The translations under genes were made by a program, and so were the position numbers. A stretch of 64,000 bases of DNA, taken from the NCBI GenBank assembly GCA_013286465.1, contig JABDFR010000004.1, forward strand, positions 1 through 64,000. The letters are read 5' to 3'. The notes under the pieces are model-generated. The model saw only the letters and a program-made list of their open reading frames with translations. It did not search any database and was not told where the DNA came from. This stretch comes from Acidobacteriota bacterium (GTDB lineage: Bacteria; Acidobacteriota; Terriglobia; Acidiferrales; UBA7541). This document shows, piece by piece, positions 1 to 64,000 of this stretch. The stretch's first letter is position 1; each line of letters opens with the position of its first letter.

Positions 1-1130
1 GGCCGTTTGCTTACTACCTTGTGGCTAGCGTTGCGGCGCTGCGGTTTTTTGGCGGGCGGCGCGGGTTGCGGCGGGATTATGCGCCGCCGGTTAGTATTTT
101 GAAGCCTGTGCGCGGATTGGACCGCGAGGCTTATGAGAATTACGCTAGCTTTTGCCGGCTTGATTATCCTGAGTACGAAATCCTTTTTAATGTAGCTGAT
201 GAACGCGATGCGGCGATTCCTTTGATCGAACGATTGATTCGGGAGTTTCCGGAGAGGTCGATCCGGCTTTTTCTTGGGGCGGAGCAGCTGGGGTCGTCGA
301 ATAAAGTCAATAAGCTTTCGAACATGGTTAGCGAGGCGCGCTACGACCTTTTGGTGATGAGCGATAGCGATATTCGCGTGCGGCCGGATTATTTGTGGGC
401 GGTGGTGACACCGTTTCGGGATTCGCGGGTGGGGGCGGTGACTTGCCTGTATCGCGGGCTTGTTGGACGGTCGTTCGGGTCGATTATCGAGGCGCTTGGC
501 AATACTTCGGATTTTGCAGCTGGGGTTTTGGTGGCTTGGTTGTTCCGCAGCGTGAATTTTGCGTTGGGGGCTACCATGGCCACCACGAAGCAGCGCATGG
601 CGGAAATCGGCGGTTTTGAGGATTTGGCCGATCATTTTACTGACGATCATGAGTTGGGGCATCGCATCGCGGCGCTTGGTTATCGGGTGGAGATTGCTAC
701 GCAGCCGGTGGATACGGTTTATCCCGAGACTTCGATGAGGGAATATTTCCGGCATCAATTGCGGTGGTCTTTGGCGATTCGGCATGCGGCGCCCGCTGGG
801 TATTTGGGGCGGATTTTCGTGCATGCGATTTTCTGGATGCTGGTGGGGATCGCTGCGGCGCCTTCACTTGCGATCGCTGCTGGTTATCTGGCGGCTTATT
901 TGATTTTGCGGCCTTTGATGGCTTGGACGGTGGGGGTTTGGGGGTTGCGCGATCCGCTTTTGCGCACGAATATTTGGCGGTTGCCGGTGCACGATGCTTG
1001 TGCGTTCTTCGTCTATGTTTCTAGTTTCTTTACTCGGCGGGTGGAGTGGCGCGGGACGGTTTATAACATTCGCGGTAAGGAACTGATCCCCGTTGTTTCT
1101 GATGCCGCTCGCGTTTCCGCACGCGGGTGA
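1..1130 (+). CDS. HpnI/ceramide-glucosyltransferase-like glycosyltransferase, 5' end cut off
   Basis: A membrane-linked family 2/21 type glycosyltransferase that probably transfers a sugar from a nucleotide donor to a lipid such as a hopanoid or ceramide-like acceptor. The reading frame is open to the window edge (codons start at base 3), so the N-terminus with its first membrane helix is missing. The GTG at 21 is probably internal. Visible signatures are the PVSILKPVRG opening of the catalytic domain, the MSDSDIRV acidic metal-binding motif, a TDDHELG acidic motif and the RHQLRW (Q/RxxRW) motif, followed by two or three hydrophobic C-terminal helices. These match the GT21-like HpnI architecture. 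A paralog with the same motif order lies at 26386-27612. The acceptor is not deducible from sequence. The gene ends 400 bp before the ABC transporter gene, so it may not share its operon. Confidence 0.75.
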   Translation, partial: PFAYYLVASVAALRFFGGRRGLRRDYAPPVSILKPVRGLDREAYENYASFCRLDYPEYEILFNVADERDAAIPLIERLIREFPERSIRLFLGAEQLGSSNKVNKLSNMVSEARYDLLVMSDSDIRVRPDYLWAVVTPFRDSRVGAVTCLYRGLVGRSFGSIIEALGNTSDFAAGVLVAWLFRSVNFALGATMATTKQRMAEIGGFEDLADHFTDDHELGHRIAALGYRVEIATQPVDTVYPETSMREYFRHQLRWSLAIRHAAPAGYLGRIFVHAIFWMLVGIAAAPSLAIAAGYLAAYLILRPLMAWTVGVWGLRDPLLRTNIWRLPVHDACAFFVYVSSFFTRRVEWRGTVYNIRGKELIPVVSDAARVSARG

Positions 1131-1531
1131 GGCGCTCTTTTTTTCTGGCGTCCCTCTCGTTCCAAAACGACAAGGTAGAAGCTACTCAGAGAGCGAAAGA
1201 AAGGCATAAGCGGGCGTTTCTGCGTTCTGATTAAGCCTAGCATTATCAATCACTTCAGCCCCGACAACGCTGGCAATTGACGTGCACATTGTTCTGCCCG
1301 GGGGCCGAACGTGCGCGAGAGGTTTCGAGGGTGCGTTGGCGAGTCGGAGCGGTCTTCAAGCCAGAATCTGCACTATCTTTCAGCAGTTGCCTCGAAGTTG
1401 TCCCCAATCTCGCAGCTTGACCATCACATAGGCGGACGCGGAGCGAGTCGATAGGTGTGTGACGCGCTAGCGTGCGGCTCGAGTGGAATGGCGGCAGGGA
1501 AGTTGGCGAGAGAAGCGGTAGAGATGTGTGG
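1131..1531. other. Intergenic gap, no gene recognised
   Basis: About 400 bases between the glycosyltransferase and the ABC transporter. I see no convincing open frame, tRNA, intrinsic terminator or member of the dispersed repeat families found elsewhere in the window. TTGAC-like hexamers occur (for example near 1416) but none has a good -10 partner at the right distance. The transporter promoter presumably lies here but cannot be placed. Confidence 0.5.
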
Positions 1532-3367
1532 ATGAGCCCAGACACTCAAAATTCGGAGCAGCCTCCTAGGCCTAAGTGGCAGGCGCGGCTTAAGGCGCTG
1601 CGAAATATTCCGCCGGTGTTCCGCATGGTTTGGGAAGCGGCGCCGGGGATTGTTGTTTCCAGCTTGATTTTCCGCTTGCTCGTGTCGGTGGTGCCGGTGG
1701 CCATGTTGTGGGTCACGAAGCTGATCATCGACGCGGTTTACCAGCACCTTTCGGCGCATAGCGCGCTTCCCGGGATATTTTGGTGGTTGGTCGTGTTGGA
1801 ATTTGCGCTGGCTAGCGTCGCGACGATATTTGCGCGTGCGAATGATTTCTGCGATACGGTTTTGGCCGACCGGTTTACCCGCTACATCAGCACGCGAATC
1901 ATGGAACATGCTTCGCGGCTCGATTTGACCAGCTTCGAGGACCCCTCTTTCTACGACAAGATGGACCGGGCGCGGGTGCAGGGAACTGACCGCGTGATGA
2001 TGATTCAGATGAGCGGGCGGTTGATTCAGGAAGTGATTACGACCGTCAGCTTGGCTGCTGGGATTTTCTTTTTCTCGCCGTGGCTGCTTTTCTTTCTGGT
2101 GGTTTGCGTGGTGCCGGCGTTTTTGGGGGAGACGCATTTTGCGTTTCTTGGTTATTCGCTGAATTTTGCGCAGACACCGGACCGGCGGCAGCTGGATTAT
2201 TTGCGGATTGTTGGCGGGAGCAAAGATAGCGCCAAGGAATTGAAGCTTTTTGGGCTGGGGCCGTTTTTGGTTGGGCGTTACCGCGCGATTTCTGACCGGT
2301 TGCATCGGCAGACTGTGGATCTGGCCAAGCGGAAGCTTTTCTTTGGGGCGCTGCTTACTTTGCTGGGGACGCTTGGTTATTACGGGACTTATGCCTACGT
2401 GATTTATCGCACGGTGATGGGCGAGTTGACGCTTGGCCAATTGACATTTCTGGCCGGCGCGATTGCCGGGGCTAGCACGAACATTCAGGCGGTCTTCTCG
2501 ACCTTCTCTGGAATTGCTGACCAGGCGCTTTTCCTTACAGATTTGCTGGAATTTTTCTCGGTGAAGCCGCGGATTGTGTCGAAGCCGAATGCTTTGGCTG
2601 CGCCGCGGCCGATTCGGCGGGGATTTGAGTTTGTGAATGTTGGTTTCTCGTATCCCGGAAATCCGCGGAAGGTGCTTAGCAATATTAATTTCACGCTGGA
2701 GCCGGGGCAACGCGTGGCGTTGGTGGGCGAAAACGGGCAGGGCAAGACGACTATCGTGAAGTTGCTTACGCGGCTTTACGATCCGACTGAGGGCGCGATT
2801 TTGCTCGATGGCGTCGATCTGCGCGAATACGACTTGGAAGATTTGTGGAAAGAGATTGGGGTGATCTTTCAGGATTTCGTGCGTTACGACATGACGGCTG
2901 CTGAAAATATCGCCATCGGCAAGGTGGAAGGCGCGAATGACATTTTTCATGTGCGCAATGCAGCGATGAAGAGTTTGGCTGAGGGCGTGATCAAGCGGTT
3001 GCCTCGCGAATATGACCAACAGCTTGGGTGCCGGTTTGACGGCGGCGTCGATCTTTCCGGCGGCGAGTGGCAGAAGATTGCGCTGGCTCGGGCTTATTTG
3101 CGCGATGCGCAGGTTTTAATTTTGGATGAGCCTACCGCGTCGCTCGATGCTAAGTCGGAGAGCGACGTGTTTCATCGTTTCGCTGAGCTTACCAGCGGAA
3201 AAATGGCGCTGCTGATTTCGCACCGGTTTTCCACGGTGCGCATGGCCGATCGCATTTTGGTTTTGGCCGACGGGAAGATTGTTGAAGAGGGACCGCACGA
3301 CCGGTTGATGTTGGCGGGCGGGCGTTATGCGGAAATGTTTGAGTTGCAAGCGGCAAATTACCGCTAA
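1532..3367 (+). CDS. ABC half-transporter (fused permease and ATPase), NdvA/ChvA-like by context
   Basis: An exporter-type ABC protein of 611 residues: about five or six hydrophobic helices in residues 40-330, then one nucleotide-binding domain. The ATPase motifs are complete: Walker A GENGQGKTT (399-407), signature LSGGE (508-512), Walker B LILDEPTASLD (around 529-539) and an H-loop in LISHRFS. The frame is open to a GTG at 1472, but the ATG at 1532 (MSPDTQ) gives a more natural N-terminus ahead of the membrane domain. The gene lies 18 bp upstream of a cyclic-glucan-synthase-like gene in the same direction. In rhizobia, Agrobacterium and Brucella the cyclic beta-1,2-glucan exporter (NdvA/ChvA/Cgt) is an ABC half-transporter of this layout paired with the synthase, so export of the neighbour's product is the natural inference. 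Substrate is not shown by the sequence itself. Confidence 0.85.
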   Translation: MSPDTQNSEQPPRPKWQARLKALRNIPPVFRMVWEAAPGIVVSSLIFRLLVSVVPVAMLWVTKLIIDAVYQHLSAHSALPGIFWWLVVLEFALASVATIFARANDFCDTVLADRFTRYISTRIMEHASRLDLTSFEDPSFYDKMDRARVQGTDRVMMIQMSGRLIQEVITTVSLAAGIFFFSPWLLFFLVVCVVPAFLGETHFAFLGYSLNFAQTPDRRQLDYLRIVGGSKDSAKELKLFGLGPFLVGRYRAISDRLHRQTVDLAKRKLFFGALLTLLGTLGYYGTYAYVIYRTVMGELTLGQLTFLAGAIAGASTNIQAVFSTFSGIADQALFLTDLLEFFSVKPRIVSKPNALAAPRPIRRGFEFVNVGFSYPGNPRKVLSNINFTLEPGQRVALVGENGQGKTTIVKLLTRLYDPTEGAILLDGVDLREYDLEDLWKEIGVIFQDFVRYDMTAAENIAIGKVEGANDIFHVRNAAMKSLAEGVIKRLPREYDQQLGCRFDGGVDLSGGEWQKIALARAYLRDAQVLILDEPTASLDAKSESDVFHRFAELTSGKMALLISHRFSTVRMADRILVLADGKIVEEGPHDRLMLAGGRYAEMFELQAANYR

Positions 3368-3385
3368 GGAGACTGGGACCCGACC

Positions 3386-6300
3386 GTGGCCACTTCACAC
3401 CATACTCCGTCAGACTTGACTGGTGCAGCGCCTCTGCTTGTGCAGCCGGAGATTCGGCCGCGCGCTGGCGCTGATGCCGGTTGCGACGCGGCGCGCGTGC
3501 GCTTTGCGCAGGAAATTCTGGAAGGTGTGCGCCCGGCGGCTCAGGATTCTGAGGCGCCTGCTGCGGCTTGGACGGTTACGCGCGAGGGGAGCTGCCGTAA
3601 GGCGCTGGCCGAGCAGCTGAAGGATATTTCCGGGGCGATTCAGGAGACGGTGCAGCAGTTGCTGCAGATTACATCTACCGGAATTGTGCTTAGCGGGCGG
3701 GCGCGGACTTTTCTGGATAATGCTTCGCTGACGCGCATGTCGTTGCAGGAAGCGGCGGCGGGGATTGAGCGGGCGGACGATTTGCCGCGCGTGAAGTTGG
3801 CGGATGAGAGCATCGTGCCGCGGGCTTATGCGCTGGCGAAGTCTTATTTGCAGACGGCTGCTTATTGCTTCGACCTGGCAGGGTTTCGCGATTACGTGGC
3901 CGACGTGCAGTTTGCTTCGCCGATTGAGATGGCCGAGGCTTGGCATCTGAAGCCGTTTTTGAATTTCGCGATTGTCGAGCAGATTGCGGCGATTTGCGGG
4001 CCTTTGCCTTTGACGCCGCAGGAGGATCCGCAAGCAGCGAATGCTGTGATGGCTAGCGCGGACGCGCCGCGTATTCGCGATTTAGTCGGATCGTTGCAGG
4101 CGATTTCGGATTTGGATTGGAAGACGGTTTTCTGCCAGATCGATTTGAGCGAGAGGATATTGCGCGAGGATCGCGGCGGGACTTACGCGCGGATGGATTT
4201 TGCGAGCCGCGAAGCGTACCGCGCGGCGGTGGCCGAGCTGGCGAAAGGCAGCAAGTTGGCGGAACACGAAATCGCCACGCACGCGATCGATCTAGCGCAT
4301 GAGGCAAGTGAGTTGGCGAGTTTGAGCGGGCGGGCGCGCGAGCGGCGTTCGCATGTCGGTTACTTCCTGGTAGATAAAGGCCGGGCGGAGCTGGAGCGGA
4401 CGATCGGCTTCAAGCCTACCGCGCCGTCGCGATTGCGGGCGTTTCTGTTGAAGTTTCCGGACTACTCCTACCTGGCTGGGATTGAATTGCTGGCGCTGGG
4501 GATCATGGGCGCCGTTGTCGCGCTCTCGCGGACGAAGTTGCCCGGGTTGCTGGTTGTGGCGTTGTTTTTGATTCCGGCTCTCGATTGCGCGGTTTCAATC
4601 GTGAACATGATCGTTACGCGGTTTGTGCGTCCGCAAAAACTGGCGCGGCTGGATTTTTCGGCTGGGGTGCCGGGGGATTGCCGGACGATGGTTGTTGTTC
4701 CTACGCTGCTGACCAGCGAAGAGCAGGCGCGTCATGCGGTGCGCGATTTGGAAATTCGCTATCTCGGGAATCGCGACGCGAACATTCATTTTGCTTTGCT
4801 CACCGATCCGCCGGATGCGGAGACGGAATTCGATGAGAAAGATGCGCTGGCGCCTTTCTGTTCGCGGTTGATCGATCAGCTGAACGCGAAATATGCGGGG
4901 GTGCGCAAAGGCGGCTTCTTCCATTTCCATCGCAACCGCGTTTTCAATGAGGCGGAAGGCTTCTGGATGGGTTGGGAGCGCAAGCGCGGGAAGTTGCTGG
5001 ACTTCAATCGGTTTCTTTTGAAGCAGGCTGATAATTTTTCGGTGAAGACTGGCGATCTGTCGCTGCTTGAGGGCGGCGTGAAGTATGTGATCACGTTGGA
5101 TCTCGATACGCAATTGCCGCGCGAGGCGGCGCATAAATTAATCGGCACGCTGGCGCATCCGTTGAACCGGGCGGCGATTGATGCGGCTACGAATACCGTG
5201 GTGGAAGGTTACGGAATTCTTCAGCCGCGCGTGGATACCAGCATTAAATCGGCGGGACGCTCGCGACTGGCTTCGCTGCTTTCTGGCGATACGAGCTTCG
5301 ACATTTATACGCGGGCGGTTTCGGATGTTTATCAGGATCTTTTCGGCGAAGGAATTTTCACTGGCAAGGGAATTTATGAAGTTGAGACGTTTCAGAAAGT
5401 GCTGGCCGGGCGTTTTCCGAACAACGCGATTCTTAGCCACGATTTGATTGAAGGGGCTTACGCGCGGGCTGGATTGGTTTCGGATATCGAAGTGGTCGAC
5501 GATTATCCTTCGCACTTCAGCGCGTTCAGCCGGCGGAAACACCGTTGGGTGCGCGGCGACTGGCAGATTATTTTCTGGTTGCTGCCGCGGGTGCCGGATA
5601 ATGCCGGGCATTTGGCGCGCAATCCGCTTTCGAGCATTTCGCGGTGGAAGATTGTCGATAATCTGCGCCGCAGCTTGACGGAGTTTGCTACGTTCGCGCT
5701 GCTGCTTTGCGGCTGGCTGTTCTTGCCGGGGCGGGCGCTTTATTGGACGCTGGCGGCCTTGGCCATTATTGTTCTTCCGACTTATTTCCAATTTGCGTTT
5801 TCGATTGCTACTGCGGGCAAAGCGCTGTTCGAAAAAGGATTCTGGAAGGGCCTGCTGCGCGATTTCGCTAGTGCGCATGCGATGCTTTTCATTCGTTTGA
5901 CATTCTTGTGCCACCAGACTTTGGTGACGCTTGATGCGGTGGTGCGCACGATGGTGCGGACACTTTTGACGCGGCGCAAAATGCTCGAATGGGAAACGGC
6001 TGCGGAATCGGAAACGACTTCGGAAGCTGCGACGCTGGTGGATTCTTATCTCGACTGGGCCGTGCTCCTGGCGTTCGCGATCGGGGCATTAGTGGCGGTC
6101 AGTCATCCTGCTTCGCTGGCGATCGCGCTGCCGTTCCTGGTTCTGTGGGCGTCCTCGAAAATAATTTGCGATTGGCTGAATCAGCCGCTGGAATCGAGCG
6201 CGTCGCCGCTCAAGTCCACGGATCGCGCGCTGCTGCGCAATTCGGCGCTGCGCACTTGGCGGTTTTTCCGCGAGTTCAGCAATCGCGAGGAGCGCTGGTT

Positions 6301-8119
6301 GGTTCCGGATATCGTTCAGGCTGAGCCGCCGCTGGTGGCGCATCGCGTATCGACGACGAATCTTGGTTTGCTGCTGAATTCGCGGCAAGCGGCTGTTGAT
6401 CTTGGTTATTTGACGCTCGACGAATTCATTCACGATACGCATGAGACGCTCGCGACCGTCGATCGCATGGAGAAGCATCGCGGGCAGCTTTACAACTGGT
6501 ACGACAATCGGACGCTCGAGCCGGTGAAGCCGCTGTTTGTTTCGACCGTGGATAACGGCAACTTGCTTTGTTCGTTTTGGACGCTCAAGCATGGATGTCT
6601 GGAAGCGGGGAAGCAGCCGCTCTTTGGCGACAATTTGTGGAAGGGCGTTCGCGATTACGTTGAGCTGCTGAGCGAGCTGGCGGCCAAAAAACCGCGCATC
6701 CCGGCTGTGTACCGCGCGGTGCAGGATTTGAAGCAGCGATTTGAGGCCTTGCCATCGGATGGATCGGAATGGATTCGCGGGCTATCGACACTTGATCTTG
6801 CCGCGGTGATTCTCGAGGAAAAGCTGGCGGACCGTGATTTGCCGGAAGAGATTCGCTGGTGGATCAGCGAGTTCTCGGTGCGCGTCGGGAGCTTGATTCG
6901 CATGGTGTCGAATCTCGCGCCGTGGCTATCGCCCGAGTTTGAAGCGATTTGGGTCACGATCGATCGAGCGCACCGTCCGGAACTGAAGAGCTTGACGGTG
7001 GAATCGGCTGCGCGGATGCTGCAAACCTTGGATGAGCATCTGGCGTCGCTCTCGGGCAGCAGAAAACTTACCGACGAAGCGAGCGCTGCTTTGCCGCACC
7101 TGCGCACGGCGATGGCGCGCTCGCGGGAAATGCACGCGCGGCTTGCGGCGACGCTCGCGGAGCTTGCCGCGCACGCGGCCAGGCTTGCCGAGGCGATGGA
7201 TTTCAGCTTCCTTTATAACGCGAAGAAAAAGATGGTTTCGATCGGCTATGACGGCGATGAGAAGGCGGTCAGCAAGTATCACTACGATTTGATGGCTTCC
7301 GAAGCGCGGGCGGCGGTTTTCTGCGCGATTGCGAAGAATGAAATGCCGCAGGATGCCTGGTTTCAGCTGGATCGCACGCAGACGAATTGCCAGCGCGAGG
7401 ATGTTTTGGTCTCCTGGACCGGCACGATGTTTGAATATTTGATGCCGGCGTTGTGGATGCGCACTTATCCGGGGACGATGCTGGATCACAGCGCGCACGC
7501 GGCGGTGCTGGCGCAGCAGCGCTACGCTCGCGGCAAATCGATTCCTTGGGGGATTTCGGAATCATCGAGCGCGCAGCGGAATCCGGATGGGCACTATCGT
7601 TACTTTGCGTTCGGCGTGCCGGGGCTGGGGTTGAATCACGATGGGGCTTCGGATGAGTTGGTGGTTTCGCCTTATTCTACTTTTCTGGCGCTGGCGGCTG
7701 ATCCGCGCGGGGCGATTAGCAATCTTGAGCGCATGAAGAAAATGAATTGGCTCTCGACTTATGGATTCTACGAGGCTGGGGACTTTACGCCTTCGCGGCA
7801 GGTGCGCGGGGAGCGGCATCAAGTGGTGCGCAATTGGATGGCGCATCACCAGGGCATGACGCTTTTGGCGATTGCCAACGCGCTTTGCGATTCTTCGATG
7901 CAGCGGCGGTTTCATGCGGAGCCTGGGGTGATGGCTACCGAGCGCTTGCTGCACGAAAAGCAGCCCACGCGGCGGACGGTGATTTCGAATCTGCTCAGCT
8001 GGAAACATTCATGGACCGAATTGATTGCCAAGCGGCCTGATTTTCTGCGGCGCGATTATTGGGGAGCTTGCCCGGAACCGGCACGCGAGGTTGAGCAGGG
8101 GTTTGTGCGGCAAGGTTGA
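3386..8119 (+). CDS. Cyclic beta-glucan-synthase-like protein, GT84-like plus glycoamylase-like domains, no GH94 domain
   Basis: A 1577-residue membrane protein resembling the front and middle of cyclic beta-1,2-glucan synthases (NdvB/ChvB/Cgs). Residues 1-345 form an alpha-helical region. Membrane helices lie near 365-415. A processive GT2-like domain follows, with a DLDTQ metal motif (D572, D574), the SHDLIEG motif and a RKHRW motif (717-721), then more helices to about 930. The C-terminal half is a glycoamylase-like domain (Pfam Glycoamylase, recently GH189) with FSFLYNAKKKMVSIGYD, SESSSAQ and WMAHHQGMT motifs. Family members usually run to about 2800 residues, ending in a GH94 phosphorylase domain that sets glucan length. 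Here the frame stops soon after the MATERLLHEK segment, and nothing like GH94 follows. Start is GTG at 3386 after AAGGAG (3366-3371). The upstream ABC transporter is probably co-transcribed. Product linkage and cyclisation are inferred, not shown. Confidence 0.8.
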   Translation: MATSHHTPSDLTGAAPLLVQPEIRPRAGADAGCDAARVRFAQEILEGVRPAAQDSEAPAAAWTVTREGSCRKALAEQLKDISGAIQETVQQLLQITSTGIVLSGRARTFLDNASLTRMSLQEAAAGIERADDLPRVKLADESIVPRAYALAKSYLQTAAYCFDLAGFRDYVADVQFASPIEMAEAWHLKPFLNFAIVEQIAAICGPLPLTPQEDPQAANAVMASADAPRIRDLVGSLQAISDLDWKTVFCQIDLSERILREDRGGTYARMDFASREAYRAAVAELAKGSKLAEHEIATHAIDLAHEASELASLSGRARERRSHVGYFLVDKGRAELERTIGFKPTAPSRLRAFLLKFPDYSYLAGIELLALGIMGAVVALSRTKLPGLLVVALFLIPALDCAVSIVNMIVTRFVRPQKLARLDFSAGVPGDCRTMVVVPTLLTSEEQARHAVRDLEIRYLGNRDANIHFALLTDPPDAETEFDEKDALAPFCSRLIDQLNAKYAGVRKGGFFHFHRNRVFNEAEGFWMGWERKRGKLLDFNRFLLKQADNFSVKTGDLSLLEGGVKYVITLDLDTQLPREAAHKLIGTLAHPLNRAAIDAATNTVVEGYGILQPRVDTSIKSAGRSRLASLLSGDTSFDIYTRAVSDVYQDLFGEGIFTGKGIYEVETFQKVLAGRFPNNAILSHDLIEGAYARAGLVSDIEVVDDYPSHFSAFSRRKHRWVRGDWQIIFWLLPRVPDNAGHLARNPLSSISRWKIVDNLRRSLTEFATFALLLCGWLFLPGRALYWTLAALAIIVLPTYFQFAFSIATAGKALFEKGFWKGLLRDFASAHAMLFIRLTFLCHQTLVTLDAVVRTMVRTLLTRRKMLEWETAAESETTSEAATLVDSYLDWAVLLAFAIGALVAVSHPASLAIALPFLVLWASSKIICDWLNQPLESSASPLKSTDRALLRNSALRTWRFFREFSNREERWLVPDIVQAEPPLVAHRVSTTNLGLLLNSRQAAVDLGYLTLDEFIHDTHETLATVDRMEKHRGQLYNWYDNRTLEPVKPLFVSTVDNGNLLCSFWTLKHGCLEAGKQPLFGDNLWKGVRDYVELLSELAAKKPRIPAVYRAVQDLKQRFEALPSDGSEWIRGLSTLDLAAVILEEKLADRDLPEEIRWWISEFSVRVGSLIRMVSNLAPWLSPEFEAIWVTIDRAHRPELKSLTVESAARMLQTLDEHLASLSGSRKLTDEASAALPHLRTAMARSREMHARLAATLAELAAHAARLAEAMDFSFLYNAKKKMVSIGYDGDEKAVSKYHYDLMASEARAAVFCAIAKNEMPQDAWFQLDRTQTNCQREDVLVSWTGTMFEYLMPALWMRTYPGTMLDHSAHAAVLAQQRYARGKSIPWGISESSSAQRNPDGHYRYFAFGVPGLGLNHDGASDELVVSPYSTFLALAADPRGAISNLERMKKMNWLSTYGFYEAGDFTPSRQVRGERHQVVRNWMAHHQGMTLLAIANALCDSSMQRRFHAEPGVMATERLLHEKQPTRRTVISNLLSWKHSWTELIAKRPDFLRRDYWGACPEPAREVEQGFVRQG

Positions 8120-8525
8120 TCGTTTTGCGAGTGAGTTGAAGTCATCTGGCTTTGTTGACATCGTGCGCGTTTGCGAGGCCGATGGAACGTGGAGAATGCC
8201 GGATCGCGTTACGTCGACCCAAATAGGCCACATTTTCGCACGTGTTAGATGGGCGGGCGAGGCAAGCCATCGCCTCTACGCGGGGAGACTCCCACCTGGA
8301 AACACAAGACCTTGGCGGCTAAACCCTACTTGATTCTGCGTCGGTTTCGGCACGACTGAAGTCGTGCCCTGACAACCCGACGCCACTTCACTAGTTCTCA
8401 GGTCGGATCCTCCTGGCTTGCGCGTTTAGCCCGCCGTCCTTCCCGTCGCTAAAGCATCTGGTCGAATCTTCCGATAATTGCTGAAGAAGGTGTGCCTCGG
8501 CGGCGTTGCCGGGAACTTGATTTGT
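8120..8525. other. Intergenic gap with one dispersed palindrome
   Basis: About 400 bases between the glucan synthase-like gene and the first barrel protein. It holds one copy of the GGCACGACT-type palindrome (8349-8368) with its usual CTGAC edge. Upstream of that is a stretch (about 8290-8330) resembling the flank seen beside other copies, including a GGCGGCTAAA segment. I found no remnant of a GH94 domain in any frame, so the shortened synthase is not explained by a simple nearby stop codon. Confidence 0.55.
8349..8368 (+). repeat. Dispersed palindrome, family A copy 1
   Basis: GGCACGACTGAAGTCGTGCC: two 9-bp arms around a 2-base loop, followed by CTGAC. Three further copies lie at 15246, 44022 and 50198, in both orientations, always outside or at the very end of genes. 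It behaves like a repetitive extragenic palindrome. Transcribed, it would form a stable hairpin, but no T-run follows, so it is not a standard terminator. Confidence 0.85.
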
Positions 8526-9362
8526 ATGCGAAATCTTGCGTCGATGGTTCTGTTCGGATGTTGTCTCGCCGGCGGAGCTTTGCCGGCGTTGGCGCAGTGC
8601 AAAGGCGACGCGGACGATCAGACGATCACGCCGAGTCCGAGTCAGCCGACCGTCACGGATTCGCCGGACCCGATTGCCAAAGGTGTTGCGGCGCTGGAGT
8701 ACGGCTGGCAGCAAGATTGGATCGGCGGCGAGGCGCGGGTGAGAGGCTCGGGCGTGCTTTTCAAGATGGGGCTGATTTGCAATTTTGAATTTCGGGCCTT
8801 CTTCACGGCGTGGCAATCGGCGGTGATTCCTCCGCAATATCCGGTGGATGGGATTGGCGATACTTGGTTTACCGGGCAGTACCGGGTTCACCGGCAGAGC
8901 GCGAAAGCCCCGGCGTTTTCGATCCAATATACGTTTAAGCAGCCCACTGCGGATTCGCGGAAGGGATTGGGCTCGGGACAGCGCGATCATATCGTGGCTA
9001 TGTCGGCGGGAAAAGACTTCGAGGGGTTTTCGTTTGCGTTTGAAACGAAGTACATTTTGTTCGGGAAAGCCGACAGTGAACCATTCTCGCGGCGGCAGGA
9101 ATATTCGCTGGAAGCTTCACATGACCTGGTACGGCATTTATCGCTGACCGGCGAAATTTACGGCGATACGCGCAGCTCCACGGGCGAGCCTGGGATTGTG
9201 TCCTCGTTGTGGGCTCTCAGCTACAGCCCGAAGCCTCGCGTGATTTTTGATTCCGGGATGGATTTCGGAGTGACGCACGGCGCGCCTTCGAAGCGATTTT
9301 TTGCTGGGGTTAGTTATGCGCTTGGGGACGTCTACAAAGCGCTCCGGCATCAGCGGCCCTGA
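8526..9362 (+). CDS. Secreted beta-barrel-like protein (MetA-pathway/phenol-degradation transporter-like), copy 1
   Basis: A 278-residue exported protein. The ATG at 8526 gives a clean signal peptide (MRNLASMVLFG... ending in LPALAQC), whereas the in-frame TTG at 8478 would precede it with non-signal residues. The mature start TVTDSPDPIAKGVAALEYGW resembles the TDRPDFTES...G.LQLE pattern of the Pfam Phenol_MetA_deg family of predicted outer-membrane barrels. Alternating aromatic and polar strands continue to the end, which finishes FFAGVSYALGDVYKALRHQRP. It is closely related over its whole length to the next gene (9572-10417), so the two are a tandem duplication. Localisation to the outer membrane is inferred from strand pattern. 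The transported substrate is unknown, and a purely structural role is also possible. Confidence 0.65.
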   Translation: MRNLASMVLFGCCLAGGALPALAQCKGDADDQTITPSPSQPTVTDSPDPIAKGVAALEYGWQQDWIGGEARVRGSGVLFKMGLICNFEFRAFFTAWQSAVIPPQYPVDGIGDTWFTGQYRVHRQSAKAPAFSIQYTFKQPTADSRKGLGSGQRDHIVAMSAGKDFEGFSFAFETKYILFGKADSEPFSRRQEYSLEASHDLVRHLSLTGEIYGDTRSSTGEPGIVSSLWALSYSPKPRVIFDSGMDFGVTHGAPSKRFFAGVSYALGDVYKALRHQRP

Positions 9363-9571
9363 TTCTGAACGAACTCGCATTGCGTTTCATCGTCGTACAC
9401 CCTACTCCGTTGTGAAACATCGGGCGGCGCGGCATTTGTTGATCCTGTGGGACTTCCCGTTGGCTCTCGGTTTGCAATTCATCTGTTACCGGCGAGTTTT
9501 GTCTCGTCGGAGCTGGCACGCCTATCCCACGTGCGGCTCTGTTTTTGCTCTCGTCTGGGATTCTGAGGATT

Positions 9572-10417
9572 ATGCGAACACTCACGTTGACGCTGTTAAT
9601 CGGGGTATGCCTCGCCGGCATTTCTTCGCCTTTGTCTGCGCAGTGCAAGACTGGCGGGGAAGAGCCGGTTGTTGCGGCTAGCCCCAGCCAGCCGGTGGTT
9701 ACGGATTCGCCGGATACGATCGGGACCGGCGTTGGCGAATTGGAATATGGATGGCAGCGAGCTTGGCTGGGAGCCGGGGCGGACGCTAGCGGTTCGGGCA
9801 CGATGTTCAAGATGGGAGTGTTTTGCAATTTCGAGTTCCGCACTTATTTCACCGCGTGGCAGTCGTCGTCTGTGGCGGCGGGGCCGGCGGTGGAAGGTAT
9901 CGGCGATACTTGGTTGACCGGTCAGTACCGATTTCACCGCCAATCGCGTGAACTGCCCGCGCTGGCGGTGCATTACACATTCAAGCAGCCTACTGCCGAT
10001 TCGCAGTTGGGGCTGGGTTCGGGGCAGCGCGATCAGATCGTTGCAATTTCGGCCGGGAAAGATTTCCGGCAGACGTCGTTCAACTTTGAAACAAAGTACA
10101 TTCGATTGGGCCAGCCCGGCGGTGAAGCGGCTTCGCGATATCAGGAGTACTCGTTCAACGCTACTCGCGCGCTAATGCGCAATTTCTCGTTGACTGGGGA
10201 AATTTATAGCGACACGCGGCACAGTGCGGGCGGCCCAGGGTTGGTATCCACTTTGTGGTCAATCGGGTACAGCCCGAACGCGCGGCTGGTCTTTGATACT
10301 GGCATCGATGTCGGGCTGACTCATGGAGCGCCCGACAAACGCTTCTTCGCCGGGGTGTCCTATGCGCTTGGCGACCTCTACAAACCTCTAAGGCATCACC
10401 GCCCGCCGTCCGATTAA
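9572..10417 (+). CDS. Secreted beta-barrel-like protein, tandem paralog of the preceding gene
   Basis: 281 residues, starting at ATG 9572 behind GAGGA (9565-9569). The signal peptide (MRTLTLTLLIGVCLAG...PLSAQC) is directly comparable to the one in the upstream gene. It shares with it the VTDSPD start, YGWQ, FKMG..CNFEFR.YFTAWQS, GIGDTWLTGQYR.HRQS, YTFKQPTADS, GLGSGQRDQIVAISAGKDF and the SYALGDLYK.LRH C-terminus, so duplication is clear. The two are 209 bp apart and in the same direction. Divergence is spread along the whole protein rather than confined to one end. Same inferred role as a predicted outer-membrane barrel, with no substrate evidence. Confidence 0.65.
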   Translation: MRTLTLTLLIGVCLAGISSPLSAQCKTGGEEPVVAASPSQPVVTDSPDTIGTGVGELEYGWQRAWLGAGADASGSGTMFKMGVFCNFEFRTYFTAWQSSSVAAGPAVEGIGDTWLTGQYRFHRQSRELPALAVHYTFKQPTADSQLGLGSGQRDQIVAISAGKDFRQTSFNFETKYIRLGQPGGEAASRYQEYSFNATRALMRNFSLTGEIYSDTRHSAGGPGLVSTLWSIGYSPNARLVFDTGIDVGLTHGAPDKRFFAGVSYALGDLYKPLRHHRPPSD

Positions 10418-10532
10418 GACTCATGAAGATTGCCAGGCTCGCGGATGTGTGTCGCTGTGCCTGAACCAATGGCCGACCGGCGGAGCACCTCGCCCGTGCG
10501 TCGCATCAGATCGTCACGCCTAGGAGGATGAG

Positions 10533-12266
10533 ATGAGCTGGTTTCTAGATAAAAGGATCGGGACCAAATTGATCCTCGGATTCGCCACGGTGCTGGCGCT
10601 GACGGCAGTGCTCGGAGTCGTCGCGATCGCCAAATTGGCCGCGGTCCGAGCGACCACCGTGGACATGGCGGAGAACTGGATGGTTTCGATCAACGCGCTG
10701 AACAACATGCGATTTGCGATGGCCACCGCGCGACGAATGGAATTGCGCATGATCATCGCCAAAACAGCTGAGGAGGATGAGGAGCTTGGCCGTAGCGTGG
10801 ATACTGCGATGGCTGATTTCAAGAAAAACCAGGCAATTTATGTCCCCACTATTACTGGGCCCGAAGAGAGAAAGTTTTACGACGATATCGCCGCGACGTC
10901 GGATGAATTCGCCCGGGGACTCGCGCGTGTAAATGAGTTGCAGGCGCACGGCAAAGCGGCGGAGGCGGACCAGCTATCGATGGGCGCGCAAAAGGAATCG
11001 TTCGATAAAGCGGCTGCCGCGATTCAGAAGGATATTGATTTCAACAGCCAAGGAGCAACTGCGGCGGAAGCACTCAGCGCGCAGATTTACTCGAGCGCGC
11101 GCTGGTGGGTGATGGGACTCCTCGTTGGATGTGTCACTCTCGGATTTGTGCTCGCGACGTGGATCGCGCGAATGATCGCCAGACCGGTTCAGGAGGTCGC
11201 CGAAGTGGCGAAGCGTATTGCCGCGGGGGACCTAACGGGATCGGACCTGCTGATCCACAGCCGCGATGAGATTGGCGAACTTTCGGAGAGCATCAACGCG
11301 ATGCAGCACAGCCTGCGGGATACCATCTCGTCGGTATCTGCGAGCGCGGAACGCATCGCCACTGCGAGCGAGGAATTTTCGGCTACCGCCGCAGAGCAGG
11401 CTGCCGGAGCTGAAACTCAGAAGGATCAAACCCACCAGGTGGCTACGGCGATGCAGGAGATGTCTTCTACCGTGCAGCAGGTTTCTGACAATTCGAATAA
11501 GGCGGCGGAGGCTTCTCGGAACGCGGCGGATACGGCGCGCAAGGGTGGCTCGATCGTCGATGACACGCTTTCGAAGATGCGGGCCATTGCGGATTCCGTC
11601 GGGCAGACCGCGAAGAAGGTGCAGGAGTTGGGCAAGAGTAGCAATCAGATTGGCGAGATTATTGGCGTGATCGACGACATTGCGGACCAGACCAATTTGC
11701 TGGCGTTGAATGCGGCGATTGAGGCGGCGCGAGCCGGTGAACAGGGCCGGGGATTCGCGGTGGTGGCCGATGAAGTGCGGAAATTGGCGGAACGCACGAG
11801 CAAAGCGACCAAAGAAATCACGCAGATGATTCAGAACATTCAGACGGAGACGAAGAGCGCGGTGGAGGCGATGCAGTCGGGGACGAAGCAGGTGGAATTG
11901 GGAGTGGAATCGACGACTAAGGCGGGAAGCTCATTGCAGGAAATCATCACGACTTCGGAGCAAGTGGGAAACATGGTGATGTTGATCGCCACGGCGGCTA
12001 CGGAGCAGGCCAGCGCTACCGACGAGATCAATTCGAACATCGAGCAGATTGCGAAAATCACGCAGGAGACGGCCACGGGCGCGAATGAATCGGCTAAGGC
12101 GGTCCACGAACTCTCGAGCCTAGCCACGGAACTTCATTCCATCGTGAGCAAATTCAAAATCGGCGGCGGCCGCAGCGGGGGACGCCGGGCTGCACCGCAG
12201 GCGCGCCGGGCACGGCCGGAAATAGTGCGCGAGGAGGAACGGGAATATGAATCGATGGAGGCGTAG
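10533..12266 (+). CDS. Methyl-accepting chemotaxis protein 1
   Basis: 577 residues: a first membrane helix (about 10-32), a periplasmic four-helix-bundle sensor (about 33-188), a second helix (about 190-212), a HAMP domain (about 212-265) and a long cytoplasmic coiled-coil signalling domain. The hairpin tip [36 protein letters not shown] is present, with glutamate/glutamine-rich stretches ([22 protein letters not shown]) that would serve as methylation segments. The start is ATG 10533 behind AGGAGG (10522-10527). It is the first gene of the chemosensory cluster and is followed by a paralog. The C-terminus ([12 protein letters not shown]) lacks a NWETF-type CheR-tethering pentapeptide. The ligand is unknown. 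Confidence 0.93.
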
Positions 12267-12369
12267 GCGCGCGGCACGGATGCCATGGGGCCGGATTGTT
12301 AGGGAGGCGTCCTGGGGCGCTCGGTTGAGCGGTTAGTGGAGAGAGCGGGGTGCGGCGCGGGAAGAGCTT

Positions 12370-14121
12370 ATGAAATTTACAGTGGCCATGAAACTGGCAA
12401 CGGGATTCGCGTCGATCCTCGCGCTGATGATTGTGACCACGATGGTGGTGCGCCAGAAATCGCTGGAAATACGCAGAGTGGAGACGCTGATCTTAACGGT
12501 GACAACTCCGTCGTACCAGCTTTCGACGGCGCTGCAACGGGATTTGAACGTGACGCAGGCGCGAGCGCGCGAAGCCATTCTGTCGGGATCGAACGTGCAG
12601 AGAAGCGACGCTGCGTGGACGCGCTATAACGCAGGGTGGGCCGCCATTGATGACGATCTTGCGCAATTAACCGCCTACTCTCCTAAGTGGGCGATTCGGG
12701 AAAATGCCGGGCGGCTCGAGGAGATCAAAGGAGAGCTGCCGAAGCTGCGCAAGAATCAGGAAACGTTTATGAAGTTGGCGGCAGGCCGCGAGAAAGACGC
12801 GGTGATACGGGCGGGCGATCAGTTTACCGATGTTTGTACGAAAGACAGCCTGGCGATCAAGAAAATCGTGGATGCGATGTCGGGGGCGCAAAAGGATTTG
12901 ATCGATACCTCGTCGGTCAAACTCGAGAACTTGCAGGATTCGCTGCAAAAGTCGCAGACGGAAACGACTATTGCGGCGATATTCGCGGGTTGTCTGGTGG
13001 CATTTTGGGTGAGCCGCATCATTACGTCGGCGACGTCGCGAGTGCTGAAGAGGGCGCGGGCCATTTCGAAAGGCGATTTGTCGGGCGAGCCGCTGGCCAT
13101 CAATACGCGGGATGAATTGGGCGATTTATCCGAGGCCGTGAACGAGATGCAGACGAATTTGCGCCGGATGATTGCCTCGGTATCGACCAGCGCATCGCGG
13201 ATTGCCGCGGCCAGTGAAGAACTTTCTGCGACCTCTGCCGAACAAGCTAGCGGGGCCGAAACACAGAAAAATCAGACACAGCAGGTGGCCACTGCAATGC
13301 TGGAGATGTCGTCGACCGTGCAGGAGGTTTCCGAGAATTCCAATCGGGCGGCGGAAGCTTCGCGAAAGGCAGCGGAGACGGCCACGCGGGGCGGAGTCAT
13401 CGTGGAAGGCACGCTCGCGAAGATGCGCGCGATTGCGGATTCGGTGGGAAAAACGGCGACGGTGATTCAGGAACTTGGAGATTGCAGCAGCCAGATCGAG
13501 AAAATCGTGAGGCTGATCGAAAATATCGCGAATCAGACGAATCTACTGGCGTTTAATGCCGCCATCGAAGCGGCGCGGGCCGGGGAGCAAGGGCGGGGAT
13601 TCGCGATCGTCGCGGGTGAAGTGCGCGCGCTGGCGGACCGGACGACGAAAGCCACGCAGGAAATCGCCGGGACGATCGCCACGATTCAGTCCAAAACGAA
13701 ATATGCGGTGGAGGCCATGCAGACGGGGACCAAACATGTGGAGCTGGGCGTGGAATCTACCGCGCAAGCGGGGGGGGCGCTGCGGGAAATAATTCAGATG
13801 TCGGGGCAGGTGGGCGACATGGTCATGTTGATCGCCACGGCGGCGACTGAGCAGGCCAGCGCGACAGAAGAAATCAATTTGAATATCGAACAAATCGCCA
13901 AGATCACCCAGGAGACCGCTAACGGCGCGAATGAATCGGCCAAAGCGGTCCACGATCTTTCGGCGCTGGCCACGGAACTCGATGCGATGGTGGGCCAGTT
14001 CAAGATTGGCGGCGGCCAGGAAAACGGCCGTGGGACGGGAACGCAATATCGCAACCCGCAGCTCGTTGCCGTGAGCGACGAGCGATCCGAGGAAGAGCTG
14101 GTTGAGGTGAAGGCACTGTGA
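12370..14121 (+). CDS. Methyl-accepting chemotaxis protein 2
   Basis: 583 residues with the same layout as MCP 1: N-terminal helix, helical periplasmic sensor (about 30-195), second helix, HAMP and signalling domain with the [36 protein letters not shown] tip. The sensor half differs strongly from MCP 1, while the signalling halves are near-identical, as expected of receptors sharing one CheA/CheW array but sensing different inputs. The ribosome site is weak (GGGAAGAGCTT before ATG 12370). A run of eight G (13770-13777) lies in the signalling domain at the codons for AGGAL, a possible slippage point. No CheR-tethering pentapeptide at the C-terminus. Confidence 0.92.
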   Translation: MKFTVAMKLATGFASILALMIVTTMVVRQKSLEIRRVETLILTVTTPSYQLSTALQRDLNVTQARAREAILSGSNVQRSDAAWTRYNAGWAAIDDDLAQLTAYSPKWAIRENAGRLEEIKGELPKLRKNQETFMKLAAGREKDAVIRAGDQFTDVCTKDSLAIKKIVDAMSGAQKDLIDTSSVKLENLQDSLQKSQTETTIAAIFAGCLVAFWVSRIITSATSRVLKRARAISKGDLSGEPLAINTRDELGDLSEAVNEMQTNLRRMIASVSTSASRIAAASEELSATSAEQASGAETQKNQTQQVATAMLEMSSTVQEVSENSNRAAEASRKAAETATRGGVIVEGTLAKMRAIADSVGKTATVIQELGDCSSQIEKIVRLIENIANQTNLLAFNAAIEAARAGEQGRGFAIVAGEVRALADRTTKATQEIAGTIATIQSKTKYAVEAMQTGTKHVELGVESTAQAGGALREIIQMSGQVGDMVMLIATAATEQASATEEINLNIEQIAKITQETANGANESAKAVHDLSALATELDAMVGQFKIGGGQENGRGTGTQYRNPQLVAVSDERSEEELVEVKAL

Positions 14122-14251
14122 AAGGAGAGCTTGGCGCGGCACTCAGGCGGGTTGCGGGAAACTGCCGACGAAATCGGAAGCGGAGAGGTAGCTCGTTGGG
14201 TCCCAGAGGTCCTGACGCACGGTCGCGCCGGGGACGCCAAAACCAAAATGT

Positions 14252-14287
14252 AGATTCCTCACCGCTAAAGGGGATTCGGGATGACGG
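14252..14287 (+). repeat. Dispersed repeat, family D copy 1
   Basis: AGATTCCTCACCGCTAAAGG continuing to GATTCGGGATGACGG. A near-identical copy lies at 15156-15190, and a relative with the same outer edges but a different centre lies at 49410-49437. The copies at 14.25 and 15.16 kb flank cheW in the same orientation. Function unknown. The central part can fold on itself. Confidence 0.7.
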
Positions 14288-14381
14288 CGAAGGCGGCAGC
14301 AGCGTTGGCGACGAGCAAGCGCTATAGATCGCGCTCGAGTTCTTACAGTTGCATCACAATTTGAAAAGGAGCTCAGGAATC

Positions 14382-14933
14382 ATGCGTACATCCGAAACAG
14401 AAATCGTCAAGCACGGTCCTCAAACGACGCGTTCGGACGAGTTATTGCAGTTGGTCAGCTTCAACCTTGATAACGAGGAATATGGACTGGAAATTCTGCG
14501 GGTGCAGGAAATTATTCGCATGCAGGGGCTCACGCGGGTGCCGAATTCGCCGGCTTTCGTGGATGGGGTCATCAATTTGCGGGGCAAGGTGATTCCGGTC
14601 ATCGCGCTACGCAAGCGTTTTGGGTTGGCGGCGCACGCGAATGACAAGCAGACGCGCATTGTGGTCACCGAAGTTAGCGGCGCCATCATTGGATTCGTGG
14701 TGGATTCGGTGTCGGAAGTATTGCGCATTCCGGCGAACACCATTGAGCCTGCACCGCGGCTTGGCAACGTGAACCAGGAATTTGTGGCTGGCGTGGCCAA
14801 GCTGGATGGGCGGCTGCTGATTTTGCTGGATGTGGAGCGGGTGATGACTGAGGAAGAGAACTCGGCGCTGGCTTCGCCGCAGGAACTGCTGCCGAGCGCG
14901 GTGGCCGAGGAAGGCGTGCTGGTGCACGCATAA
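14382..14933 (+). CDS. cheW: CheW coupling protein
   Basis: 183-residue scaffold that links receptors to CheA. The CheW fold is recognisable from LVSFNLDNEEYGLEILRVQEIIR, the PNSPAFVDGVINLRGKVIPVIALRKRFGL strand-turn region and the LDGRLLILLDVERVM C-terminal strand. The ATG at 14382 is preceded by AAGGAG and AGGAAT and is preferred to an in-frame upstream start that lacks a site. It lies 260 bp after MCP 2 and 500 bp before cheA, and both gaps contain dispersed repeats. The cluster is therefore less compact here than from cheA to cheX. Confidence 0.93.
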   Translation: MRTSETEIVKHGPQTTRSDELLQLVSFNLDNEEYGLEILRVQEIIRMQGLTRVPNSPAFVDGVINLRGKVIPVIALRKRFGLAAHANDKQTRIVVTEVSGAIIGFVVDSVSEVLRIPANTIEPAPRLGNVNQEFVAGVAKLDGRLLILLDVERVMTEEENSALASPQELLPSAVAEEGVLVHA

Positions 14934-15060
14934 AATTCGTTTTCAGTGCAAAGATTTTGAGGCCACTTTAGACCGCCGGAAACACACCCTTAGCGGCTAA
15001 TGACGTTGCGGAAAAAGTCCAGCTGCAAGCCGTGTGCGGACAAAAGGAAAAGCACAGGAG

Positions 15061-15154
15061 ATTTCAAATTTCAAATTTCAGATTGAAGAAACGGCAAATT
15101 CCAATCGAAACGCCAACGCGAACGCAAATACCAACGCAAATACCAACGCGAACG
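15061..15154 (+). repeat. Short tandem repeats in the cheW-cheA gap
   Basis: Two simple arrays sit side by side. ATTTCAA is repeated about three times (15061-15081). Then an AACGC-based array runs at about 15113-15154, with AACGCAAATACC repeated twice and flanked by 6-base AACGCG/AACGCA units. The gap from 14934 to 15434 otherwise holds a family D copy, a family A palindrome and no convincing gene. A 61-codon frame crosses the array but encodes only low-complexity Asn/Ala and repeat-derived residues. Confidence 0.75.
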
Positions 15155-15155
15155 C

Positions 15156-15190
15156 AGATCCCTCACCCCTAAAGGGGATTCGGGATGACC
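15156..15190 (+). repeat. Dispersed repeat, family D copy 2
   Basis: AGATCCCTCACCCCTAAAGG continuing to GATTCGGGATGACCG, matching the 14252 copy at nearly every base and in the same orientation. It abuts the AACGC tandem array. Confidence 0.7.
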
Positions 15191-15245
15191 GCCGTGAGGT
15201 CTTTTTCCGTGGCCTGTAAAGCCGAATGTAGTCTGCGATGCTTTC

Positions 15246-15265
15246 GGCACGACTGAAGTCGTGCC
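15246..15265 (+). repeat. Dispersed palindrome, family A copy 2
   Basis: Exact copy of the 20-base palindrome at 8349, in the same orientation and with the same CTGAC edge. Confidence 0.85.
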
Positions 15266-15434
15266 CTGACTAAGCTTTCGAGTGTTCACACCGTGGCGTT
15301 GGCCGAGGTTTGATGTCGCGGGCCACGTTTCAGACTGGCACTTCTTTTTTCTTCGAATTCCGCAGCAGAGTAATCCGAATTGGCCGATAGATACCACGGG
15401 GGAATTGTCGGCATTACTTCGGCGAAAGCCTGCG

Positions 15435-17213
15435 ATGAGCCAGCAAATCGAACAAGACGCCGAACTGCTGCAGGATTACCTCACGGAATGCGAGGAGATC
15501 TTGCAGCAACTGGATCAGGATCTCGTCGCCATTGAATCGACTCCGGATGATGCGGAGATGCTGAACCGCATTTTCCGTGCGTTTCACACGATTAAAGGCA
15601 CTTCGGGCTTCCTGGGTTTCAATCACATCGTTGAACTCACGCATCATGCGGAAGACGTACTGAACATTCTCCGCAAGGGCGAGCGCAAGGTGACTCGGCA
15701 GGTGATGAATGTCCTGCTGGCGGCGCTCGATCAGCTTCGCCAGATGATCGGCGATGTGCGCGGGGGCTCTTCTCGCGAATATAAAATCGAAGGGCTGGTC
15801 CTGGATCTGCAAGGTTTGCTGCAAGCGGACGCGAGCGTTCCCGCCGCACAAGCTGCCACGCCGGCATCAACGAACTCGTCAACTTCGAAAGAAATCGCTT
15901 CGAGCGAATCGCGCGCTGCGGGCGAGGATTTGCAGACGATCGAACGTGGCCAACAAGCGCATCAAAAAGAACTGCCGGCAAAAGGCGGATCGTCGGCCGT
16001 CGAAGCTACGCGCACCATTCGCGTGGATGTTGGCAAGCTGGATGAACTGATTAATCTGGTCGGCGAGCTGGTGCTGGAACGCAACCGCTTGCTGCATCTC
16101 AGCCGCGGTTTTTCGGAACGGCAGTTGTCTGACGATCGATTCGAATCTTCGCTGCTGCAAGCCGCGGCGCGCCTGAGTTTTATCACCGACGAACTGCAAA
16201 CCGCTGGACTGCGCACGCGCATGATTCCCGTGGAAGCGATCTTCCGTCGGTTCCCGCGCATGGTACGCGATCTGGCCGGAGCGCTCGGCAAGGAAGTCGA
16301 TTTGGTGATTCAGGGCGAGGACACGGAACTGGACAAAACCGTGGCGGAGCAAATCGTCGATCCGCTGGTGCATTTACTGCGTAATTCCTTGGATCACGGC
16401 ATTGAGATGCCTACGGTTCGCGTCGAGCGGGGCAAACCGGCTCGCGGGACGCTGCGCGTGGAGGCGCGGCAAGAAGGCGACAACATCGTCATCGAAATTG
16501 AAGATGACGGCGCGGGGATGGATCACACCCGCATCGCGAAGAAGGCGATCGAGAAGGGGCTGATTTCGCAGGAGCAGTTGGCGGCGATGAGTTCTCGCGA
16601 AGTGCTGGACTTGATTTTTCTTCCGGGCTTTAGCCTCGCGGAAAAAGTGAGCGATGTGTCCGGGCGCGGCGTGGGAATGGACGTGGTGCGCTCGAATATG
16701 AAGAAATTGAACGGCGCAGTCGAGATTGACAGCGAGCTGGGCAAGGGTTCCTGCATTCGTCTGCGGCTGCCGCTTACTTTGGCGATTCTTCCCGTGCTGC
16801 TGGTTTCCGCCGGGGTGGAAACTTACGCGCTTCCACTGCGCTCGGTGGTCGAAACGATTCGCATTCGAGCCTCGGAAATTCACCGCGCGAACGGGACCGA
16901 TATGCTGCGTCTGCGGGACCGCATGATTCCAGTCTGCTGGCTGCATCAAGCGATCGGCTTGCCGACGAAGGCGCGATCGCCCGAGACTCTGCTGCGCGTC
17001 GTGGTGCTCACCGCCGGGCAGCGCAGGGTCGGCTTGGTCGTTGACCAGTTGGTGGGCCAAGAAGAAACGGTCATTAAATCCGTGAGTTCGCACCTGCGGA
17101 ATGTTCCTGGTCTGGCTGGGGCGACGATCAGCGGGGATGGCGAAGTGCGGCTGATTCTCGATCCCGCGGGACTTCTTAGTCATATTGAAGAAAGCCTAAG
17201 CGTACGGAGCTGA
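15435..17213 (+). CDS. cheA: CheA sensor histidine kinase without P2 domain
   Basis: 592-residue chemosensory kinase. The HPt domain (about 1-110) carries the phosphorylated histidine H51 in AFHTIKGTSGF. A low-complexity Ala/Ser/Glu linker (about 130-190) stands where a CheY-binding P2 domain would be. Next come the P3 dimerisation helices (TIRVDVGKLDELINLVGELVLERNRLL), a HATPase with LLRNSLDHGIE (N box) and DDGAGMD, FLPGFSLAEKVSDVSGRGVGMDVV (G boxes), and a C-terminal CheW-like domain (about 455-590). There is no receiver domain. ATG 15435 (MSQQIEQ) starts the HPt domain directly. An in-frame start 51 codons upstream would add non-conserved residues. cheR follows after 5 bp. Confidence 0.93.
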   Translation: MSQQIEQDAELLQDYLTECEEILQQLDQDLVAIESTPDDAEMLNRIFRAFHTIKGTSGFLGFNHIVELTHHAEDVLNILRKGERKVTRQVMNVLLAALDQLRQMIGDVRGGSSREYKIEGLVLDLQGLLQADASVPAAQAATPASTNSSTSKEIASSESRAAGEDLQTIERGQQAHQKELPAKGGSSAVEATRTIRVDVGKLDELINLVGELVLERNRLLHLSRGFSERQLSDDRFESSLLQAAARLSFITDELQTAGLRTRMIPVEAIFRRFPRMVRDLAGALGKEVDLVIQGEDTELDKTVAEQIVDPLVHLLRNSLDHGIEMPTVRVERGKPARGTLRVEARQEGDNIVIEIEDDGAGMDHTRIAKKAIEKGLISQEQLAAMSSREVLDLIFLPGFSLAEKVSDVSGRGVGMDVVRSNMKKLNGAVEIDSELGKGSCIRLRLPLTLAILPVLLVSAGVETYALPLRSVVETIRIRASEIHRANGTDMLRLRDRMIPVCWLHQAIGLPTKARSPETLLRVVVLTAGQRRVGLVVDQLVGQEETVIKSVSSHLRNVPGLAGATISGDGEVRLILDPAGLLSHIEESLSVRS

Positions 17214-17218
17214 ATCGC

Positions 17219-18127
17219 ATGCCTATTGAAAAACTAGCGGCTCCGATGCCAGATACGCACGAGGAAGACCTGAAGGATCCCGCCCTGGCGAAGATTCGCG
17301 ACTTGATTTACCGCATGTCGGGAATCTTTCAGACCGATAACAAGTTTTATCTGCTGGCGAACCGCTGCCAGCGGCGCATGGCCGCGCTCAAATCGGGCAC
17401 GTTTGGGGACTATCTTGAGTATCTCACCACGCGTCCCAATCGCGATGCCGAGATGCGCGCGCTGCTCAACGAAATCACCATCGGTGAGACCTGCTTTTTC
17501 CGGAACCAGCCGCAACTGGACGCGGTCCTCAAAGTCATCCTTCCCAAACTGACGGCGATGAAGTCCAAGCAATCGTTCAAGAAAATTCGCGTGTGGAGCG
17601 CGGGGTGTTCGACGGGCGAAGAGCCTTACACGCTCTCGATCCTTTTTCTGGACCAGCTGGCGTACAAACTCAAAGGCTGGTCCGCGGAAATTGTGGCCAC
17701 CGATCTGAACGATAATTCGCTGGTGAAATGCCGCGAAGGCAATTATTCCGACTATGCCTTGCGCAACACCACTCGCGATTGGCGCGATAAATACTTCGAG
17801 CCGGTCGACCAGCTTTTCCGGGTGAAAGAGGAAGTGCGCGCGCTGGTGAAATTCGAGCGCTTGAATCTTCAGGATCAGGCCAAGATTTTATTTATGAAGG
17901 GCTTCGACATTATTTTCTGCTGCAACGTGCTGATCTACTTCGATGGCACTTCGAAGCGCAGGACCGTCGAGCATTTCTATAATGCTTTGCTGCCGGGCGG
18001 ATATTTCTTTCTGGGGCACTCGGAATCGCTGTATGGCATCAACGACCGCCTGCGCTTGGTGCATTTTCCCAATGCCACGTCGTACTACAAGCCGATTCCG
18101 GGCGAGCCTGCGGGAGAAGCGCAATGA
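17219..18127 (+). CDS. cheR: CheR chemotaxis methyltransferase
   Basis: 302-residue S-adenosylmethionine-dependent enzyme that methylates receptor glutamates. The N-terminal all-helical domain (about 20-100) precedes a Rossmann-like methyltransferase domain with the SAM-binding loop VWSAGCSTGEEPYTL, the IVATDLNDNSL acidic strand and DIIFCCNVLIYFD. The start ATG 17219 lies 5 bp after cheA, and the stop overlaps the start of the HDOD gene (ATGA). No cheB methylesterase gene is present in the window, so receptor demethylation must be encoded elsewhere or be absent. Confidence 0.93.
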   Translation: MPIEKLAAPMPDTHEEDLKDPALAKIRDLIYRMSGIFQTDNKFYLLANRCQRRMAALKSGTFGDYLEYLTTRPNRDAEMRALLNEITIGETCFFRNQPQLDAVLKVILPKLTAMKSKQSFKKIRVWSAGCSTGEEPYTLSILFLDQLAYKLKGWSAEIVATDLNDNSLVKCREGNYSDYALRNTTRDWRDKYFEPVDQLFRVKEEVRALVKFERLNLQDQAKILFMKGFDIIFCCNVLIYFDGTSKRRTVEHFYNALLPGGYFFLGHSESLYGINDRLRLVHFPNATSYYKPIPGEPAGEAQ

Positions 18128-19029
18128 ATACAGCGACGAGCGAACTCCTGAACCGCAAAGTGGGCGAACTCCATAACTTGCCCGCGATGCCGGCGGTGCT
18201 GCGATCGCTCAGTGAATGCTTGAGCCAGGACGCCGAAATGGTGAGCATCGATAAAGTGGTGGACCTGATTTCGTATGACAAATCGCTGGCCGGGCAATGC
18301 TTGCGGATGGCGAACTCCGCGCTGTTTCAACGGAAGTCCAATATTGCGTCGATTCGCGAGGCGGTGGTCGCGTTGGGGATCCGAAATATACGCGATCTGG
18401 TTTATTCCGTCAGTCTGCCGAAGCTTTTCGCGGGCACCAAGCACGGCATGGCTCCCGTTACGTTCTGGCGGCACGCGCTGGGCACCGCGCTGATCAGCCA
18501 GCATTTCGCCTACCGGCTGGGCATCAAGCCTCAGGAGAGATTTTATTTGGCCGGGCTGCTGCACGACATCGGAATTCTGGTGAATGCCCTGCTATTTCCG
18601 AAAGAGTTCGGAGAAATTTTGGAGGCTGCCAGGGAATCGCAAACGCCGCTTTGCGAAGTGGAGCAGCGCGTGCTTGGGTTTACGCATTGCGAAAGCGGGC
18701 GAATTCTAGCCGATATTTGGAAGTTGCCGGAGGACGTGTGCAGCGCGATCGAGTTTCATCATCAACTGCCGAACGAGGAGCACGACCCCGAAACCGTCGC
18801 AGTGGTCTACCTGGCCGATCTGCTGTGCCGGTTGCGAGGGCTCGGTTACGGGTACTACGAAGCGCGGGGATTCGATTTGGCGTCGGAGCCATCGTGGCAA
18901 TTGCTGGCGGCAAAATACCCGGCGGCACTGCGGCTGGATATGGCGCGATTTACCTTTGAGCTGGACGGCTTCGCCGTGGAGGTCGAGGCGTTGGTCGATT
19001 CCATTTTTTCCACGGAGCGGCACTCATGA
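18124..19029 (+). CDS. HDOD-domain signalling protein
   Basis: 301 residues with an HDOD domain, a catalytically altered relative of HD phosphohydrolases often found in signal-transduction operons. Visible are the LPAMPAVLRSL opening, the SYDKSLAGQCLRMANSALF core, WRHALGTALISQHFA and the LAGLLHDIGILVN motif. No GGDEF, EAL or receiver domain is attached. It overlaps cheR by four bases and precedes cheY by 47 bp, which argues for a role in this signalling pathway. Its biochemical activity cannot be stated from sequence. Confidence 0.88.
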   Translation: MNTATSELLNRKVGELHNLPAMPAVLRSLSECLSQDAEMVSIDKVVDLISYDKSLAGQCLRMANSALFQRKSNIASIREAVVALGIRNIRDLVYSVSLPKLFAGTKHGMAPVTFWRHALGTALISQHFAYRLGIKPQERFYLAGLLHDIGILVNALLFPKEFGEILEAARESQTPLCEVEQRVLGFTHCESGRILADIWKLPEDVCSAIEFHHQLPNEEHDPETVAVVYLADLLCRLRGLGYGYYEARGFDLASEPSWQLLAAKYPAALRLDMARFTFELDGFAVEVEALVDSIFSTERHS

Positions 19030-19076
19030 GTGCGCTCCGCGCCCAGGGCCATCTCAAGTGATTCTAGGAGAGAGTC

Positions 19077-19463
19077 GTGAAGAAACTTAAAGTTCTCATC
19101 GTGGACGATTCCGCGGTCATGCGCAAAATCGTCGAACGGGCATTGCGTCAGGCGGGACTCGAAATTGGCGAGGTGCTGGAAGCCAGCAACGGGGCCGAGG
19201 CGCTCGTCGAGGTCGAAAAGGGTTCGTTGGACATCATTTTGAGCGATATCAATATGCCGGTGATGGACGGCCTCGAGTTTCTAAAGAATCTATCGAAGGT
19301 CGAAGCCGGCAAGGGCGTACCCGTCGTCATGATTACCACCGAAGGGAGCGAAGCTCGGGTGGTCGAAGCACTCTCGGTGGGTGCCAAGGGTTATATCCGA
19401 AAACCATTCACGCCGGAGCAGGTCAAAGAGCGAGTGGCGCCGCTAATCGGAGTCTTGAAATGA
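19077..19463 (+). CDS. cheY: CheY-like single-domain response regulator
   Basis: 128-residue receiver domain with all the expected residues: the D10-D11 acidic pair, phospho-acceptor D57 in LSDINMPVMDG, T87/T88 in MITTEGS and K109 in RKPF. It begins at GTG 19077 behind AGGAGA (19066-19071). It would accept phosphate from CheA H51 and be dephosphorylated by CheX, whose gene overlaps its stop codon by four bases. With no flagellar genes nearby, whether it drives a flagellum, type IV pili or another output is open. Confidence 0.93.
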   Translation: MKKLKVLIVDDSAVMRKIVERALRQAGLEIGEVLEASNGAEALVEVEKGSLDIILSDINMPVMDGLEFLKNLSKVEAGKGVPVVMITTEGSEARVVEALSVGAKGYIRKPFTPEQVKERVAPLIGVLK

Positions 19464-19954
19464 GCTCAACGATGAATCGCACCTCCGCTGCTACGGTTCG
19501 TCCCGAGGCCGGTTGGAAGTCCATTCTGGAATGCGCGGCGCTGGAAGTGTTTCAAATGATGGCGGGCGCCGACCTGCAACAAGTGCCATCGCCGCCCGAT
19601 GAACCGAGCGGGCAGCACACCGCCATGGTCGGGCTGGCCGGCGCGCTTTGCGGCATGCTCACGATTCGTCTCGGCGATAGTACGGCCTCGAAGCTCGCCT
19701 CGTTTATGCTCGGTGGCGACGCTGCGTCCAATCAATCCACGATTCGCGATGCGCTCGGGGAGCTGTGCAACATGGTCGCAGGCAATTTCAAATCGAAAAT
19801 CAGCACGCTTGCCGATCATTGCATGCTTTCCGTGCCCACGGTGATTTCCGGGGAGGATTATGTGATGGAAGCGGCTGAGCCGAGCGAGGGCTTTCGAGTA
19901 GCGCTTTCTCTGGACGGCCAGCTCATCTGGGTTTCGATCGTGATTCACACTTAG
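19460..19954 (+). CDS. cheX: CheX-like CheY-P phosphatase
   Basis: 164-residue protein of the CheC/CheX/FliY phosphatase family. The single active-site signature is ELCNMVAGNFKS, with E101 and N104 in the ExxN arrangement used to hydrolyse CheY phosphate. One such motif points to CheX rather than CheC, which usually has two. It overlaps cheY by ATGA and closes the cluster. Its presence offers a CheB-independent way to reset the pathway. Confidence 0.85.
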   Translation: MSSTMNRTSAATVRPEAGWKSILECAALEVFQMMAGADLQQVPSPPDEPSGQHTAMVGLAGALCGMLTIRLGDSTASKLASFMLGGDAASNQSTIRDALGELCNMVAGNFKSKISTLADHCMLSVPTVISGEDYVMEAAEPSEGFRVALSLDGQLIWVSIVIHT

Positions 19955-20066
19955 ACTCGAGAGTAGTAGGCGTAACCCAAATCTGGAATTAGCCGACGCG
20001 GTAATTTCACGCCGCTGCAATCCCTTATTCTCCGCACGAAAGCGGATTTCCATCCTCGCTGCCCGG

Positions 20067-20095
20067 TTGACGAAGTTTGGGCCTCCCGTTAAACT
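20067..20095 (+). promoter_or_regulatory. Sigma-70-type promoter of the tRNA-Gln gene
   Basis: TTGACG at 20067-20072 and TAAACT at 20090-20095, separated by exactly 17 bases. The tRNA starts 45 bases after the -10, behind a G/C-rich discriminator. Confidence 0.6.
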
Positions 20096-20140
20096 AAATT
20101 TGGGTCGCGCGAGCGGCCCGCTTTTGTTTTCCGCACCGGT

Positions 20141-20215
20141 TGGGAGGTCGTACAATTGGCAGTACATCAGATTCTGGATCTGATTATCCTGGTTCGAGTC
20201 CAGGCCTCCCAGCCA
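20141..20215 (+). tRNA. tRNA-Gln (anticodon CTG)
   Basis: 75-base cloverleaf with CCA encoded. Acceptor arms TGGGAGG and CCTCCCA pair fully. The anticodon stem TCAGA/TCTGA holds the loop TTCTGGA, giving anticodon CTG. The T stem CCTGG/CCAGG encloses TTCGAGT, followed by discriminator G and CCA. CTG reads CAG, hence glutamine. No integrase or attachment-site duplication is seen next to it. Confidence 0.96.
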
Positions 20216-20267
20216 ATCTAGCGGCAACCCCGAAAAGCCACTCAAATCATGCGGGCCGGGAGGATTT

Positions 20268-20882
20268 ATGTATGCCAAAACAGTTGCAGCCCTGGCCGCG
20301 ATCGCGTTACTGATGCCGGGCTCATTTTCACTCGCGAACGATCCAGGTTGCATATCGGCCACACAAATCAAGCTCATCACGCCATTTCAATCCGGCAATC
20401 TGGGAATTGGTTTTGCGGTCACTGCTCGCGGGGATGGCGAATGCTTTGCGCGTTCTGCGGCAATTCCCGGCCGGCCGGATGCCTGGCGTTGCTCGATCGG
20501 GAATGCGATCCATGATCCTTGTCTGCAGAATATTCTTGGCGATTCGAAAGTGCTCGCTTGTCCGGACACTCCCTGGTCCGCCAACGTGAGTCTTCTTGCT
20601 TTGACGCGACCGTTGCCTGCTGATCCGTCTATCAATGACGGCGCGCAAAAGTCGCTGAAGGACACTGTGCCGTGGGCGCTGGAGATGGCGAATGGGCAGC
20701 GCTGCACGTTGTTCACCGGAGCGACTGCGCCGATCGCGGGCATGCGCATCAATTACGGCTGCCCCGGCGGATTCATCGCGGTCGGGAATATCGATCGCAG
20801 CCGTGCGGACTGGCGGATTTTCTTTCAGGGAGAGAAATCGATATCGCTGGAACTGACGGATATTGCCGTCGCGTGGTATTAG
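20268..20882 (+). CDS. Secreted protein of unknown function
   Basis: 204 residues beginning with a signal peptide (MYAKTVAALAAIALLMPGSFSLA). ATG 20268 follows a GGGAGGA site. The mature part contains eight or so cysteines in spaced pairs (CISA, CFARS, CSIG, CLQN, CPDT, CTLF, CPGG), consistent with a disulphide-bonded exported protein. A GFIAVGNIDRSRADWRIFF segment near the end is the most distinctive part. I do not recognise the family. It lies between the tRNA and a convergent nagB, with only 7 bases between the two stop codons. Not obviously linked to a pathway. Confidence 0.6.
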   Translation: MYAKTVAALAAIALLMPGSFSLANDPGCISATQIKLITPFQSGNLGIGFAVTARGDGECFARSAAIPGRPDAWRCSIGNAIHDPCLQNILGDSKVLACPDTPWSANVSLLALTRPLPADPSINDGAQKSLKDTVPWALEMANGQRCTLFTGATAPIAGMRINYGCPGGFIAVGNIDRSRADWRIFFQGEKSISLELTDIAVAWY

Positions 20883-20889
20883 CCGGCGC

Positions 20890-21684
20890 TCACCAAAGGC
20901 GCTTGGGGGTCAATTTCGCCGTCATTTCCATCACGCGGCGATAGTAGTCGCACTGAGATAATTCTCTCGCCGCGTCCTCGTCCACAACGAAAGTCACATC
21001 CGGATGCAGCTGCAGCGCCGAAGCGCTCACCGACGCGGTGATTGGCCCTTCGATGGCTTTCGCCACGGCTTTGGCTTTTGCTTTTCCGGAGGCGATCAGC
21101 ATGATGTGGCGCGCTTCGAGAATAGTGCCGATTCCCATGGTGATTGCGGCGGTGGGCATTTCTTCGCCGCGCGCGAAATCGCGGCAATTGTCGGCGAGCG
21201 TCGAGCGGCTCAAAGTCTTGGGGCGAGTGCGCGAGGCGAGGCTTGAGGACGGCTCGTTGAAACCAATGTGGCCATCACGCCCGATCCCGAGGACCTGCAA
21301 GTCGATGCCGCCTGCCTCGCGAATAGCCGCTTCGTAGCTGGCGCAATATTCCTCGTAGCCGGTTTGAATGCTGCCGTCGGGAATGTGGATCTGGGCCGGC
21401 GGAATATTGACGTGGGAGAAAAAATTCTGGTGCATGAAGCTGTGAAAGCTGTGCGGATGGTCGGGAGCCAGGCCGATGTACTCGTCGAGATTGAAGGTCA
21501 CTACCTTCGAAAAATCCAGAGCCTCCTCGCGATGCATGCGCGACAGCTCGCGATACATTCCGATAGTCGTGCCGCCGGTGGCCAAACCGAGGACCAAAGC
21601 AGGATCGCGTCGCACCCACGCGGCGATAATCCGCGCCGCCGCTGTACTCACGCAATGATAGTCAGTCTGCAAAAGGACGAGCAT
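20890..21684 (-). CDS. nagB: Glucosamine-6-phosphate deaminase
   Basis: 264-residue enzyme converting glucosamine 6-phosphate to fructose 6-phosphate and ammonia. Family signatures are the LGLATGGTTIGMYREL phosphate-binding loop, TFNLDEYIGL with the catalytic aspartate D67 and SFHSFM, GIGRDGHIGFNEP with the second acidic and histidine residues, and TRPKTLSRSTL. Length fits the family (about 240-270). The ATG at 21684 follows GAGGTGA. It could alternatively act on a related amino sugar phosphate, but the motifs fit NagB. It is alone on its strand, divergent from the heptose cluster across a 275-bp gap that carries a large inverted repeat. Confidence 0.9.
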   Translation of the reverse strand: MLVLLQTDYHCVSTAAARIIAAWVRRDPALVLGLATGGTTIGMYRELSRMHREEALDFSKVVTFNLDEYIGLAPDHPHSFHSFMHQNFFSHVNIPPAQIHIPDGSIQTGYEEYCASYEAAIREAGGIDLQVLGIGRDGHIGFNEPSSSLASRTRPKTLSRSTLADNCRDFARGEEMPTAAITMGIGTILEARHIMLIASGKAKAKAVAKAIEGPITASVSASALQLHPDVTFVVDEDAARELSQCDYYRRVMEMTAKLTPKRLW

Positions 21685-21731
21685 GCCAGAATCACCTCGA
21701 CGGCCGCTATTCTACCGGAATTGCGCCGCAC

Positions 21732-21918
21732 TTGTAGGGGAGGCGTGTTTAGGCCCTCCCGCTTTTCGGCCCAGTGCGCCCTGACCACAACATCGCAACT
21801 TCCAGAATTGCCGCGGCGCGCTCGGTGCAGACGGCCGTTCCATGGAAATTTTTGGAACGCCTCAATCTCGCCACGAAGAGGGCCGAAAAGCGGGACGGCT
21901 AAAGGCGCCTCCCCTACA
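21732..21918. repeat. Inverted-repeat element with about 40-base arms (family B copies facing each other)
   Basis: The left arm (21732-21772) begins TGTAGGGGAGGCG and ends CCCGCTTTTCGGCCC. The right arm (21880-21918) is its reverse complement with a few mismatches. About 107 bases lie between them. Single related units occur at 49249-49287 and 60844-60895. The pair could be a small non-autonomous mobile element with terminal inverted repeats, or two independent repeat copies. No flanking target duplication is obvious. Confidence 0.65.
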
Positions 21919-21959
21919 AAACCATCCTCATTACGACTATTATCCTCGACTGCAGAATT

Positions 21960-22664
21960 ATGGCATCGGAAACTAACATCCAGGCTGCAATCCTGGCCGG
22001 CGGACTTGGCAAACGGATGCGGCCGCTTACCGAATCCATGCCCAAACCGATGATCGAAGTGCGCGGCAAACCATTCCTTCATCATCAATTTGAGTTGCTG
22101 CGCTCCTTCGACATCCGGCGCATCGTCTTGCTGGTTGCTTACCTTGGCGATCAAATTGAAAGACATTTCGGCGACGGTTCCACACTCGGGTTGCATCTGA
22201 GTTACTCGCACGAGCCGGAGCCTCTCGGAACCGGGGGCGCGCTGAAAAATGCCGCGGCGATGCTGGATGAGGAATTTCTACTGCTCAACGGCGACACATA
22301 CCTCGCCATTGATTACGCGGCGCTTGCGAAGACGTTTCGTGCGAGTGGGGCCCTGGCCATGATCGTCGCGTATGGAAATACTGATGCGCGAGTGCCCAGC
22401 AATCTGGCACTCTCTGCCGACGGCGGCGTGGCAGTGTATCGCAAGCGCGATCCAAGCGGCCTCACGCACGTGGACTCCGGCGTGATTGCGCTGCGCCGCG
22501 GGGTGCTCGCGGAAATTCCGGCCGGCTGCAAATGCTCGCTCGAAGAGGAAATCTTTCCCAAGCTGATCGAAAGAGGCCAAATGGAAGCGTGGGTCACAAC
22601 CGAGCCGTTTTACGACATGGGCAGTCCGGCAGGACTTGAGGCCTTGGCAAAGAGGCTCGGATGA
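21960..22664 (+). CDS. hddC: Sugar-1-phosphate nucleotidyltransferase, probable D-glycero-D-manno-heptose 1-phosphate guanylyltransferase
   Basis: 234-residue enzyme that would couple a sugar 1-phosphate to a nucleotide. The N-terminal AILAGGLGKRMRPLTESMPKPM is the nucleotide-binding signature, EPLGTGGAL the following loop and LLNGDTYL the metal-binding aspartate. The short length without a left-handed helix domain fits HddC/RmlA-like proteins. It overlaps the heptose-kinase-like gene by ATGA and is followed by a GmhA-like isomerase, which together suggest GDP-D-glycero-alpha-D-manno-heptose synthesis. Mannose 1-phosphate as substrate is the main alternative. Start ATG 21960. Confidence 0.75.
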   Translation: MASETNIQAAILAGGLGKRMRPLTESMPKPMIEVRGKPFLHHQFELLRSFDIRRIVLLVAYLGDQIERHFGDGSTLGLHLSYSHEPEPLGTGGALKNAAAMLDEEFLLLNGDTYLAIDYAALAKTFRASGALAMIVAYGNTDARVPSNLALSADGGVAVYRKRDPSGLTHVDSGVIALRRGVLAEIPAGCKCSLEEEIFPKLIERGQMEAWVTTEPFYDMGSPAGLEALAKRLG

Positions 22665-23686
22665 TTCTTTCGAAAACTCCCTTTCGAATCAGTTTCGCGG
22701 GCGGCGGCAGCGATTTGCCGGATTTTTATCGACGTCGCGCGGGCGCGGTAGTGAGCACCACGATCGACAAGGCCATGTACCTCGCCATCCATCCCTATTT
22801 CCACGACAAAATTCGCATCAAGTATTCGCGCACCGAAGACGTTATGAAAGTTTCCGATATCGAACATCCGCTGGTGCGCGAATGTTTGCGCGTTGTCGGC
22901 CTCGGCAGTGGAATGGAGATTGCCAGCTTCGCCGACGTGCCCGCGGGAACGGGCATGGGCTCGAGCAGCGCGTTCACGGTAGGTCTGCTGCACGCGCTCG
23001 AAGGACTGGCTGGAAAAAAACCGAGTGCGGAAGAACTTGCCGTCGCCGCTTGTGATATCGAGATCGCGCGAGTGAAGGAGCCGATTGGCAAGCAGGATCA
23101 GTATGCGTCGGCGTTTGGTGGATTGAATTTAATTCGATTTCACCCTGATGAGCGCGTCGAAGTACGGCCGATCGCTTGCTCGGACGCAACGCGCACGGCG
23201 CTTGAGCACCGCCTCATGCTTTTCTACATCGGCCGGGAGCGCCCCGCGAGCACCATCCTTGCCGAGCAATCGCGCAACATGTCCGACAAAGAGAAGTTCT
23301 CGCGCGTCACAAAAATGGCCGGTTTGGCCGAAGATCTTTGCCGCGCCCTTGAAAAAAACAATCTCGATTCATTTGGAGAAATGTTGCACCAGGGCTGGCT
23401 CCTGAAATCGACTTTGGCGCAGGGAATTACCAACGAAGGAATCGATTCGTATTACCAACTTGCTCGCGAAGCAGGAGCGCAAGGCGGCAAACTTCTAGGC
23501 GCGGGCGGCGGCGGATTTCTGCTCGTTTACGCGCCGCCCGAAAAGCAACCGGACGTCCGCGCCGCTCTCCGCGAGTTGCGCGAAATGCCCTTCGCGATGA
23601 CTCGCGAAGGCTCGAAAATCATTTACAGCGACGGCCAGCACGGCCCCATCCTCGCGCGCTCCGAATTCATCGATCATTTGAATTGA
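22661..23686 (+). CDS. hddA: GHMP kinase, probable D-glycero-alpha-D-manno-heptose-7-phosphate kinase
   Basis: 341-residue GHMP-family kinase that would phosphorylate heptose 7-phosphate at C1. It opens with TPFRISFAGGGSDLPDFYRR, the HddA/fucokinase-type N-terminus. The ATP loop is DVPAGTGMGSSSAFTVGLL, and the C-terminal KLLGAGGGGFLLVYAP glycine motif is intact. The start overlaps the stop of hddC. The family also includes sugar kinases for fucose and mannose, so substrate is inferred from the neighbours. Confidence 0.8.
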   Translation: MILSKTPFRISFAGGGSDLPDFYRRRAGAVVSTTIDKAMYLAIHPYFHDKIRIKYSRTEDVMKVSDIEHPLVRECLRVVGLGSGMEIASFADVPAGTGMGSSSAFTVGLLHALEGLAGKKPSAEELAVAACDIEIARVKEPIGKQDQYASAFGGLNLIRFHPDERVEVRPIACSDATRTALEHRLMLFYIGRERPASTILAEQSRNMSDKEKFSRVTKMAGLAEDLCRALEKNNLDSFGEMLHQGWLLKSTLAQGITNEGIDSYYQLAREAGAQGGKLLGAGGGGFLLVYAPPEKQPDVRAALRELREMPFAMTREGSKIIYSDGQHGPILARSEFIDHLN

Positions 23687-23719
23687 CTGACACGGCTCGA
23701 TTCGATGGCGCGAAGCTAC

Positions 23720-23749
23720 ATGACACCATAAGATAAGTTGTGCCATAAT
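23720..23749 (+). promoter_or_regulatory. Candidate promoter giving a near-leaderless transcript
   Basis: ATGACA (23720-23725) and CATAAT (23744-23749) with an 18-base spacer. The predicted start of transcription falls at or within a few bases of the ATG at 23759, and there is no Shine-Dalgarno sequence before it. Confidence 0.35.
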
Positions 23750-23758
23750 ACGCGCACT

Positions 23759-24910
23759 ATGAATACCCAGCCTGAGACGTACCCTCGCAAGTACTGGTGT
23801 GTTCGCGCTCGCTCATTTCCCGTGACTGCTGGACTCGTTCTGGTTTTACTCGTACTTGCGCCAAATCTCTGCGGACAAGAGTCCGGATCGCAGATCGACG
23901 GCGTCGCGCTGGATCTGATCCAGCAGGGCGATGACGCGTTGAAGGCCGGACACTAGGACAAAGCGGCATCCGCTTTTCGAAAAGCGAATAAATTGCGGCA
24001 CGACTCGTGCTTCGAGTGCTGGATGGGGATCGCGCAGAGCGAAAGGATTTCTAGGGATCGCATGGGTGCTTGGAAATCCGCAGGGAGGGCGCTCGATGCG
24101 GCGAAAGATGACTCGCAAAAAGCGCAGGCTCACGATCTGCGCGGTCTGGTTAAGCTCGCAGACGTTCAAGCTCGAGCCGACTCGACGCACGTAAGCGAAG
24201 AGGCTTCAGGGATGTACTTAGAATTAAAGTCGAACGCGCCACCTCTCGATAAAATTTCAAAACAGGAGATTTCGGAAGCCGATCAGGAATACCGGACTGC
24301 CGTGGAGCTCGATCGGGAAGACGCCGGGCATCACGCGGGATTGGCACGGGTTTTGTTCTTCGAATCCCGCGACGAGGACGCAAAGCGAGAAGCGCAAGCG
24401 TATCTGGAGCTTGCTCCCGACGGTCAAGACAGCCGGTGGATTCGCACCGCGCTGAAGGATCCCCGGCGAGCGCGGAATTATTTCGCGCCGGCGTTCGTGG
24501 TCACCACGCTTTCCGGAGAGGTTATCTCGCTCGAAAGTCTGGCGGGGAAATTCGTAGTTCTCGATTTCTGGGCAAGCTGGTGCGTACCTTGCCGCGAATC
24601 CGTCGATGATCTGAAATCGCTTACGAGGAAATATTCCAAGAACAGCGTTGTATTGTTGAGCGTCAGCGCTGACCAGGATGCGCAGGAGTGGCGCGACTAC
24701 ATTGCGCGGCGAAAAATGGATTGGGCTCAGTACTGGGACAAGGACCTGAAAATTGGCCAACTTTTCCGTGTGCGCGAATATCCGACTTACATCGTGATTG
24801 ACGGCGATGGAGTAATTCGCGACCGCATCAGGGGAAGCAACCCTGAGGAAAGCGTGGTCCACAGACTCAAGGAAGCTCTTCAGGAACTTACACCGCAAAA
24901 AGGCAGCTAG
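23759..24910 (+). pseudogene. TlpA-like thioredoxin protein with TPR-like front, interrupted by an in-frame TAG
   Basis: One continuous frame from ATG 23759 to the stop at 24910, broken only by TAG at 23954-23956 (codon 66). Both sides read as one protein: an N-terminal signal/anchor (about 20-40), GDDALKAGH, then the amber codon, then DKAASAFRKANKLRHDSCFECWMGIAQ, a tetratricopeptide-like repeat pattern. The C-terminal 150 residues form a TlpA/ResA-like thiol-disulphide domain with LDFWASWCVPCRES, where WCVPC is the redox CxxC. TAC (Tyr) at this position would restore a typical repeat. It may be a pseudogene, a sequencing error, or translated by readthrough or from an internal start (TTG 23993). 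It sits between hddA and gmhA, same strand. Confidence 0.75.
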
Positions 24911-25005
24911 ACAAGATACCGAGTAATTACCGCGCAGTTCCGGATTGCTCTCGCCGCAATGCTGGTATATCTTGGAAATATCAGGCGTTCGACCGAAAGG
25001 CATCC

Positions 25006-25620
25006 GTGGGGAAAGACGGAAAAGCGGTTTCGGCTGCTCCGGCGCGTTTTTTGGCGTCGCGCGATTATATTGACGAACTGCGGGCGATTCTTGACCGGCT
25101 CGATCACGCGATGGTGGATCGCTTTACCGAGGCCATCTGGCGGGGATACGAGCAGGGCAAAACGCTTTTCATTTTCGGCAACGGCGGCAGCGCGGCGCTA
25201 GCTTCCCATCTCGCAACCGACATTGGGAAGGGAACTATTGCGGGAGCGCGCGCGCGTCTGCGAGTGATCGCGCTGACCGACAATGTTCCGTTAATGACGG
25301 CGTGGGCGAACGATAGCGGCTACGAGCATATTTTTTCGGAGCAGCTTCGCGGGCTTGTGCAGCGCGGCGATCTGGCCTTTGCAATTTCCGGCAGCGGCAA
25401 TTCGAAGAATGTAGTGCTCGGGCTTGAAGCGGCGCGCGAAGCGGGTGCGACCGCGATGGTTCTCACCGGCTTCGACGGCGGCCGCGTGAAAGAGCTTTGC
25501 GAGCTGTGTCTGGTTGTGCCCTCGCATAATATGCAGCATGTGGAAGACGCGCATCTTTGTGCTGCTCACGCCATTTTCACAGCGGTACGCGAGCGCATGA
25601 TGCGCCCGAGCGGAGAGTAA
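25006..25620 (+). CDS. gmhA: SIS-domain phosphosugar isomerase, probable sedoheptulose 7-phosphate isomerase
   Basis: 204-residue single SIS-domain protein. GKTLFIFGNGGSAALASHLATDIGKG is the GmhA-type phosphate-binding signature, AFAISGSGNSKNVVLG the second SIS loop and MQHVEDAHLCAAHAIF the C-terminal histidine-containing helix. It would convert sedoheptulose 7-phosphate to D-glycero-D-manno-heptose 7-phosphate, the entry step to heptose nucleotides. The start is GTG 25006. DiaA-like proteins share the fold, but the kinase and nucleotidyltransferase upstream favour GmhA. A HAD phosphatase follows after 39 bp. Confidence 0.8.
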   Translation: MGKDGKAVSAAPARFLASRDYIDELRAILDRLDHAMVDRFTEAIWRGYEQGKTLFIFGNGGSAALASHLATDIGKGTIAGARARLRVIALTDNVPLMTAWANDSGYEHIFSEQLRGLVQRGDLAFAISGSGNSKNVVLGLEAAREAGATAMVLTGFDGGRVKELCELCLVVPSHNMQHVEDAHLCAAHAIFTAVRERMMRPSGE

Positions 25621-25659
25621 CGCATTGATTTGCGCCGCAATTTCCTCGCGCCGGCTCGT

Positions 25660-26382
25660 ATGCTGAAGGCCGTGATCTTTGATCTCGACGGCGTGATCGC
25701 CGATAGCCATCCCATCCACGAAGCTGCCTGGAAGACGCTATTCGCGGAGCAAGGCCTGGATGCCGAAAATTTGAATCTTGATTTTCTGTATGCCGGGCAA
25801 CCTCGCGGCGAAATCTTTCGCCATTTTTTCGGACAACTGCCTGATGCGAAATTTGAAACGCTGAGCCGGCGCAAGGATGTGCTATATACCGCGCTGGTCG
25901 GCACGCTTCAGCCCAAGCCCGGATTGGTCCGCGTGCTCGGCGAACTGGCGGCGGCGGGCGTCGTGATGGCTGTGGGAACTTCGGCGCAGCGCCGGCGCAC
26001 GCTTGAAACGCTCGATCACTTCGGCATCGCCGGACGTTTCGGCGCGGTGGTGACCGGCGATGACGTCGGCGCGACGAAACCCGCGCCGGAAATATTCCTG
26101 CGCGCCGCCGAACTGATTCACGCGCAGCCTTCAAACACGGTTGTCGTGGAGGATTCACACATCGGCATCGAAGCCGCTCGCGCCGCGGGAATGAAATGTG
26201 TCGGCTATGCGCCGCCGGAACGGATCGAACAACTACGCAAAGCTGGAGCGGATGATTTGATTCTGGAGTTTCCTCCGAGCGCCGTGGAATATTTCTCGCG
26301 AATCGCCGGGCTCGACGCGCCACCGCAGGGCGTCGCAAATCAAAAAGCGGGCAGCGCCGTGCCGGGAGTGAAGGGAGTCTGA
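25660..26382 (+). CDS. HAD-family phosphatase, beta-phosphoglucomutase-like, possible GmhB stand-in
   Basis: 240-residue HAD hydrolase with a helical cap. Motif I is FDLDGVIADS, motif II VGTSAQRR, motif III is the lysine in GATKPAPEIF, and motif IV VVEDSHIGIEAA. The type I cap after motif I (HPIHEAAWKTLF) places it with beta-phosphoglucomutase and phosphoglycolate-type enzymes, not with the HisB-like GmhB family that normally dephosphorylates heptose 1,7-bisphosphate. Its place between gmhA and a glycosyltransferase suggests it fills that missing step. This is inference from context. ATG 25660 is chosen because it directly precedes the first strand. An upstream TTG would add ten unconserved residues. 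Confidence 0.8.
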   Translation: MLKAVIFDLDGVIADSHPIHEAAWKTLFAEQGLDAENLNLDFLYAGQPRGEIFRHFFGQLPDAKFETLSRRKDVLYTALVGTLQPKPGLVRVLGELAAAGVVMAVGTSAQRRRTLETLDHFGIAGRFGAVVTGDDVGATKPAPEIFLRAAELIHAQPSNTVVVEDSHIGIEAARAAGMKCVGYAPPERIEQLRKAGADDLILEFPPSAVEYFSRIAGLDAPPQGVANQKAGSAVPGVKGV

Positions 26383-26385
26383 AGA

Positions 26386-27612
26386 TTGCTTTGGACCTTC
26401 AGCCTTAAGTTCGTTTTCCTCTGTGTAGTCCTGGGCGTCGCCGCGATCGGCACGATTTCCTCGTCGGTTTTTCTTATTTTCACACTCATTGGCGCTGGTA
26501 AATTTCACCGTGACGCTGAGCGGCAGGCCGCTGAAGCCGCGGCCATTCCGCTGCTTCCGCCGGTCTCCCTGCTGAAGCCGGTGCACGGCGCCGAGGCGCG
26601 GCTGAAAGAAAATATCGAGAGCTTCTTCCGCCAGGATTATCCGGATTACGAAATTCTTTTTGCCGCCGATGAAGATGACGATGCGGCTCTCGGAATCGTC
26701 CGCGAAATCATGTCGCGTTATCCCAAGATTCGCAGCCGCATCCTGGTCACCGGCCGTCCTCCGTGGCCGAATCCTCCAGCGTATTCCTTCGCCAAAATGG
26801 CCGAAGTGGCCGCGCACGACATATTGGTGACCAGCGATAGCGACGTGGAAGCCGCGCCGAATTATTTGCGGGAAGTGGTGCCGCCGATGCTCGATCCCAA
26901 GACTGGGATGCTCACATGCCTCTATCGCGGAAAAAATGCCGGCGGATTCTGGTCGGGCCTTGATGCCATCGGAATGTCGGTGGAGATGTCGGCGGGGGTC
27001 CTGGTAGTAAATGTACTCGATGGCATGAAATTCGGATTAGGGCCGACGATTGTTGTGCGCAAAGATTCGGTGGAGAAAATCGGCGGGTATCGCGTGCTCG
27101 GCGATTATTTTTCGAATGACTTCGTGATCGGCAATCTGATCGAAAAAGCCGGTTACCGCGTGGCGCTCTCGCGGCACGTGATCGATCACGTGGTGCCGCC
27201 GATGACGCTGCGGCGCATGTGGGAACGACAAGTGCGCTGGGCCAAAGGCACACGCTATTCACGGCCGAAAGGGCATATCGGCTCTGTGCTGGTGTACGCG
27301 ATGCCTTACGGAATTCTGGGATTGCTTGCCGCGGCTTCGCTTGGTTGGTGGGAGATCGGGGCGGGGCTGCTGAGCATTGCGATCATCAATCGCTTGATCG
27401 AGGCGCTGGTGGTGGGCTGGGGCGTGGCGCGCGATCCGGTCGTGCGGCGCGCGCCGTGGCTTATTCCGATTCGCGATTTGCTCGGCTTTTGCGTGTGGAC
27501 TTCGAGTTATCTGAGCAAGAAAGCCGTGTGGCGGGATAGCCGCTATGAGCTTGTGGATGGCGGGCGGATAGTTGTGCGGAACACTTCAGGCGGTAGCGAA
27601 GGCCGCGGCTAA
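26386..27612 (+). CDS. HpnI/ceramide-glucosyltransferase-like glycosyltransferase
   Basis: 408-residue membrane glycosyltransferase. An N-terminal helix (about 5-35) is followed by a catalytic domain starting PPVSLLKPVHG, with VTSDSDVEA as the metal-binding motif, YFSNDFVIG as the third acidic motif and RQVRWAKG (RxxRW), then C-terminal hydrophobic helices. This is the GT21-like layout of HpnI (hopanoid glycosylation) and ceramide glucosyltransferase. The TTG start lies 3 bp after the HAD gene, so co-transcription is likely. Together with the heptose genes it may attach a heptose or other sugar to a lipid. Its stop overlaps the stop of the convergent gene. Confidence 0.8.
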   Translation: MLWTFSLKFVFLCVVLGVAAIGTISSSVFLIFTLIGAGKFHRDAERQAAEAAAIPLLPPVSLLKPVHGAEARLKENIESFFRQDYPDYEILFAADEDDDAALGIVREIMSRYPKIRSRILVTGRPPWPNPPAYSFAKMAEVAAHDILVTSDSDVEAAPNYLREVVPPMLDPKTGMLTCLYRGKNAGGFWSGLDAIGMSVEMSAGVLVVNVLDGMKFGLGPTIVVRKDSVEKIGGYRVLGDYFSNDFVIGNLIEKAGYRVALSRHVIDHVVPPMTLRRMWERQVRWAKGTRYSRPKGHIGSVLVYAMPYGILGLLAAASLGWWEIGAGLLSIAIINRLIEALVVGWGVARDPVVRRAPWLIPIRDLLGFCVWTSSYLSKKAVWRDSRYELVDGGRIVVRNTSGGSEGRG

Positions 27613-29324
27613 TTCGGAAGGGTGCGTTTGCGCCGCCATTTGAAATAGCCGAGAGTAAGCAGCGCGAGCGCAGTTGCCAACGAGATCGCGTCGCCGAGTG
27701 TGCGGTCTGCTGTTCGGATAAAGCGCAAAATGACATCGCTGTGGCCTGCCGGCAGGGATATCTGCATTGGCGCGGTGCAGGGGCTCGTGACGTAGTCGAT
27801 CGGCGCGCCGTTGCGAGTCGCCTTCCATGCTGGATAAGGATACAGCCTGAGTGCCAGCACCAAGGCCTGCGGAGAATCCACACTGATGAATTTGTACTCG
27901 GCTTGCCAGCCTTCGACGTGCAAACGAAAATTCGGCGCGGTCAGCGGCTCGTCGGCATCGGCGTTGAGTGCGGCGGCGCGCTGCGGATTTTCCGGGAGAT
28001 CGTAGCGGTCGCAACCGGTTGAGACGTATTCGTCGGAGCCTTCGTAGCCCGCGTCGGTGGAAATCGCGCGAGCCACGCCGGGAGTGTCCTGGCTATCCCA
28101 CCAATTATTTGTGGTCATCCAGGCACCTAGCGCGGCGAGCGCGAGGATTGCGGCGAACCAGGCGGGCCATTTGCGGCGTAGCGGCGAGACCGCAGCGGCG
28201 AAGAAAAACGTGGCCGCGAGCGCCAGCGGTGTAAGAGTTCGCCACGGGAACTGCACGAATTTCATTTCGGGCACGTAATGCCAGATAATCGCGGCGACCG
28301 GAAACATCAAAATCGCTGGAAACGCGCCGAGCAGGAACAAAATCCAGAATATGGTTCGTCCGCGAAGGCGCTGGCGGGCGGCAAAGACGGCGCTGATGCC
28401 GAACACTGCGATGATGATAAGCGCGATCGCAGACATTTTGAAATTGAAAAGGATGAATTCGGGATCTCCGGCCGTGGCGAACAGAAAGTTGTGCCAGGGC
28501 TGCAGGTTGAACGTCAACACGTCGGAAATGTTCACCCAACGCTGCTCGTACGCGGCGGGCACAATGTAAAACGCGGCGAGAGCGAAACCGGTCGCGCCCG
28601 CCACTATCGCCGGTAAAAGCGCGCGCAATGAACGCTCGAGAATGCAATAAAGTAAAATAATTGCCGCGACGAAGTAGGTGGCGATCACTGCGGCGGGCGC
28701 ATTCGTTAGCCATATCAGTGCGAAGACGCCGGCGAATCCCGGCACGCGGCGCCAGCCCTCTCGCGCGAGCAAAATTGCGCGCCACACCAGCAACGGGAAA
28801 ATTGCCCCGGCGAGAAGTTCTGCGAAATCGCTGCGGTAATAGACAATCATCAGGTTGTAGGGATTGACCGCGAACAGAATCGCGGCGGCGATCGCATCGC
28901 GAGGCGCGAGCCATTCGCGCGCCAGCCGGTGCATGGAGAAACCCGCGACGACCAGTGCGAGCCAGATGAACGCGTCGGGCACCATATGCCACGGCAGAAT
29001 CGCGCTGAGCGCCGCCCCGAGAATCCACGACGCCGGCGGATAAAAAATAAAGCGCGGCTCGCCAAAACCGAAATTCGCCCATTCCGCCCAGCGCGGGTAG
29101 AGAATTCCCTGGTGCCATTGCTGCGCCACTTCCATCCACGACTCGATGTGAAACTGAAAATCGTGGCCGGAAGCGTTGCCGAGGAAGAATGACGGCGCGA
29201 TGACCAGCGTGGCAACGGTGGCCAGGCCGAGCAATAGCGCCCAATTTACGTCGATGGCAGATCGCGGCGAGTTCATGCGGACCCGCGAGGATACTGAATC
29301 CCGGGCGGCTTGCCAATTGCGCAT
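27609..29324 (-). CDS. Polytopic membrane protein, GT-C/6-pyruvoyl-tetrahydropterin-synthase-related type
   Basis: 571 residues with about ten or eleven hydrophobic helices spread along the first 420 residues and a C-terminal soluble part (about 425-545) that looks beta-rich and ends in a last helix. [45 protein letters not shown] near the start is the DxxxH-type first loop seen in GT-C fold lipid-sugar transferases and the Pfam PTPS_related family. An uncharacterised transferase or flippase-like role in envelope glycan synthesis is likely, but no substrate can be named. It starts at ATG 29324, or at ATG 29276, which leaves the first helix intact. It is convergent with the glycosyltransferase, overlapping by the stop codons. 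Confidence 0.7.
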
Positions 29325-29431
29325 GCATCTCGCTAAAGTGGCTCGGCTTGGCGCGGGCTATCTGCCGGTTGCCGTTCCAGCCACTGCGTCACCTAATTTT
29401 TCCCGAAATTACAGAGACTTCGGAAACTCCG

Positions 29432-32095
29432 ATGACCGCCGAAGAACAGCGCATCAAAGAAAATAACGAGAGGAAAGTGAATTGGTCGCGCTGGGGACCT
29501 TATCTCTCGGAACGGCAGTGGGGCACGGTCCGCGAGGATTACAGCGCGAATGGCGACGCTTGGAATTATTTTCCGCACGATCACGCGCGATCGCGTGCAT
29601 ATCGTTGGGGCGAAGATGGCATCGCGGGAATCTGCGACAGGCATCAGCGAATTTGTTTCGCCCTGACGGTCTGGAATGAGCGCGACCGCATTTTGAAGGA
29701 GCGCCTTTTCGGCCTGACCAACACCGAAGGCAATCACGGAGAAGACGTCAAGGAATACTACTTCTATCTGGACGCCACGCCGACCAACTCTTACCTGAAG
29801 TATCTCTACAAATATCCGCAGAGTGAATTTCCGTACGATCTGCTGCGCGCCGAAAACTCAAAACGCACGCGCAATGATCCGGAATTCGAACTGCTCGACA
29901 CCGGAATTTTCAACGAAAGCCGCTACTTCGACATTTTCATCGAATATGCGAAAGCGTCGGCGGAAGTGATTCCCATCCGCATCACGGCCATCAATCGCGG
30001 ACCGGAACCCGCGCGTCTGCGACTGCTGCCCACGCTTTGGTTCCGGAATAAATGGTCCTGGGGAGGCACCGCGCCGGGGGATGCGCGCCCGGCGTTGAAG
30101 CGGCTATCGGGATTCGGCGGATTCTCTGTCGTCGAGTTGCAGCAGCCCGACTACGGCACGCGCTGGCTGGCAATCGAAGGCCAGCCCGAACTGCTCTTCA
30201 CCGAAAACGAAACGAACACCGAGCGCCTGTTCAATGCGAAGAACCGAACTAAGTACGTCAAGGACGGGATCGATAATTACGTTGTCCACGGCATGCTCGA
30301 CGCGGTGAATCCCGCGCAGACGGGGACGAAAGTAGCCGCACATTTCAAGCTGGAAATTCCAGCCGGCGGAAGCGTCACGCAGCGGCTGCTATTCACCAAT
30401 CAGGGGCTGCCACCGGGCATCGCGGCGTCCGAGATTTTCGACGCGAACTTCGACAGCGTCTTCGAGCAGCGAAAAAAGGAAGCGGACGAATTCTATGTGC
30501 GCCTCGAACGCAGAGGTGTGAGCGCCGATGCCGTCAACGTGCAGCGCCAGGCCTTCGCCGGATTGCTTTGGAACCGCCAGTCGTATCATTACGACGTCAA
30601 ACGCTGGCTGGATGGCGATCCTACGCAGCCGCCACCCGCGCCGCAGCGCCGCTTCGGCAGAAATCACGACTGGACGAATCTTTATAATGCCGACGTAATT
30701 TCAATGCCGGATAAATGGGAATATCCCTGGTACGCCTCGTGGGATCTCGCATTTCACTGCGTCGCGCTAGCCATGATCGATGTGCAATTTGCCAAAGACC
30801 AGCTCATCTTATTTTTGCGCGAATGGTATATGCATCCGAACGGGCAGATCCCCGCGTACGAATGGGAATTAAGCGACGCGAACCCCCCAGTGTTTGCGGG
30901 CGCGGCGCTGCGCATCTACGGGATCGAGCGGCGCATGAGCGGAACCGGCGACCGAAACTTTCTCGAACGCGTATTTCACAAACTATTGCTCAATTTCACC
31001 TGGTGGGTGAATCGCAAAGATCCGCAAGGATTGAATGTGTTCGAAGGCGGATTCCTTGGTCTCGATAATATCGGCGTCTTCGATCGCTCGCGGCCGCTGC
31101 CCGGCGGATTCCGTATCGAGCAATCCGACGGCACCAGTTGGATGATGGCCTATTCGCTGAGCATGATGAGCATCGCGCTGGAGTTGGCCAAAGAGGACTC
31201 CGCTTACGAAGACGTGGCCAGCAAATTCTTCGAGCACTGCGTGCACATCTCCGATGCGATGAACAACATCGGCGGCGAAGATATCGGCCTGTGGGACGAC
31301 GAGGACGGATTTTATTACGACGTGCTGCAAATGCCCGACGGCAATCACGTGAAGATGAAAGTGCGATCGATGGTGGGACTGATTCCGCTCTTCGCCGTGG
31401 AAACATTGGAGCCGGAGGATATCGCGGGACGGACCGGGTTCATGAAACGCATGCAATGGTTCCTCGATCATCATCCCGAAGTCGCGAATCACATCGACGC
31501 CAGCATGCATTCCGACACAGGCGTGCGCCGCTTGATCGCCCTGGTTAACAAGACCCGGCTGGTGCGTGTACTGCGTTACATGCTCGATGAAAATGAATTT
31601 CTCTCGCCGCACGGGATCCGTTCGCTTTCGAAAATCCACGCACAAAAGCCGTATGAACTGAGTTTGGACGACTCCGTGCATCGAGTGTCCTACGAGCCGG
31701 CGGAGTCATCGTCGGATTTGTTCGGAGGCAATTCGAATTGGCGCGGGCCCGTTTGGGTGCCGTTGAATTTTCTGATCATCGAAGCGCTGCAGCGTTACGA
31801 CTATTATTACGGCAAGGATTTCAAAGTGGAGTGCCCCACGGGCTCGGGGAAATACATGACGCTGTGGGAAGTCGCCAGTGAACTTTCGCGCCGCCTATCG
31901 CGATTGTTTCTCCGTCGCGACGGAAAACGCGCCATCTACGGCGGCGCGCAAATTTTCCAGAACGATCCGAACTGGCGCGACCTGATTTTATTCTACGAAT
32001 ATTTCAACGGCGACAACGGCGCAGGCCTAGGCGCAAATCATCAAACGGGATGGACAGCCCTAGTAGCAAAGTTGCTGGAACAAAGCGGAGAGTAA
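29432..32095 (+). CDS. GH63/MGH1-like glucosidase
   Basis: 887-residue cytoplasmic glycoside hydrolase with no signal peptide. It begins [49 protein letters not shown], the conserved start of bacterial MGH1-type glucosidases of the GH63 relatives. The (alpha/alpha)6 barrel carries [32 protein letters not shown] (probable acid aspartate) and the late [15 protein letters not shown] motif. Length matches the family (about 870-900). The preferred start is ATG 29432. An in-frame upstream start adds 28 unconserved residues. It probably acts on alpha-glucosyl or mannosyl oligosaccharides. It is divergent from the GT-C-like gene and ends just before a GCCGGCG hairpin. Confidence 0.85.
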
Positions 32096-32100
32096 GTAGC

Positions 32101-32118
32101 GCCGGCGTCCCCGCCGGC
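32101..32118 (+). repeat. GCCGGCG hairpin, family C copy 1
   Basis: GCCGGCGTCCCCGCCGGC: 7-bp arms around TCCC, 5 bases after the glucosidase stop. Related hairpins lie at 57374-57391 and 57543-57560, each just after a stop codon. No T-run here, so terminator function is uncertain. Confidence 0.6.
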
Positions 32119-32177
32119 ATCTTGCGACGATAAAAGCAGGCCAAAGTCGCACTCGCGGGCGGACTACAACTTCCTGA

Positions 32178-32750
32178 CTATTTGCGCTCCGCTGCTTCGA
32201 CGAATTCGACCAATACTTTTCGTCCATCCGGCCGCTCAACCAAAAAGAAATTAACGCGCGTCCCATCAGCCCCGGCCCGCGTGGCCGGATAAAGCGGCTC
32301 GACGCCAAAAGCCGAGCGAATGCGGTTCGTAGCCGAATCGCAATCCTTCGTTTCCAGCTCGACCTGTTGAATCCCCTCGCCAAATTTCGTCAGAAATCTC
32401 GCAATGGCCCCGCTTCCGGCAGCGTCCTTGGTAGTCAAGATGTCCAGCCGCAGAATCGCGCCAAAGTGCAGCTCGAATTCGCGTGCATCCTGATCCGCTG
32501 GCACATTCGCGAGCACTACATTGCCGTTGGCCGCGCGGATTTTCTCGAAAGTCTCCGGATTCACGGCCACGCCAACCGTAACCCGCGGGCGCGGGAAGTA
32601 AAGCAGCGAGCTCAACTCAGCCTCGCGGCGCCACCCCGCGAGAATCGGATCCACGAGTTCGCGGCCCTGCGCAAAAAGCTCCTCGCCGGCGCGCGTGCGT
32701 ATTTGCAAGTCCGGTGAAAATAGGCGGGCGATCGAAGAGGCTGCTTCCAT
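32178..32750 (-). CDS. VOC/glyoxalase-like protein of unknown function
   Basis: 190 residues. The C-terminal half (EGIQQVELETKDCDSATNRIRSAFGV... ending FFLVERPDGRKVLVEFVEA) resembles the second half of vicinal-oxygen-chelate proteins such as methylmalonyl-CoA epimerase. The first half also has a possible strand-helix repeat of that fold (ELHFGAILRLDILTTKDAAGSGAIARFL). The metal-binding histidines and glutamates of active VOC enzymes are not clearly in place, so it may be non-catalytic. It starts 21 bp after the stop of the secreted-protein gene on the same strand and may be co-transcribed with it. No pathway indicated. Confidence 0.55.
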   Translation of the reverse strand: MEAASSIARLFSPDLQIRTRAGEELFAQGRELVDPILAGWRREAELSSLLYFPRPRVTVGVAVNPETFEKIRAANGNVVLANVPADQDAREFELHFGAILRLDILTTKDAAGSGAIARFLTKFGEGIQQVELETKDCDSATNRIRSAFGVEPLYPATRAGADGTRVNFFLVERPDGRKVLVEFVEAAERK

Positions 32751-32771
32751 CAGGCGGTTAAGCGTTGCGGC

Positions 32772-33626
32772 TTACGATCCAGGCTTTTGTGGCACGATCC
32801 CGTTCGAGTTCGAAAGTTCCACGCGGGTAGTCAACCCGGCATCGAGCGAAACCGGAACATCCCAGCGGATGTGCGCGTCTCCGATGCCGGCAAAAATATC
32901 GAGCGTGCCGATCCAATAATTTCCGGGCGCGACATTTTCCATGCGGCCATGTCCATCCAGATCCGACTGCGCCTTCGCGACCATATAGCGCGTCTGCGCA
33001 ATTTCGAGCGCGCGACGCTGGATCGACGGCCCGCGACGGGCGTTCAGCAAAGCCCAGGCTGGTCCGGGATTAATCGGGTCAAGCGTTAAATCGAGCCCTG
33101 CGGTGCTTTCGGTGTTGGCCAGCAGATACTTGCGGACCGCTTCCAGATATTCCTGGCGCTGCTTTTCATACTTCGCAGGGTCTTTCTGTTTGTCGCGCTC
33201 TTTATATTTGGGCTTGGGAAAGTCCATGGTGCTGTCGCTGCCATTGCGCTCGAGATAGGCGGAGAAAAATTCGGGCACATTCATGATGTCGTCGGCAGTG
33301 AGCCCGCGCACGAATTCTTCGCCCGCGAGCGAAACGGAATGATGCTTCTTCATCCAGGCTTTCAATTCGGCCGAGACTCTGAGTTTATCCACGTAGGCAT
33401 CGAAATCCGGTTTCGGTTCAGCGGCGTCGGCTTCGGCCAATATTTCGGTGAAGCTTTTATTCAGCAAATAAAAGGGAAGTCCGCGCACAGGCTCGGAAAC
33501 GCCCGCCGCAGGAGTCACTTTCGCGGTGAAATCCACAGCGCAAGTCTGCGCGCGCAACGGCGATGCGCACACAACGACCGCCGCAAGAAGTGCAAACGCT
33601 CCAGCGAGTCTGAGTTGTTTAATCAT
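32772..33626 (-). CDS. Secreted protein, possible carboxypeptidase-regulatory-like C-terminal domain
   Basis: 284 residues. ATG 33626 gives a typical signal peptide (MIKQLRLAGAFALLAAVVVCASPLRAQ). Longer in-frame starts upstream add non-signal residues. A charged helical middle (KPKYKERDKQKDPAKYEKQRQEYLEAVRKYLL) is followed by a small beta-rich end with GHGRMENVAPGNYWIGTLD, the pattern of carboxypeptidase-regulatory-like or Cna B-like domains in exported acidobacterial proteins. Function unknown. The VOC-like gene follows on the same strand. Confidence 0.6.
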   Translation of the reverse strand: MIKQLRLAGAFALLAAVVVCASPLRAQTCAVDFTAKVTPAAGVSEPVRGLPFYLLNKSFTEILAEADAAEPKPDFDAYVDKLRVSAELKAWMKKHHSVSLAGEEFVRGLTADDIMNVPEFFSAYLERNGSDSTMDFPKPKYKERDKQKDPAKYEKQRQEYLEAVRKYLLANTESTAGLDLTLDPINPGPAWALLNARRGPSIQRRALEIAQTRYMVAKAQSDLDGHGRMENVAPGNYWIGTLDIFAGIGDAHIRWDVPVSLDAGLTTRVELSNSNGIVPQKPGS

Positions 33627-33748
33627 GTGTGATGGTGTGATGACGCAGCACATCGTAGCAAAACGCGGCCACTTGAATCCGTCGACACAGCGCAGAGTTT
33701 CCAAGAGGGAACTAGCGTGCTGCTATAAACGGCTGCAATCTGGCAGGG

Positions 33749-34939
33749 CTAATAGAGGCGGAAAGTTACTTCAATCGTCTGGCGCACCGAAGCAGGCTTG
33801 CCATCCGGCCCAACCGCCGGCCGGAATCGCCAAGTCTTCACGCCCTCGATGGCCTTCTCGTCTAAGCCCATGCCGGCGCCCTGCACCACTTGAATGTTGG
33901 TCGCGCGCCCATCCGCGCCGATGATCGCGACCAGCGTGACGGTGCCCATATACTTCGACTTCACCGCTTCATCCGAAAATTGCGGCTGAGGGCAGAACAG
34001 ACATTCGGGAACTCCGTAGCCGCCAGTCCCTGCGCTCGGATAACCGCCGCCAGTATTCCATCCGTGTCCCGGACCAACTCCGGCGCCATCGCCGCTGCCG
34101 ACGCCTGTGCCTTGCCCGCTACCGATTCCGCCGCCACCGCCGGTGCCGTTGGAATCAGTGATCAACTTGGCCATGGGATCGCCGTAGTTCGGCAAATTCG
34201 GGCTTTGCAGCTTGATGTCAGGCACCGCGAGAACCGTGGCAGGCACTTGCAGTCTTGGATTTGCCGGCGGATGAACGGAGGGCGGCGCTAGTTGCGTGTA
34301 AGAAGCCTTGGGCAATTTTCCCTTGCTTGCGGTGATCAAGCTGTGTTCGCCACCGCCACCACCGCCGCCCGCCTTTTTGGTTCCCGCGGGAAGCTTCGGC
34401 AGATAGGGAGAAGGATCATCGAGCGGTGTCACGGTGAAATTGCGCGCCTGAGTTGTATGCGGCGACATAATTTCCGGAAGCAATGGAACCAGGATCAGCA
34501 CCAGCACGACCACGTGAATTGCCAACGAAAGCGCTTGCACGCGGCTAAATTGCGTATCCTTTGACCAAATATCCGGCACCGCGACGCCCTTTTGCAGCTT
34601 GGGGCCGCCAAATGCCATTGTCAGATTGGTCCAGAAAGTTTGGAAGCCGGTCTGCCTCTCGACCAACATTCCGGTGCTATCAGGCCGTTTCGCGCCGGCT
34701 GGCAGCGGCTTCAGCCATTCGCGCAGATTCGATCCAGGGCTCGAGCCGAAATGTTCGGGCAGGAACGGGCTGGCTTGGCCGGGACGCAGCTTCGTAGGGT
34801 GCTCGACCAGGAAATCGCGCAAATTGGAAAAGAAAGACTCGAAGAGCGAAGGCCGGTTGATCGTGATGTTGGTCAAACGCATGCCGCCGCCATACGACGA
34901 CGGCAGGGTACCCGGGTTTTTCACGCTGGTGTCAGCCAT
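33749..34939 (-). CDS. TonB-family energy-transducer-like protein
   Basis: 396 residues: a cytoplasmic N-terminal part of about 140 residues, one membrane helix (about 142-163, SLAIHVVVLVLILVPLLP), a periplasmic Gly/Pro-rich linker including a long GGGGGIGSGQGTGVGSGDGAG stretch (about 255-290), a CLFCP pair, and a C-terminal TonB domain with GTVTLVAIIGADGRATNIQVVQGAGMGLDEKAIEGVKTWRFRPA. The cytoplasmic front is much longer than the few residues of classical TonB. No exbB/exbD genes are nearby. ATG 34939 follows TAGGA. It probably links the proton motive force or a signalling event to an outer-membrane partner. Confidence 0.78.
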   Translation of the reverse strand: MADTSVKNPGTLPSSYGGGMRLTNITINRPSLFESFFSNLRDFLVEHPTKLRPGQASPFLPEHFGSSPGSNLREWLKPLPAGAKRPDSTGMLVERQTGFQTFWTNLTMAFGGPKLQKGVAVPDIWSKDTQFSRVQALSLAIHVVVLVLILVPLLPEIMSPHTTQARNFTVTPLDDPSPYLPKLPAGTKKAGGGGGGGEHSLITASKGKLPKASYTQLAPPSVHPPANPRLQVPATVLAVPDIKLQSPNLPNYGDPMAKLITDSNGTGGGGGIGSGQGTGVGSGDGAGVGPGHGWNTGGGYPSAGTGGYGVPECLFCPQPQFSDEAVKSKYMGTVTLVAIIGADGRATNIQVVQGAGMGLDEKAIEGVKTWRFRPAVGPDGKPASVRQTIEVTFRLY

Positions 34940-35022
34940 TCCTACCTAACCCCAACAAACAGTTCTACCTTCCTGCTTAGATTCGCGGCAGCCGAAAAGG
35001 ATGTCTGGGCCTTTTCGAGCGG

Positions 35023-35051
35023 CTGACTTACCCTCGCATTCATTGTAACAT
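35023..35051 (+). promoter_or_regulatory. Candidate ileS promoter
   Basis: CTGACT (35023-35028) and TAACAT (35046-35051) with a 17-base spacer, about 65 bases before the ileS ATG. Just upstream, and overlapping the -35, is an imperfect inverted repeat, CAGCCGAAAAGG with CCTTTTCGAGCGGCTG (about 34989-35025). This could be an operator or a hairpin. Moderate match only. Confidence 0.3.
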
Positions 35052-35116
35052 AGCGGTTCTTCCTGCTGCGTCCTGATTGCTGATCCAAGGCAGAGAAAGG
35101 CACCACATCCGAATCA

Positions 35117-37948
35117 ATGGCCGAACCTTTTGACCTGAAGAAAACACTGAACTTGCCGCGCACCGATTTTCCCATGAAGGCGCGTTTGCCGGAGCGCGAG
35201 CCCGAGCAGCTTGCGGAATGGGAGCGCGCAGGTATTTACGAGAAGATTCTGGAATCGCGCACGGGTGCGCCGCTCTTCGTGCTGCATGATGGCCCGCCGT
35301 ATCCCACCGGTGACATTCATCTCGGCACCGGCCTGAATAAAATCGTGAAAGATTTGATGGTCAAGTCGAAGACCATGGCCGGATTTCAGTCTCCGTATAT
35401 TCCTGGCTGGGACTGCCACGGTTTGCCGATCGAAAATAAAGTCGAAAAAGAGGAGCTGGGCGGGCAAAAGGATAAAGTTTCGCCCGCCGAATTCCGGCAG
35501 ATGTGCCGCGAATGGGCCACGCGCTACGTCGACCTGAACCGCCGCGATTTCAAGAGGCTCGGCGTTTTTGGCCAATGGGATAAGCCGTATCTCACCATGG
35601 ACGCGCATTACGAGGCGACCGTCGCCGATGCATTTCTCACTTTTCTTGAAAAAGGTTACGTCTATCGCGGCTTGAAGCCCGTCTATTGGTGCATGGTCGA
35701 TCGCACTGCGCTCGCCGAAGCCGAAGTTGAGTATGAAGATCACACCAGCAATTCGATCTGGGTGAAATTCGCGGTAGCGGGCGGAGAACGTGCGAAAGAT
35801 TTAGGCCCGGATGTGAGCGCATTGATCTGGACGACCACGCCGTGGACGCTTCCCGCCAATCGTGCATTGGCGTTTCATCCGGATTTTGAATATATCGTCG
35901 CGGAAACGCCTGCGGGCGCGCTGCTGTTTGCGGCTGAGCGATTGAACGCGGTCGCGGCGGAATTGAAATTCGAAGCCGCAAAAGTTCGATGGCGCGGCAA
36001 AGGCCGCGAACTCGAAGGCATGAAATTCCGGCATCCGTTTCTAGATCTAGTCGTGCCGGGCGTGCTCGCGGATTACGTCACGCTCGAGCAGGGCAGCGGC
36101 GTGGTGCACACCGCGCCCGGCCACGGCGCCGAAGATTTTTACACCGGCCAGCGCTACGGGCTGGATACATACGCTCCGATCGATGACGACGGCCGCTTCG
36201 TCGAAGGTCTGCCGGAATATAAAGGCAAGCAAGTATTCGAAGCGAATGAACCGATCATCGAGCTGCTGGCCCGGCGCGGCGCGCTCGTGCACAGTTCGAA
36301 ATATCGCCACAGCTATCCGCACTGCTGGCGCTGCCACAATCCCGTGATTTTCCGGGCCACCGAGCAGTGGTTCATCGGGATGGAGCGCAACGATCTGCGC
36401 AAGCGCGCGCTCCAGGAAATCGACAAAGTGAAATGGGCGCCTGCTTGGGGCCACGACCGCTTGTACGGCATGATCGCCGAGCGCCCGGACTGGTGCATCT
36501 CGCGGCAGCGATTCTGGGGCGTGCCGCTGATCGTTTTCACCTGCGAAAAATGCAAGGTGCGCCTGGAAGATTTCAAGGCGCTACGAAACGTGGTGGAGTG
36601 GTTCGAGAAGGAAGGCGCGGACGCCTGGTACACGCGTTCCGCGGAAGAATTATTGCCGCCGGGAACAAAATGCCCTAAGTGCGGCGATTCGAAGTGGAAA
36701 AAAGAGAACGATATTCTGGACGTGTGGTTTGAATCCGGCTCGTCGCATCTAGCCGTTCTCGATCCGAAGGCTGGAACTTGGCCCGCGGACGTTTATTTCG
36801 AAGGCCCCGATCAATACCGCGGGTGGTTCCACAGCTCGTTGCTGGTAGCGGTCGGCACACGCGACGCAGCGCCCTATCGCCAAGTCGTTTCGCACGGCTG
36901 GACGCTCGATCCGGAAGGCCGGCCGATGTCGAAATCACTGGGAAACACGCTCCTCCCTCGCGAGATCACCGAAAAATGGGGCGCGGATGTTTTGCGGCTG
37001 TGGGTCGTCTCGCAAGATTACCAGCAGGATGTGCGCTGGTCTGAGCCCATGATGGGCCAGCTTTCGGAATCGTATCGCAAATTGCGAAATACGTTTCGCT
37101 ATGCTCTTTCGAATCTGCCGGATTTCGATCCGTCGCGCGATTTGCTGGCGGACGACAAACTATGGGAGCTCGATGCGTGGATGGTGCGGCGCACGGGCGA
37201 ACTAGTGCGCGAATGTCTCGCCTGGTATGAATCATTCGATTTCCACCGCGTATTCCATGCCATTCACGATTTCGCAGTTGTGGATTTGAGCTCGTTTTAT
37301 TTCGATGTCCTGAAAGATCGTCTCTACACGTTCGCTCCGCGTAGCGTCGGTCGGCGGTCGGCGCAAACGGCTATATATCGGATCGCGAGCGCGTTGCTGC
37401 GCCTGATCGCGCCGATCCTCACTTTCACTTCAGAAGAAGTGTGGAAGCATTTCCCGGGCGGCGCCAGCGCAGCCGGAAGCATTCACACCGCATATTTTCC
37501 GAAGGCGGAGGAGCTAGAGCGCGCCACGTCCGAATCCGTTGCCGCGAATTGGGTGCGTCTCGCGGCGCTTCGCCCTCACGTGCTCAAAGCCCTCGAGGAA
37601 GCGCGCAACGCCAAGACCATCAATTCAGGACTCGAGGCGAAAGTGACGCTCAGCGCAGCCGGGGATCAGGCTGCATTGCTGGCGAAATATGCCGTGTTTC
37701 TGCCGGCGCTATTCATCGTTTCGCAAGTGCATCTCGAGCCCGCGACTGAGGCAGCGAAACCGGAAGCGGCCGACGCGGTCGGCATTCGCATCGAGCGAGC
37801 CGATGGCAAGAAGTGCGAGCGCTGCTGGAATTTCTCGACGCACGTCGGCGAGAACTCGACGCATCCGACCATCTGCGAGCGCTGTACCGCCGCGCTCGAC
37901 GAAATCGACCGCGATCGCTCCACAGGCTCCGGGGGCGCGGCAGCGTGA
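35117..37948 (+). CDS. ileS: Isoleucyl-tRNA synthetase
   Basis: 943-residue class I synthetase that charges tRNA-Ile. Visible are GPPYPTGDIHLGTGLNKIVKD (the HIGH region, with HLGT in place of HxGH), the editing domain with TTTPWTLPANRALAFHP, DWCISRQRFWGVPL, DVWFESGSSH, the GRPMSKSLGNT (KMSKS) loop, an anticodon-binding domain and a C-terminal zinc finger CERCWNF...CERC. A second Cys set (CEKCKVR...CPKCGDSKW) lies in the central insert. The first codon is ATG 35117. The gene leads a tight cluster, with its stop codon overlapping the GTG start of lspA. Confidence 0.97.
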   Translation: MAEPFDLKKTLNLPRTDFPMKARLPEREPEQLAEWERAGIYEKILESRTGAPLFVLHDGPPYPTGDIHLGTGLNKIVKDLMVKSKTMAGFQSPYIPGWDCHGLPIENKVEKEELGGQKDKVSPAEFRQMCREWATRYVDLNRRDFKRLGVFGQWDKPYLTMDAHYEATVADAFLTFLEKGYVYRGLKPVYWCMVDRTALAEAEVEYEDHTSNSIWVKFAVAGGERAKDLGPDVSALIWTTTPWTLPANRALAFHPDFEYIVAETPAGALLFAAERLNAVAAELKFEAAKVRWRGKGRELEGMKFRHPFLDLVVPGVLADYVTLEQGSGVVHTAPGHGAEDFYTGQRYGLDTYAPIDDDGRFVEGLPEYKGKQVFEANEPIIELLARRGALVHSSKYRHSYPHCWRCHNPVIFRATEQWFIGMERNDLRKRALQEIDKVKWAPAWGHDRLYGMIAERPDWCISRQRFWGVPLIVFTCEKCKVRLEDFKALRNVVEWFEKEGADAWYTRSAEELLPPGTKCPKCGDSKWKKENDILDVWFESGSSHLAVLDPKAGTWPADVYFEGPDQYRGWFHSSLLVAVGTRDAAPYRQVVSHGWTLDPEGRPMSKSLGNTLLPREITEKWGADVLRLWVVSQDYQQDVRWSEPMMGQLSESYRKLRNTFRYALSNLPDFDPSRDLLADDKLWELDAWMVRRTGELVRECLAWYESFDFHRVFHAIHDFAVVDLSSFYFDVLKDRLYTFAPRSVGRRSAQTAIYRIASALLRLIAPILTFTSEEVWKHFPGGASAAGSIHTAYFPKAEELERATSESVAANWVRLAALRPHVLKALEEARNAKTINSGLEAKVTLSAAGDQAALLAKYAVFLPALFIVSQVHLEPATEAAKPEAADAVGIRIERADGKKCERCWNFSTHVGENSTHPTICERCTAALDEIDRDRSTGSGGAAA

Positions 37949-38457
37949 CGACAGCCCGGAACTGGCGCGATTGGTGGTGGCAGTTGCTGCTAGCCTGCGG
38001 TGCACTCGCCGCCGATCAAATCAGCAAACATGCCGTCGAAGAATATAGCCGGCCCGGCGCCATGCACGTGCTCGTGCCGGGAATGATAAATCTGGTGCAC
38101 ACGAATAATCCCGGCGTAGCCTTCGGAATTTTCGCGGAATCAAATTCCCCCTGGCTCACTCCGATCCTCATCGTGTTTTCCGCCGCAGTGATTTTGTTCC
38201 TCTGCTGGCTACTGGCCACGGGCCGCGCCGGTGGACGTCTCGGCCAAACCGGCATCGCGCTGATTCTCGGCGGCGCCGCCGGCAATGTTCTCGATCGCGT
38301 AGTGCGCCGCAGCGTCACCGACTTCATCGATTTCCACGTAGGCGCGCATCACTGGTACACCTTCAATCTCGCCGATTCCGCGATCGTGCTAGGCGCGGGT
38401 TTGGTGCTCCTCGAACTCCTCCGTGATTGGCGCCAACCCAGCCGGGAAAGCGCGTAG
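37945..38457 (+). CDS. lspA: Lipoprotein signal peptidase
   Basis: 170-residue inner-membrane aspartyl peptidase that removes signal peptides from diacylated prolipoproteins. Four hydrophobic helices are evident. Catalytic aspartates are in VTDFIDFHVG (D126) and FNLADSAI (D144), and the NNPGVAFGIF and GNVLDRV motifs are present. GTG 37945 is the likely start because it overlaps the ileS stop (GTGA) and directly precedes the first helix. lgt follows after 2 bp. Confidence 0.93.
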   Translation: MTTARNWRDWWWQLLLACGALAADQISKHAVEEYSRPGAMHVLVPGMINLVHTNNPGVAFGIFAESNSPWLTPILIVFSAAVILFLCWLLATGRAGGRLGQTGIALILGGAAGNVLDRVVRRSVTDFIDFHVGAHHWYTFNLADSAIVLGAGLVLLELLRDWRQPSRESA

Positions 38458-38459
38458 CA

Positions 38460-39275
38460 ATGCATCCGGTGCTTTTTCAGGTCGGCCCCGTCACAATTTA
38501 CAGTTACGGAGTGCTCGCCGCCGCCGGCGTTCTGCTCGGCCTCTGGTACGCGCGCAGGCAAGCACCGCACGCAGGCCTCCATCGCGACGAAGTTTGGAAT
38601 CTCGGCATCTACATGGTCCTAGCCGCCATCGTCACCGCAAAGCTCTGGCTGGTGCTCATCGAATGGCGCTATTTCTGGCAGCACCCCCGCGAAATTTTCA
38701 CGTTCGGAGTGGTGCAATCCGGCGGCACATTTTTCGGCGGCGTTCTAGGCGCGATTCTACTTGCGGCCGCATACACCTGGTACGAGAAGATGCCGATCCT
38801 GCCAACTTTCGATACATACGCCGCGGCACTGCCGTTGGGCCACGCCATCGGCCGCCTTGGCTGCTTCATGGCGGGATGCTGCTACGGCAAGCCCACCTCG
38901 CTGCCGTGGGGCGTAAAATTCTCGAGCCCGATCGCTGACGATCTGGTGGGCACGCCGATTGGTGTGGCGTTACATCCCACGCAGCTCTACGAAGCCGCCG
39001 CAGAGATCGCCAATTTTATTTTTCTGGTCTGGCTAGGAAAGCGCCAACGCTTCGCCGGCCAAATCGCCGGAACTTATCTAATCCTCTACGGAATCGAAAG
39101 AGCCGCAATCGAAATCGTGCGAGGCGATCCAGACCGCACGCTGCTAATGCACGGCGCCGTCTCGCTGATGCAAATCGTAAGCATAGGATTCGTTTTGGCC
39201 GGGAGCTTCCTGTGGTGGCGCGGACTGCACGGAGAGCAGCCGCAACTCGCGAATGCCGCGCAAGGACATTCTTAG
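38460..39275 (+). CDS. lgt: Prolipoprotein diacylglyceryl transferase
   Basis: 271-residue polytopic enzyme that adds diacylglycerol to the lipobox cysteine, the step before LspA. Typical features are MHPVLFQVGPVTIYSYGV at the start, the SGGTFFGGVLG segment and the catalytic-region signature GHAIGRLGCFMAGCCYGKP. The HPTQLYE motif and further helices follow. ATG 38460 starts 2 bp after lspA, in a two-gene lipoprotein-maturation unit. Confidence 0.94.
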   Translation: MHPVLFQVGPVTIYSYGVLAAAGVLLGLWYARRQAPHAGLHRDEVWNLGIYMVLAAIVTAKLWLVLIEWRYFWQHPREIFTFGVVQSGGTFFGGVLGAILLAAAYTWYEKMPILPTFDTYAAALPLGHAIGRLGCFMAGCCYGKPTSLPWGVKFSSPIADDLVGTPIGVALHPTQLYEAAAEIANFIFLVWLGKRQRFAGQIAGTYLILYGIERAAIEIVRGDPDRTLLMHGAVSLMQIVSIGFVLAGSFLWWRGLHGEQPQLANAAQGHS

Positions 39276-39276
39276 C

Positions 39277-40293
39277 ATGAGCGACGTTCGCGACCCAGAA
39301 AACGACACGGCTGAAAATTTGACATTCGCCGTAGGCGACGAAGACGCCGGAACGCGTCTAGATCGTTTCCTCGCTACGCGCGCCAGCGAACTCAGCCGCA
39401 CGCGCATTCAGGAACTAATCGCCGAAGGCCGCGTCAGCGTCAATGGCGTAGTGACCAAGCCCTCCCATCGTGTCGAGTCCGGGGAAAAAATCGCAATCGA
39501 AGTCCCCGAATCTGAAGGCACCGACGTCGTCCCCGAAGAAATGCCGCTCGATGTGCTCTATGAAGACGACGATCTCGCCGTAGTCAACAAGCCCGCAGGC
39601 ATCGCCGTTCATCCAGGCGCAGGCGAATCCTCCGGCACGCTCGTCAGCGCGTTGCTCTATCGCTTCGGCACTCTCTCAGCGATCGGCGGACCGCGGCGCC
39701 CAGGAATCGTGCATCGTCTCGACAAAGGCACATCGGGCGCGCTGGTAATTGCGCGCACGGACGAAGCGCATCGCGGCCTCGTCGAACAATTTCAAGAACG
39801 CCTGATCGAAAAGACTTATGTAGCGCTATTGCACGGCAAAATGCGCGAACAATCCGGTCGCATCGAGCTTCCAGTCGCCCGCGATCTCCGCCGCCGCACC
39901 CGCATGACCACCCGCCGCCGCGACGGCCGCACCGCCCGCACCGACTGGGCCGCCAAACTTTTCCTTGGCGCCTTCACGCTAATCGAAGCCGATCTGCACA
40001 CCGGCCGCACGCATCAGCTCCGCGTACATTTCTCCTCGCTAGGATTTCCGGTAATCGGCGACGCGCTCTACGGCGCCCCGCGCATCGAAACCGTTCACGG
40101 CACGCAACTCCCCGATCTCGGCCGCAATTTCCTCCATGCCGCTCGCATCCGCTTCGCGCACCCAATCACCGGCGAGCCGCTCGACGTGCGCGCCCCGCTC
40201 CCAGCCGAACTCAAGGTCTACATCGACGCACTCGGCCGCGCTCTCTCGGCAGACCCCGCTCCGATTGACGCTGCGCTCGCGGCGTACCTATAA
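39277..40293 (+). CDS. RluA-family pseudouridine synthase (RluD-like)
   Basis: 338 residues: an N-terminal S4 RNA-binding domain (about 20-85, TRLDRFLATR...RIQELIAEGRVSVNG) and a RluA-type catalytic domain with VVNKPAGIAVHPGAG and HRLDKGTSGALVIA carrying the catalytic aspartate. It would isomerise uridines in 23S rRNA, probably at RluD-type sites. ATG 39277 begins one base after the lgt stop codon. The C-terminal third of the domain is unusually Arg-rich (DLRRRTRMTTRRRDGR). Confidence 0.88.
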   Translation: MSDVRDPENDTAENLTFAVGDEDAGTRLDRFLATRASELSRTRIQELIAEGRVSVNGVVTKPSHRVESGEKIAIEVPESEGTDVVPEEMPLDVLYEDDDLAVVNKPAGIAVHPGAGESSGTLVSALLYRFGTLSAIGGPRRPGIVHRLDKGTSGALVIARTDEAHRGLVEQFQERLIEKTYVALLHGKMREQSGRIELPVARDLRRRTRMTTRRRDGRTARTDWAAKLFLGAFTLIEADLHTGRTHQLRVHFSSLGFPVIGDALYGAPRIETVHGTQLPDLGRNFLHAARIRFAHPITGEPLDVRAPLPAELKVYIDALGRALSADPAPIDAALAAYL

Positions 40294-40300
40294 TTTCGTC

Positions 40301-41344
40301 ATGCCCAAGCTGAAGCGATTAATCCTGCTGCCAGTATTGATCGCCGCCTTCGCGTCCACCGCGCCAGCGCAGAACCCGCCTCCGCCAGCGCCGCCGCCCG
40401 CAGGCGCCACGGACCAACAGAATCAGGCGCCGCCAGGGCAACAACCGCTGAAAGTCACCTCAGGCCTGGTCCATCTCGTTGCCGCCGTGTCCGATCGTCG
40501 CCACAATTTCATCACCGATCTCGACAAGCAAGATTTTAAAATCATGGAAGACGGCAAGCCGCAGACCATTCAATTCTTCGGCCGCGAAACCGATCTCCCT
40601 CTGCGCATCGCCATGCTGCTCGACACCTCTAACAGCATCCGCGAACGCCTGCATTTTGAAAAAGACGCGGCAACGGATTTTTTGGCCAACGTGATCCGCC
40701 GCAACAAAGACATGGCCTTCCTGATGACTTTCGATAACGAGCCGGAAGTAATTCAGGATTGGTCAGGCGACGCCAGCACGCTCACCGAAGCAATTCAAAA
40801 ACAGCGCGCCGGCGGCGGCACATCTTTCAATGACGCGATCTACGTGGCCGCGCAAAAGCTTGCAAAAGCCCCGCTACCCGCTGGCGCCGATCAGGAAGTG
40901 CGCCGCGTTCTGGTAGTCTTCAGCGACGGCGAGGACAACCTAAGCGATCGCGCTCTGAGCGACGCCATCGAAATGGCCGAGCGCTCCGAAGTAGCCGTCT
41001 ATTCCATCAGCACCAGCACCGAATGGCTCGCCACCGAGACCAGCGACAAACCCCGCAAACTTTTCGAAACCCCCGGCGACAAAATACTGCAAACTCTGGC
41101 GAACGAAACCGGCGGCCGCGTTTTCTTTCCCTACAAGGTAGATGATCTAGCAGTCTCGTTCCAGGACATCGGCACCGAGCTGCGCAGCCAATATTTCATA
41201 GCCTACGCCCCCACCAACCCGCTCCAAAACGGCCAGTACCGAAAGATTCAAGTGGATGTAGATCGCAAAGGGCTGGTAGTGCGAACGCGGAAGGGATATT
41301 ACGCCGTAGCGCCCAGCGCCGGGCCGTATTCTAAAACGCAGTAG
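40301..41344 (+). CDS. Secreted VWFA-related protein (acidobacterial type), copy 1
   Basis: 347 residues with a signal peptide (MPKLKRLILLPVLIAAFASTAPAQ), a Pro/Gln-rich linker, a short N-terminal beta region (LVHLVAAVSDRRHNFITDLDKQDFKIMEDGKPQTIQFF) and a von Willebrand A domain with an intact metal site DTSNS. It ends SQYFIAYAPTNPLQNGQYRKIQVDV..RKGYYA, the hallmark of the acidobacterial VWFA-related family (TIGR03436 type). Probably a periplasmic or surface metal-dependent protein-binding domain. Its partner is unknown. Start ATG 40301, 7 bp after the pseudouridine synthase gene. Confidence 0.85.
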   Translation: MPKLKRLILLPVLIAAFASTAPAQNPPPPAPPPAGATDQQNQAPPGQQPLKVTSGLVHLVAAVSDRRHNFITDLDKQDFKIMEDGKPQTIQFFGRETDLPLRIAMLLDTSNSIRERLHFEKDAATDFLANVIRRNKDMAFLMTFDNEPEVIQDWSGDASTLTEAIQKQRAGGGTSFNDAIYVAAQKLAKAPLPAGADQEVRRVLVVFSDGEDNLSDRALSDAIEMAERSEVAVYSISTSTEWLATETSDKPRKLFETPGDKILQTLANETGGRVFFPYKVDDLAVSFQDIGTELRSQYFIAYAPTNPLQNGQYRKIQVDVDRKGLVVRTRKGYYAVAPSAGPYSKTQ

Positions 41345-41364
41345 CCTTTAAAGAAGATCTTCGT

Positions 41365-42435
41365 TCATTCCGTCGGTGAGTAATAGCCGCGGCGGCAAAG
41401 AATCTTCAAATCCGGCCGGTTGACCTCAACTTTAATTTTCCGAAACGATCCGTCGTGTTTGGGATTCGTCGGATAGTAGCCCAGCACGTACTGCTGCCGC
41501 AGCTCCTCAGAAAGCTCGTCAAACGCTTTCTCCAGCGAATTATTATTGTGCACTTCAATCACGCGCCCGCCCGTTTCATCCGCCATCTTCTTAGCCACGC
41601 TGGCGCCGCTATACCCAGAAAATTGGCGGTAATAAAATCCCACATCCGAAATCAGCAGCACATGTACCACCGCATCCGACCGCTGCGCCGCCTCAATCGC
41701 ATCCTGCACTTTCAATTTGCTGCCGGTATCCTCGGCGTCGGTCAGCGCGATGATCGCCTTGCGTCCCGCCTCGCCGGTCAGCTTGTCGTGCGCCGCCAAA
41801 TAAACCGCATCGTAAAAATCCGTCCCGCCGTTCGATCCGCTCGGCACTGTTCCCGTGGTGCCGCCCGCGCCAGAGCCATCTACATTGATCACCGTCTTGC
41901 GGATCGCGTTTTCGAGCAAATTCTTGTCTTCGGTAAAATCCGCCAGCAAATCGATATCCAGGTCAAAGCTCATCACCAGCGCTTCGTCTGTTTTGCGCAG
42001 CACTCGATTCACGAATCGCGTCGCAGCATCCTGCTCCGCTCCGAGCACGTCCACCTGGCTGCCGCTGGTATCCACTAAAATCGCCAGCGAAATCGGCAGA
42101 TTTACTTCCTTCGAGAAGTACGCAACTTTCTGCTCTTGCCCATCTTCAAATATCTTGAAGTCGTCTTGCTTGAGGTTATTGATCAGAAAATGGCTTTTGT
42201 CGCGCACGGTGGTAAACACGTTGACGAGAGCCGTCTGCACTTTCAGCGTCTGCCCCGATTGCGGCACTTGCTTATTCTGCTGCGAGTCCTGGCTGTTCGG
42301 CGGCGCGCCGCTCTGCTGGCTCTGCGCCGTAAAGCGCGTAGGCCCAGCTCCACTGGCGGGAGCGTGGCCGGGCAACAGCAATCCTGTAGTTATCGTTAAG
42401 ATGGCGAGGGTCGAGCGAAACAGAGGGCGCTGCAT
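41365..42435 (-). CDS. Secreted VWFA-related protein (acidobacterial type), copy 2
   Basis: 356 residues on the opposite strand between two relatives. The signal peptide is followed by a Gln/Ser-rich linker, TVRDKSHFLINNLKQDDFKIFEDGQEQKVAYFSKE, and a VWA domain with intact DTSGS metal site. The end QYVLGYYPTNPKHDGSFRKIKVEV..RRGYYS matches the family. ATG 42435 follows GGAGAA. It is divergent from copy 3 and shares a 138-bp control region that contains a perfect 16-bp dyad. Confidence 0.85.
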   Translation of the reverse strand: MQRPLFRSTLAILTITTGLLLPGHAPASGAGPTRFTAQSQQSGAPPNSQDSQQNKQVPQSGQTLKVQTALVNVFTTVRDKSHFLINNLKQDDFKIFEDGQEQKVAYFSKEVNLPISLAILVDTSGSQVDVLGAEQDAATRFVNRVLRKTDEALVMSFDLDIDLLADFTEDKNLLENAIRKTVINVDGSGAGGTTGTVPSGSNGGTDFYDAVYLAAHDKLTGEAGRKAIIALTDAEDTGSKLKVQDAIEAAQRSDAVVHVLLISDVGFYYRQFSGYSGASVAKKMADETGGRVIEVHNNNSLEKAFDELSEELRQQYVLGYYPTNPKHDGSFRKIKVEVNRPDLKILCRRGYYSPTE

Positions 42436-42470
42436 GTATAATTTCTCCGGAAAGCGATTCCTGTCCTACG

Positions 42471-42486
42471 ATGCAACTTGTTGCAT
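42471..42486. promoter_or_regulatory. Perfect dyad between divergent VWA genes, possible operator
   Basis: ATGCAACTTGTTGCAT: 7-bp arms around TT, 36 bases upstream of the minus-strand gene and about 88 bases upstream of the plus-strand gene. A second hairpin, CCGAAGC-CGA-GCTTCGG (42536-42552), lies in the presumed leader of the plus-strand gene. Confidence 0.4.
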
Positions 42487-42573
42487 TTCGGATGCGTCAC
42501 ACGCCACGAGACTAAACGGGCGGGCGCCTCACCGGCCGAAGCCGAGCTTCGGTCCGCAAGGATGGCACTGATT

Positions 42574-43713
42574 ATGAAGCAACTCTTGGCGCTGGCGCTA
42601 GTCGCGGGACTTGCAAGCACGCTCGGCGCAACGCCGCGAGCGCAATCCGGTTCGCAGCCGCCAACGCAAGACCCCGCGCCGCCTCCCGCGCAACAAGATC
42701 AGCAATCCGGCGGCCAGCAACCTCAGCCAAAGGAAACGCCGCCGGCACAAACCCAATCAAACGTGCCGCCTCCGCAGGCGTCCAATGTTCCGTCGGCCCG
42801 CGTGCTCCGTTCGCGAACCGAATTAGTGCCCGTACCCGTGACGGTAAAAAATTCGCGCGGCGAACTGGTCCCCGATTTGACAAAAGATGATTTCCGCGTC
42901 TTCGAAGACGGCAAAGAACAGAACATCGCGCTTTTTTCCACAGACGCCTTTCCGCTTTCCCTAGTAGTCGTGCTGGACAACGATCTCACTGTAAAAACGC
43001 GCGACCAGGTCCAGAAGAGTCTCGACAGCATCGCCGGCGGCCTCGGCCCAGCCGATGAAGCCGCGGTCATTCTCTACGATCAATTTCCCCAGCCGGCCAT
43101 CGATTTCACCGCCGACAACGACACCATGCTCACAAAACTGCATCGCCTCCGCCTCGGCGAAAGTTTTCCCGGAGATTTTGGCGGCCCGATGGATGCCGGC
43201 GCGACGGTCAATAATCAACAGATAGGTCCCGGCGTGAAGGTTTATGGCAAGGGACAGGAAAAAGTGACCAAGGATCTCGATGATGCCATGCACGCCGCCG
43301 GCGAACTGCTACGCGCGCGCGGCCGCGATCGACGCAAAGTCATCTGCCTGATTTCCGATGGACAAAACTCCCATCACAATCGCTGGAGCTACGCCCAAGT
43401 TCTTCAGCTCCTGCTCACCTCCGATATTTCCGTCTACACGGTCACGGTAGGCACGGTGTTGCTCAAGCACGAGCCCGGCCGCATGACCCATTACGCCAAC
43501 GACACCGGCGGCGATTCTTTCTTCGCTTCGAAGCAAGCCGATCTCGAGCGACTCTATTCCGCCATCGGCGAGCAAGCCCGCAATCAATACACGCTAGCCT
43601 ACGCCCCGCAAAATCCCGGCATCGGTGATTACCATACGATCGAAGTCCGCGTAGAGCGCCCGGGCCTGCAAGTAAGTTCCCGCCAAGGCTATTACGCCTC
43701 AGCAAAACGCTGA
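42574..43713 (+). CDS. Secreted VWFA-related protein with degenerate metal site, copy 3
   Basis: 379 residues: signal peptide (MKQLLALALVAGLASTLGATPRAQ), a long Pro/Gln-rich linker (about 25-75), LVPVPVTVKNSRGELVPDLTKDDFRVFEDGKEQNIALF, then a VWA-like domain. Where copies 1 and 2 have DTSNS and DTSGS, this protein reads DNDLT, so the DxSxS metal-coordination motif is lost. The family ending NQYTLAYAPQNPGIGDYHTIEVRV..RQGYYA is intact. ATG 42574 has an AAGGA upstream. ATG 42562 is an alternative. It may bind ligand without metal or act as a structural partner of the other two. Confidence 0.8.
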   Translation: MKQLLALALVAGLASTLGATPRAQSGSQPPTQDPAPPPAQQDQQSGGQQPQPKETPPAQTQSNVPPPQASNVPSARVLRSRTELVPVPVTVKNSRGELVPDLTKDDFRVFEDGKEQNIALFSTDAFPLSLVVVLDNDLTVKTRDQVQKSLDSIAGGLGPADEAAVILYDQFPQPAIDFTADNDTMLTKLHRLRLGESFPGDFGGPMDAGATVNNQQIGPGVKVYGKGQEKVTKDLDDAMHAAGELLRARGRDRRKVICLISDGQNSHHNRWSYAQVLQLLLTSDISVYTVTVGTVLLKHEPGRMTHYANDTGGDSFFASKQADLERLYSAIGEQARNQYTLAYAPQNPGIGDYHTIEVRVERPGLQVSSRQGYYASAKR

Positions 43714-43802
43714 CGCTCTTATTTTTTGATTTTCAATTCTTTCGCCCGCGAAGAAATTTCGAATGGCGTGCGCATGCGGCAACGAGCGCCGCAGATTTTC
43801 CC

Positions 43803-43831
43803 TTGACAGGATTCCCGCGCACTCGTATTAA
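43803..43831 (+). promoter_or_regulatory. Strong sigma-70-type promoter for a small RNA
   Basis: TTGACA (43803-43808) and TATTAA (43826-43831) with a 17-base spacer: a perfect -35 and a near-perfect -10, the best promoter match in the window. No protein gene follows on this strand for over 3 kb. Confidence 0.65.
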
Positions 43832-43837
43832 GGGTGT

Positions 43838-44006
43838 GAAGGGAAGTGGCGCGAATAAATTTTCCGCTGCCGCGCCTTCAGGGGAGACAGCATCAAGCAG
43901 TAGATGCGCGCCGTTGAATTAGGGGGTGGAGCGGCGGCGAGGCCGTTCCGATCAACTGGTTCTCCGAACGAGGCGGTTGCGAAAGCAATCGCCTCGTTTT
44001 GTTTTT
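43838..44006 (+). ncRNA. Candidate stand-alone small RNA of about 170 nt, family unknown
   Basis: Bounded by a consensus promoter (-10 at 43826-43831) and a 13-bp intrinsic terminator followed by TTTGTTTTT. Between them the sequence can form several hairpins: GGCGCG with CGCGCC (about 43847-43882), GCATC-AAGCAGTA-GATGC (about 43894-43912) and CGGC with GCCG (about 43931-43945). It lies between a VWA gene and the convergent helicase. A 58-codon frame from ATG 43909 reads through the terminator and into a repeat and does not look like a protein. I see no SRP RNA helix-8 signature. A divergent 6S RNA or a lineage-specific RNA motif cannot be excluded. Confidence 0.5.
43968..44006 (+). terminator. 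Intrinsic terminator of the candidate small RNA
   Basis: ACGAGGCGGTTGC, GAAA loop, GCAATCGCCTCGT: 13 pairs including one G-U, then TTTGTTTTT. The opposite strand lacks a T-run after the stem, so it works only for plus-strand transcription. Confidence 0.85.
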
Positions 44007-44021
44007 GGGAGGTTTTGTCAG

Positions 44022-44041
44022 GGCACGACTTCAGTTGTGCC
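44022..44041 (-). repeat. Dispersed palindrome, family A copy 3, running into the helicase gene end
   Basis: GGCACGACTTCAGTTGTGCC, one base different from the other copies, preceded by TTTTGTCAG. The extended repeat flank (CCGGCTTTAGCCGCTGAGGTCC, up to about 44082) overlaps the last codons and stop of the helicase on the minus strand. Confidence 0.8.
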
Positions 44042-44066
44042 GAGAGCGCAGCCAACTCCGCCGGCT

Positions 44067-47000
44067 TTAGCCGCTGAGGTCCGTCTTAATTTCTCGTGCC
44101 GGCCGAATCGTAACAAACTGCTCATGCGCCGGACACAAAGCCTGAAAATCACAAAACCCGCAAACAAACCCAGGCTTAGCAGGATATTCCCCAGCCCGAA
44201 TTAAATCCGCGGTAGTAGCCACGGTCTCACGAGCTTTAGCCAGCGATTTCTCATCGCGTGAAGAACTAACCGCCTCATTGGTAGTCAAATTATAAAAAGT
44301 AAGCCGCGCCGGAGTCAGGTCCAGCACATCGCGCGCAGCCAGCGCATAAAGACTCAACTGCAAGCTAGTATCCGCATCCTTCTGCGATTTCGGCCGCCCC
44401 GTCTTGTAATCCACCACTTCAACATCATCGCCCGCGATCCGGTTCACCTGATCGATGCGCCCCAGCACCGTCACATCTTTCTCCATCGGCAATTCAAAGC
44501 GCTTCTCCTGCATCAAGACGTCCGCTGGCGCCGCCGAATAAGTCTTGTGAAACGCGCCCAGCTTCTCAATCCCTTCCTTCTTGTATTCCTCTTCCTGATA
44601 ATCGTCGAGATAACCAGCCGGCGACCAAAACCGGTCGTAAATCGCCGACACTTCCTCAAAATCCACTTTCTTCCGTTTTTTAACTTCCGCAACAAATTCC
44701 TTAATCGTGCTATGCATCACGTTGCCAAAAGTCATCTGCGCCGCCGGCCCGCCGCGCAATTCCCACACCGCGCTGAACAAAAATTTCTTCGGGCACATCT
44801 GATAAGTCTCAATCGCCGAAGCGCTCAATTGCAGCGGCTCGGGACGCGGCGGCTTATATGCATTGGCCCAAATCGCCACACGCGAATACGCCTTCGCCTT
44901 TTCCGGCGCCGCGCTAAAGAGCATCGGCCGCGAAGCGTCGGCCGAAGACGATCCCACCGTCTCCTCGCGTTCCGGCACGACCACCTGCGGCACAATCTGC
45001 TGAATATCCAATTTCTGAATCTTGGCGTCGCCCAGCACCTCATCGAAAAACTCCGAGCGTTTCTTGCGCTTGTTGATGATCGTAGAAAGCGTCAGCATGC
45101 GCCGCCCGCGGGTCAGCGCCACATAGAATAGCCGCCGCTCCTCCAGCTTCTGATAATCGCCCTCCGGCTGCTCCTCCTTCAGCAACTGCGCCGGAAATTC
45201 AAAAACCGGCCGCCGCACTCCGGAAGGGAAGTCGCCCTTGCAGAGATGCAAAATAAACACATGCGGGAATTCCAGGCCCTTTGCCGAATGCACGGTCATC
45301 AGTTGCACCGCATCGTGCACCGGTTCTTTCTGCAAAAAAATATCGCCATTCGCTTCATCGAAGAAATTCAAGTAGCCAAGAAAATCATGCAGCGAGCGGC
45401 CTTCTTTCTTCTGCCACTCCTCCACGAAATCTTTGAGCCGCGCCAGATTGTAGGAATCCATATCGGCGGCGACCGGAGCGACGCCGATCTCGGCAATCAG
45501 TTCAGCAAGCAGCTCAAACGCCGTCAATTTTCTCGCCCGTCCGCGCATTTCCCCGATGAACGCCGCAAGTTCCCGCGCTCGCGATTCCTTCGGTGGTCCC
45601 GCCCCAGCCGGTTCCTTGCACCAAGTTTCAAATTCATCCCAAAGCGATTTGCCTCTGCTCTTCGCCGCGCGCTCCGCCAAACGCACCAAATCCTTCGGCT
45701 CAATCTTCCAGTAGGGAATACCGATAATGCGCGCGCACGAAACGTCATCCGAAGGCGTGCCGATCAATCGCAGATAAGCCATCACGTCGCGAATCAACGT
45801 GCTCCCCAAAATCGAAAGACGCTTGATCACGTAAGGAATCTGCCGCCGGTTCAGCGCCTCAACCAAATGCTTGCGATGCGTATGCTTTCGGTAAAGCGCC
45901 GCAAACTCGCGCCATTCCGTTCCCGCGGCGTGCAGCCGGTCGATTTCGCCGGCCACCCACTCGGCTTCTTCTTCAGGCCGCCCAAATTCAGCGATGCGAA
46001 TTTTGTCGCCCTCGGAATTTTGAGTGACCAGCGGAGTAAACGGAATAAATCTCGAATTATCGCTTTCCGCCGCCACCGTTCCAGCCACGCGCAAAATCCG
46101 TTTGGTCGAGCGGTAATTCTGCGTCAGATGCACACGCGGCCAACTCGACTCCGGCGAATCCACAGACACGCCGCAAAATCGCGTGAGAAATTGCTTCAAG
46201 CTCGCAAACGAAGCCCCGCGAAATCGGTAAATCGCCTGATTGTGATCGCCGACCACGAACAAATTGCGCCGATCGTTCATCAAAAGCTGCAGCAACTCAA
46301 GCTGCGCAATATTCGTATCCTGAAACTCGTCCACCAAAATGTAACGATAGCGCTCCCGCAAACGCGCCAGCAGCGCCGCATTCGATCGCAGCATCTGCAC
46401 CGCCTGCATCAGCATCGCCCCGAAGGTGACCATCTTCCGCTCGCGCAGCAATCCCTCGCTGACGCGATACGCCCGCGCCAATTCCTCCTCCCGAGCCAAA
46501 ATCTCATCCTGAATTTTCTGCGCGTCCGGCTCCATCTGCCCGCGCCGCGCCTTCATCTCCGCGCGCATCGCCGCCACGTAACGGTCGTAATCCTCCGGCG
46601 AAACCAGCTCATCCTGGCACCGCGAAAAAAAAGCCACGAAGTCATTCAGGAATTCACCAGGATCGGCCAGCCGCCGGAAAAGATTCAATTCCAGCTGCCG
46701 GATATTCCGCCGCAGCAGAATCCAGTGATCGAAATTGTCGAGCGCCCGCAGCTCAGGATCGGCTTCCAGCAAAATCGCATTGCAGAATGAATGAAACGTG
46801 CTCAGCGTCACGGCATTCGCCCGCTCGCCCACGTGCTTCTTGATCCGCCACTTCATTTCCTCGGCAGCTTTATCAGTGAAGGTAAGCCCAAGAATGCTTT
46901 CACCCTTAAGTTCCGGATCGCTCTCAAGCAGCAAACGAATGCGCTCAGTAATCACGCGAGTCTTGCCGGTGCCAGCTCCGGCGACGACGAGCAAGGGCCC

Positions 47001-47090
47001 GTCCCCATGCTCCACAGCGCGTAGCTGCTCCGGATTCAATTCGATCTCTGCGGTTTGCGATGTGCGTCTAGCCATGCGCGAGAACTTCAT
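44067..47090 (-). CDS. UvrD/Rep-type ATP-dependent helicase fused to a PD-(D/E)XK nuclease
   Basis: About 1007 residues. The SF1A helicase begins ELNPEQLRAVEHGDGPLLVVAGAGTGKTRVITERI (Q motif and Walker A). Then come LGLTFTDKAAEEMKWR, ILVDEFQDTNIAQLELLQLL (motif II), VGDHNQAIYRFRGAS, LTQNYRST, VHSAKGLEFPHVFI and LFYVALTRGRRML (motif VI). The last 280 residues are a RecB/AddB-type nuclease: LSASAIETYQMCPKKFLF, EVVDYKTGRPK with the catalytic D..DYK, LSLYALAARDVL, and a cysteine set ending CGFCDFQALCPAH typical of an iron-sulphur nuclease. It probably acts in double-strand-break repair. Start ATG 47090 or ATG 47075. No addB-like partner is adjacent. The last residues (TDLSG) and stop come from a dispersed repeat. 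Confidence 0.9.
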   Translation of the reverse strand: MKFSRMARRTSQTAEIELNPEQLRAVEHGDGPLLVVAGAGTGKTRVITERIRLLLESDPELKGESILGLTFTDKAAEEMKWRIKKHVGERANAVTLSTFHSFCNAILLEADPELRALDNFDHWILLRRNIRQLELNLFRRLADPGEFLNDFVAFFSRCQDELVSPEDYDRYVAAMRAEMKARRGQMEPDAQKIQDEILAREEELARAYRVSEGLLRERKMVTFGAMLMQAVQMLRSNAALLARLRERYRYILVDEFQDTNIAQLELLQLLMNDRRNLFVVGDHNQAIYRFRGASFASLKQFLTRFCGVSVDSPESSWPRVHLTQNYRSTKRILRVAGTVAAESDNSRFIPFTPLVTQNSEGDKIRIAEFGRPEEEAEWVAGEIDRLHAAGTEWREFAALYRKHTHRKHLVEALNRRQIPYVIKRLSILGSTLIRDVMAYLRLIGTPSDDVSCARIIGIPYWKIEPKDLVRLAERAAKSRGKSLWDEFETWCKEPAGAGPPKESRARELAAFIGEMRGRARKLTAFELLAELIAEIGVAPVAADMDSYNLARLKDFVEEWQKKEGRSLHDFLGYLNFFDEANGDIFLQKEPVHDAVQLMTVHSAKGLEFPHVFILHLCKGDFPSGVRRPVFEFPAQLLKEEQPEGDYQKLEERRLFYVALTRGRRMLTLSTIINKRKKRSEFFDEVLGDAKIQKLDIQQIVPQVVVPEREETVGSSSADASRPMLFSAAPEKAKAYSRVAIWANAYKPPRPEPLQLSASAIETYQMCPKKFLFSAVWELRGGPAAQMTFGNVMHSTIKEFVAEVKKRKKVDFEEVSAIYDRFWSPAGYLDDYQEEEYKKEGIEKLGAFHKTYSAAPADVLMQEKRFELPMEKDVTVLGRIDQVNRIAGDDVEVVDYKTGRPKSQKDADTSLQLSLYALAARDVLDLTPARLTFYNLTTNEAVSSSRDEKSLAKARETVATTADLIRAGEYPAKPGFVCGFCDFQALCPAHEQFVTIRPAREIKTDLSG

Positions 47091-47152
47091 CGTAGCCGAT
47101 TTTTCCCCACTGGAGTAGAGTCGCAACAGGCCGCAAATTCAAGGCAGGAAAA

Positions 47153-47506
47153 ATGCACGCGATGTACACAGTTCCGCTCGTGCTGCTCTTCGGCATTTTC
47201 TTGGCCGGATACATGCTCGGCTGGATGATGGCCACCCTCCGCCAGCGCTCCAACCTCGGCCCAAAATCAGGCGAAGTTTCTCCCGAATCTCTAGCCACGC
47301 TAGCAACGTCGATCGCGCGAACGTCAACTTCAAGATCCATTCGCCTAAAATGCACATGCGGCGCACTCTGGAATTTCCGCAGCCCCAACGACTGCACCAA
47401 TCCCGATCAACCCGCCTTGCCAGACGGCGACTCCTACACCTGCCCCAAATGCCACAGGTCAATCGATCTACGCCCCATGCGCGAAATGCTGCAAAATATG
47501 AAGTGA
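47153..47506 (+). CDS. Small membrane-anchored zinc-ribbon protein
   Basis: 117 residues. One N-terminal helix (about 4-27, MYTVPLVLLFGIFLAGYMLGWMMA) is followed by a soluble tail with CTCGALWNF and YTCPKCHRS, a four-cysteine knuckle expected to bind zinc. No known family recognised. It starts at ATG 47153 with CAGGAAAA ahead of it, divergent from the helicase with only 62 bp between. Function unknown. A role near the membrane as an adaptor is a guess. Confidence 0.55.
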   Translation: MHAMYTVPLVLLFGIFLAGYMLGWMMATLRQRSNLGPKSGEVSPESLATLATSIARTSTSRSIRLKCTCGALWNFRSPNDCTNPDQPALPDGDSYTCPKCHRSIDLRPMREMLQNMK

Positions 47507-47971
47507 AGCCTCGAAGCAACGGGCTGCATGTAGCACACCGACTCCTGGCTGCGTCCGATGTAACGAAATTGCAAGTCGTGGCGCACATCCAAACAACACC
47601 CATTACCGAAACCGGCCCAACGGAAATCGGCCTACGTACATCCACAATTAGTCCCGTATGCCGCGCCAATAAAATCTGCTAGCGTGTCACGGGAAACTGC
47701 AAATGACCTCGCCCCACCAGGAGCACAAAGCCGCCAAAACCCCCCAAATCGCCCAAAAATCGCCGATTTCTAATCGATACACCAAACCGAATAGAAAATC
47801 GCGCAACTCTCACAAAACAAAGGAAAATCTCATTTTGTAATCGCGACAAAAACGGCACTTTGCAAACCGCTCTTTAGGACCCAGCGACCGCACGCAAGCT
47901 GCCGGTATCTGAAGCCCGACGAGCGATTCCCCGAACTCATGAAGCGCCTCACAACCAGCATCGCCGCAAAA
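47507..47971. other. Intergenic gap, no gene recognised
   Basis: About 465 bases from the zinc-ribbon stop to the thiolase promoter. A/C-rich in its second half, with CCCCCCAAATCGCCCAAAAA-type stretches and no convincing frame, repeat copy or terminator. Confidence 0.45.
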
Positions 47972-48000
47972 TTGACCGCATCTTTCGCCGCGCCTATACT
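47972..48000 (+). promoter_or_regulatory. Promoter of the thiolase gene
   Basis: TTGACC (47972-47977) and TATACT (47995-48000), spacer 17. The predicted transcript begins about 43 bases before the ATG at 48050, leaving room for the GAAGGAG ribosome site at 48034-48040. Confidence 0.6.
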
Positions 48001-48049
48001 GAATTTCCTGCAGTCAATATCCGTGAGCAATCGTGAAGGAGCATTTCCA

Positions 48050-49234
48050 ATGGAACAGCCGGTAATTCTCAGCGCGGTACGCACGCCGGTAGGCAAATTC
48101 ATGGGTGGCCTCGCACCGCTCAGCGCCCCGGAACTCGGCGCAAAAGTAATCGCCGAAGCCGTGCGCCGCGCCGGCATCGAGCCAAAGCAAGTCGACGAAG
48201 CCATCATGGGCAACGTAGTGCAAGCCGGCCTCGGCCAAAATCCCGCCCGCCAAGCCGCGTTGAAAGGCGGGCTCGATCCGCGCGTAGCCGCGATGACGAT
48301 TAATAAGGTATGCGGCTCAGGCCTGAAAGCGGTCGGCCTCGCAGCCCAGGGCGTAACCCTCGGCGAATCCGAAATCGTAGTCGCCGGCGGCATGGAATCC
48401 ATGTCCAATTGTCCGTACCTGCTGAAAAATGCCCGCACCGGCTATCGCATCGGCAACGCCGAAATGTTCGACTCGATGATCACCGACGGCCTCTGGGACG
48501 CCTACGAAAATTTCCACATGGGCATGACCGGCGAACTCGTAGCCGAAAAATACGGCATCACCCGCCAGGAACAAGATCAATTCGCCTACGACAGCCATCG
48601 CAAAGCCGTCCACGCGATCAAGTCCTGCTTCTTCGGCGAGCAAATCCTGCCCATCGAAATTCCGCAAAAAAAGGGCGATCCCATCATCATCAAGACCGAT
48701 GAATCACCGCGCGCCGACACATCACTCGAAGCCCTCGCCAAACTCAAGCCCGCATTCAAAAAAGACGGCACGGTAACCGCAGGCAACGCCCCGGGAACAA
48801 ATGACGGCGCCGCCGCGTTAATCGTCACCACCGAAACTAATGCCGCGCGACTCGGCAAAAAGCCCATGGCCCGAATCGTGGCGCAAGCCGTCAGCGGCGT
48901 AGAACCAAAATGGGTAATGATGGCCCCGGTCGAAGCAGTAGAAAAGCTGCTGCAAAAAACCGGCTGGGATCGCGATAAAGATGTAGATCTAGTCGAACTG
49001 AACGAAGCCTTCGCAGTAGCAGCCATAGCCGTAACGCGCCAACTCCGCCTCGATCCCGCGAAAGTAAATGTAAATGGCGGCGCGGTCGCCATCGGCCATC
49101 CCATCGGCGCCTCCGGCGCGCGCATCCTGGTCACGCTACTCTACGAGTTGCAGCGCCTAAACAAAAAGCGCGGCATCGCCGCACTCTGCCTAGGTGGAGG
49201 CAACGCCGTAGCCCTAGCCATAGAGCGCTACTAA
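48050..49234 (+). CDS. Acetyl-CoA acetyltransferase (thiolase)
   Basis: 394 residues. Thiolases condense two acetyl-CoA to acetoacetyl-CoA or run the reverse cleavage. The nucleophilic cysteine lies in [11 protein letters not shown], and the histidine and second cysteine of the active site in [10 protein letters not shown] and [11 protein letters not shown]. The start [21 protein letters not shown] is standard for the biosynthetic type, and the length fits exactly. ATG 48050 has a GAAGGAG site. A frame open 37 codons further upstream is ignored. With the 3-hydroxyacyl-CoA dehydrogenase 1.1 kb downstream it suggests short-chain acyl-CoA metabolism. Confidence 0.95.
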
Positions 49235-49248
49235 CGGTGCGCCCCTAA

Positions 49249-49287
49249 CGTAGGGGCGGGCCTTCAGCCCCGCCCGCCGTTCGGCCC
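49249..49287 (+). repeat. Dispersed repeat, family B single copy
   Basis: CGTAGGGGCGGGCCTTCAGC continuing to CGTTCGGCCCC, 15 bases after the thiolase stop. Same outline as each arm of the 21732-21918 element and the unit at 60844. It can fold as a GGGGCGGG/CCCGCCC hairpin. Confidence 0.6.
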
Positions 49288-49409
49288 CGCATTGGTGCGC
49301 GGTAAACTTGGCCTCAGAAAAAACGCCGGACCGAGCGGCCCAGTGATTCCATTCTTCGCCACTCGCGCAATCATCTGCTATCCTGACCGGCGCATTACTC
49401 GCGCCGTCT

Positions 49410-49437
49410 TTCCGAGGAGCGAAGCGACGAGGAATCT
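49410..49437 (-). repeat. Dispersed repeat, family D related copy
   Basis: On the minus strand AGATTCCTCGTCGCTTCGCT continuing to CCTCGGAA, sharing both edges with the 14252 and 15156 copies but with a GCGAAGCG-type palindromic centre. It sits about 30 bases before the next gene. Confidence 0.5.
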
Positions 49438-49469
49438 CTCGTCGTTCTCAAATCGCGCAGGAGGCGCAG

Positions 49470-50165
49470 TTGTTCTGCCCCAATTGCAAACTCGAATACC
49501 GCGCCGGCTTCACGCGCTGCGCCGACTGCGACGTCGACCTGGTCACCGCACTCCCCAAAGCCGCCGAAGCCCAAGAAGTCGGCGTGCACGATCTACGCGC
49601 GCCGGTCGTCTTGCGCCGTGGGATCAACGTCGCCGATGCGGCCATCGTTCGAGAAGCGTTGAACGCGGCGGGCCTCCGCTTTAACGCGCGACAGGCGTCG
49701 GCGGAGATCGTCGCTGACGGCACAGCCTCCTACGAGTTCTGGGTCGATGCAGAGGATCGCCCAAATGCCCATTCGATTATGGATGCCGCGCTCGAAGCTG
49801 CCGACAGCAGCGAATCGCACCAACCAACCGAAAGTCCAGATGCTGCCGACGCGAGCGCAGTGCCGGCGGACCAGGAAGTTTCTGCGGACAATGAAGATGA
49901 TGACGACGATTCGGATGGAGTAGACGAACTGGCCGCCGAGGACGACGAGATTGGAAATATCGAAGATGACGAACTGACGGAAGAAGCATGGACCGGCAGC
50001 ACTGGCGATCTGCCCGGCATGCTCAAGATGTGTCTTCGCGAAGTTGGAATCGCCAGTCGCGCGGCAAGGAATGGATCGAAGGAACGGCTGCTAGTGGCCG
50101 AAGCCGATCTCGCCCGTGCGCGCGAAATCATCCGCGAGGTGATCGAAGCCGCTCCGCCGGAATAA
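49470..50165 (+). CDS. Zinc-ribbon protein with acidic linker, DUF2007-like, function unknown
   Basis: 231 residues from TTG 49470, preceded by AGGAGG (49459-49464). An N-terminal zinc ribbon (MFCPNCKLEYRAGFTRCADCDVDL, two CxxC pairs) is followed by a small alpha-beta domain (LRRGINVADAAIVREALNAAGLRFNARQ...FWVDAEDRPNAHSIMDAALEA) resembling putative signal-transducing DUF2007 domains. A very acidic, flexible stretch follows (about 130-172), then a second domain (SKERLLVAEADLARAREIIREVIEAAPPE) that looks like a repeat of the first one's end. Role unknown. It lies between two acyl-CoA metabolism genes but has a typical regulator-like composition. Confidence 0.65.
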   Translation: MFCPNCKLEYRAGFTRCADCDVDLVTALPKAAEAQEVGVHDLRAPVVLRRGINVADAAIVREALNAAGLRFNARQASAEIVADGTASYEFWVDAEDRPNAHSIMDAALEAADSSESHQPTESPDAADASAVPADQEVSADNEDDDDDSDGVDELAAEDDEIGNIEDDELTEEAWTGSTGDLPGMLKMCLREVGIASRAARNGSKERLLVAEADLARAREIIREVIEAAPPE

Positions 50166-50197
50166 TGATTCGCCGAGCGGCCGGCATGTTTTGTCAG

Positions 50198-50217
50198 GGC
50201 ACGACTTCAGTCGTGCC
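50198..50217 (-). repeat. Dispersed palindrome, family A copy 4
   Basis: Exact reverse complement of copies 1 and 2, preceded by TTTTGTCAG and followed by a CAGCCGCTGAGGTCC flank (about 50250) shared with copy 3. It lies in the 186-bp gap before the dehydrogenase gene. Confidence 0.85.
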
Positions 50218-50351
50218 GCAGCGCCGCAAACTAGTACAGCTTCAGCCGCTGAGGTCCTGTGTTCGAGTTCTCGCGGCCGCTCGCAAGCGTTACGAAGCGG
50301 GAGCGCAGCAAGCGACGCTGATGCGGACTGACTCACTTTGCAGGAGGTTCG

Positions 50352-51212
50352 ATGAGCGCTAGCGAAATAAAAACGGTTGCCGTGTTGGGCGCCGGGACGA
50401 TGGGCAACGGCATCGCGCACGTCTTCGCGCGCTCGGGCTACCGCGTGATTCTGCGCGACATCGAGCAGCCCTTCCTCGATCGCGCGATGGAAACCATCAA
50501 AGGCAATCTCGATCGCGAAGTAAAGAAAGCCAAAATCACCGAGGCCGACAAGACCGCTGCGCTCGGCCGCATCAATCCGCAAACTGCAATCTCATCGCTC
50601 GCCGAAGCCGATTTCGCCGTAGAAGCCGTTCCCGAAAATTTAGATCTGAAAGTGCGCGTGCTAAAGGAAGCCGACGCAGCCCTGCGTCCCGGCGTCCCCT
50701 TGGCCAGTAACACCTCATCAATTTCCATTACTTCGCTCGCCGCGCAAACCAGCCGCCCCGAGCATTTCATCGGCATGCACTTCATGAACCCAGTGCCGGT
50801 AATGCAACTCGTCGAAGTAATCCGCGCGATCCAAACCAGCGACGACACCTTCGCGCTCACCATGGCGCTCTGCGAAAAGCTCGGTAAAAAACCGGTAGCG
50901 GTCAACGACGCCCCAGGCTTCGTCTCCAATCGCGTGTTAATGCCGCTAATCAACGAAGCCGCGTTCTGCGTAATGGAAGGCGTAGCCACGCCGGAATCGG
51001 TAGACGCGGTAATGAAAATGGGAATGAATCATCCCATGGGTCCGCTCGAACTAGCGGATTTTATCGGACTAGACGTCTGCGTAGATATTCTGGAAGTTCT
51101 CTACAAAGGTTTCGGCGACCCGAAATATCGCGCCTGCCCGCTGCTGCGCAAATATGTAGCCGCCGGCTGGCTAGGCCGCAAATCCGGCCGCGGCTTCTAC
51201 AAGTACCCGTGA
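50352..51212 (+). CDS. hbd: 3-hydroxybutyryl-CoA dehydrogenase
   Basis: 286 residues. The NAD(P)-binding Rossmann start is VAVLGAGTMGNGIAHVFARSGY. Catalytic-domain signatures are EAVPENLDLK, ASNTSSISIT, HFMNPVPVMQLVEVI with the active-site histidine, and GFVSNRVLMPLINEA. The end WLGRKSGRGFYKYP is standard. It interconverts acetoacetyl-CoA and 3-hydroxybutyryl-CoA and so would act on the product of the upstream thiolase. ATG 50352 follows AGGAGG. No crotonase or acyl-CoA dehydrogenase is nearby, so the direction of the pathway is open. Confidence 0.94.
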   Translation: MSASEIKTVAVLGAGTMGNGIAHVFARSGYRVILRDIEQPFLDRAMETIKGNLDREVKKAKITEADKTAALGRINPQTAISSLAEADFAVEAVPENLDLKVRVLKEADAALRPGVPLASNTSSISITSLAAQTSRPEHFIGMHFMNPVPVMQLVEVIRAIQTSDDTFALTMALCEKLGKKPVAVNDAPGFVSNRVLMPLINEAAFCVMEGVATPESVDAVMKMGMNHPMGPLELADFIGLDVCVDILEVLYKGFGDPKYRACPLLRKYVAAGWLGRKSGRGFYKYP

Positions 51213-51244
51213 CGCCGGCTCGCACCCGGCGCCATGAATACCGG

Positions 51245-51577
51245 CTAAAACTTGCCCCAAAAGGCAAACGTGACCGCGGCCATGATGCAGAGGAACGAGA
51301 CGGCGTAATTCCACTTCAGGCCTTCGCCTAAATAGAAGTAAGCGAACACAACAAACACGCACAACGTGATCACTTCCTGAATAATCTTCAATTGAAACGC
51401 GGTGAACTCGCCGTAACCGATGCGGTTGGCCGGCACCTGGAAGCAATACTCAAAAAAGGCGATCAGCCAGCTCACCACAATGGCGGCAATCAGCGGCGAC
51501 TTGCGATATTTGAGGTGGCCATACCAGGCCAAGGTCATAAAAGTATTTGAGCAGATCAGTAGAAGTACGGTTTTCAT
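51245..51577 (-). CDS. DUF486/DMT-type small membrane protein
   Basis: 110 residues with four hydrophobic helices. MKTVLLLICSNTFMTLAWYGHLK, SWLIAFFEYCFQVPANRIGYGEFTAFQLKIIQEVITL and FAYFYLGEGLKWNYAVSFLCI are diagnostic of the DUF486 family of drug/metabolite-transporter-like proteins. ATG 51577 is preferred to a longer frame that lacks conservation. It is convergent with the dehydrogenase and divergent from recA. The substrate is unknown. Confidence 0.85.
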   Translation of the reverse strand: MKTVLLLICSNTFMTLAWYGHLKYRKSPLIAAIVVSWLIAFFEYCFQVPANRIGYGEFTAFQLKIIQEVITLCVFVVFAYFYLGEGLKWNYAVSFLCIMAAVTFAFWGKF

Positions 51578-51685
51578 AGGCCGCGAATCGTAGCATAGTG
51601 GTAGGCGACGCCGGGATACCAGGAATGCGGGAGCGAACCGGCGCCGAGCAGCAGGGCGGAGCAATAAAAAAGCGGAAGAAAGTCT

Positions 51686-51713
51686 TTGCTTTTTGTTCGC
51701 CTTGTGCTAATCT
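51686..51713 (+). promoter_or_regulatory. Candidate recA promoter with possible damage-response site
   Basis: TTGCTT (51686-51691) and TAATCT (51708-51713), spacer 16. The spacer contains TTCGCCTTG (51696-51704), also found in and around the lexA promoter at 63.56-63.59 kb, where TTCGCC recurs. See the corresponding finding. Confidence 0.35.
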
Positions 51714-51804
51714 GCGCGCAACGGGACAATGCGGCCGGTCCGGCAGCGCTTTCGCCTGAGGCCAGGCCTTCGCCCCCGCCCAAATCTACGCAGTCTGAGG
51801 TGCC

Positions 51805-52974
51805 ATGAATATGTCCGACGAAAAGACAAAGATGCTGGAGAACGCGATCTCACAGATTGAAAAGGCCTACGGCAAGGGTTCCATCATGCGCCTCGGCAAC
51901 CGCGACGTCCTGGTGCCGGTCAGCGTAATCCCCACCGGTTCGATCTCGCTCGATGCGGCGCTAGGCGTGGGCGGTTTCCCGCGCGGCCGCGTAATAGAGG
52001 TATACGGCCCGGAATCGGGCGGCAAAACGACTATGACGCTGCACGTAATCGCCGAAGCCCAGAAGATGGGCGGCCAGGCGGCGTTCATCGATGCCGAGCA
52101 CGCCCTCGATCCTATATACGCTCGCAAGCTCGGCGTGGACGTCGACAATCTCCTCGTCTCGCAGCCGGATAACGGCGAGCAAGCCCTCGAAATCGCCGAA
52201 ACGCTGATTAAGTCAAATGCCGTAGACGTAATCGTCATCGACTCAGTCGCCGCTCTAGTGCCCAAGGCCGAACTCGAAGGCGACATGGGCGATCCGCAAA
52301 TGGGCCTGCAAGCCCGGCTGATGTCGCAAGCCCTGCGCAAGCTCACCGCCATCGTCTCAAAATCGAAGACCTGCCTGATTTTCATCAACCAAATCCGCGA
52401 AAAAATCGGCGTGCTCTTCGGCAATCCGGAAACCACCACCGGCGGCCGCGCGCTGAAATTCTATTCCTCGATTCGCCTGGATATTCGTCGCATTCAATCC
52501 ATCAAGGAAGGCGACCGGGTAATCGGCTCGCGCACCCGCGCCAAAGTCGTGAAGAACAAGGTAGCCGCTCCATTCCGCGAGGCCGAATTCGACATTATCT
52601 ATGGCGAAGGAATCTCCGCAGACGGCGATTTGATCGACCTCGGCGTCAGCCGTGGTGTCCTCGAGAAGTCCGGCACTTGGATTTCCTACAAGACCGAGCG
52701 CCTCGGCCAGGGCCGCGACAATGCCCGTCAATTCCTGAAGGAAAATAAAGATATTCGCGCCAAGCTCGATACCGAATTGCGCAAGCAGCTCGGGCTTTTG
52801 AACATCCCCGCTCCGGAAAACGGCAATTCCGAGAAGGCCGCCGCGGACGGAGCGAAAACGGTCGCCCATGCCGCTCCGGGCGCCCCGTCTAGAGCGGCAG
52901 CAGAAGCGCCAAGGCCCATGGCTCACGCCGCCGCAGTCGGCGCGGCGAAGACCGCCGCCAAGCCGACTCGCTAG
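51805..52974 (+). CDS. recA: RecA recombinase
   Basis: 389 residues. It forms filaments on single-stranded DNA, exchanges strands and triggers LexA self-cleavage. Signatures are [13 protein letters not shown], the Walker A loop [45 protein letters not shown] (L2 region) and [10 protein letters not shown]. The C-terminal tail after about residue 340 is longer than usual and Ala/Pro-rich rather than strongly acidic. ATG 51805 follows GAGGTGCC. lexA lies 11.8 kb downstream on the same strand. Confidence 0.97.
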
Positions 52975-53014
52975 ACGGACCGCGGCCGGTTGCGGCAAAC
53001 GTTTAGACACCCCA

Positions 53015-53069
53015 CACAGGCAAGAGTGCCTGTGCTACCGGAGGGACAGGCCGTTCGGCCCGTCCCTCC
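53015..53069 (+). terminator. Two hairpins downstream of recA, possible terminator
   Basis: CACAGGCA-AGAG-TGCCTGTG (53015-53034) and GGAGGGAC...GTCCCTCC with an inner GGCC-GTTC-GGCC (53040-53069), 40 to 95 bases after the recA stop. No T-run follows, so Rho-independent termination is uncertain. The first is a palindrome type common between genes in this phylum. The rest of the gap to 53233 holds AGTTTCC/GGAAACT (53070-53093). Confidence 0.4.
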
Positions 53070-53233
53070 AGTTTCCTTACACGTCCGGAAACTGGCCCTT
53101 CGTTCAGTTCCATTTTTCCCCCTTTCAGCCGATAATCTCCTTCGTAGAGGGTTGCGCTCTAGGCCACGCTTCCCTACAATCTGCAATTCGACCAGGGTGG
53201 TGGGAGCCGCCGGGCCGGGGGGAAGCATATTAA

Positions 53234-54391
53234 ATGTCGATGAATCAACCAGCCCAGTCCAGGAAACGTCTGTCAGCGTTCGCATTGTTGGCCATAGCCG
53301 CAATGCTCGCGCCGTCTCCCGATTTGGTACAGTCCGCTTTCGCAGGTGCAGCACCAGCCACTCGCCGCTCTCACCGTACCGCGGGCGTTCCAACGCGGGG
53401 CAATCCGACTAAAGATGACGTCTCTGTCGATGATGACGCAGTCGTCCGCAGCATCGCAGTAAACGCGCTCGGCAACGCCAACGGTTCCGTGTTGGCGATC
53501 GACCCCGCAACGGGCCGGATTCTAGCGGCCGTGAATCAGAAGATGGTCTTCTCCTCCGGCTTCGAGCCGTGCTCGACCATCAAGCCGGTAATCGCTCTGG
53601 CGGGCCTCGAAGAGGGAATCATCACCCGCGACACAATGATTAATGTAGGCCGCCGCCGCTACATGGACTTGACCGAAGCGATGGCGCACTCGAACAACGA
53701 ATACTTCCAAGCAGTAGGCGAGCGCCTCGGGTTCGAAAGAGTTTCGCGGTATGCCAAGCTGCTCGGCCTAGGCGAACTGGCCGGCCTGAACATCGACGGC
53801 GAACAGCCGGGAGCTCTGCCGTCAGCACCTCCGGCGTACGGCGGCATCGCGCGCATGTCGAGCTTCGGCTCCGGCATACGCATGACGCCTCTGCAACTAG
53901 CCTCGCTGGTTTCGACTTTGGCAAACGGCGGCACCATGTACTACCTGCAATATCCGCGCACGAATGAAGCCCGCGCGAATTTCACGCCGCAGATCAAGCG
54001 CAAGCTCGATATCGGTCCGCTGGTTCCTGATTTGCAGGAAGGCATGCTGGCCGCAGTTCTGTACGGCACCGGCAAGTCCAGCTACGATCCGTACGGCGAG
54101 CAAGCGCTAGGCAAGACCGGCACCTGCAACGACGAAGGCCTCGGCGGCCGCCTCGGCTGGTTCGTTTCGTATGCCGATCAGATCCACCCGAAAATCGTGA
54201 TCGTGGTCCTTCTGCGCGGCGGCACCCGCGCGGTCAGCGGCCCACGCGCAGCCGATGTCGCAGGACGCATCTACCGCGAACTGCGCGACAAGAATTACTT
54301 CGCTACAATGCACAGCGGCGAAAATAATTACGCCAGCGCACCCGCGCCGTCGTCGTCTCCGACTTCGTATCCGACGCAAGCCCGGCGATAA
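53234..54391 (+). CDS. Stand-alone penicillin-binding transpeptidase domain protein
   Basis: 385 residues, far shorter than class B penicillin-binding proteins (over 550). After a signal/anchor (about 10-38) and a basic linker, the transpeptidase domain starts directly (SVLAIDPATGRILAAVN). All three active-site motifs are present: STIK with S114 and K117 (preceded by Cys rather than the usual PGS), SNN (153-155) and KTGT (294-297). No N-terminal dimerisation domain exists. The SxN rather than SxV second motif argues against a class D beta-lactamase. It would crosslink or bind peptidoglycan stems in the periplasm. An M23 peptidase gene follows on the same strand. Confidence 0.8.
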   Translation: MSMNQPAQSRKRLSAFALLAIAAMLAPSPDLVQSAFAGAAPATRRSHRTAGVPTRGNPTKDDVSVDDDAVVRSIAVNALGNANGSVLAIDPATGRILAAVNQKMVFSSGFEPCSTIKPVIALAGLEEGIITRDTMINVGRRRYMDLTEAMAHSNNEYFQAVGERLGFERVSRYAKLLGLGELAGLNIDGEQPGALPSAPPAYGGIARMSSFGSGIRMTPLQLASLVSTLANGGTMYYLQYPRTNEARANFTPQIKRKLDIGPLVPDLQEGMLAAVLYGTGKSSYDPYGEQALGKTGTCNDEGLGGRLGWFVSYADQIHPKIVIVVLLRGGTRAVSGPRAADVAGRIYRELRDKNYFATMHSGENNYASAPAPSSSPTSYPTQARR

Positions 54392-54398
54392 GCTTTCA

Positions 54399-54428
54399 GG
54401 GCGCGCCCACGGCTCTTCGAGCGCGCCC
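54399..54428 (+). terminator. Hairpin after the transpeptidase gene
   Basis: GGGCGCGC (54399-54406) and GCGCGCCC (54421-54428), 8 bases after the stop codon. Strong stem but no T-run. Low confidence as a true terminator. Confidence 0.35.
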
Positions 54429-54592
54429 CAAGTTTCCCCTTCCTCCCCTCTTAAAGCCCCAGTTCGTGCGCGACGCGGATTTGCCCCAGCGGTAACTCTC
54501 GCGCACACCAACCCAACTTTTCCAGTTCCGCAGCTTCCATAGGCTGCGTTATGCTCCAGCGTCGCCCGTTTTGCGCGGGCGCGGCTGGGGGA

Positions 54593-55900
54593 ATGTTCCG
54601 CATCATTAAAATCTGCGTGCTGATTGTGCTCGTTGCCGCCGGTGCCGCGATCGCCTGGTATTCGTTCGACCAACGCTCGGCCTCAGATCGAAACTTTGCC
54701 GATGAAGTGCAGCGCGCACGGGTAGAAGCTCATCGCATTCAATCGGATGTCGTGTTTTACACCGCGAGCGTGGTTCCGTCGCGGCAGTCGTTCGCCGCGC
54801 TGCTCGGTAGCATTGGAATCAGTCCCTCGGCGGCGGGGCGCGCCATCGCTTCGGCGCAACGCGTTTTCGATCTGCGTCACGTCCGCGCCGGGAATCGCTT
54901 CTCGGTTGGCCGCTCGGTCATGGGCGAACTTCGCGAAATCCGCTATTCCATCGACGCAGACCACATGCTGCGAATCGCTCCCGACGGCGCAGATTTCCAT
55001 TCCGACATCGCCACGATTCCTTCCAGCACCGAAGAAACCGGCGTAGCGGGCGAAATTCGCGGTTCCCTTTTCGAAGGCGTCACAAACGCAGGAGAAAAGC
55101 CCGAACTGGCCATGCGTCTCGCAGAAATATTCGGCTGGGATCTGGATTTCTATACCGATCCGCGGCCCGGCGACACCTTTCGAGTGGTAGTCGAGAAAAA
55201 GAAACTTTCAACTGGCGAATTGGCATCCTATGGAAAAATTCTCGCCGCGGAATACGTGAATCATGGCCACGCATATCGCGCCGTGCTATTCCACGATCCC
55301 GCGGGCAATCCGGCTTATTACACGCCGGATGGCAAGTCCATGAAGAAGGCTTTCCTGCATTCGCCGCTGAAATTTGCCGCGCCCATCACATCGCATTTCA
55401 GCAACGCCCGCTTTCATCCCATCCTGAAGGAATACCGCCCGCACCTGGGAATCGATTACGGCGCGCCCTCCGGCACCCCGGTCCAAACGATCGGCGACGG
55501 CAAAGTAATTTTCGCGGGACCCAAAGGCGGGGCAGGGAATTTGATTCAGATCAAGCACACCAACGGCTACGAAACGTACTACATGCATCTCTCGCGGATC
55601 CTGGTACGCACCGGCCAGCGCGTAGAGCAGGGCGAACGCATCGGCCTGGTCGGCATGACCGGACTAGCCACCGGCCCGCATCTCGATTTTCGCATCGAGA
55701 ACCACGGGCAATTTCTGAATTTCGAGCACCTGCCATTGCCGCCAAGCGATCCAGTCACAAAGAGCGACTGGGCCGCCTTCGCCACCGCACGCGATCACGC
55801 CGTCAATCTTTTCCCTGTTCCGGGCACCGTCGTCGCGCAAAATCCCACGGCGGCTTCGTCCGCAGCTCCTAAGAATCCTTCTGGACCTACCAATCCCTGA
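54593..55900 (+). CDS. M23-family metallopeptidase, membrane anchored
   Basis: 435 residues. An N-terminal membrane helix (about 3-23) precedes an OapA/LysM-like region (SFAALLGSIGISPSAAGRAIASAQRVFDLRHVRAGNRF) and a beta-rich domain. The C-terminal LytM/M23 domain carries HLGIDYGAPSGTPV (HxxxD zinc ligands) and GPHLDFRI (HxH-type), with YYMHLSRI between. The zinc ligands look complete, so it is probably an active peptidoglycan endopeptidase. The Ala/Pro tail after about 400 is disordered. ATG 54593 is preferred over 54551 because it starts at the membrane helix. It is neighbour to the transpeptidase, suggesting a cell-wall pair. Confidence 0.88.
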   Translation: MFRIIKICVLIVLVAAGAAIAWYSFDQRSASDRNFADEVQRARVEAHRIQSDVVFYTASVVPSRQSFAALLGSIGISPSAAGRAIASAQRVFDLRHVRAGNRFSVGRSVMGELREIRYSIDADHMLRIAPDGADFHSDIATIPSSTEETGVAGEIRGSLFEGVTNAGEKPELAMRLAEIFGWDLDFYTDPRPGDTFRVVVEKKKLSTGELASYGKILAAEYVNHGHAYRAVLFHDPAGNPAYYTPDGKSMKKAFLHSPLKFAAPITSHFSNARFHPILKEYRPHLGIDYGAPSGTPVQTIGDGKVIFAGPKGGAGNLIQIKHTNGYETYYMHLSRILVRTGQRVEQGERIGLVGMTGLATGPHLDFRIENHGQFLNFEHLPLPPSDPVTKSDWAAFATARDHAVNLFPVPGTVVAQNPTAASSAAPKNPSGPTNP

Positions 55901-55940
55901 TTGTCTTTTCAGACGAAAACCGGCATCCGACTTGCGCTCT

Positions 55941-56195
55941 TTACTTCTTCGGTGCGTCACCCCTGGCGACAAATTCTAAGTCTTCACACTCGGGAATTTG
56001 ATCTGCCGAAATAAAAGTGCGACCAGCGATTTTGTCAAGGATCTCGACTCCCCCACCGAATTCTCGCATAAGCCAATCTGTTTCCAGATCGCCTGTGAAT
56101 TCGACCGCGACCAAATCGATCAGCCCTGGCTCGCGGTGGAATAGAACACGGTCGCCAGCCTTTATCTCTTCGCCTGTTTGATACCTTAAAACCAT
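55941..56195 (-). CDS. Small conserved-looking protein of unknown function
   Basis: 84 residues. The start ATG 56195 has a good AGAGG site six bases upstream, which favours a real gene. It begins MVLRYQTGEEIKAGDRVLFHREPGLIDLVAVE, resembling a small beta-barrel or SH3/KOW-like fold, and ends in a more acidic, aromatic-poor stretch with two cysteines absent from the fold core. No family recognised with certainty. It is convergent with the M23 gene and divergent from the cytochrome gene. Confidence 0.55.
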   Translation of the reverse strand: MVLRYQTGEEIKAGDRVLFHREPGLIDLVAVEFTGDLETDWLMREFGGGVEILDKIAGRTFISADQIPECEDLEFVARGDAPKK

Positions 56196-56275
56196 AAAGC
56201 CCTCTGCCCGAAGTCTCTAAGAGTTCAACGAGATTGTCACGTCCACAGTGATCCTGGTAAGCCGATTAATCGTCG

Positions 56276-57361
56276 TTGCCTCGGATTGACTTCGCAGGCG
56301 TTTTGACGAGAATAGGTGTAATTGTTTTTCTGGTCGGGAGATCATCATTGCGCCGACTTTTCAAATTTGCCTCGTGGACCGTCCTGATTGCTGCCGTCGT
56401 TCTTTCTCTGGGCATCACTTTCACGATCGGCTGGCGTCCCGTCATCGGCCCGCGCATGCGCCCCACCACCAACCGCAAATTCGAGAGCACACCGGAGCGC
56501 CTAGCGCGCGGCAAGTATATTTTCAAGTTTGTGGCCGGCTGCGAAGATTGCCACTCGCCGCACGACACGACCAAACCGGGCATGCCTATCACCGACGGCG
56601 CCGAAGCCTCGGGCGAGGAGTTCCTGATCGACGGCGTCCCCGCGAAACTCTTCGCGCCAAATCTCACCCCAGATCCCGAAACCGGCGTGGCCACCTGGAC
56701 CGACGACGAGCTCGCCCGCGCCATTCGCGAAGGCGTCACCCGCGAAGGCCGCGCCATGTTTCCGATCATGCCTTACCAAAATTTCCATTACATGTCCGAC
56801 GAGGACCTGGCCTCAGTTGTGGTCTACATGCGCTCGCTCCCGGCGGTGAAGCACGCGCTGCCCGAGTCGGTCGTTTTTGCGCCGGTGAAATATCTCATAC
56901 GCGATGTCCCGCAGCCGATCACCGCGTCGGTGCCGCCGCCCGATTCGAGCACGGCAGCAGCTCGCGGCAATTATCTGGCGCGCCTGGCGGCTTGCAATGA
57001 ATGTCACACGCCGGCCAAGCGCGGCGCACCAATTCCCGGCATGAATTTCGCAGGTGGATTCGTAATGAGCGGCCCGTGGGGCAGCGTCGCGACTGCAAAC
57101 ATCACGCCGGATCCCAGCGGAATTTCGTACTATGACGAGAATTTATTTCGCGAAGTGATGCGCACCGGCATGGTCCGCGCACGCAAGCTGAATGAATTGA
57201 TGCCTTACAACCAATACAAGGGACTGACGGACGGGGATATTTCCGACATCTTCGCATTTCTAAAAACGCTAAAGCCGGTAAGCCACCGTGTGGACAATAC
57301 CGAGACGCCTACGATGTGCAAGAAGTGCGGATTCAAGCACGGATTAGGGGAGAAGAACTAG
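56276..57361 (+). CDS. Dihaem cytochrome c, membrane anchored
   Basis: Up to 361 residues with an N-terminal membrane helix (about 30-50) and two cytochrome c domains, each with one haem site: CEDCH and CNECH. Methionines in MFPIMPYQNFHYMSDEDLASVVVYMRSLP and in ARKLNELMPYNQYKGLTDGDISDIFAFLKTL are the likely axial ligands and the typical C-terminal helices of each domain. A CKKCGFKHG segment ends the protein but lacks the haem-binding CxxCH order. The start is TTG 56276 or, just before the helix, TTG 56348. It resembles the cytochrome subunits of periplasmic dehydrogenases, but no dehydrogenase gene is adjacent. Confidence 0.85.
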   Translation: MPRIDFAGVLTRIGVIVFLVGRSSLRRLFKFASWTVLIAAVVLSLGITFTIGWRPVIGPRMRPTTNRKFESTPERLARGKYIFKFVAGCEDCHSPHDTTKPGMPITDGAEASGEEFLIDGVPAKLFAPNLTPDPETGVATWTDDELARAIREGVTREGRAMFPIMPYQNFHYMSDEDLASVVVYMRSLPAVKHALPESVVFAPVKYLIRDVPQPITASVPPPDSSTAAARGNYLARLAACNECHTPAKRGAPIPGMNFAGGFVMSGPWGSVATANITPDPSGISYYDENLFREVMRTGMVRARKLNELMPYNQYKGLTDGDISDIFAFLKTLKPVSHRVDNTETPTMCKKCGFKHGLGEKN

Positions 57362-57373
57362 GGCCTAAGTACC

Positions 57374-57398
57374 GCCGGGGTCCCTGCCGGCTCTTTTT
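57374..57398 (+). terminator. Intrinsic terminator after the cytochrome gene (family C hairpin)
   Basis: GCCGGGGTCCCTGCCGGC followed by TCTTTTT, 13 bases after the stop. It belongs to the same GCCGGC hairpin family as 32101 and 57543 but has a T-run. Confidence 0.6.
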
Positions 57399-57542
57399 GC
57401 GGGCGCAATCGTCCGCAATGGCTGCTCTTTGGTGCGGAGCTCGGAAGCAAATTAAAGAGGGGTTGCAAAGTGACGGTGCGGCGCTTGCTACATTTCGCAG
57501 CGCGTCACTTATTTAGAAGTGGCGTAGTCCATGGGGTAAGGA

Positions 57543-57560
57543 GCCGGCAGAGACGCCGGC
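57543..57560 (-). repeat. GCCGGC hairpin after korB, family C copy 3
   Basis: GCCGGCAGAGACGCCGGC, 12 bases beyond the korB stop codon (minus strand). No T-run. The 180 bases from 57362 to 57542 contain no recognisable gene. Confidence 0.5.
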
Positions 57561-57571
57561 AGTACGAAAAG

Positions 57572-58597
57572 CTACTTTACTTCCCAGGTGTCGCCCGCGC
57601 GCAGCAGCTCATTCAGATCGCCTTTGCCGCGTTTTGCAATCACGGAGGCTAGTTGAGCGTTGGCCACGTCTTCGTAGCGCGGCAACACATCCGATGCCCG
57701 CAGAACGCCGATCGGGGTAGGGAATCCTTCGCGATGCTCCATATGCGCCAGCAAGAAAGCGTAAGCAGCCCGCGGATGATGCGCGTCATGCACCAGCAGA
57801 TCGCTCTCAGAAACGCCGTTCCCCAATTGGACGAGTTCCAGATCAAATCCCTTCAAGCGAATGCCCTTGTCGCGATTCTTGCCATAGATTAAAGGCTTGC
57901 CGTGTTCGAGCTGAATGACGTGCTCGCTGCGGGCATCTTTCTCCGTGAGATCAAACCACGCACCATCATTGAAAATATTGCAATTCTGCAGGATTTCCAC
58001 AAACGCCGCGCCCTTGTGCGCTGCAGCTTGTTTCAGCGTGTCGCGCAGATGCGATTGGAAAACATCGACGGAGCGCGCCACGAACGTCGCTTCCGATCCA
58101 ATCGCCAATGAAATCGGATTGAACGGACGGTCCGCCGAACCAAATGGCGTGGATTTCGTTTTCTTCCCAAATTCCGAAGTAGGCGAATACTGCCCCTTCG
58201 TCAATCCATAAATTTTGTTGTTAAAGAGCAGCACCTTGAGGCCCACGTTGCGCCGCAGCATGTGAATCGTATGATTGCCGCCGATCGAAAGCGCATCGCC
58301 ATCGCCGGTCGCGACCCAGACTTCCAGATCTGGCCGCAGCAACTTCAAGCCGGTGGCCACCGCGGGCGCGCGTCCATGAATCGTATGGAATCCGTAGGTG
58401 TTCATGTAATAGGGAAAGCGGCTCGAGCAACCGATCCCCGAGATCACCACGAATTTTTCCTTGGGAATCCCGAGTTCAGGAAACACCGACTGCACGGCCG
58501 ACAGAATCGCGTAATCGCCGCAACCAGGACACCAACGCACTTCCTGGTCAGTCTGAAAATCCTTCTTAGTCAGTGGCGGAAGCGTAGCCGTTGCCAT
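57572..58597 (-). CDS. korB: 2-oxoacid:ferredoxin oxidoreductase beta subunit
   Basis: 341-residue thiamine-diphosphate subunit. WCPGCGDYAILSAVQ gives the cluster-binding cysteines, and GDGDALSIGGNHTIHMLRRNVGLKVLLFNNKIYGLTKGQ is the TPP/Mg motif. LEVWVATGDGDA and the C-terminal HHPRAAYAFLLAHM are also standard. With the alpha/gamma subunit upstream it decarboxylates a 2-oxoacid, most likely 2-oxoglutarate to succinyl-CoA, and reduces ferredoxin. ATG 58597 lies 34 bp after korA, same operon. Confidence 0.92.
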   Translation of the reverse strand: MATATLPPLTKKDFQTDQEVRWCPGCGDYAILSAVQSVFPELGIPKEKFVVISGIGCSSRFPYYMNTYGFHTIHGRAPAVATGLKLLRPDLEVWVATGDGDALSIGGNHTIHMLRRNVGLKVLLFNNKIYGLTKGQYSPTSEFGKKTKSTPFGSADRPFNPISLAIGSEATFVARSVDVFQSHLRDTLKQAAAHKGAAFVEILQNCNIFNDGAWFDLTEKDARSEHVIQLEHGKPLIYGKNRDKGIRLKGFDLELVQLGNGVSESDLLVHDAHHPRAAYAFLLAHMEHREGFPTPIGVLRASDVLPRYEDVANAQLASVIAKRGKGDLNELLRAGDTWEVK

Positions 58598-58631
58598 GTT
58601 TATTTCTCCCGGGTCTCGTGATTACCTTGCC

Positions 58632-60500
58632 CTACTGCGCCAACAATTCTTCAATCTTCGCTTCGATCTCCGCTTGCTTGAACGGACGCCCCTGAATCTT
58701 GTTGTATCCGATCGCGTCCACCAGATACTTCGCGCGCAAGACCCACAAAAGCTGCCCCATATTCATCTCGGGCACCAGCACGCGATGATACCGCCCAATC
58801 ACTTCACCCAAATTATTCGGCAGAGGATTCAAATAGCGCAAATGAACGTGCCCAATTTTCTTTCCCGCCGCACGCTGCGCGTTCAGTGCCGCGGTAATCG
58901 GTCCATAAGTCGAGCCCCAAGCCACGATCAACAGATCGCCCTCGGGATCGCCGACCGGCACCACGTCCGGAATTTCCTGCGCCACCGCCTGCACTTTCGC
59001 CGCGCGCAGATGCGTCATCCGTTCATGATTCAGCGGCTCGTAGTTAATGTTGCCGCTGATGTCCTGCTTCTCGAGCCCACCGAGACGATGCTCCAGTCCC
59101 GGCGTTCCCGGCAGCGCCCAAGGCCGCGCCAGCGTCACCGGATCGCGCGAGTAGGGCTTATACCCGACCGGATCGGTCACAAACGTCACGGGAAAATCGG
59201 GAATCTCGCTCAACTCCGGAATCCGCCACGGCTCCGCCCCATTCGCAAGATATCCATCCGAAAGAATGATCACCGGCACCATATATTTCAACGCGATGCG
59301 GCAAGCTTCCACAGCCACCCAGAAACAATCTCCAGGCGTCGAAGCCGCAATCACCGGAATGGGAGCCTCAGAATTTCGTCCGAACAGCGCCTGCAGCAAA
59401 TCCGCCTGCTCAGTTTTCGTCGGCAGTCCAGTAGACGGCCCGCCCCGCTGAATGTCGCAAATCACCAGCGGCAGCTCAACGGCAACGGCCAAGCCCATGG
59501 CCTCCGTCTTCAGCGCCATGCCCGGACCAGACGTAGTGGTAATCGCCAACGCGCCCGCATACGAAGCGCCGATCGCAGAAGTAATCGCCGCGATTTCGTC
59601 TTCAGCCTGAAAAGTCATCACGCCAAAATTCTTGTACTGCGATAGCTCATGCAAAATATCCGAAGCCGGCGTGATCGGATAAGAACCCTGAAATAGCGTG
59701 AGCCCTGCTTTTTGCGCCGCAGTGACGAAGCCAATGGCCAGCGCCTGGTTCCCGCTCAAATTTCGATACGTTCCGGGCGACAATTTTGCCGGGGGAATTT
59801 CGTAGCTGATCTGAAAAGCTTCGGTAGCTTCGCAATACGAATAACCCGCCTTCATCGCCAACTTGTTGGCTTCCGAAAGCAACGGCTTATTCTTGAATTT
59901 GTCGTCGAGCCAACGGAAGGTCGAATCCATCGGTCGGTTGTAAAGCCAGTTGCACATTCCCAGCGCGAAGAAATTCTTGCAGCGGTCCATCGTCTTCGAA
60001 TCGAGGCCGAGTTCCTGCAGCGCCAGCCGCGTCAATTTCTCAAGCGCCACGGGAAACAAGCGATAAGCATCGAGCGAATGATCCTCAAGCGGGTTCGTCT
60101 TGCACTGCGCCTTGCGCAGATCGTTGTCGGTAAAGCTGTCGGCATTAACGATCAGAATTCCGTTAGGCCGCAGGTCCGCAACATTCATCTTCAGCGCCGC
60201 GGGATTCATCGCCACCAGTGCATCCACGGAATCGCCGGCCGTAAATACCTGCCCGGAAGAAAATTGCAGTTGGAATCCGCTGACGCCCGGCAAAGTCCCC
60301 GCAGGCGCCCGAATTTCAGCAGGATAATCCGGAAATGTAGCCAGGTCGTTCCCGTAAAGCGCCACGGTATTCGTGAACTGGTTCCCGGTGATCTGCATTC
60401 CATCCCCGGAATCGCCGCAAAAACGAATGACCGCGCGGTCCAAAACCTCCCGCTTACGATCCCTAGAACTCGGCTCTCCTACTCCCGTAAGTGTGGACAT
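58632..60500 (-). CDS. korA: 2-oxoacid:ferredoxin oxidoreductase, fused gamma-alpha subunit
   Basis: 622 residues: the gamma domain first (about 20-200, with RFCGDSGDGMQITGNQF and GVSGFQLQFSSG), then the pyrimidine-binding alpha domain (QGSYPITPASDILHEL, FQAEDEIAAITSAIGASYAGA, TTTSGPGMALKTEAMGLAV) and a C-terminal transketolase-like domain (VAWGSTYGPITAALNAQ). This arrangement is the KorA/two-subunit type found in aerobes and anaerobes alike, often substituting for the 2-oxoglutarate dehydrogenase complex. The substrate 2-oxoglutarate is inferred from family habit. Start ATG 60500 with a GGGAG 11 bases upstream. A promoter with a perfect TATAAT lies just ahead. Confidence 0.92.
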   Translation of the reverse strand: MSTLTGVGEPSSRDRKREVLDRAVIRFCGDSGDGMQITGNQFTNTVALYGNDLATFPDYPAEIRAPAGTLPGVSGFQLQFSSGQVFTAGDSVDALVAMNPAALKMNVADLRPNGILIVNADSFTDNDLRKAQCKTNPLEDHSLDAYRLFPVALEKLTRLALQELGLDSKTMDRCKNFFALGMCNWLYNRPMDSTFRWLDDKFKNKPLLSEANKLAMKAGYSYCEATEAFQISYEIPPAKLSPGTYRNLSGNQALAIGFVTAAQKAGLTLFQGSYPITPASDILHELSQYKNFGVMTFQAEDEIAAITSAIGASYAGALAITTTSGPGMALKTEAMGLAVAVELPLVICDIQRGGPSTGLPTKTEQADLLQALFGRNSEAPIPVIAASTPGDCFWVAVEACRIALKYMVPVIILSDGYLANGAEPWRIPELSEIPDFPVTFVTDPVGYKPYSRDPVTLARPWALPGTPGLEHRLGGLEKQDISGNINYEPLNHERMTHLRAAKVQAVAQEIPDVVPVGDPEGDLLIVAWGSTYGPITAALNAQRAAGKKIGHVHLRYLNPLPNNLGEVIGRYHRVLVPEMNMGQLLWVLRAKYLVDAIGYNKIQGRPFKQAEIEAKIEELLAQ

Positions 60501-60535
60501 AAATGGCTAGGCTCCCAGAAAAATGGCATCACCAC

Positions 60536-60564
60536 ATTATATCGCCGCTCTCCAAAGCAGTCTG
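60536..60564 (-). promoter_or_regulatory. Candidate korAB promoter
   Basis: On the minus strand TATAAT (60541-60536) with CAGACT (60564-60559) 17 bases upstream. Perfect -10, weak -35. Transcription would start about 30 bases before the korA ATG. Confidence 0.45.
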
Positions 60565-60843
60565 CACGCGCCCACACGGCATATCGCATCGCACAACACG
60601 CGAAGCTGCCGCCAAACCACGCCGCAAGGCAGGAACGCTCGGAGAGAAACGCGGGGCAGGAAGCTACGGGCCCAACAACCTTGCAATCCGTGCCAATCCA
60701 CTTGCCTTCCCCAAGTTCTAAAGATAGCACAAGCAAGTAGCGATGGCGCGAAAGAAACGCCGCCCAGTCATGTTACGCATAGTCCCTATAACCAGAATTT
60801 ATGCGCCAATGCGGCCCACCGCTGAGGTAAACGAATTTGCCTT
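60565..60843. other. Intergenic stretch between korA and the permease gene, no gene recognised
   Basis: About 280 bases upstream of the korAB promoter. No gene, tRNA or terminator seen. A family B repeat unit (60844-60895) separates it from the permease stop codon. Confidence 0.4.
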
Positions 60844-60895
60844 TGTAGGGGAGGGGGTTCACCACCCTCCCGGTTTGGCCTTGGGTGTTCGGCCC
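60844..60895 (+). repeat. Dispersed repeat, family B single copy, just past the permease stop
   Basis: TGTAGGGGAGGGGGTTCACC continuing through a GGGAGGGTGG/CCACCCTCCC fold to TGTTCGGCCC. It resembles the arms of the element at 21732-21918. It lies 3 bases from the minus-strand permease stop. Confidence 0.55.
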
Positions 60896-60898
60896 GCG

Positions 60899-63457
60899 TC
60901 ACTCAGTCCGCAGCGCCTTAATCGGTGAAATAGATGCAGCCCGCGCCGCAGGAATTATCGCCGCAAAAAACGAACACACCGCCAAAGCCCCAGCGGCAAC
61001 GACCAGCGCCAACGGATCCCAAGATTTCACGCCATACAGTTCCGAAGAAATCAACCGCCCCGCCCCAATCGCCAGCGGCACCCCCAGCAACAAACCAACC
61101 ACCACCCGCCGAAACGCCCCCCGCAGCACCAACTGAACAATGTTGGCGCGGTCAGCGCCCAGCGTCATGCGAATACCAATCTCGTTAGTGCGTTGCGCCA
61201 CCGTATATGCGGTCACGCCATACAGTCCGATCGCCGCAAGTAGCAGCGCGACAATCCCAAATAGTCCGGCCACACTCGCCACCGCCCGTTCCTGATCGAA
61301 AGACAGATCCAACTGCTGCTGCATCGTACGAATGCTGCTGATCGTCAAGTTCGGATCGATATCGGCCAGCGTCTTGGCGATCTGCGGCTGAAGCGTCCCG
61401 ACGGGGACATCAGTAACCAGCATCATGCCCTCAATGAAATGCGAGCGCAGCTCAACGCGGCTCATGATGTTGTCTTTGTAATCGACGTTCTGCGCCAGCG
61501 GCACGAAAAACGTCGGATTCGAGGTCCTGGTCAATGAATAACCTGTGAATTTCGAATCGCGCACCACGCCGATGATGCGAAAGGTATTCATGTTCTGCGG
61601 CAAGTCGAGGCCGAAGTGCTGCTCCAGCGGATCCTCATCGCTCTTGAAAAATCGCTTCACGAATGCTTCATTCACGATAGCCACGGGCGCGGTGGTCTCG
61701 TTGTCAGCGGCACTGAAGGCGCGTCCGCGCAAGATGGTCATCCCGAAATTCTGCAGATAGTTGGCGCTCACGCGATCCCACGACGACCCGTTATCTTCTT
61801 CGAGTTTGGCGATCGGATGTCCGGCCACCAACACCAGCTCGCCCCAATTATTGGTAAGCGGGTTATAAAGCGCCAGGCCGGATCCGCGCACCCCCGGCAG
61901 GCGATTCAGATTTTCTTCCATCTGGCGGTAGATCGAGGCTAACTTTTCCTGGGTGTAGAGCGCGGGCGGGTCGAGCAGGCCCACAACCACGCGGCTTTTT
62001 ACTTCATATCCGAGATTCTGATGCTCCAGTTTGTTCAGGCTGCGCGCCAGCATCGTTGAACCGGCCACCAGCACAACAGAAACCGCTGCCTGCACGATCA
62101 GCAGGCCTTTGCGTGCGAAGGAGGCTTGATCGCCGGTGCTGCGGCCCGCGCCGCGCAGTGCGTCCGCGGGATTCGTGCGTGTTGCCAGCCACGCAGGAGC
62201 CGCGCCAAAAATAATTCCGGTGATGAGCGCGACTCCAAACGCGAACGCCAGGACGACAAGTGATGGCGCGGTGCTAATAGGAAGGAAATGCGCGCTCTGA
62301 AACGCCAACGCCAGCAATAGGCGCGAGGCCGCCACGGCGACTACCAGTCCTGCGACGCCGCCTGCAATCGCGAGCGTCACGCTCTCGGTAAGCGCCTGCG
62401 CGATGATTTGCCGCCGCGTGGCTCCCAATGCCAACCGCAGCGCCGTTTGCCCGCGCCGCGTCACCGCGCGCGCCAGCAGCAGATTCGCCACATTCGCGCA
62501 CGCAATCAGCAGCACCATCCCGCACACCGCAAGCAAAATCTGCAAGCTGCGCCCGTATTCTTCCTTCATCTCGGTCACGCCCGCGCCCGCCGGCACCACG
62601 TTCACAAATTGCTTTGGCAGAACTTGATCGATATCGGCCATCCAGTTCGCGGGATACCCCGCATCGTGAAGCATCCATTGCCGTACCACTCCGGTAAGCC
62701 GCGCGTTCATTCCGTCAGTGGAAGCGCCAGAACGCAAGCGGCCGATCACCCGCAGCCACGCGGAAAACGAAACGTGCAATAGCGCGCCCTCGCCACCAAT
62801 CATCGGTTCCTGCTGCAGTGGCAACCAAAGATCGGGCGGATCGCCGCGCAAGGTCTCCCCGAAAAATCCAGGCGGTGCGATTCCGATGATGGTGAAAGGA
62901 TGGCCCTCCACCACGAAGCTGGAGCCGACGACCGCAGGATCGCCGCCATAAGTCGCCTGCCAAACGCGGTGGCTAATCACCGCGACCGGCGCGGCAGCGG
63001 CTGTGTCGTCGCCAGCCTCGAAAACCCGCCCGCCAAACGCCCGCACTCCCAGCGTCGAAAAATAATTTCCGGTGACAAACTCAGCGCGCAAAGGCCGCGG
63101 CGCCATTTCTGTCCCCTGACGCCGCACTCCCAACAGACCCACGCCGGCCTGAAACGCCGCCAGCTCTTCAAATTCCGGCGTCTCCTTTTTCAGCCGCTCG
63201 TAAAGCGAAAACGAGAACCTTCCCCAGCGGTCCTGTGGGCTTCCCTGAACGCAGCAATCGTCGTCATCACCAACGCGATAAAGCCGCCCCGGGTCAGACA
63301 CGGGAAGCGAACGCAGCATCACCGCGTGAATTAACGTAAAGATTGCGGTAGTCCCGCCAATCCCCAGCGCCAAGGTCAAAATCGCCGCAGCCGTAAACAC
63401 CGGAGACAAACGAAACTGCCGCAAAGCATAGCGAAGATTGCCGCCCAAATTCTGCAT
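60899..63457 (-). CDS. ADOP-type ABC transporter permease (acidobacterial duplicated orphan permease)
   Basis: 852 residues with the duplicated FtsX/MacB layout: MQNLGGNLRYALRQFRLSPVFTAAAILTLALGIGGTTAIFTLI (first helix), a periplasmic MacB-like domain (about 45-290), three helices (about 330-470, with VCGMVLLIACANVANLLLARA), a fourth helix, a second periplasmic domain and three final helices with VAGLFGIVALLLAAIGLYGVTAYTVAQRTNEIGIRMTLGA. This is the TIGR03434-like family amplified in Acidobacteriota. The partner ATPase is not adjacent, which is normal for these 'orphan' permeases. Start ATG 63457 is preferred (AGAGGTG upstream). A frame open further upstream overlaps the divergent lexA gene and is not conserved-looking. 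Confidence 0.93.
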   Translation of the reverse strand: MQNLGGNLRYALRQFRLSPVFTAAAILTLALGIGGTTAIFTLIHAVMLRSLPVSDPGRLYRVGDDDDCCVQGSPQDRWGRFSFSLYERLKKETPEFEELAAFQAGVGLLGVRRQGTEMAPRPLRAEFVTGNYFSTLGVRAFGGRVFEAGDDTAAAAPVAVISHRVWQATYGGDPAVVGSSFVVEGHPFTIIGIAPPGFFGETLRGDPPDLWLPLQQEPMIGGEGALLHVSFSAWLRVIGRLRSGASTDGMNARLTGVVRQWMLHDAGYPANWMADIDQVLPKQFVNVVPAGAGVTEMKEEYGRSLQILLAVCGMVLLIACANVANLLLARAVTRRGQTALRLALGATRRQIIAQALTESVTLAIAGGVAGLVVAVAASRLLLALAFQSAHFLPISTAPSLVVLAFAFGVALITGIIFGAAPAWLATRTNPADALRGAGRSTGDQASFARKGLLIVQAAVSVVLVAGSTMLARSLNKLEHQNLGYEVKSRVVVGLLDPPALYTQEKLASIYRQMEENLNRLPGVRGSGLALYNPLTNNWGELVLVAGHPIAKLEEDNGSSWDRVSANYLQNFGMTILRGRAFSAADNETTAPVAIVNEAFVKRFFKSDEDPLEQHFGLDLPQNMNTFRIIGVVRDSKFTGYSLTRTSNPTFFVPLAQNVDYKDNIMSRVELRSHFIEGMMLVTDVPVGTLQPQIAKTLADIDPNLTISSIRTMQQQLDLSFDQERAVASVAGLFGIVALLLAAIGLYGVTAYTVAQRTNEIGIRMTLGADRANIVQLVLRGAFRRVVVGLLLGVPLAIGAGRLISSELYGVKSWDPLALVVAAGALAVCSFFAAIIPAARAASISPIKALRTE

Positions 63458-63550
63458 CGAGCACCTCTGCAACAACGATACGCAATTCGCGCGCCGCAGG
63501 TTCCCTGAGCACGCAAAACTGCCCGACCCAAACCTGCGCCAACGGCCAGC

Positions 63551-63580
63551 TTGACTTTTCGCCTTCTCTTCGCCTATAGT
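63551..63580 (+). promoter_or_regulatory. Candidate lexA promoter with repeated TTCGCC sites
   Basis: TTGACT (63551-63556) and TATAGT (63575-63580) with an 18-base spacer. TTCGCC occurs at 63558-63563 and 63569-63574, and GTCGCC at 63579-63584, spaced 11 and 10 bases apart, so on one face of the helix. This layout suits autoregulation by LexA, but the motif is not a known LexA box. Confidence 0.4.
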
Positions 63581-63610
63581 CGCCTTGCAACTAATAGGAG
63601 CCGAACCCTT

Positions 63611-64000
63611 ATGACACTGACCAAGCGCCAAAAGCAGGTTCTCGATTACCTCGTCGGCTTCATGAACAAGAACGGCTACTCGCCCAGCTTCGAGGAAATC
63701 GCCCGCGCCCTGAAACTTAATTCGCTGGCTACCGTCCACAAGCATCTCTCCACGCTCGAGAAAAAAGGCTTCCTGCGCCGCGGCTACAATCAAAGCCGCT
63801 CGATCGAAATCACGCAGCTGGTGAAATCAGTCCCCGAACAGGTAATCACGCGCCGCGCCACCGATTTGCCGCTCCTCGGAAAAATTGCCGCGGGCCGTCC
63901 TGTCGAAGCAATCGAAGATCGCGAGTCTCTCTCCCTCGGCGATTTCACCCGCGGCTCAAATAATTTCGTCCTGCAAGTAAAGGGCGAATCCATGCGCGAC
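63611..64000 (+). CDS. lexA: LexA repressor, 3' end cut off by window
   Basis: First 130 residues of about 200. The N-terminal winged helix-turn-helix is MTLTKRQKQVLDYLVGFMNKNGYSPSFEEIARALKLNSLATVHKHLSTLEKKGFLRR, with the family KxGYxPS.EEIA...L.S..TVHKHL pattern. The self-cleavage site A94-G95 (KIAAGRP) is intact, and GESM places the catalytic serine at about 127. The catalytic lysine lies beyond the window. ATG 63611 has a TAGGAG site (63595-63600). It represses the damage response, with RecA (51805) as co-protease. It is divergent from the ADOP permease. Confidence 0.95.
   Translation, partial: MTLTKRQKQVLDYLVGFMNKNGYSPSFEEIARALKLNSLATVHKHLSTLEKKGFLRRGYNQSRSIEITQLVKSVPEQVITRRATDLPLLGKIAAGRPVEAIEDRESLSLGDFTRGSNNFVLQVKGESMRD

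Follow-up and report, generated by a model that had tools for sequence, protein, structure and literature searches.

RosA is a sponge of the small RNA (sRNA) RoxS in Bacillus subtilis and may encode a tiny open reading frame (ORF) of seven residues, and RsaI is described with RsaE in Staphylococcus aureus (PMC8216469). Dual-function sRNAs, which also encode a small protein, include VcdRP (PMC8672173) and SgrS (PMC4021124). Here, we analyzed a locus in a 64,000-nt stretch of DNA from a soil-type acidobacterium (the window) and the RNA it specifies, RNA1. Like RosA and RsaI, RNA1 is a free-standing small RNA whose G-rich segments match the C-rich part of a partner RNA, here called RNA2, and the possible tiny ORF of RosA is a further likeness to the RNA1 family. 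However, the RNA1/RNA2 pair shares no Rfam family with RosA, comes from a different phylum, and makes two specific contacts, one of them in a hairpin loop; RNA1 also appears to descend from a conserved micropeptide mRNA, and its role as a sponge is putative. VcdRP and SgrS resemble RNA1 in that one short transcript carries a small ORF as well as a segment for base pairing, but in RNA1 the pairing segment lies at the initiation region of the ORF itself, and the ORF appears to have been lost in the window's lineage: the conserved small ORF expected of a dual-function sRNA was found in relatives and was absent from the window's genus. An sRNA that has a sponge or a target RNA belongs to a known class, while the pair looks undescribed; neither the pair, its sequences, nor the descent from a microprotein mRNA was matched in Rfam 15 or in a narrow search of the open-access literature. 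We estimate a probability of about 0.6 that RNA1, a former micropeptide mRNA, is now a peptide-less RNA that pairs with the unlinked RNA2 and most likely serves as its sponge. In sequence, this reading draws on the RNA1 family, the peptide ORF of relatives, an RNA2 with a promoter and terminator of its own, and co-varying complementarity between the two RNAs.

The features of the locus are listed in Table 1. The promoter reported in the first-pass annotation (TTGACA-N17-TATTAA) had a single exact match in the whole window and none in 100 dinucleotide shuffles. The RNA that would be transcribed from it, ~170 nt long, had been described as rich in hairpins, and its predicted fold (−82.4 kcal/mol) was far more stable than those of shuffled sequences (−59.8 ± 4.2 kcal/mol; z = −5.44; 0 of 200 as stable). 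The GAAA-loop terminator was likewise recovered, with TTTGTTTTT following the stem (43966 to 43999), although the 13 bp originally given for that stem was slightly short (14 to 15 bp; 15 pairs including G-T in our scan). Both motifs are intact in the window, and each is partly paired in the predicted fold. The neighboring genes lie as first described, with a VWA-like gene ending upstream and a helicase-nuclease gene converging on the RNA. Three adjacent VWA-domain-like genes (two on the plus strand and one on the minus strand) occupy positions 40136 to 43713 ahead of the RNA. No Rfam 15 family reached its gathering threshold for RNA1, the peptide mRNAs of relatives, or RNA2, no tRNA or tmRNA was found at the window locus, and three permissive Rfam matches in the RNA region look like chance, in agreement with the earlier failure to match a known RNA. 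Judged from its sequence, the interval 43838 to 44006 very probably encodes a small RNA.

Table 1. Features of the RNA1 locus in window coordinates
Feature	Position	Strand	Remark
VWA-domain-like protein gene, upstream neighbor, outside the RNA	42478..43713	+	VWA matches just under Pfam cut-offs
Promoter: TTGACA (43803-43808), 17-nt spacer, TATTAA (43826-43831)	43803..43831	+	0 in 100 shuffles
RNA1 transcript	43838..44006	+	z −5.44; start inferred ~7 nt past the −10 hexamer
5′ hairpin P1, two-part stem GAAGG...CCTTC + GTGGC/GCG...CGC/GCCGC	43839..43879	+	predicted fold; 5′ hairpin of relatives variable
Motif 1, GGGGAGA, exact complement of RNA2 UCUCCCC	43881..43887	+	sequence match
Motif 2, AUGCGCG, exact complement of CGCGCAU in the RNA2 hairpin loop	43904..43910	+	
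Inner hairpin GGAGCGGC-GGCGAG-GCCGTTCC	43928..43949	+	8/8 pairs kept in G001
Rho-independent terminator, GAAA loop, U tract	43966..44006	+	13/14 pairs kept in G001
UvrD-like helicase with PD-(D/E)XK nuclease domain, convergent	44067..47126	−	synteny anchor only

The only other genome of the same genus met in our searches, G001, carries a syntenic RNA1 at 77% identity, with the promoter kept. When the syntenic interval was aligned, one retained pair of the inner hairpin had changed on both sides and two on one side, and in the terminator one pair had changed on both sides and three on one side. Promoter, stems, and terminator persist in G001 with compensatory changes, strongly supporting the independently transcribed, structured RNA of the first-pass annotation; a lack of stem conservation in close relatives, which that annotation had named as a refutation, was not observed. 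A DNA-level search of 61 relatives returned a full match in G001 only, and three short matches (L003 to L005) look like chance; absence of RNA1 from other relatives was nonetheless ruled out by helicase synteny, which exposed further copies. RNA1 was found beside the same helicase gene across one family of Candidatus Acidiferrales (Acidobacteriota), and a VWA-like gene also precedes it in several relatives. When the helicase was used to find relatives, those with names proved to be Candidatus Acidiferrales and other MAGs of Acidobacteria. In other genera (designated g2 and so on below), RNA1 consists of a promoter, a variable 5′ hairpin, GGGGAGA, AUGCGCG, and a terminator; most copies in the various genera keep the promoter TTGAC-N16-CGTA at the syntenic position (variant in g4), and TGCGC is invariant in 26 of 26 aligned copies. 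The RNA1 sequence model R1 matched both G001 and the window's own assembly, G000, with an E value of 5e-11. The sequence-only RNA1 model reached E < 1e-8 in ten genera (g1 to g5, g7, g8, g10, g11, and g13) and gave no match in g6, g9, g12, or other families. The initial label of "orphan" is wrong, given a syntenic family in ten genera, a lysine-rich micropeptide mRNA in several, and a complementary partner RNA.

The peptide ORF was observed in g2, g6, g10, g11, and g13 and in genomes of two other families (G037 of f2 and G041 of f3). It encodes 13 to 18 residues (11 in G037), is equipped with a Shine-Dalgarno sequence, and lies immediately downstream of AUGCGC(G) or, where that is absent, in the corresponding place. 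The peptide is of the MKKKAKKDEKKGPKKGK type, about half lysine. Across ten g6 copies, pN/pS was 0.17 in frame compared to 1.5 and 0.6 in the shifted frames, showing the ORF to be coding. Conserved microproteins of this type were seen at L149 to L161, L147, and L148 (g6, f2, and f3) and at L016, L025, L030, L033, L131, L132, and L167, all with a strong promoter, a Shine-Dalgarno sequence, and a terminator. A narrow search of the open-access literature revealed no precedent for a lysine-rich micropeptide. The ORF was missing from the window's genus, g3, g4, g5, g7, g8, and one g2 genome; in the window's genus, the only long frame has no stop ahead of the terminator. Mapped onto the helicase tree, absence of the lysine ORF requires several changes, so the ORF was probably lost more than once, and the loss is common to the window's relatives g3 and g4. 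At the g2 locus L017, compared with L131 and L132, the AUG is followed by UAG and the Shine-Dalgarno sequence AGGAGA has become AGUUCC, yet AUGCGCG is kept. Two other roles for AUGCGCG were considered and rejected: that of a conserved start codon (neither the frames nor their stops are conserved, and UUGCGCG stands in its place in two genomes) and that of a segment paired within RNA1 (no constant partner was seen).

RNA2 surfaced unsought, when secondary matches of the RNA1 model in g3 and g4 fell at one conserved locus on the opposite strand. It is ~95 nt long and is composed of TTGACT-N17-TA(G/A)ACT, a hairpin with the loop ..CCGCGCAUU.., UUUCUCCCC, and a terminator; 9 of 14 consensus pairs showed double-sided changes among 35 sequences. 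The RNA2 models gave E < 1e-8 in 36 genomes. They found RNA2 in all ten genera with the RNA1 motifs (E = 8e-20 in G001) as well as in f2 and f3 and yielded no convincing copy in g6, g9, or g12, where the motifs are absent. The two genes are unlinked, being on different contigs or far apart. RNA2 was not found by these models in G000 (66% complete), likely owing to an assembly gap. In G005 (97% complete; RNA1 locus L018), RNA2 was not found either and both motifs have drifted (GGGGGGAG and AUUGCGCG), as expected if RNA2 and the motifs are interdependent. Phylum-wide matches of the RNA2 model R3 at 20 to 31 bits were discarded as generic terminator hairpins as far as inspected, as were most other weak matches, except that in G038 at 45 bits, and a promoter pattern found no RNA2 near hfq in g6. 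In f3, the 18-nt RNA1 contact belongs to RNA1 in G041 only, the remaining matches being the RNA2 genes themselves. At the RNA2 loci of g3 and g4 (L203 to L208), the convergent gene encodes a conserved secreted or membrane protein of unknown function, and in g4 a gene for an Hfq-like protein and a glycosyltransferase gene lie a few kilobases from RNA2. Hfq-like proteins are encoded in 35 of 41 family genomes, including G001, making Hfq-assisted pairing of RNA1 with RNA2 possible; no hfq gene was detected in G000, again likely owing to an assembly gap. The Hfq-like matches in the family lie in open frames of ~120 to 150 residues, longer than typical bacterial Hfq.

The two RNAs were compared in 31 genomes that carry both. 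In nearly all of these, their longest perfect antisense match fell on motif 1 or motif 2, and the second contact was collinear and antiparallel with the first. The longest match, 20 nt over the Shine-Dalgarno sequence and start codon, was in G041 (AGGGGAAAGUAGGUAUGGCC); G021 had 16 nt (UUCCGAGGGGAACAGA, its RNA2 having changed to UCUGUUCCCC), and G011 (GGAGCCAAUGCGC) and G037 (GGGAGAGUAGCUC) had 13 nt each. Thus, in the two other families, RNA2 is complementary to the Shine-Dalgarno/start region of the peptide mRNA. G097 pairs GGGAGAGAG with CUCUCUCCC, where its neighbors have GGGAGAAAG with CUUUCUCCC. The cognate G001 pair matched over 9 + 7 nt (co-fold gain, −16.3 kcal/mol; 0 of 60 shuffles as low). 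Because RNA2 was not found in G000, window RNA1 was paired with G001 RNA2 only, matching over 7 + 7 nt (−13.3 kcal/mol; 3 of 60 shuffles as low). When partners were permuted among genera, the observed mean match of 11.02 nt was never equaled (8.37 ± 0.48; 0 of 20,000 as high). The signal weakened as the four strongest genera were removed, from 6 of 20,000 without f2 and f3 to 134 also without g10 and 519 also without g11. Within the peptide-less clade (g1 + g3 + g4), the count was 26 of 20,000, and a within-genus shuffle gave 21 of 20,000 (P about 0.001). These figures are guides and not exact probabilities, since relatedness is only partly controlled; in addition, most matches within the family span 8 to 11 nt around a shared core, so noncognate pairs match well too. 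Overall, RNA1 has the conserved, above-chance complementarity to an sRNA seed region that is expected of a sponge, as judged for the window itself against G001 RNA2 only.

We propose that RNA1 originally served as mRNA for a lysine-rich micropeptide of 13 to 18 residues and that RNA2 bound it at the Shine-Dalgarno/start region, which would have turned translation off; repression is the natural inference wherever RNA2 covers the initiation region of the mRNA. In the window's lineage, the ORF would have been lost while both contact motifs were retained, so that in the cell GGGGAGA would pair with UCUCCCC and AUGCGCG with CGCGCAU in the RNA2 loop. Because the contacts persist and co-vary without the ORF, RNA1 is expected to do more than encode the peptide. 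The most economical such role appears to be titration of RNA2, by analogy to RosA with the C-rich RoxS: as a decoy, RNA1 would draw RNA2 off its other mRNA targets.

The same complementarity would fit the opposite direction, in which RNA1 is itself a trans-acting regulator with GGGGAGA and AUGCGCG as seeds and RNA2 is its target, its sponge, or one half of a mutual pair. The near-consensus promoter and strong terminator of RNA1 agree with such a role. We consider it unlikely, however, since where RNA1 is an mRNA the contact falls on the Shine-Dalgarno sequence and start codon, the usual side of a target, and the layout of a regulator is that of RNA2, which is smaller and presents a hairpin loop and a C-rich single strand. 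Type I toxins are typically hydrophobic membrane peptides. A type I toxin-antitoxin-like origin, with the lysine-rich peptide as toxin, RNA2 as antisense antitoxin, and the window as a toxin-less remnant, would account for an antisense RNA over the Shine-Dalgarno/start region of a very short ORF, an arrangement found in G041 (20 nt) and in G037 and G011 (13 nt) and lacking its peptide in the window. Such an origin is improbable given that the peptides, being short, cationic, and highly hydrophilic, differ from usual type I toxins; that the loci lie apart, where a hydrophobic peptide adjoining its antisense gene would be expected; and that pairing still co-varies where the peptide is gone.

We give comparably little credence to the idea that window RNA1 is the decaying relic of a micropeptide gene, its promoter, motifs, and terminator simply left over. 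The probable repeated loss of the ORF and the state of G005 are consistent with decay, but the window's genus keeps its stems paired by compensatory change with promoter and motifs intact, and co-variation goes on in the peptide-less clade. It is more doubtful still that a new short ORF starting at the motif 2 AUG (MRAVELGGG...RPFRSTGSPNEAVAKAIASFCF) took over from the earlier ORF in the window's genus. The window and G001 share this frame despite a net 9-nt indel, with a pN/pS of 0.39 over 31 codons; however, it has no stop ahead of the terminator in the window, the pN/pS value derives from a small number of changes in a segment that overlaps constrained stems, and other peptide-less genera show within-genus frameshifts, with UUG for AUG in two genomes. 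Finally, the layout of an independently transcribed, structured RNA would suit a familiar housekeeping RNA (6S, SRP, RNase P, or Acido-1) that has diverged beyond recognition by Rfam. This is scarcely credible, as 6S RNA (RF00013) had no covariance match at the locus and lies elsewhere in G001 (on another contig) and in 30 other family genomes, no above-threshold Rfam match was found here or in relatives, and the locus is an mRNA in relatives.

Whether the pair extends across the order, as a trans-acting sRNA and a lysine-rich microprotein mRNA whose ORF was repeatedly lost while the mRNA was kept as a sponge of its former repressor, we regard as an evenly balanced question. If true, a change from coding to noncoding RNA would be seen here at several stages. 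Acidobacteriota are an abundant, mostly uncultured phylum, and a 2022 review lists only four distinct annotated sRNAs for Acidobacteria (PMC9029176); a family-wide sRNA with a co-varying partner would thus be a rare entry point to regulation in this group. Among related genomes, the locus takes the form of a coding mRNA, of an mRNA that bears the contact site for the sRNA, or of an RNA that lacks the peptide but retains this site, states that would allow a test of how an mRNA turns into a regulatory RNA.
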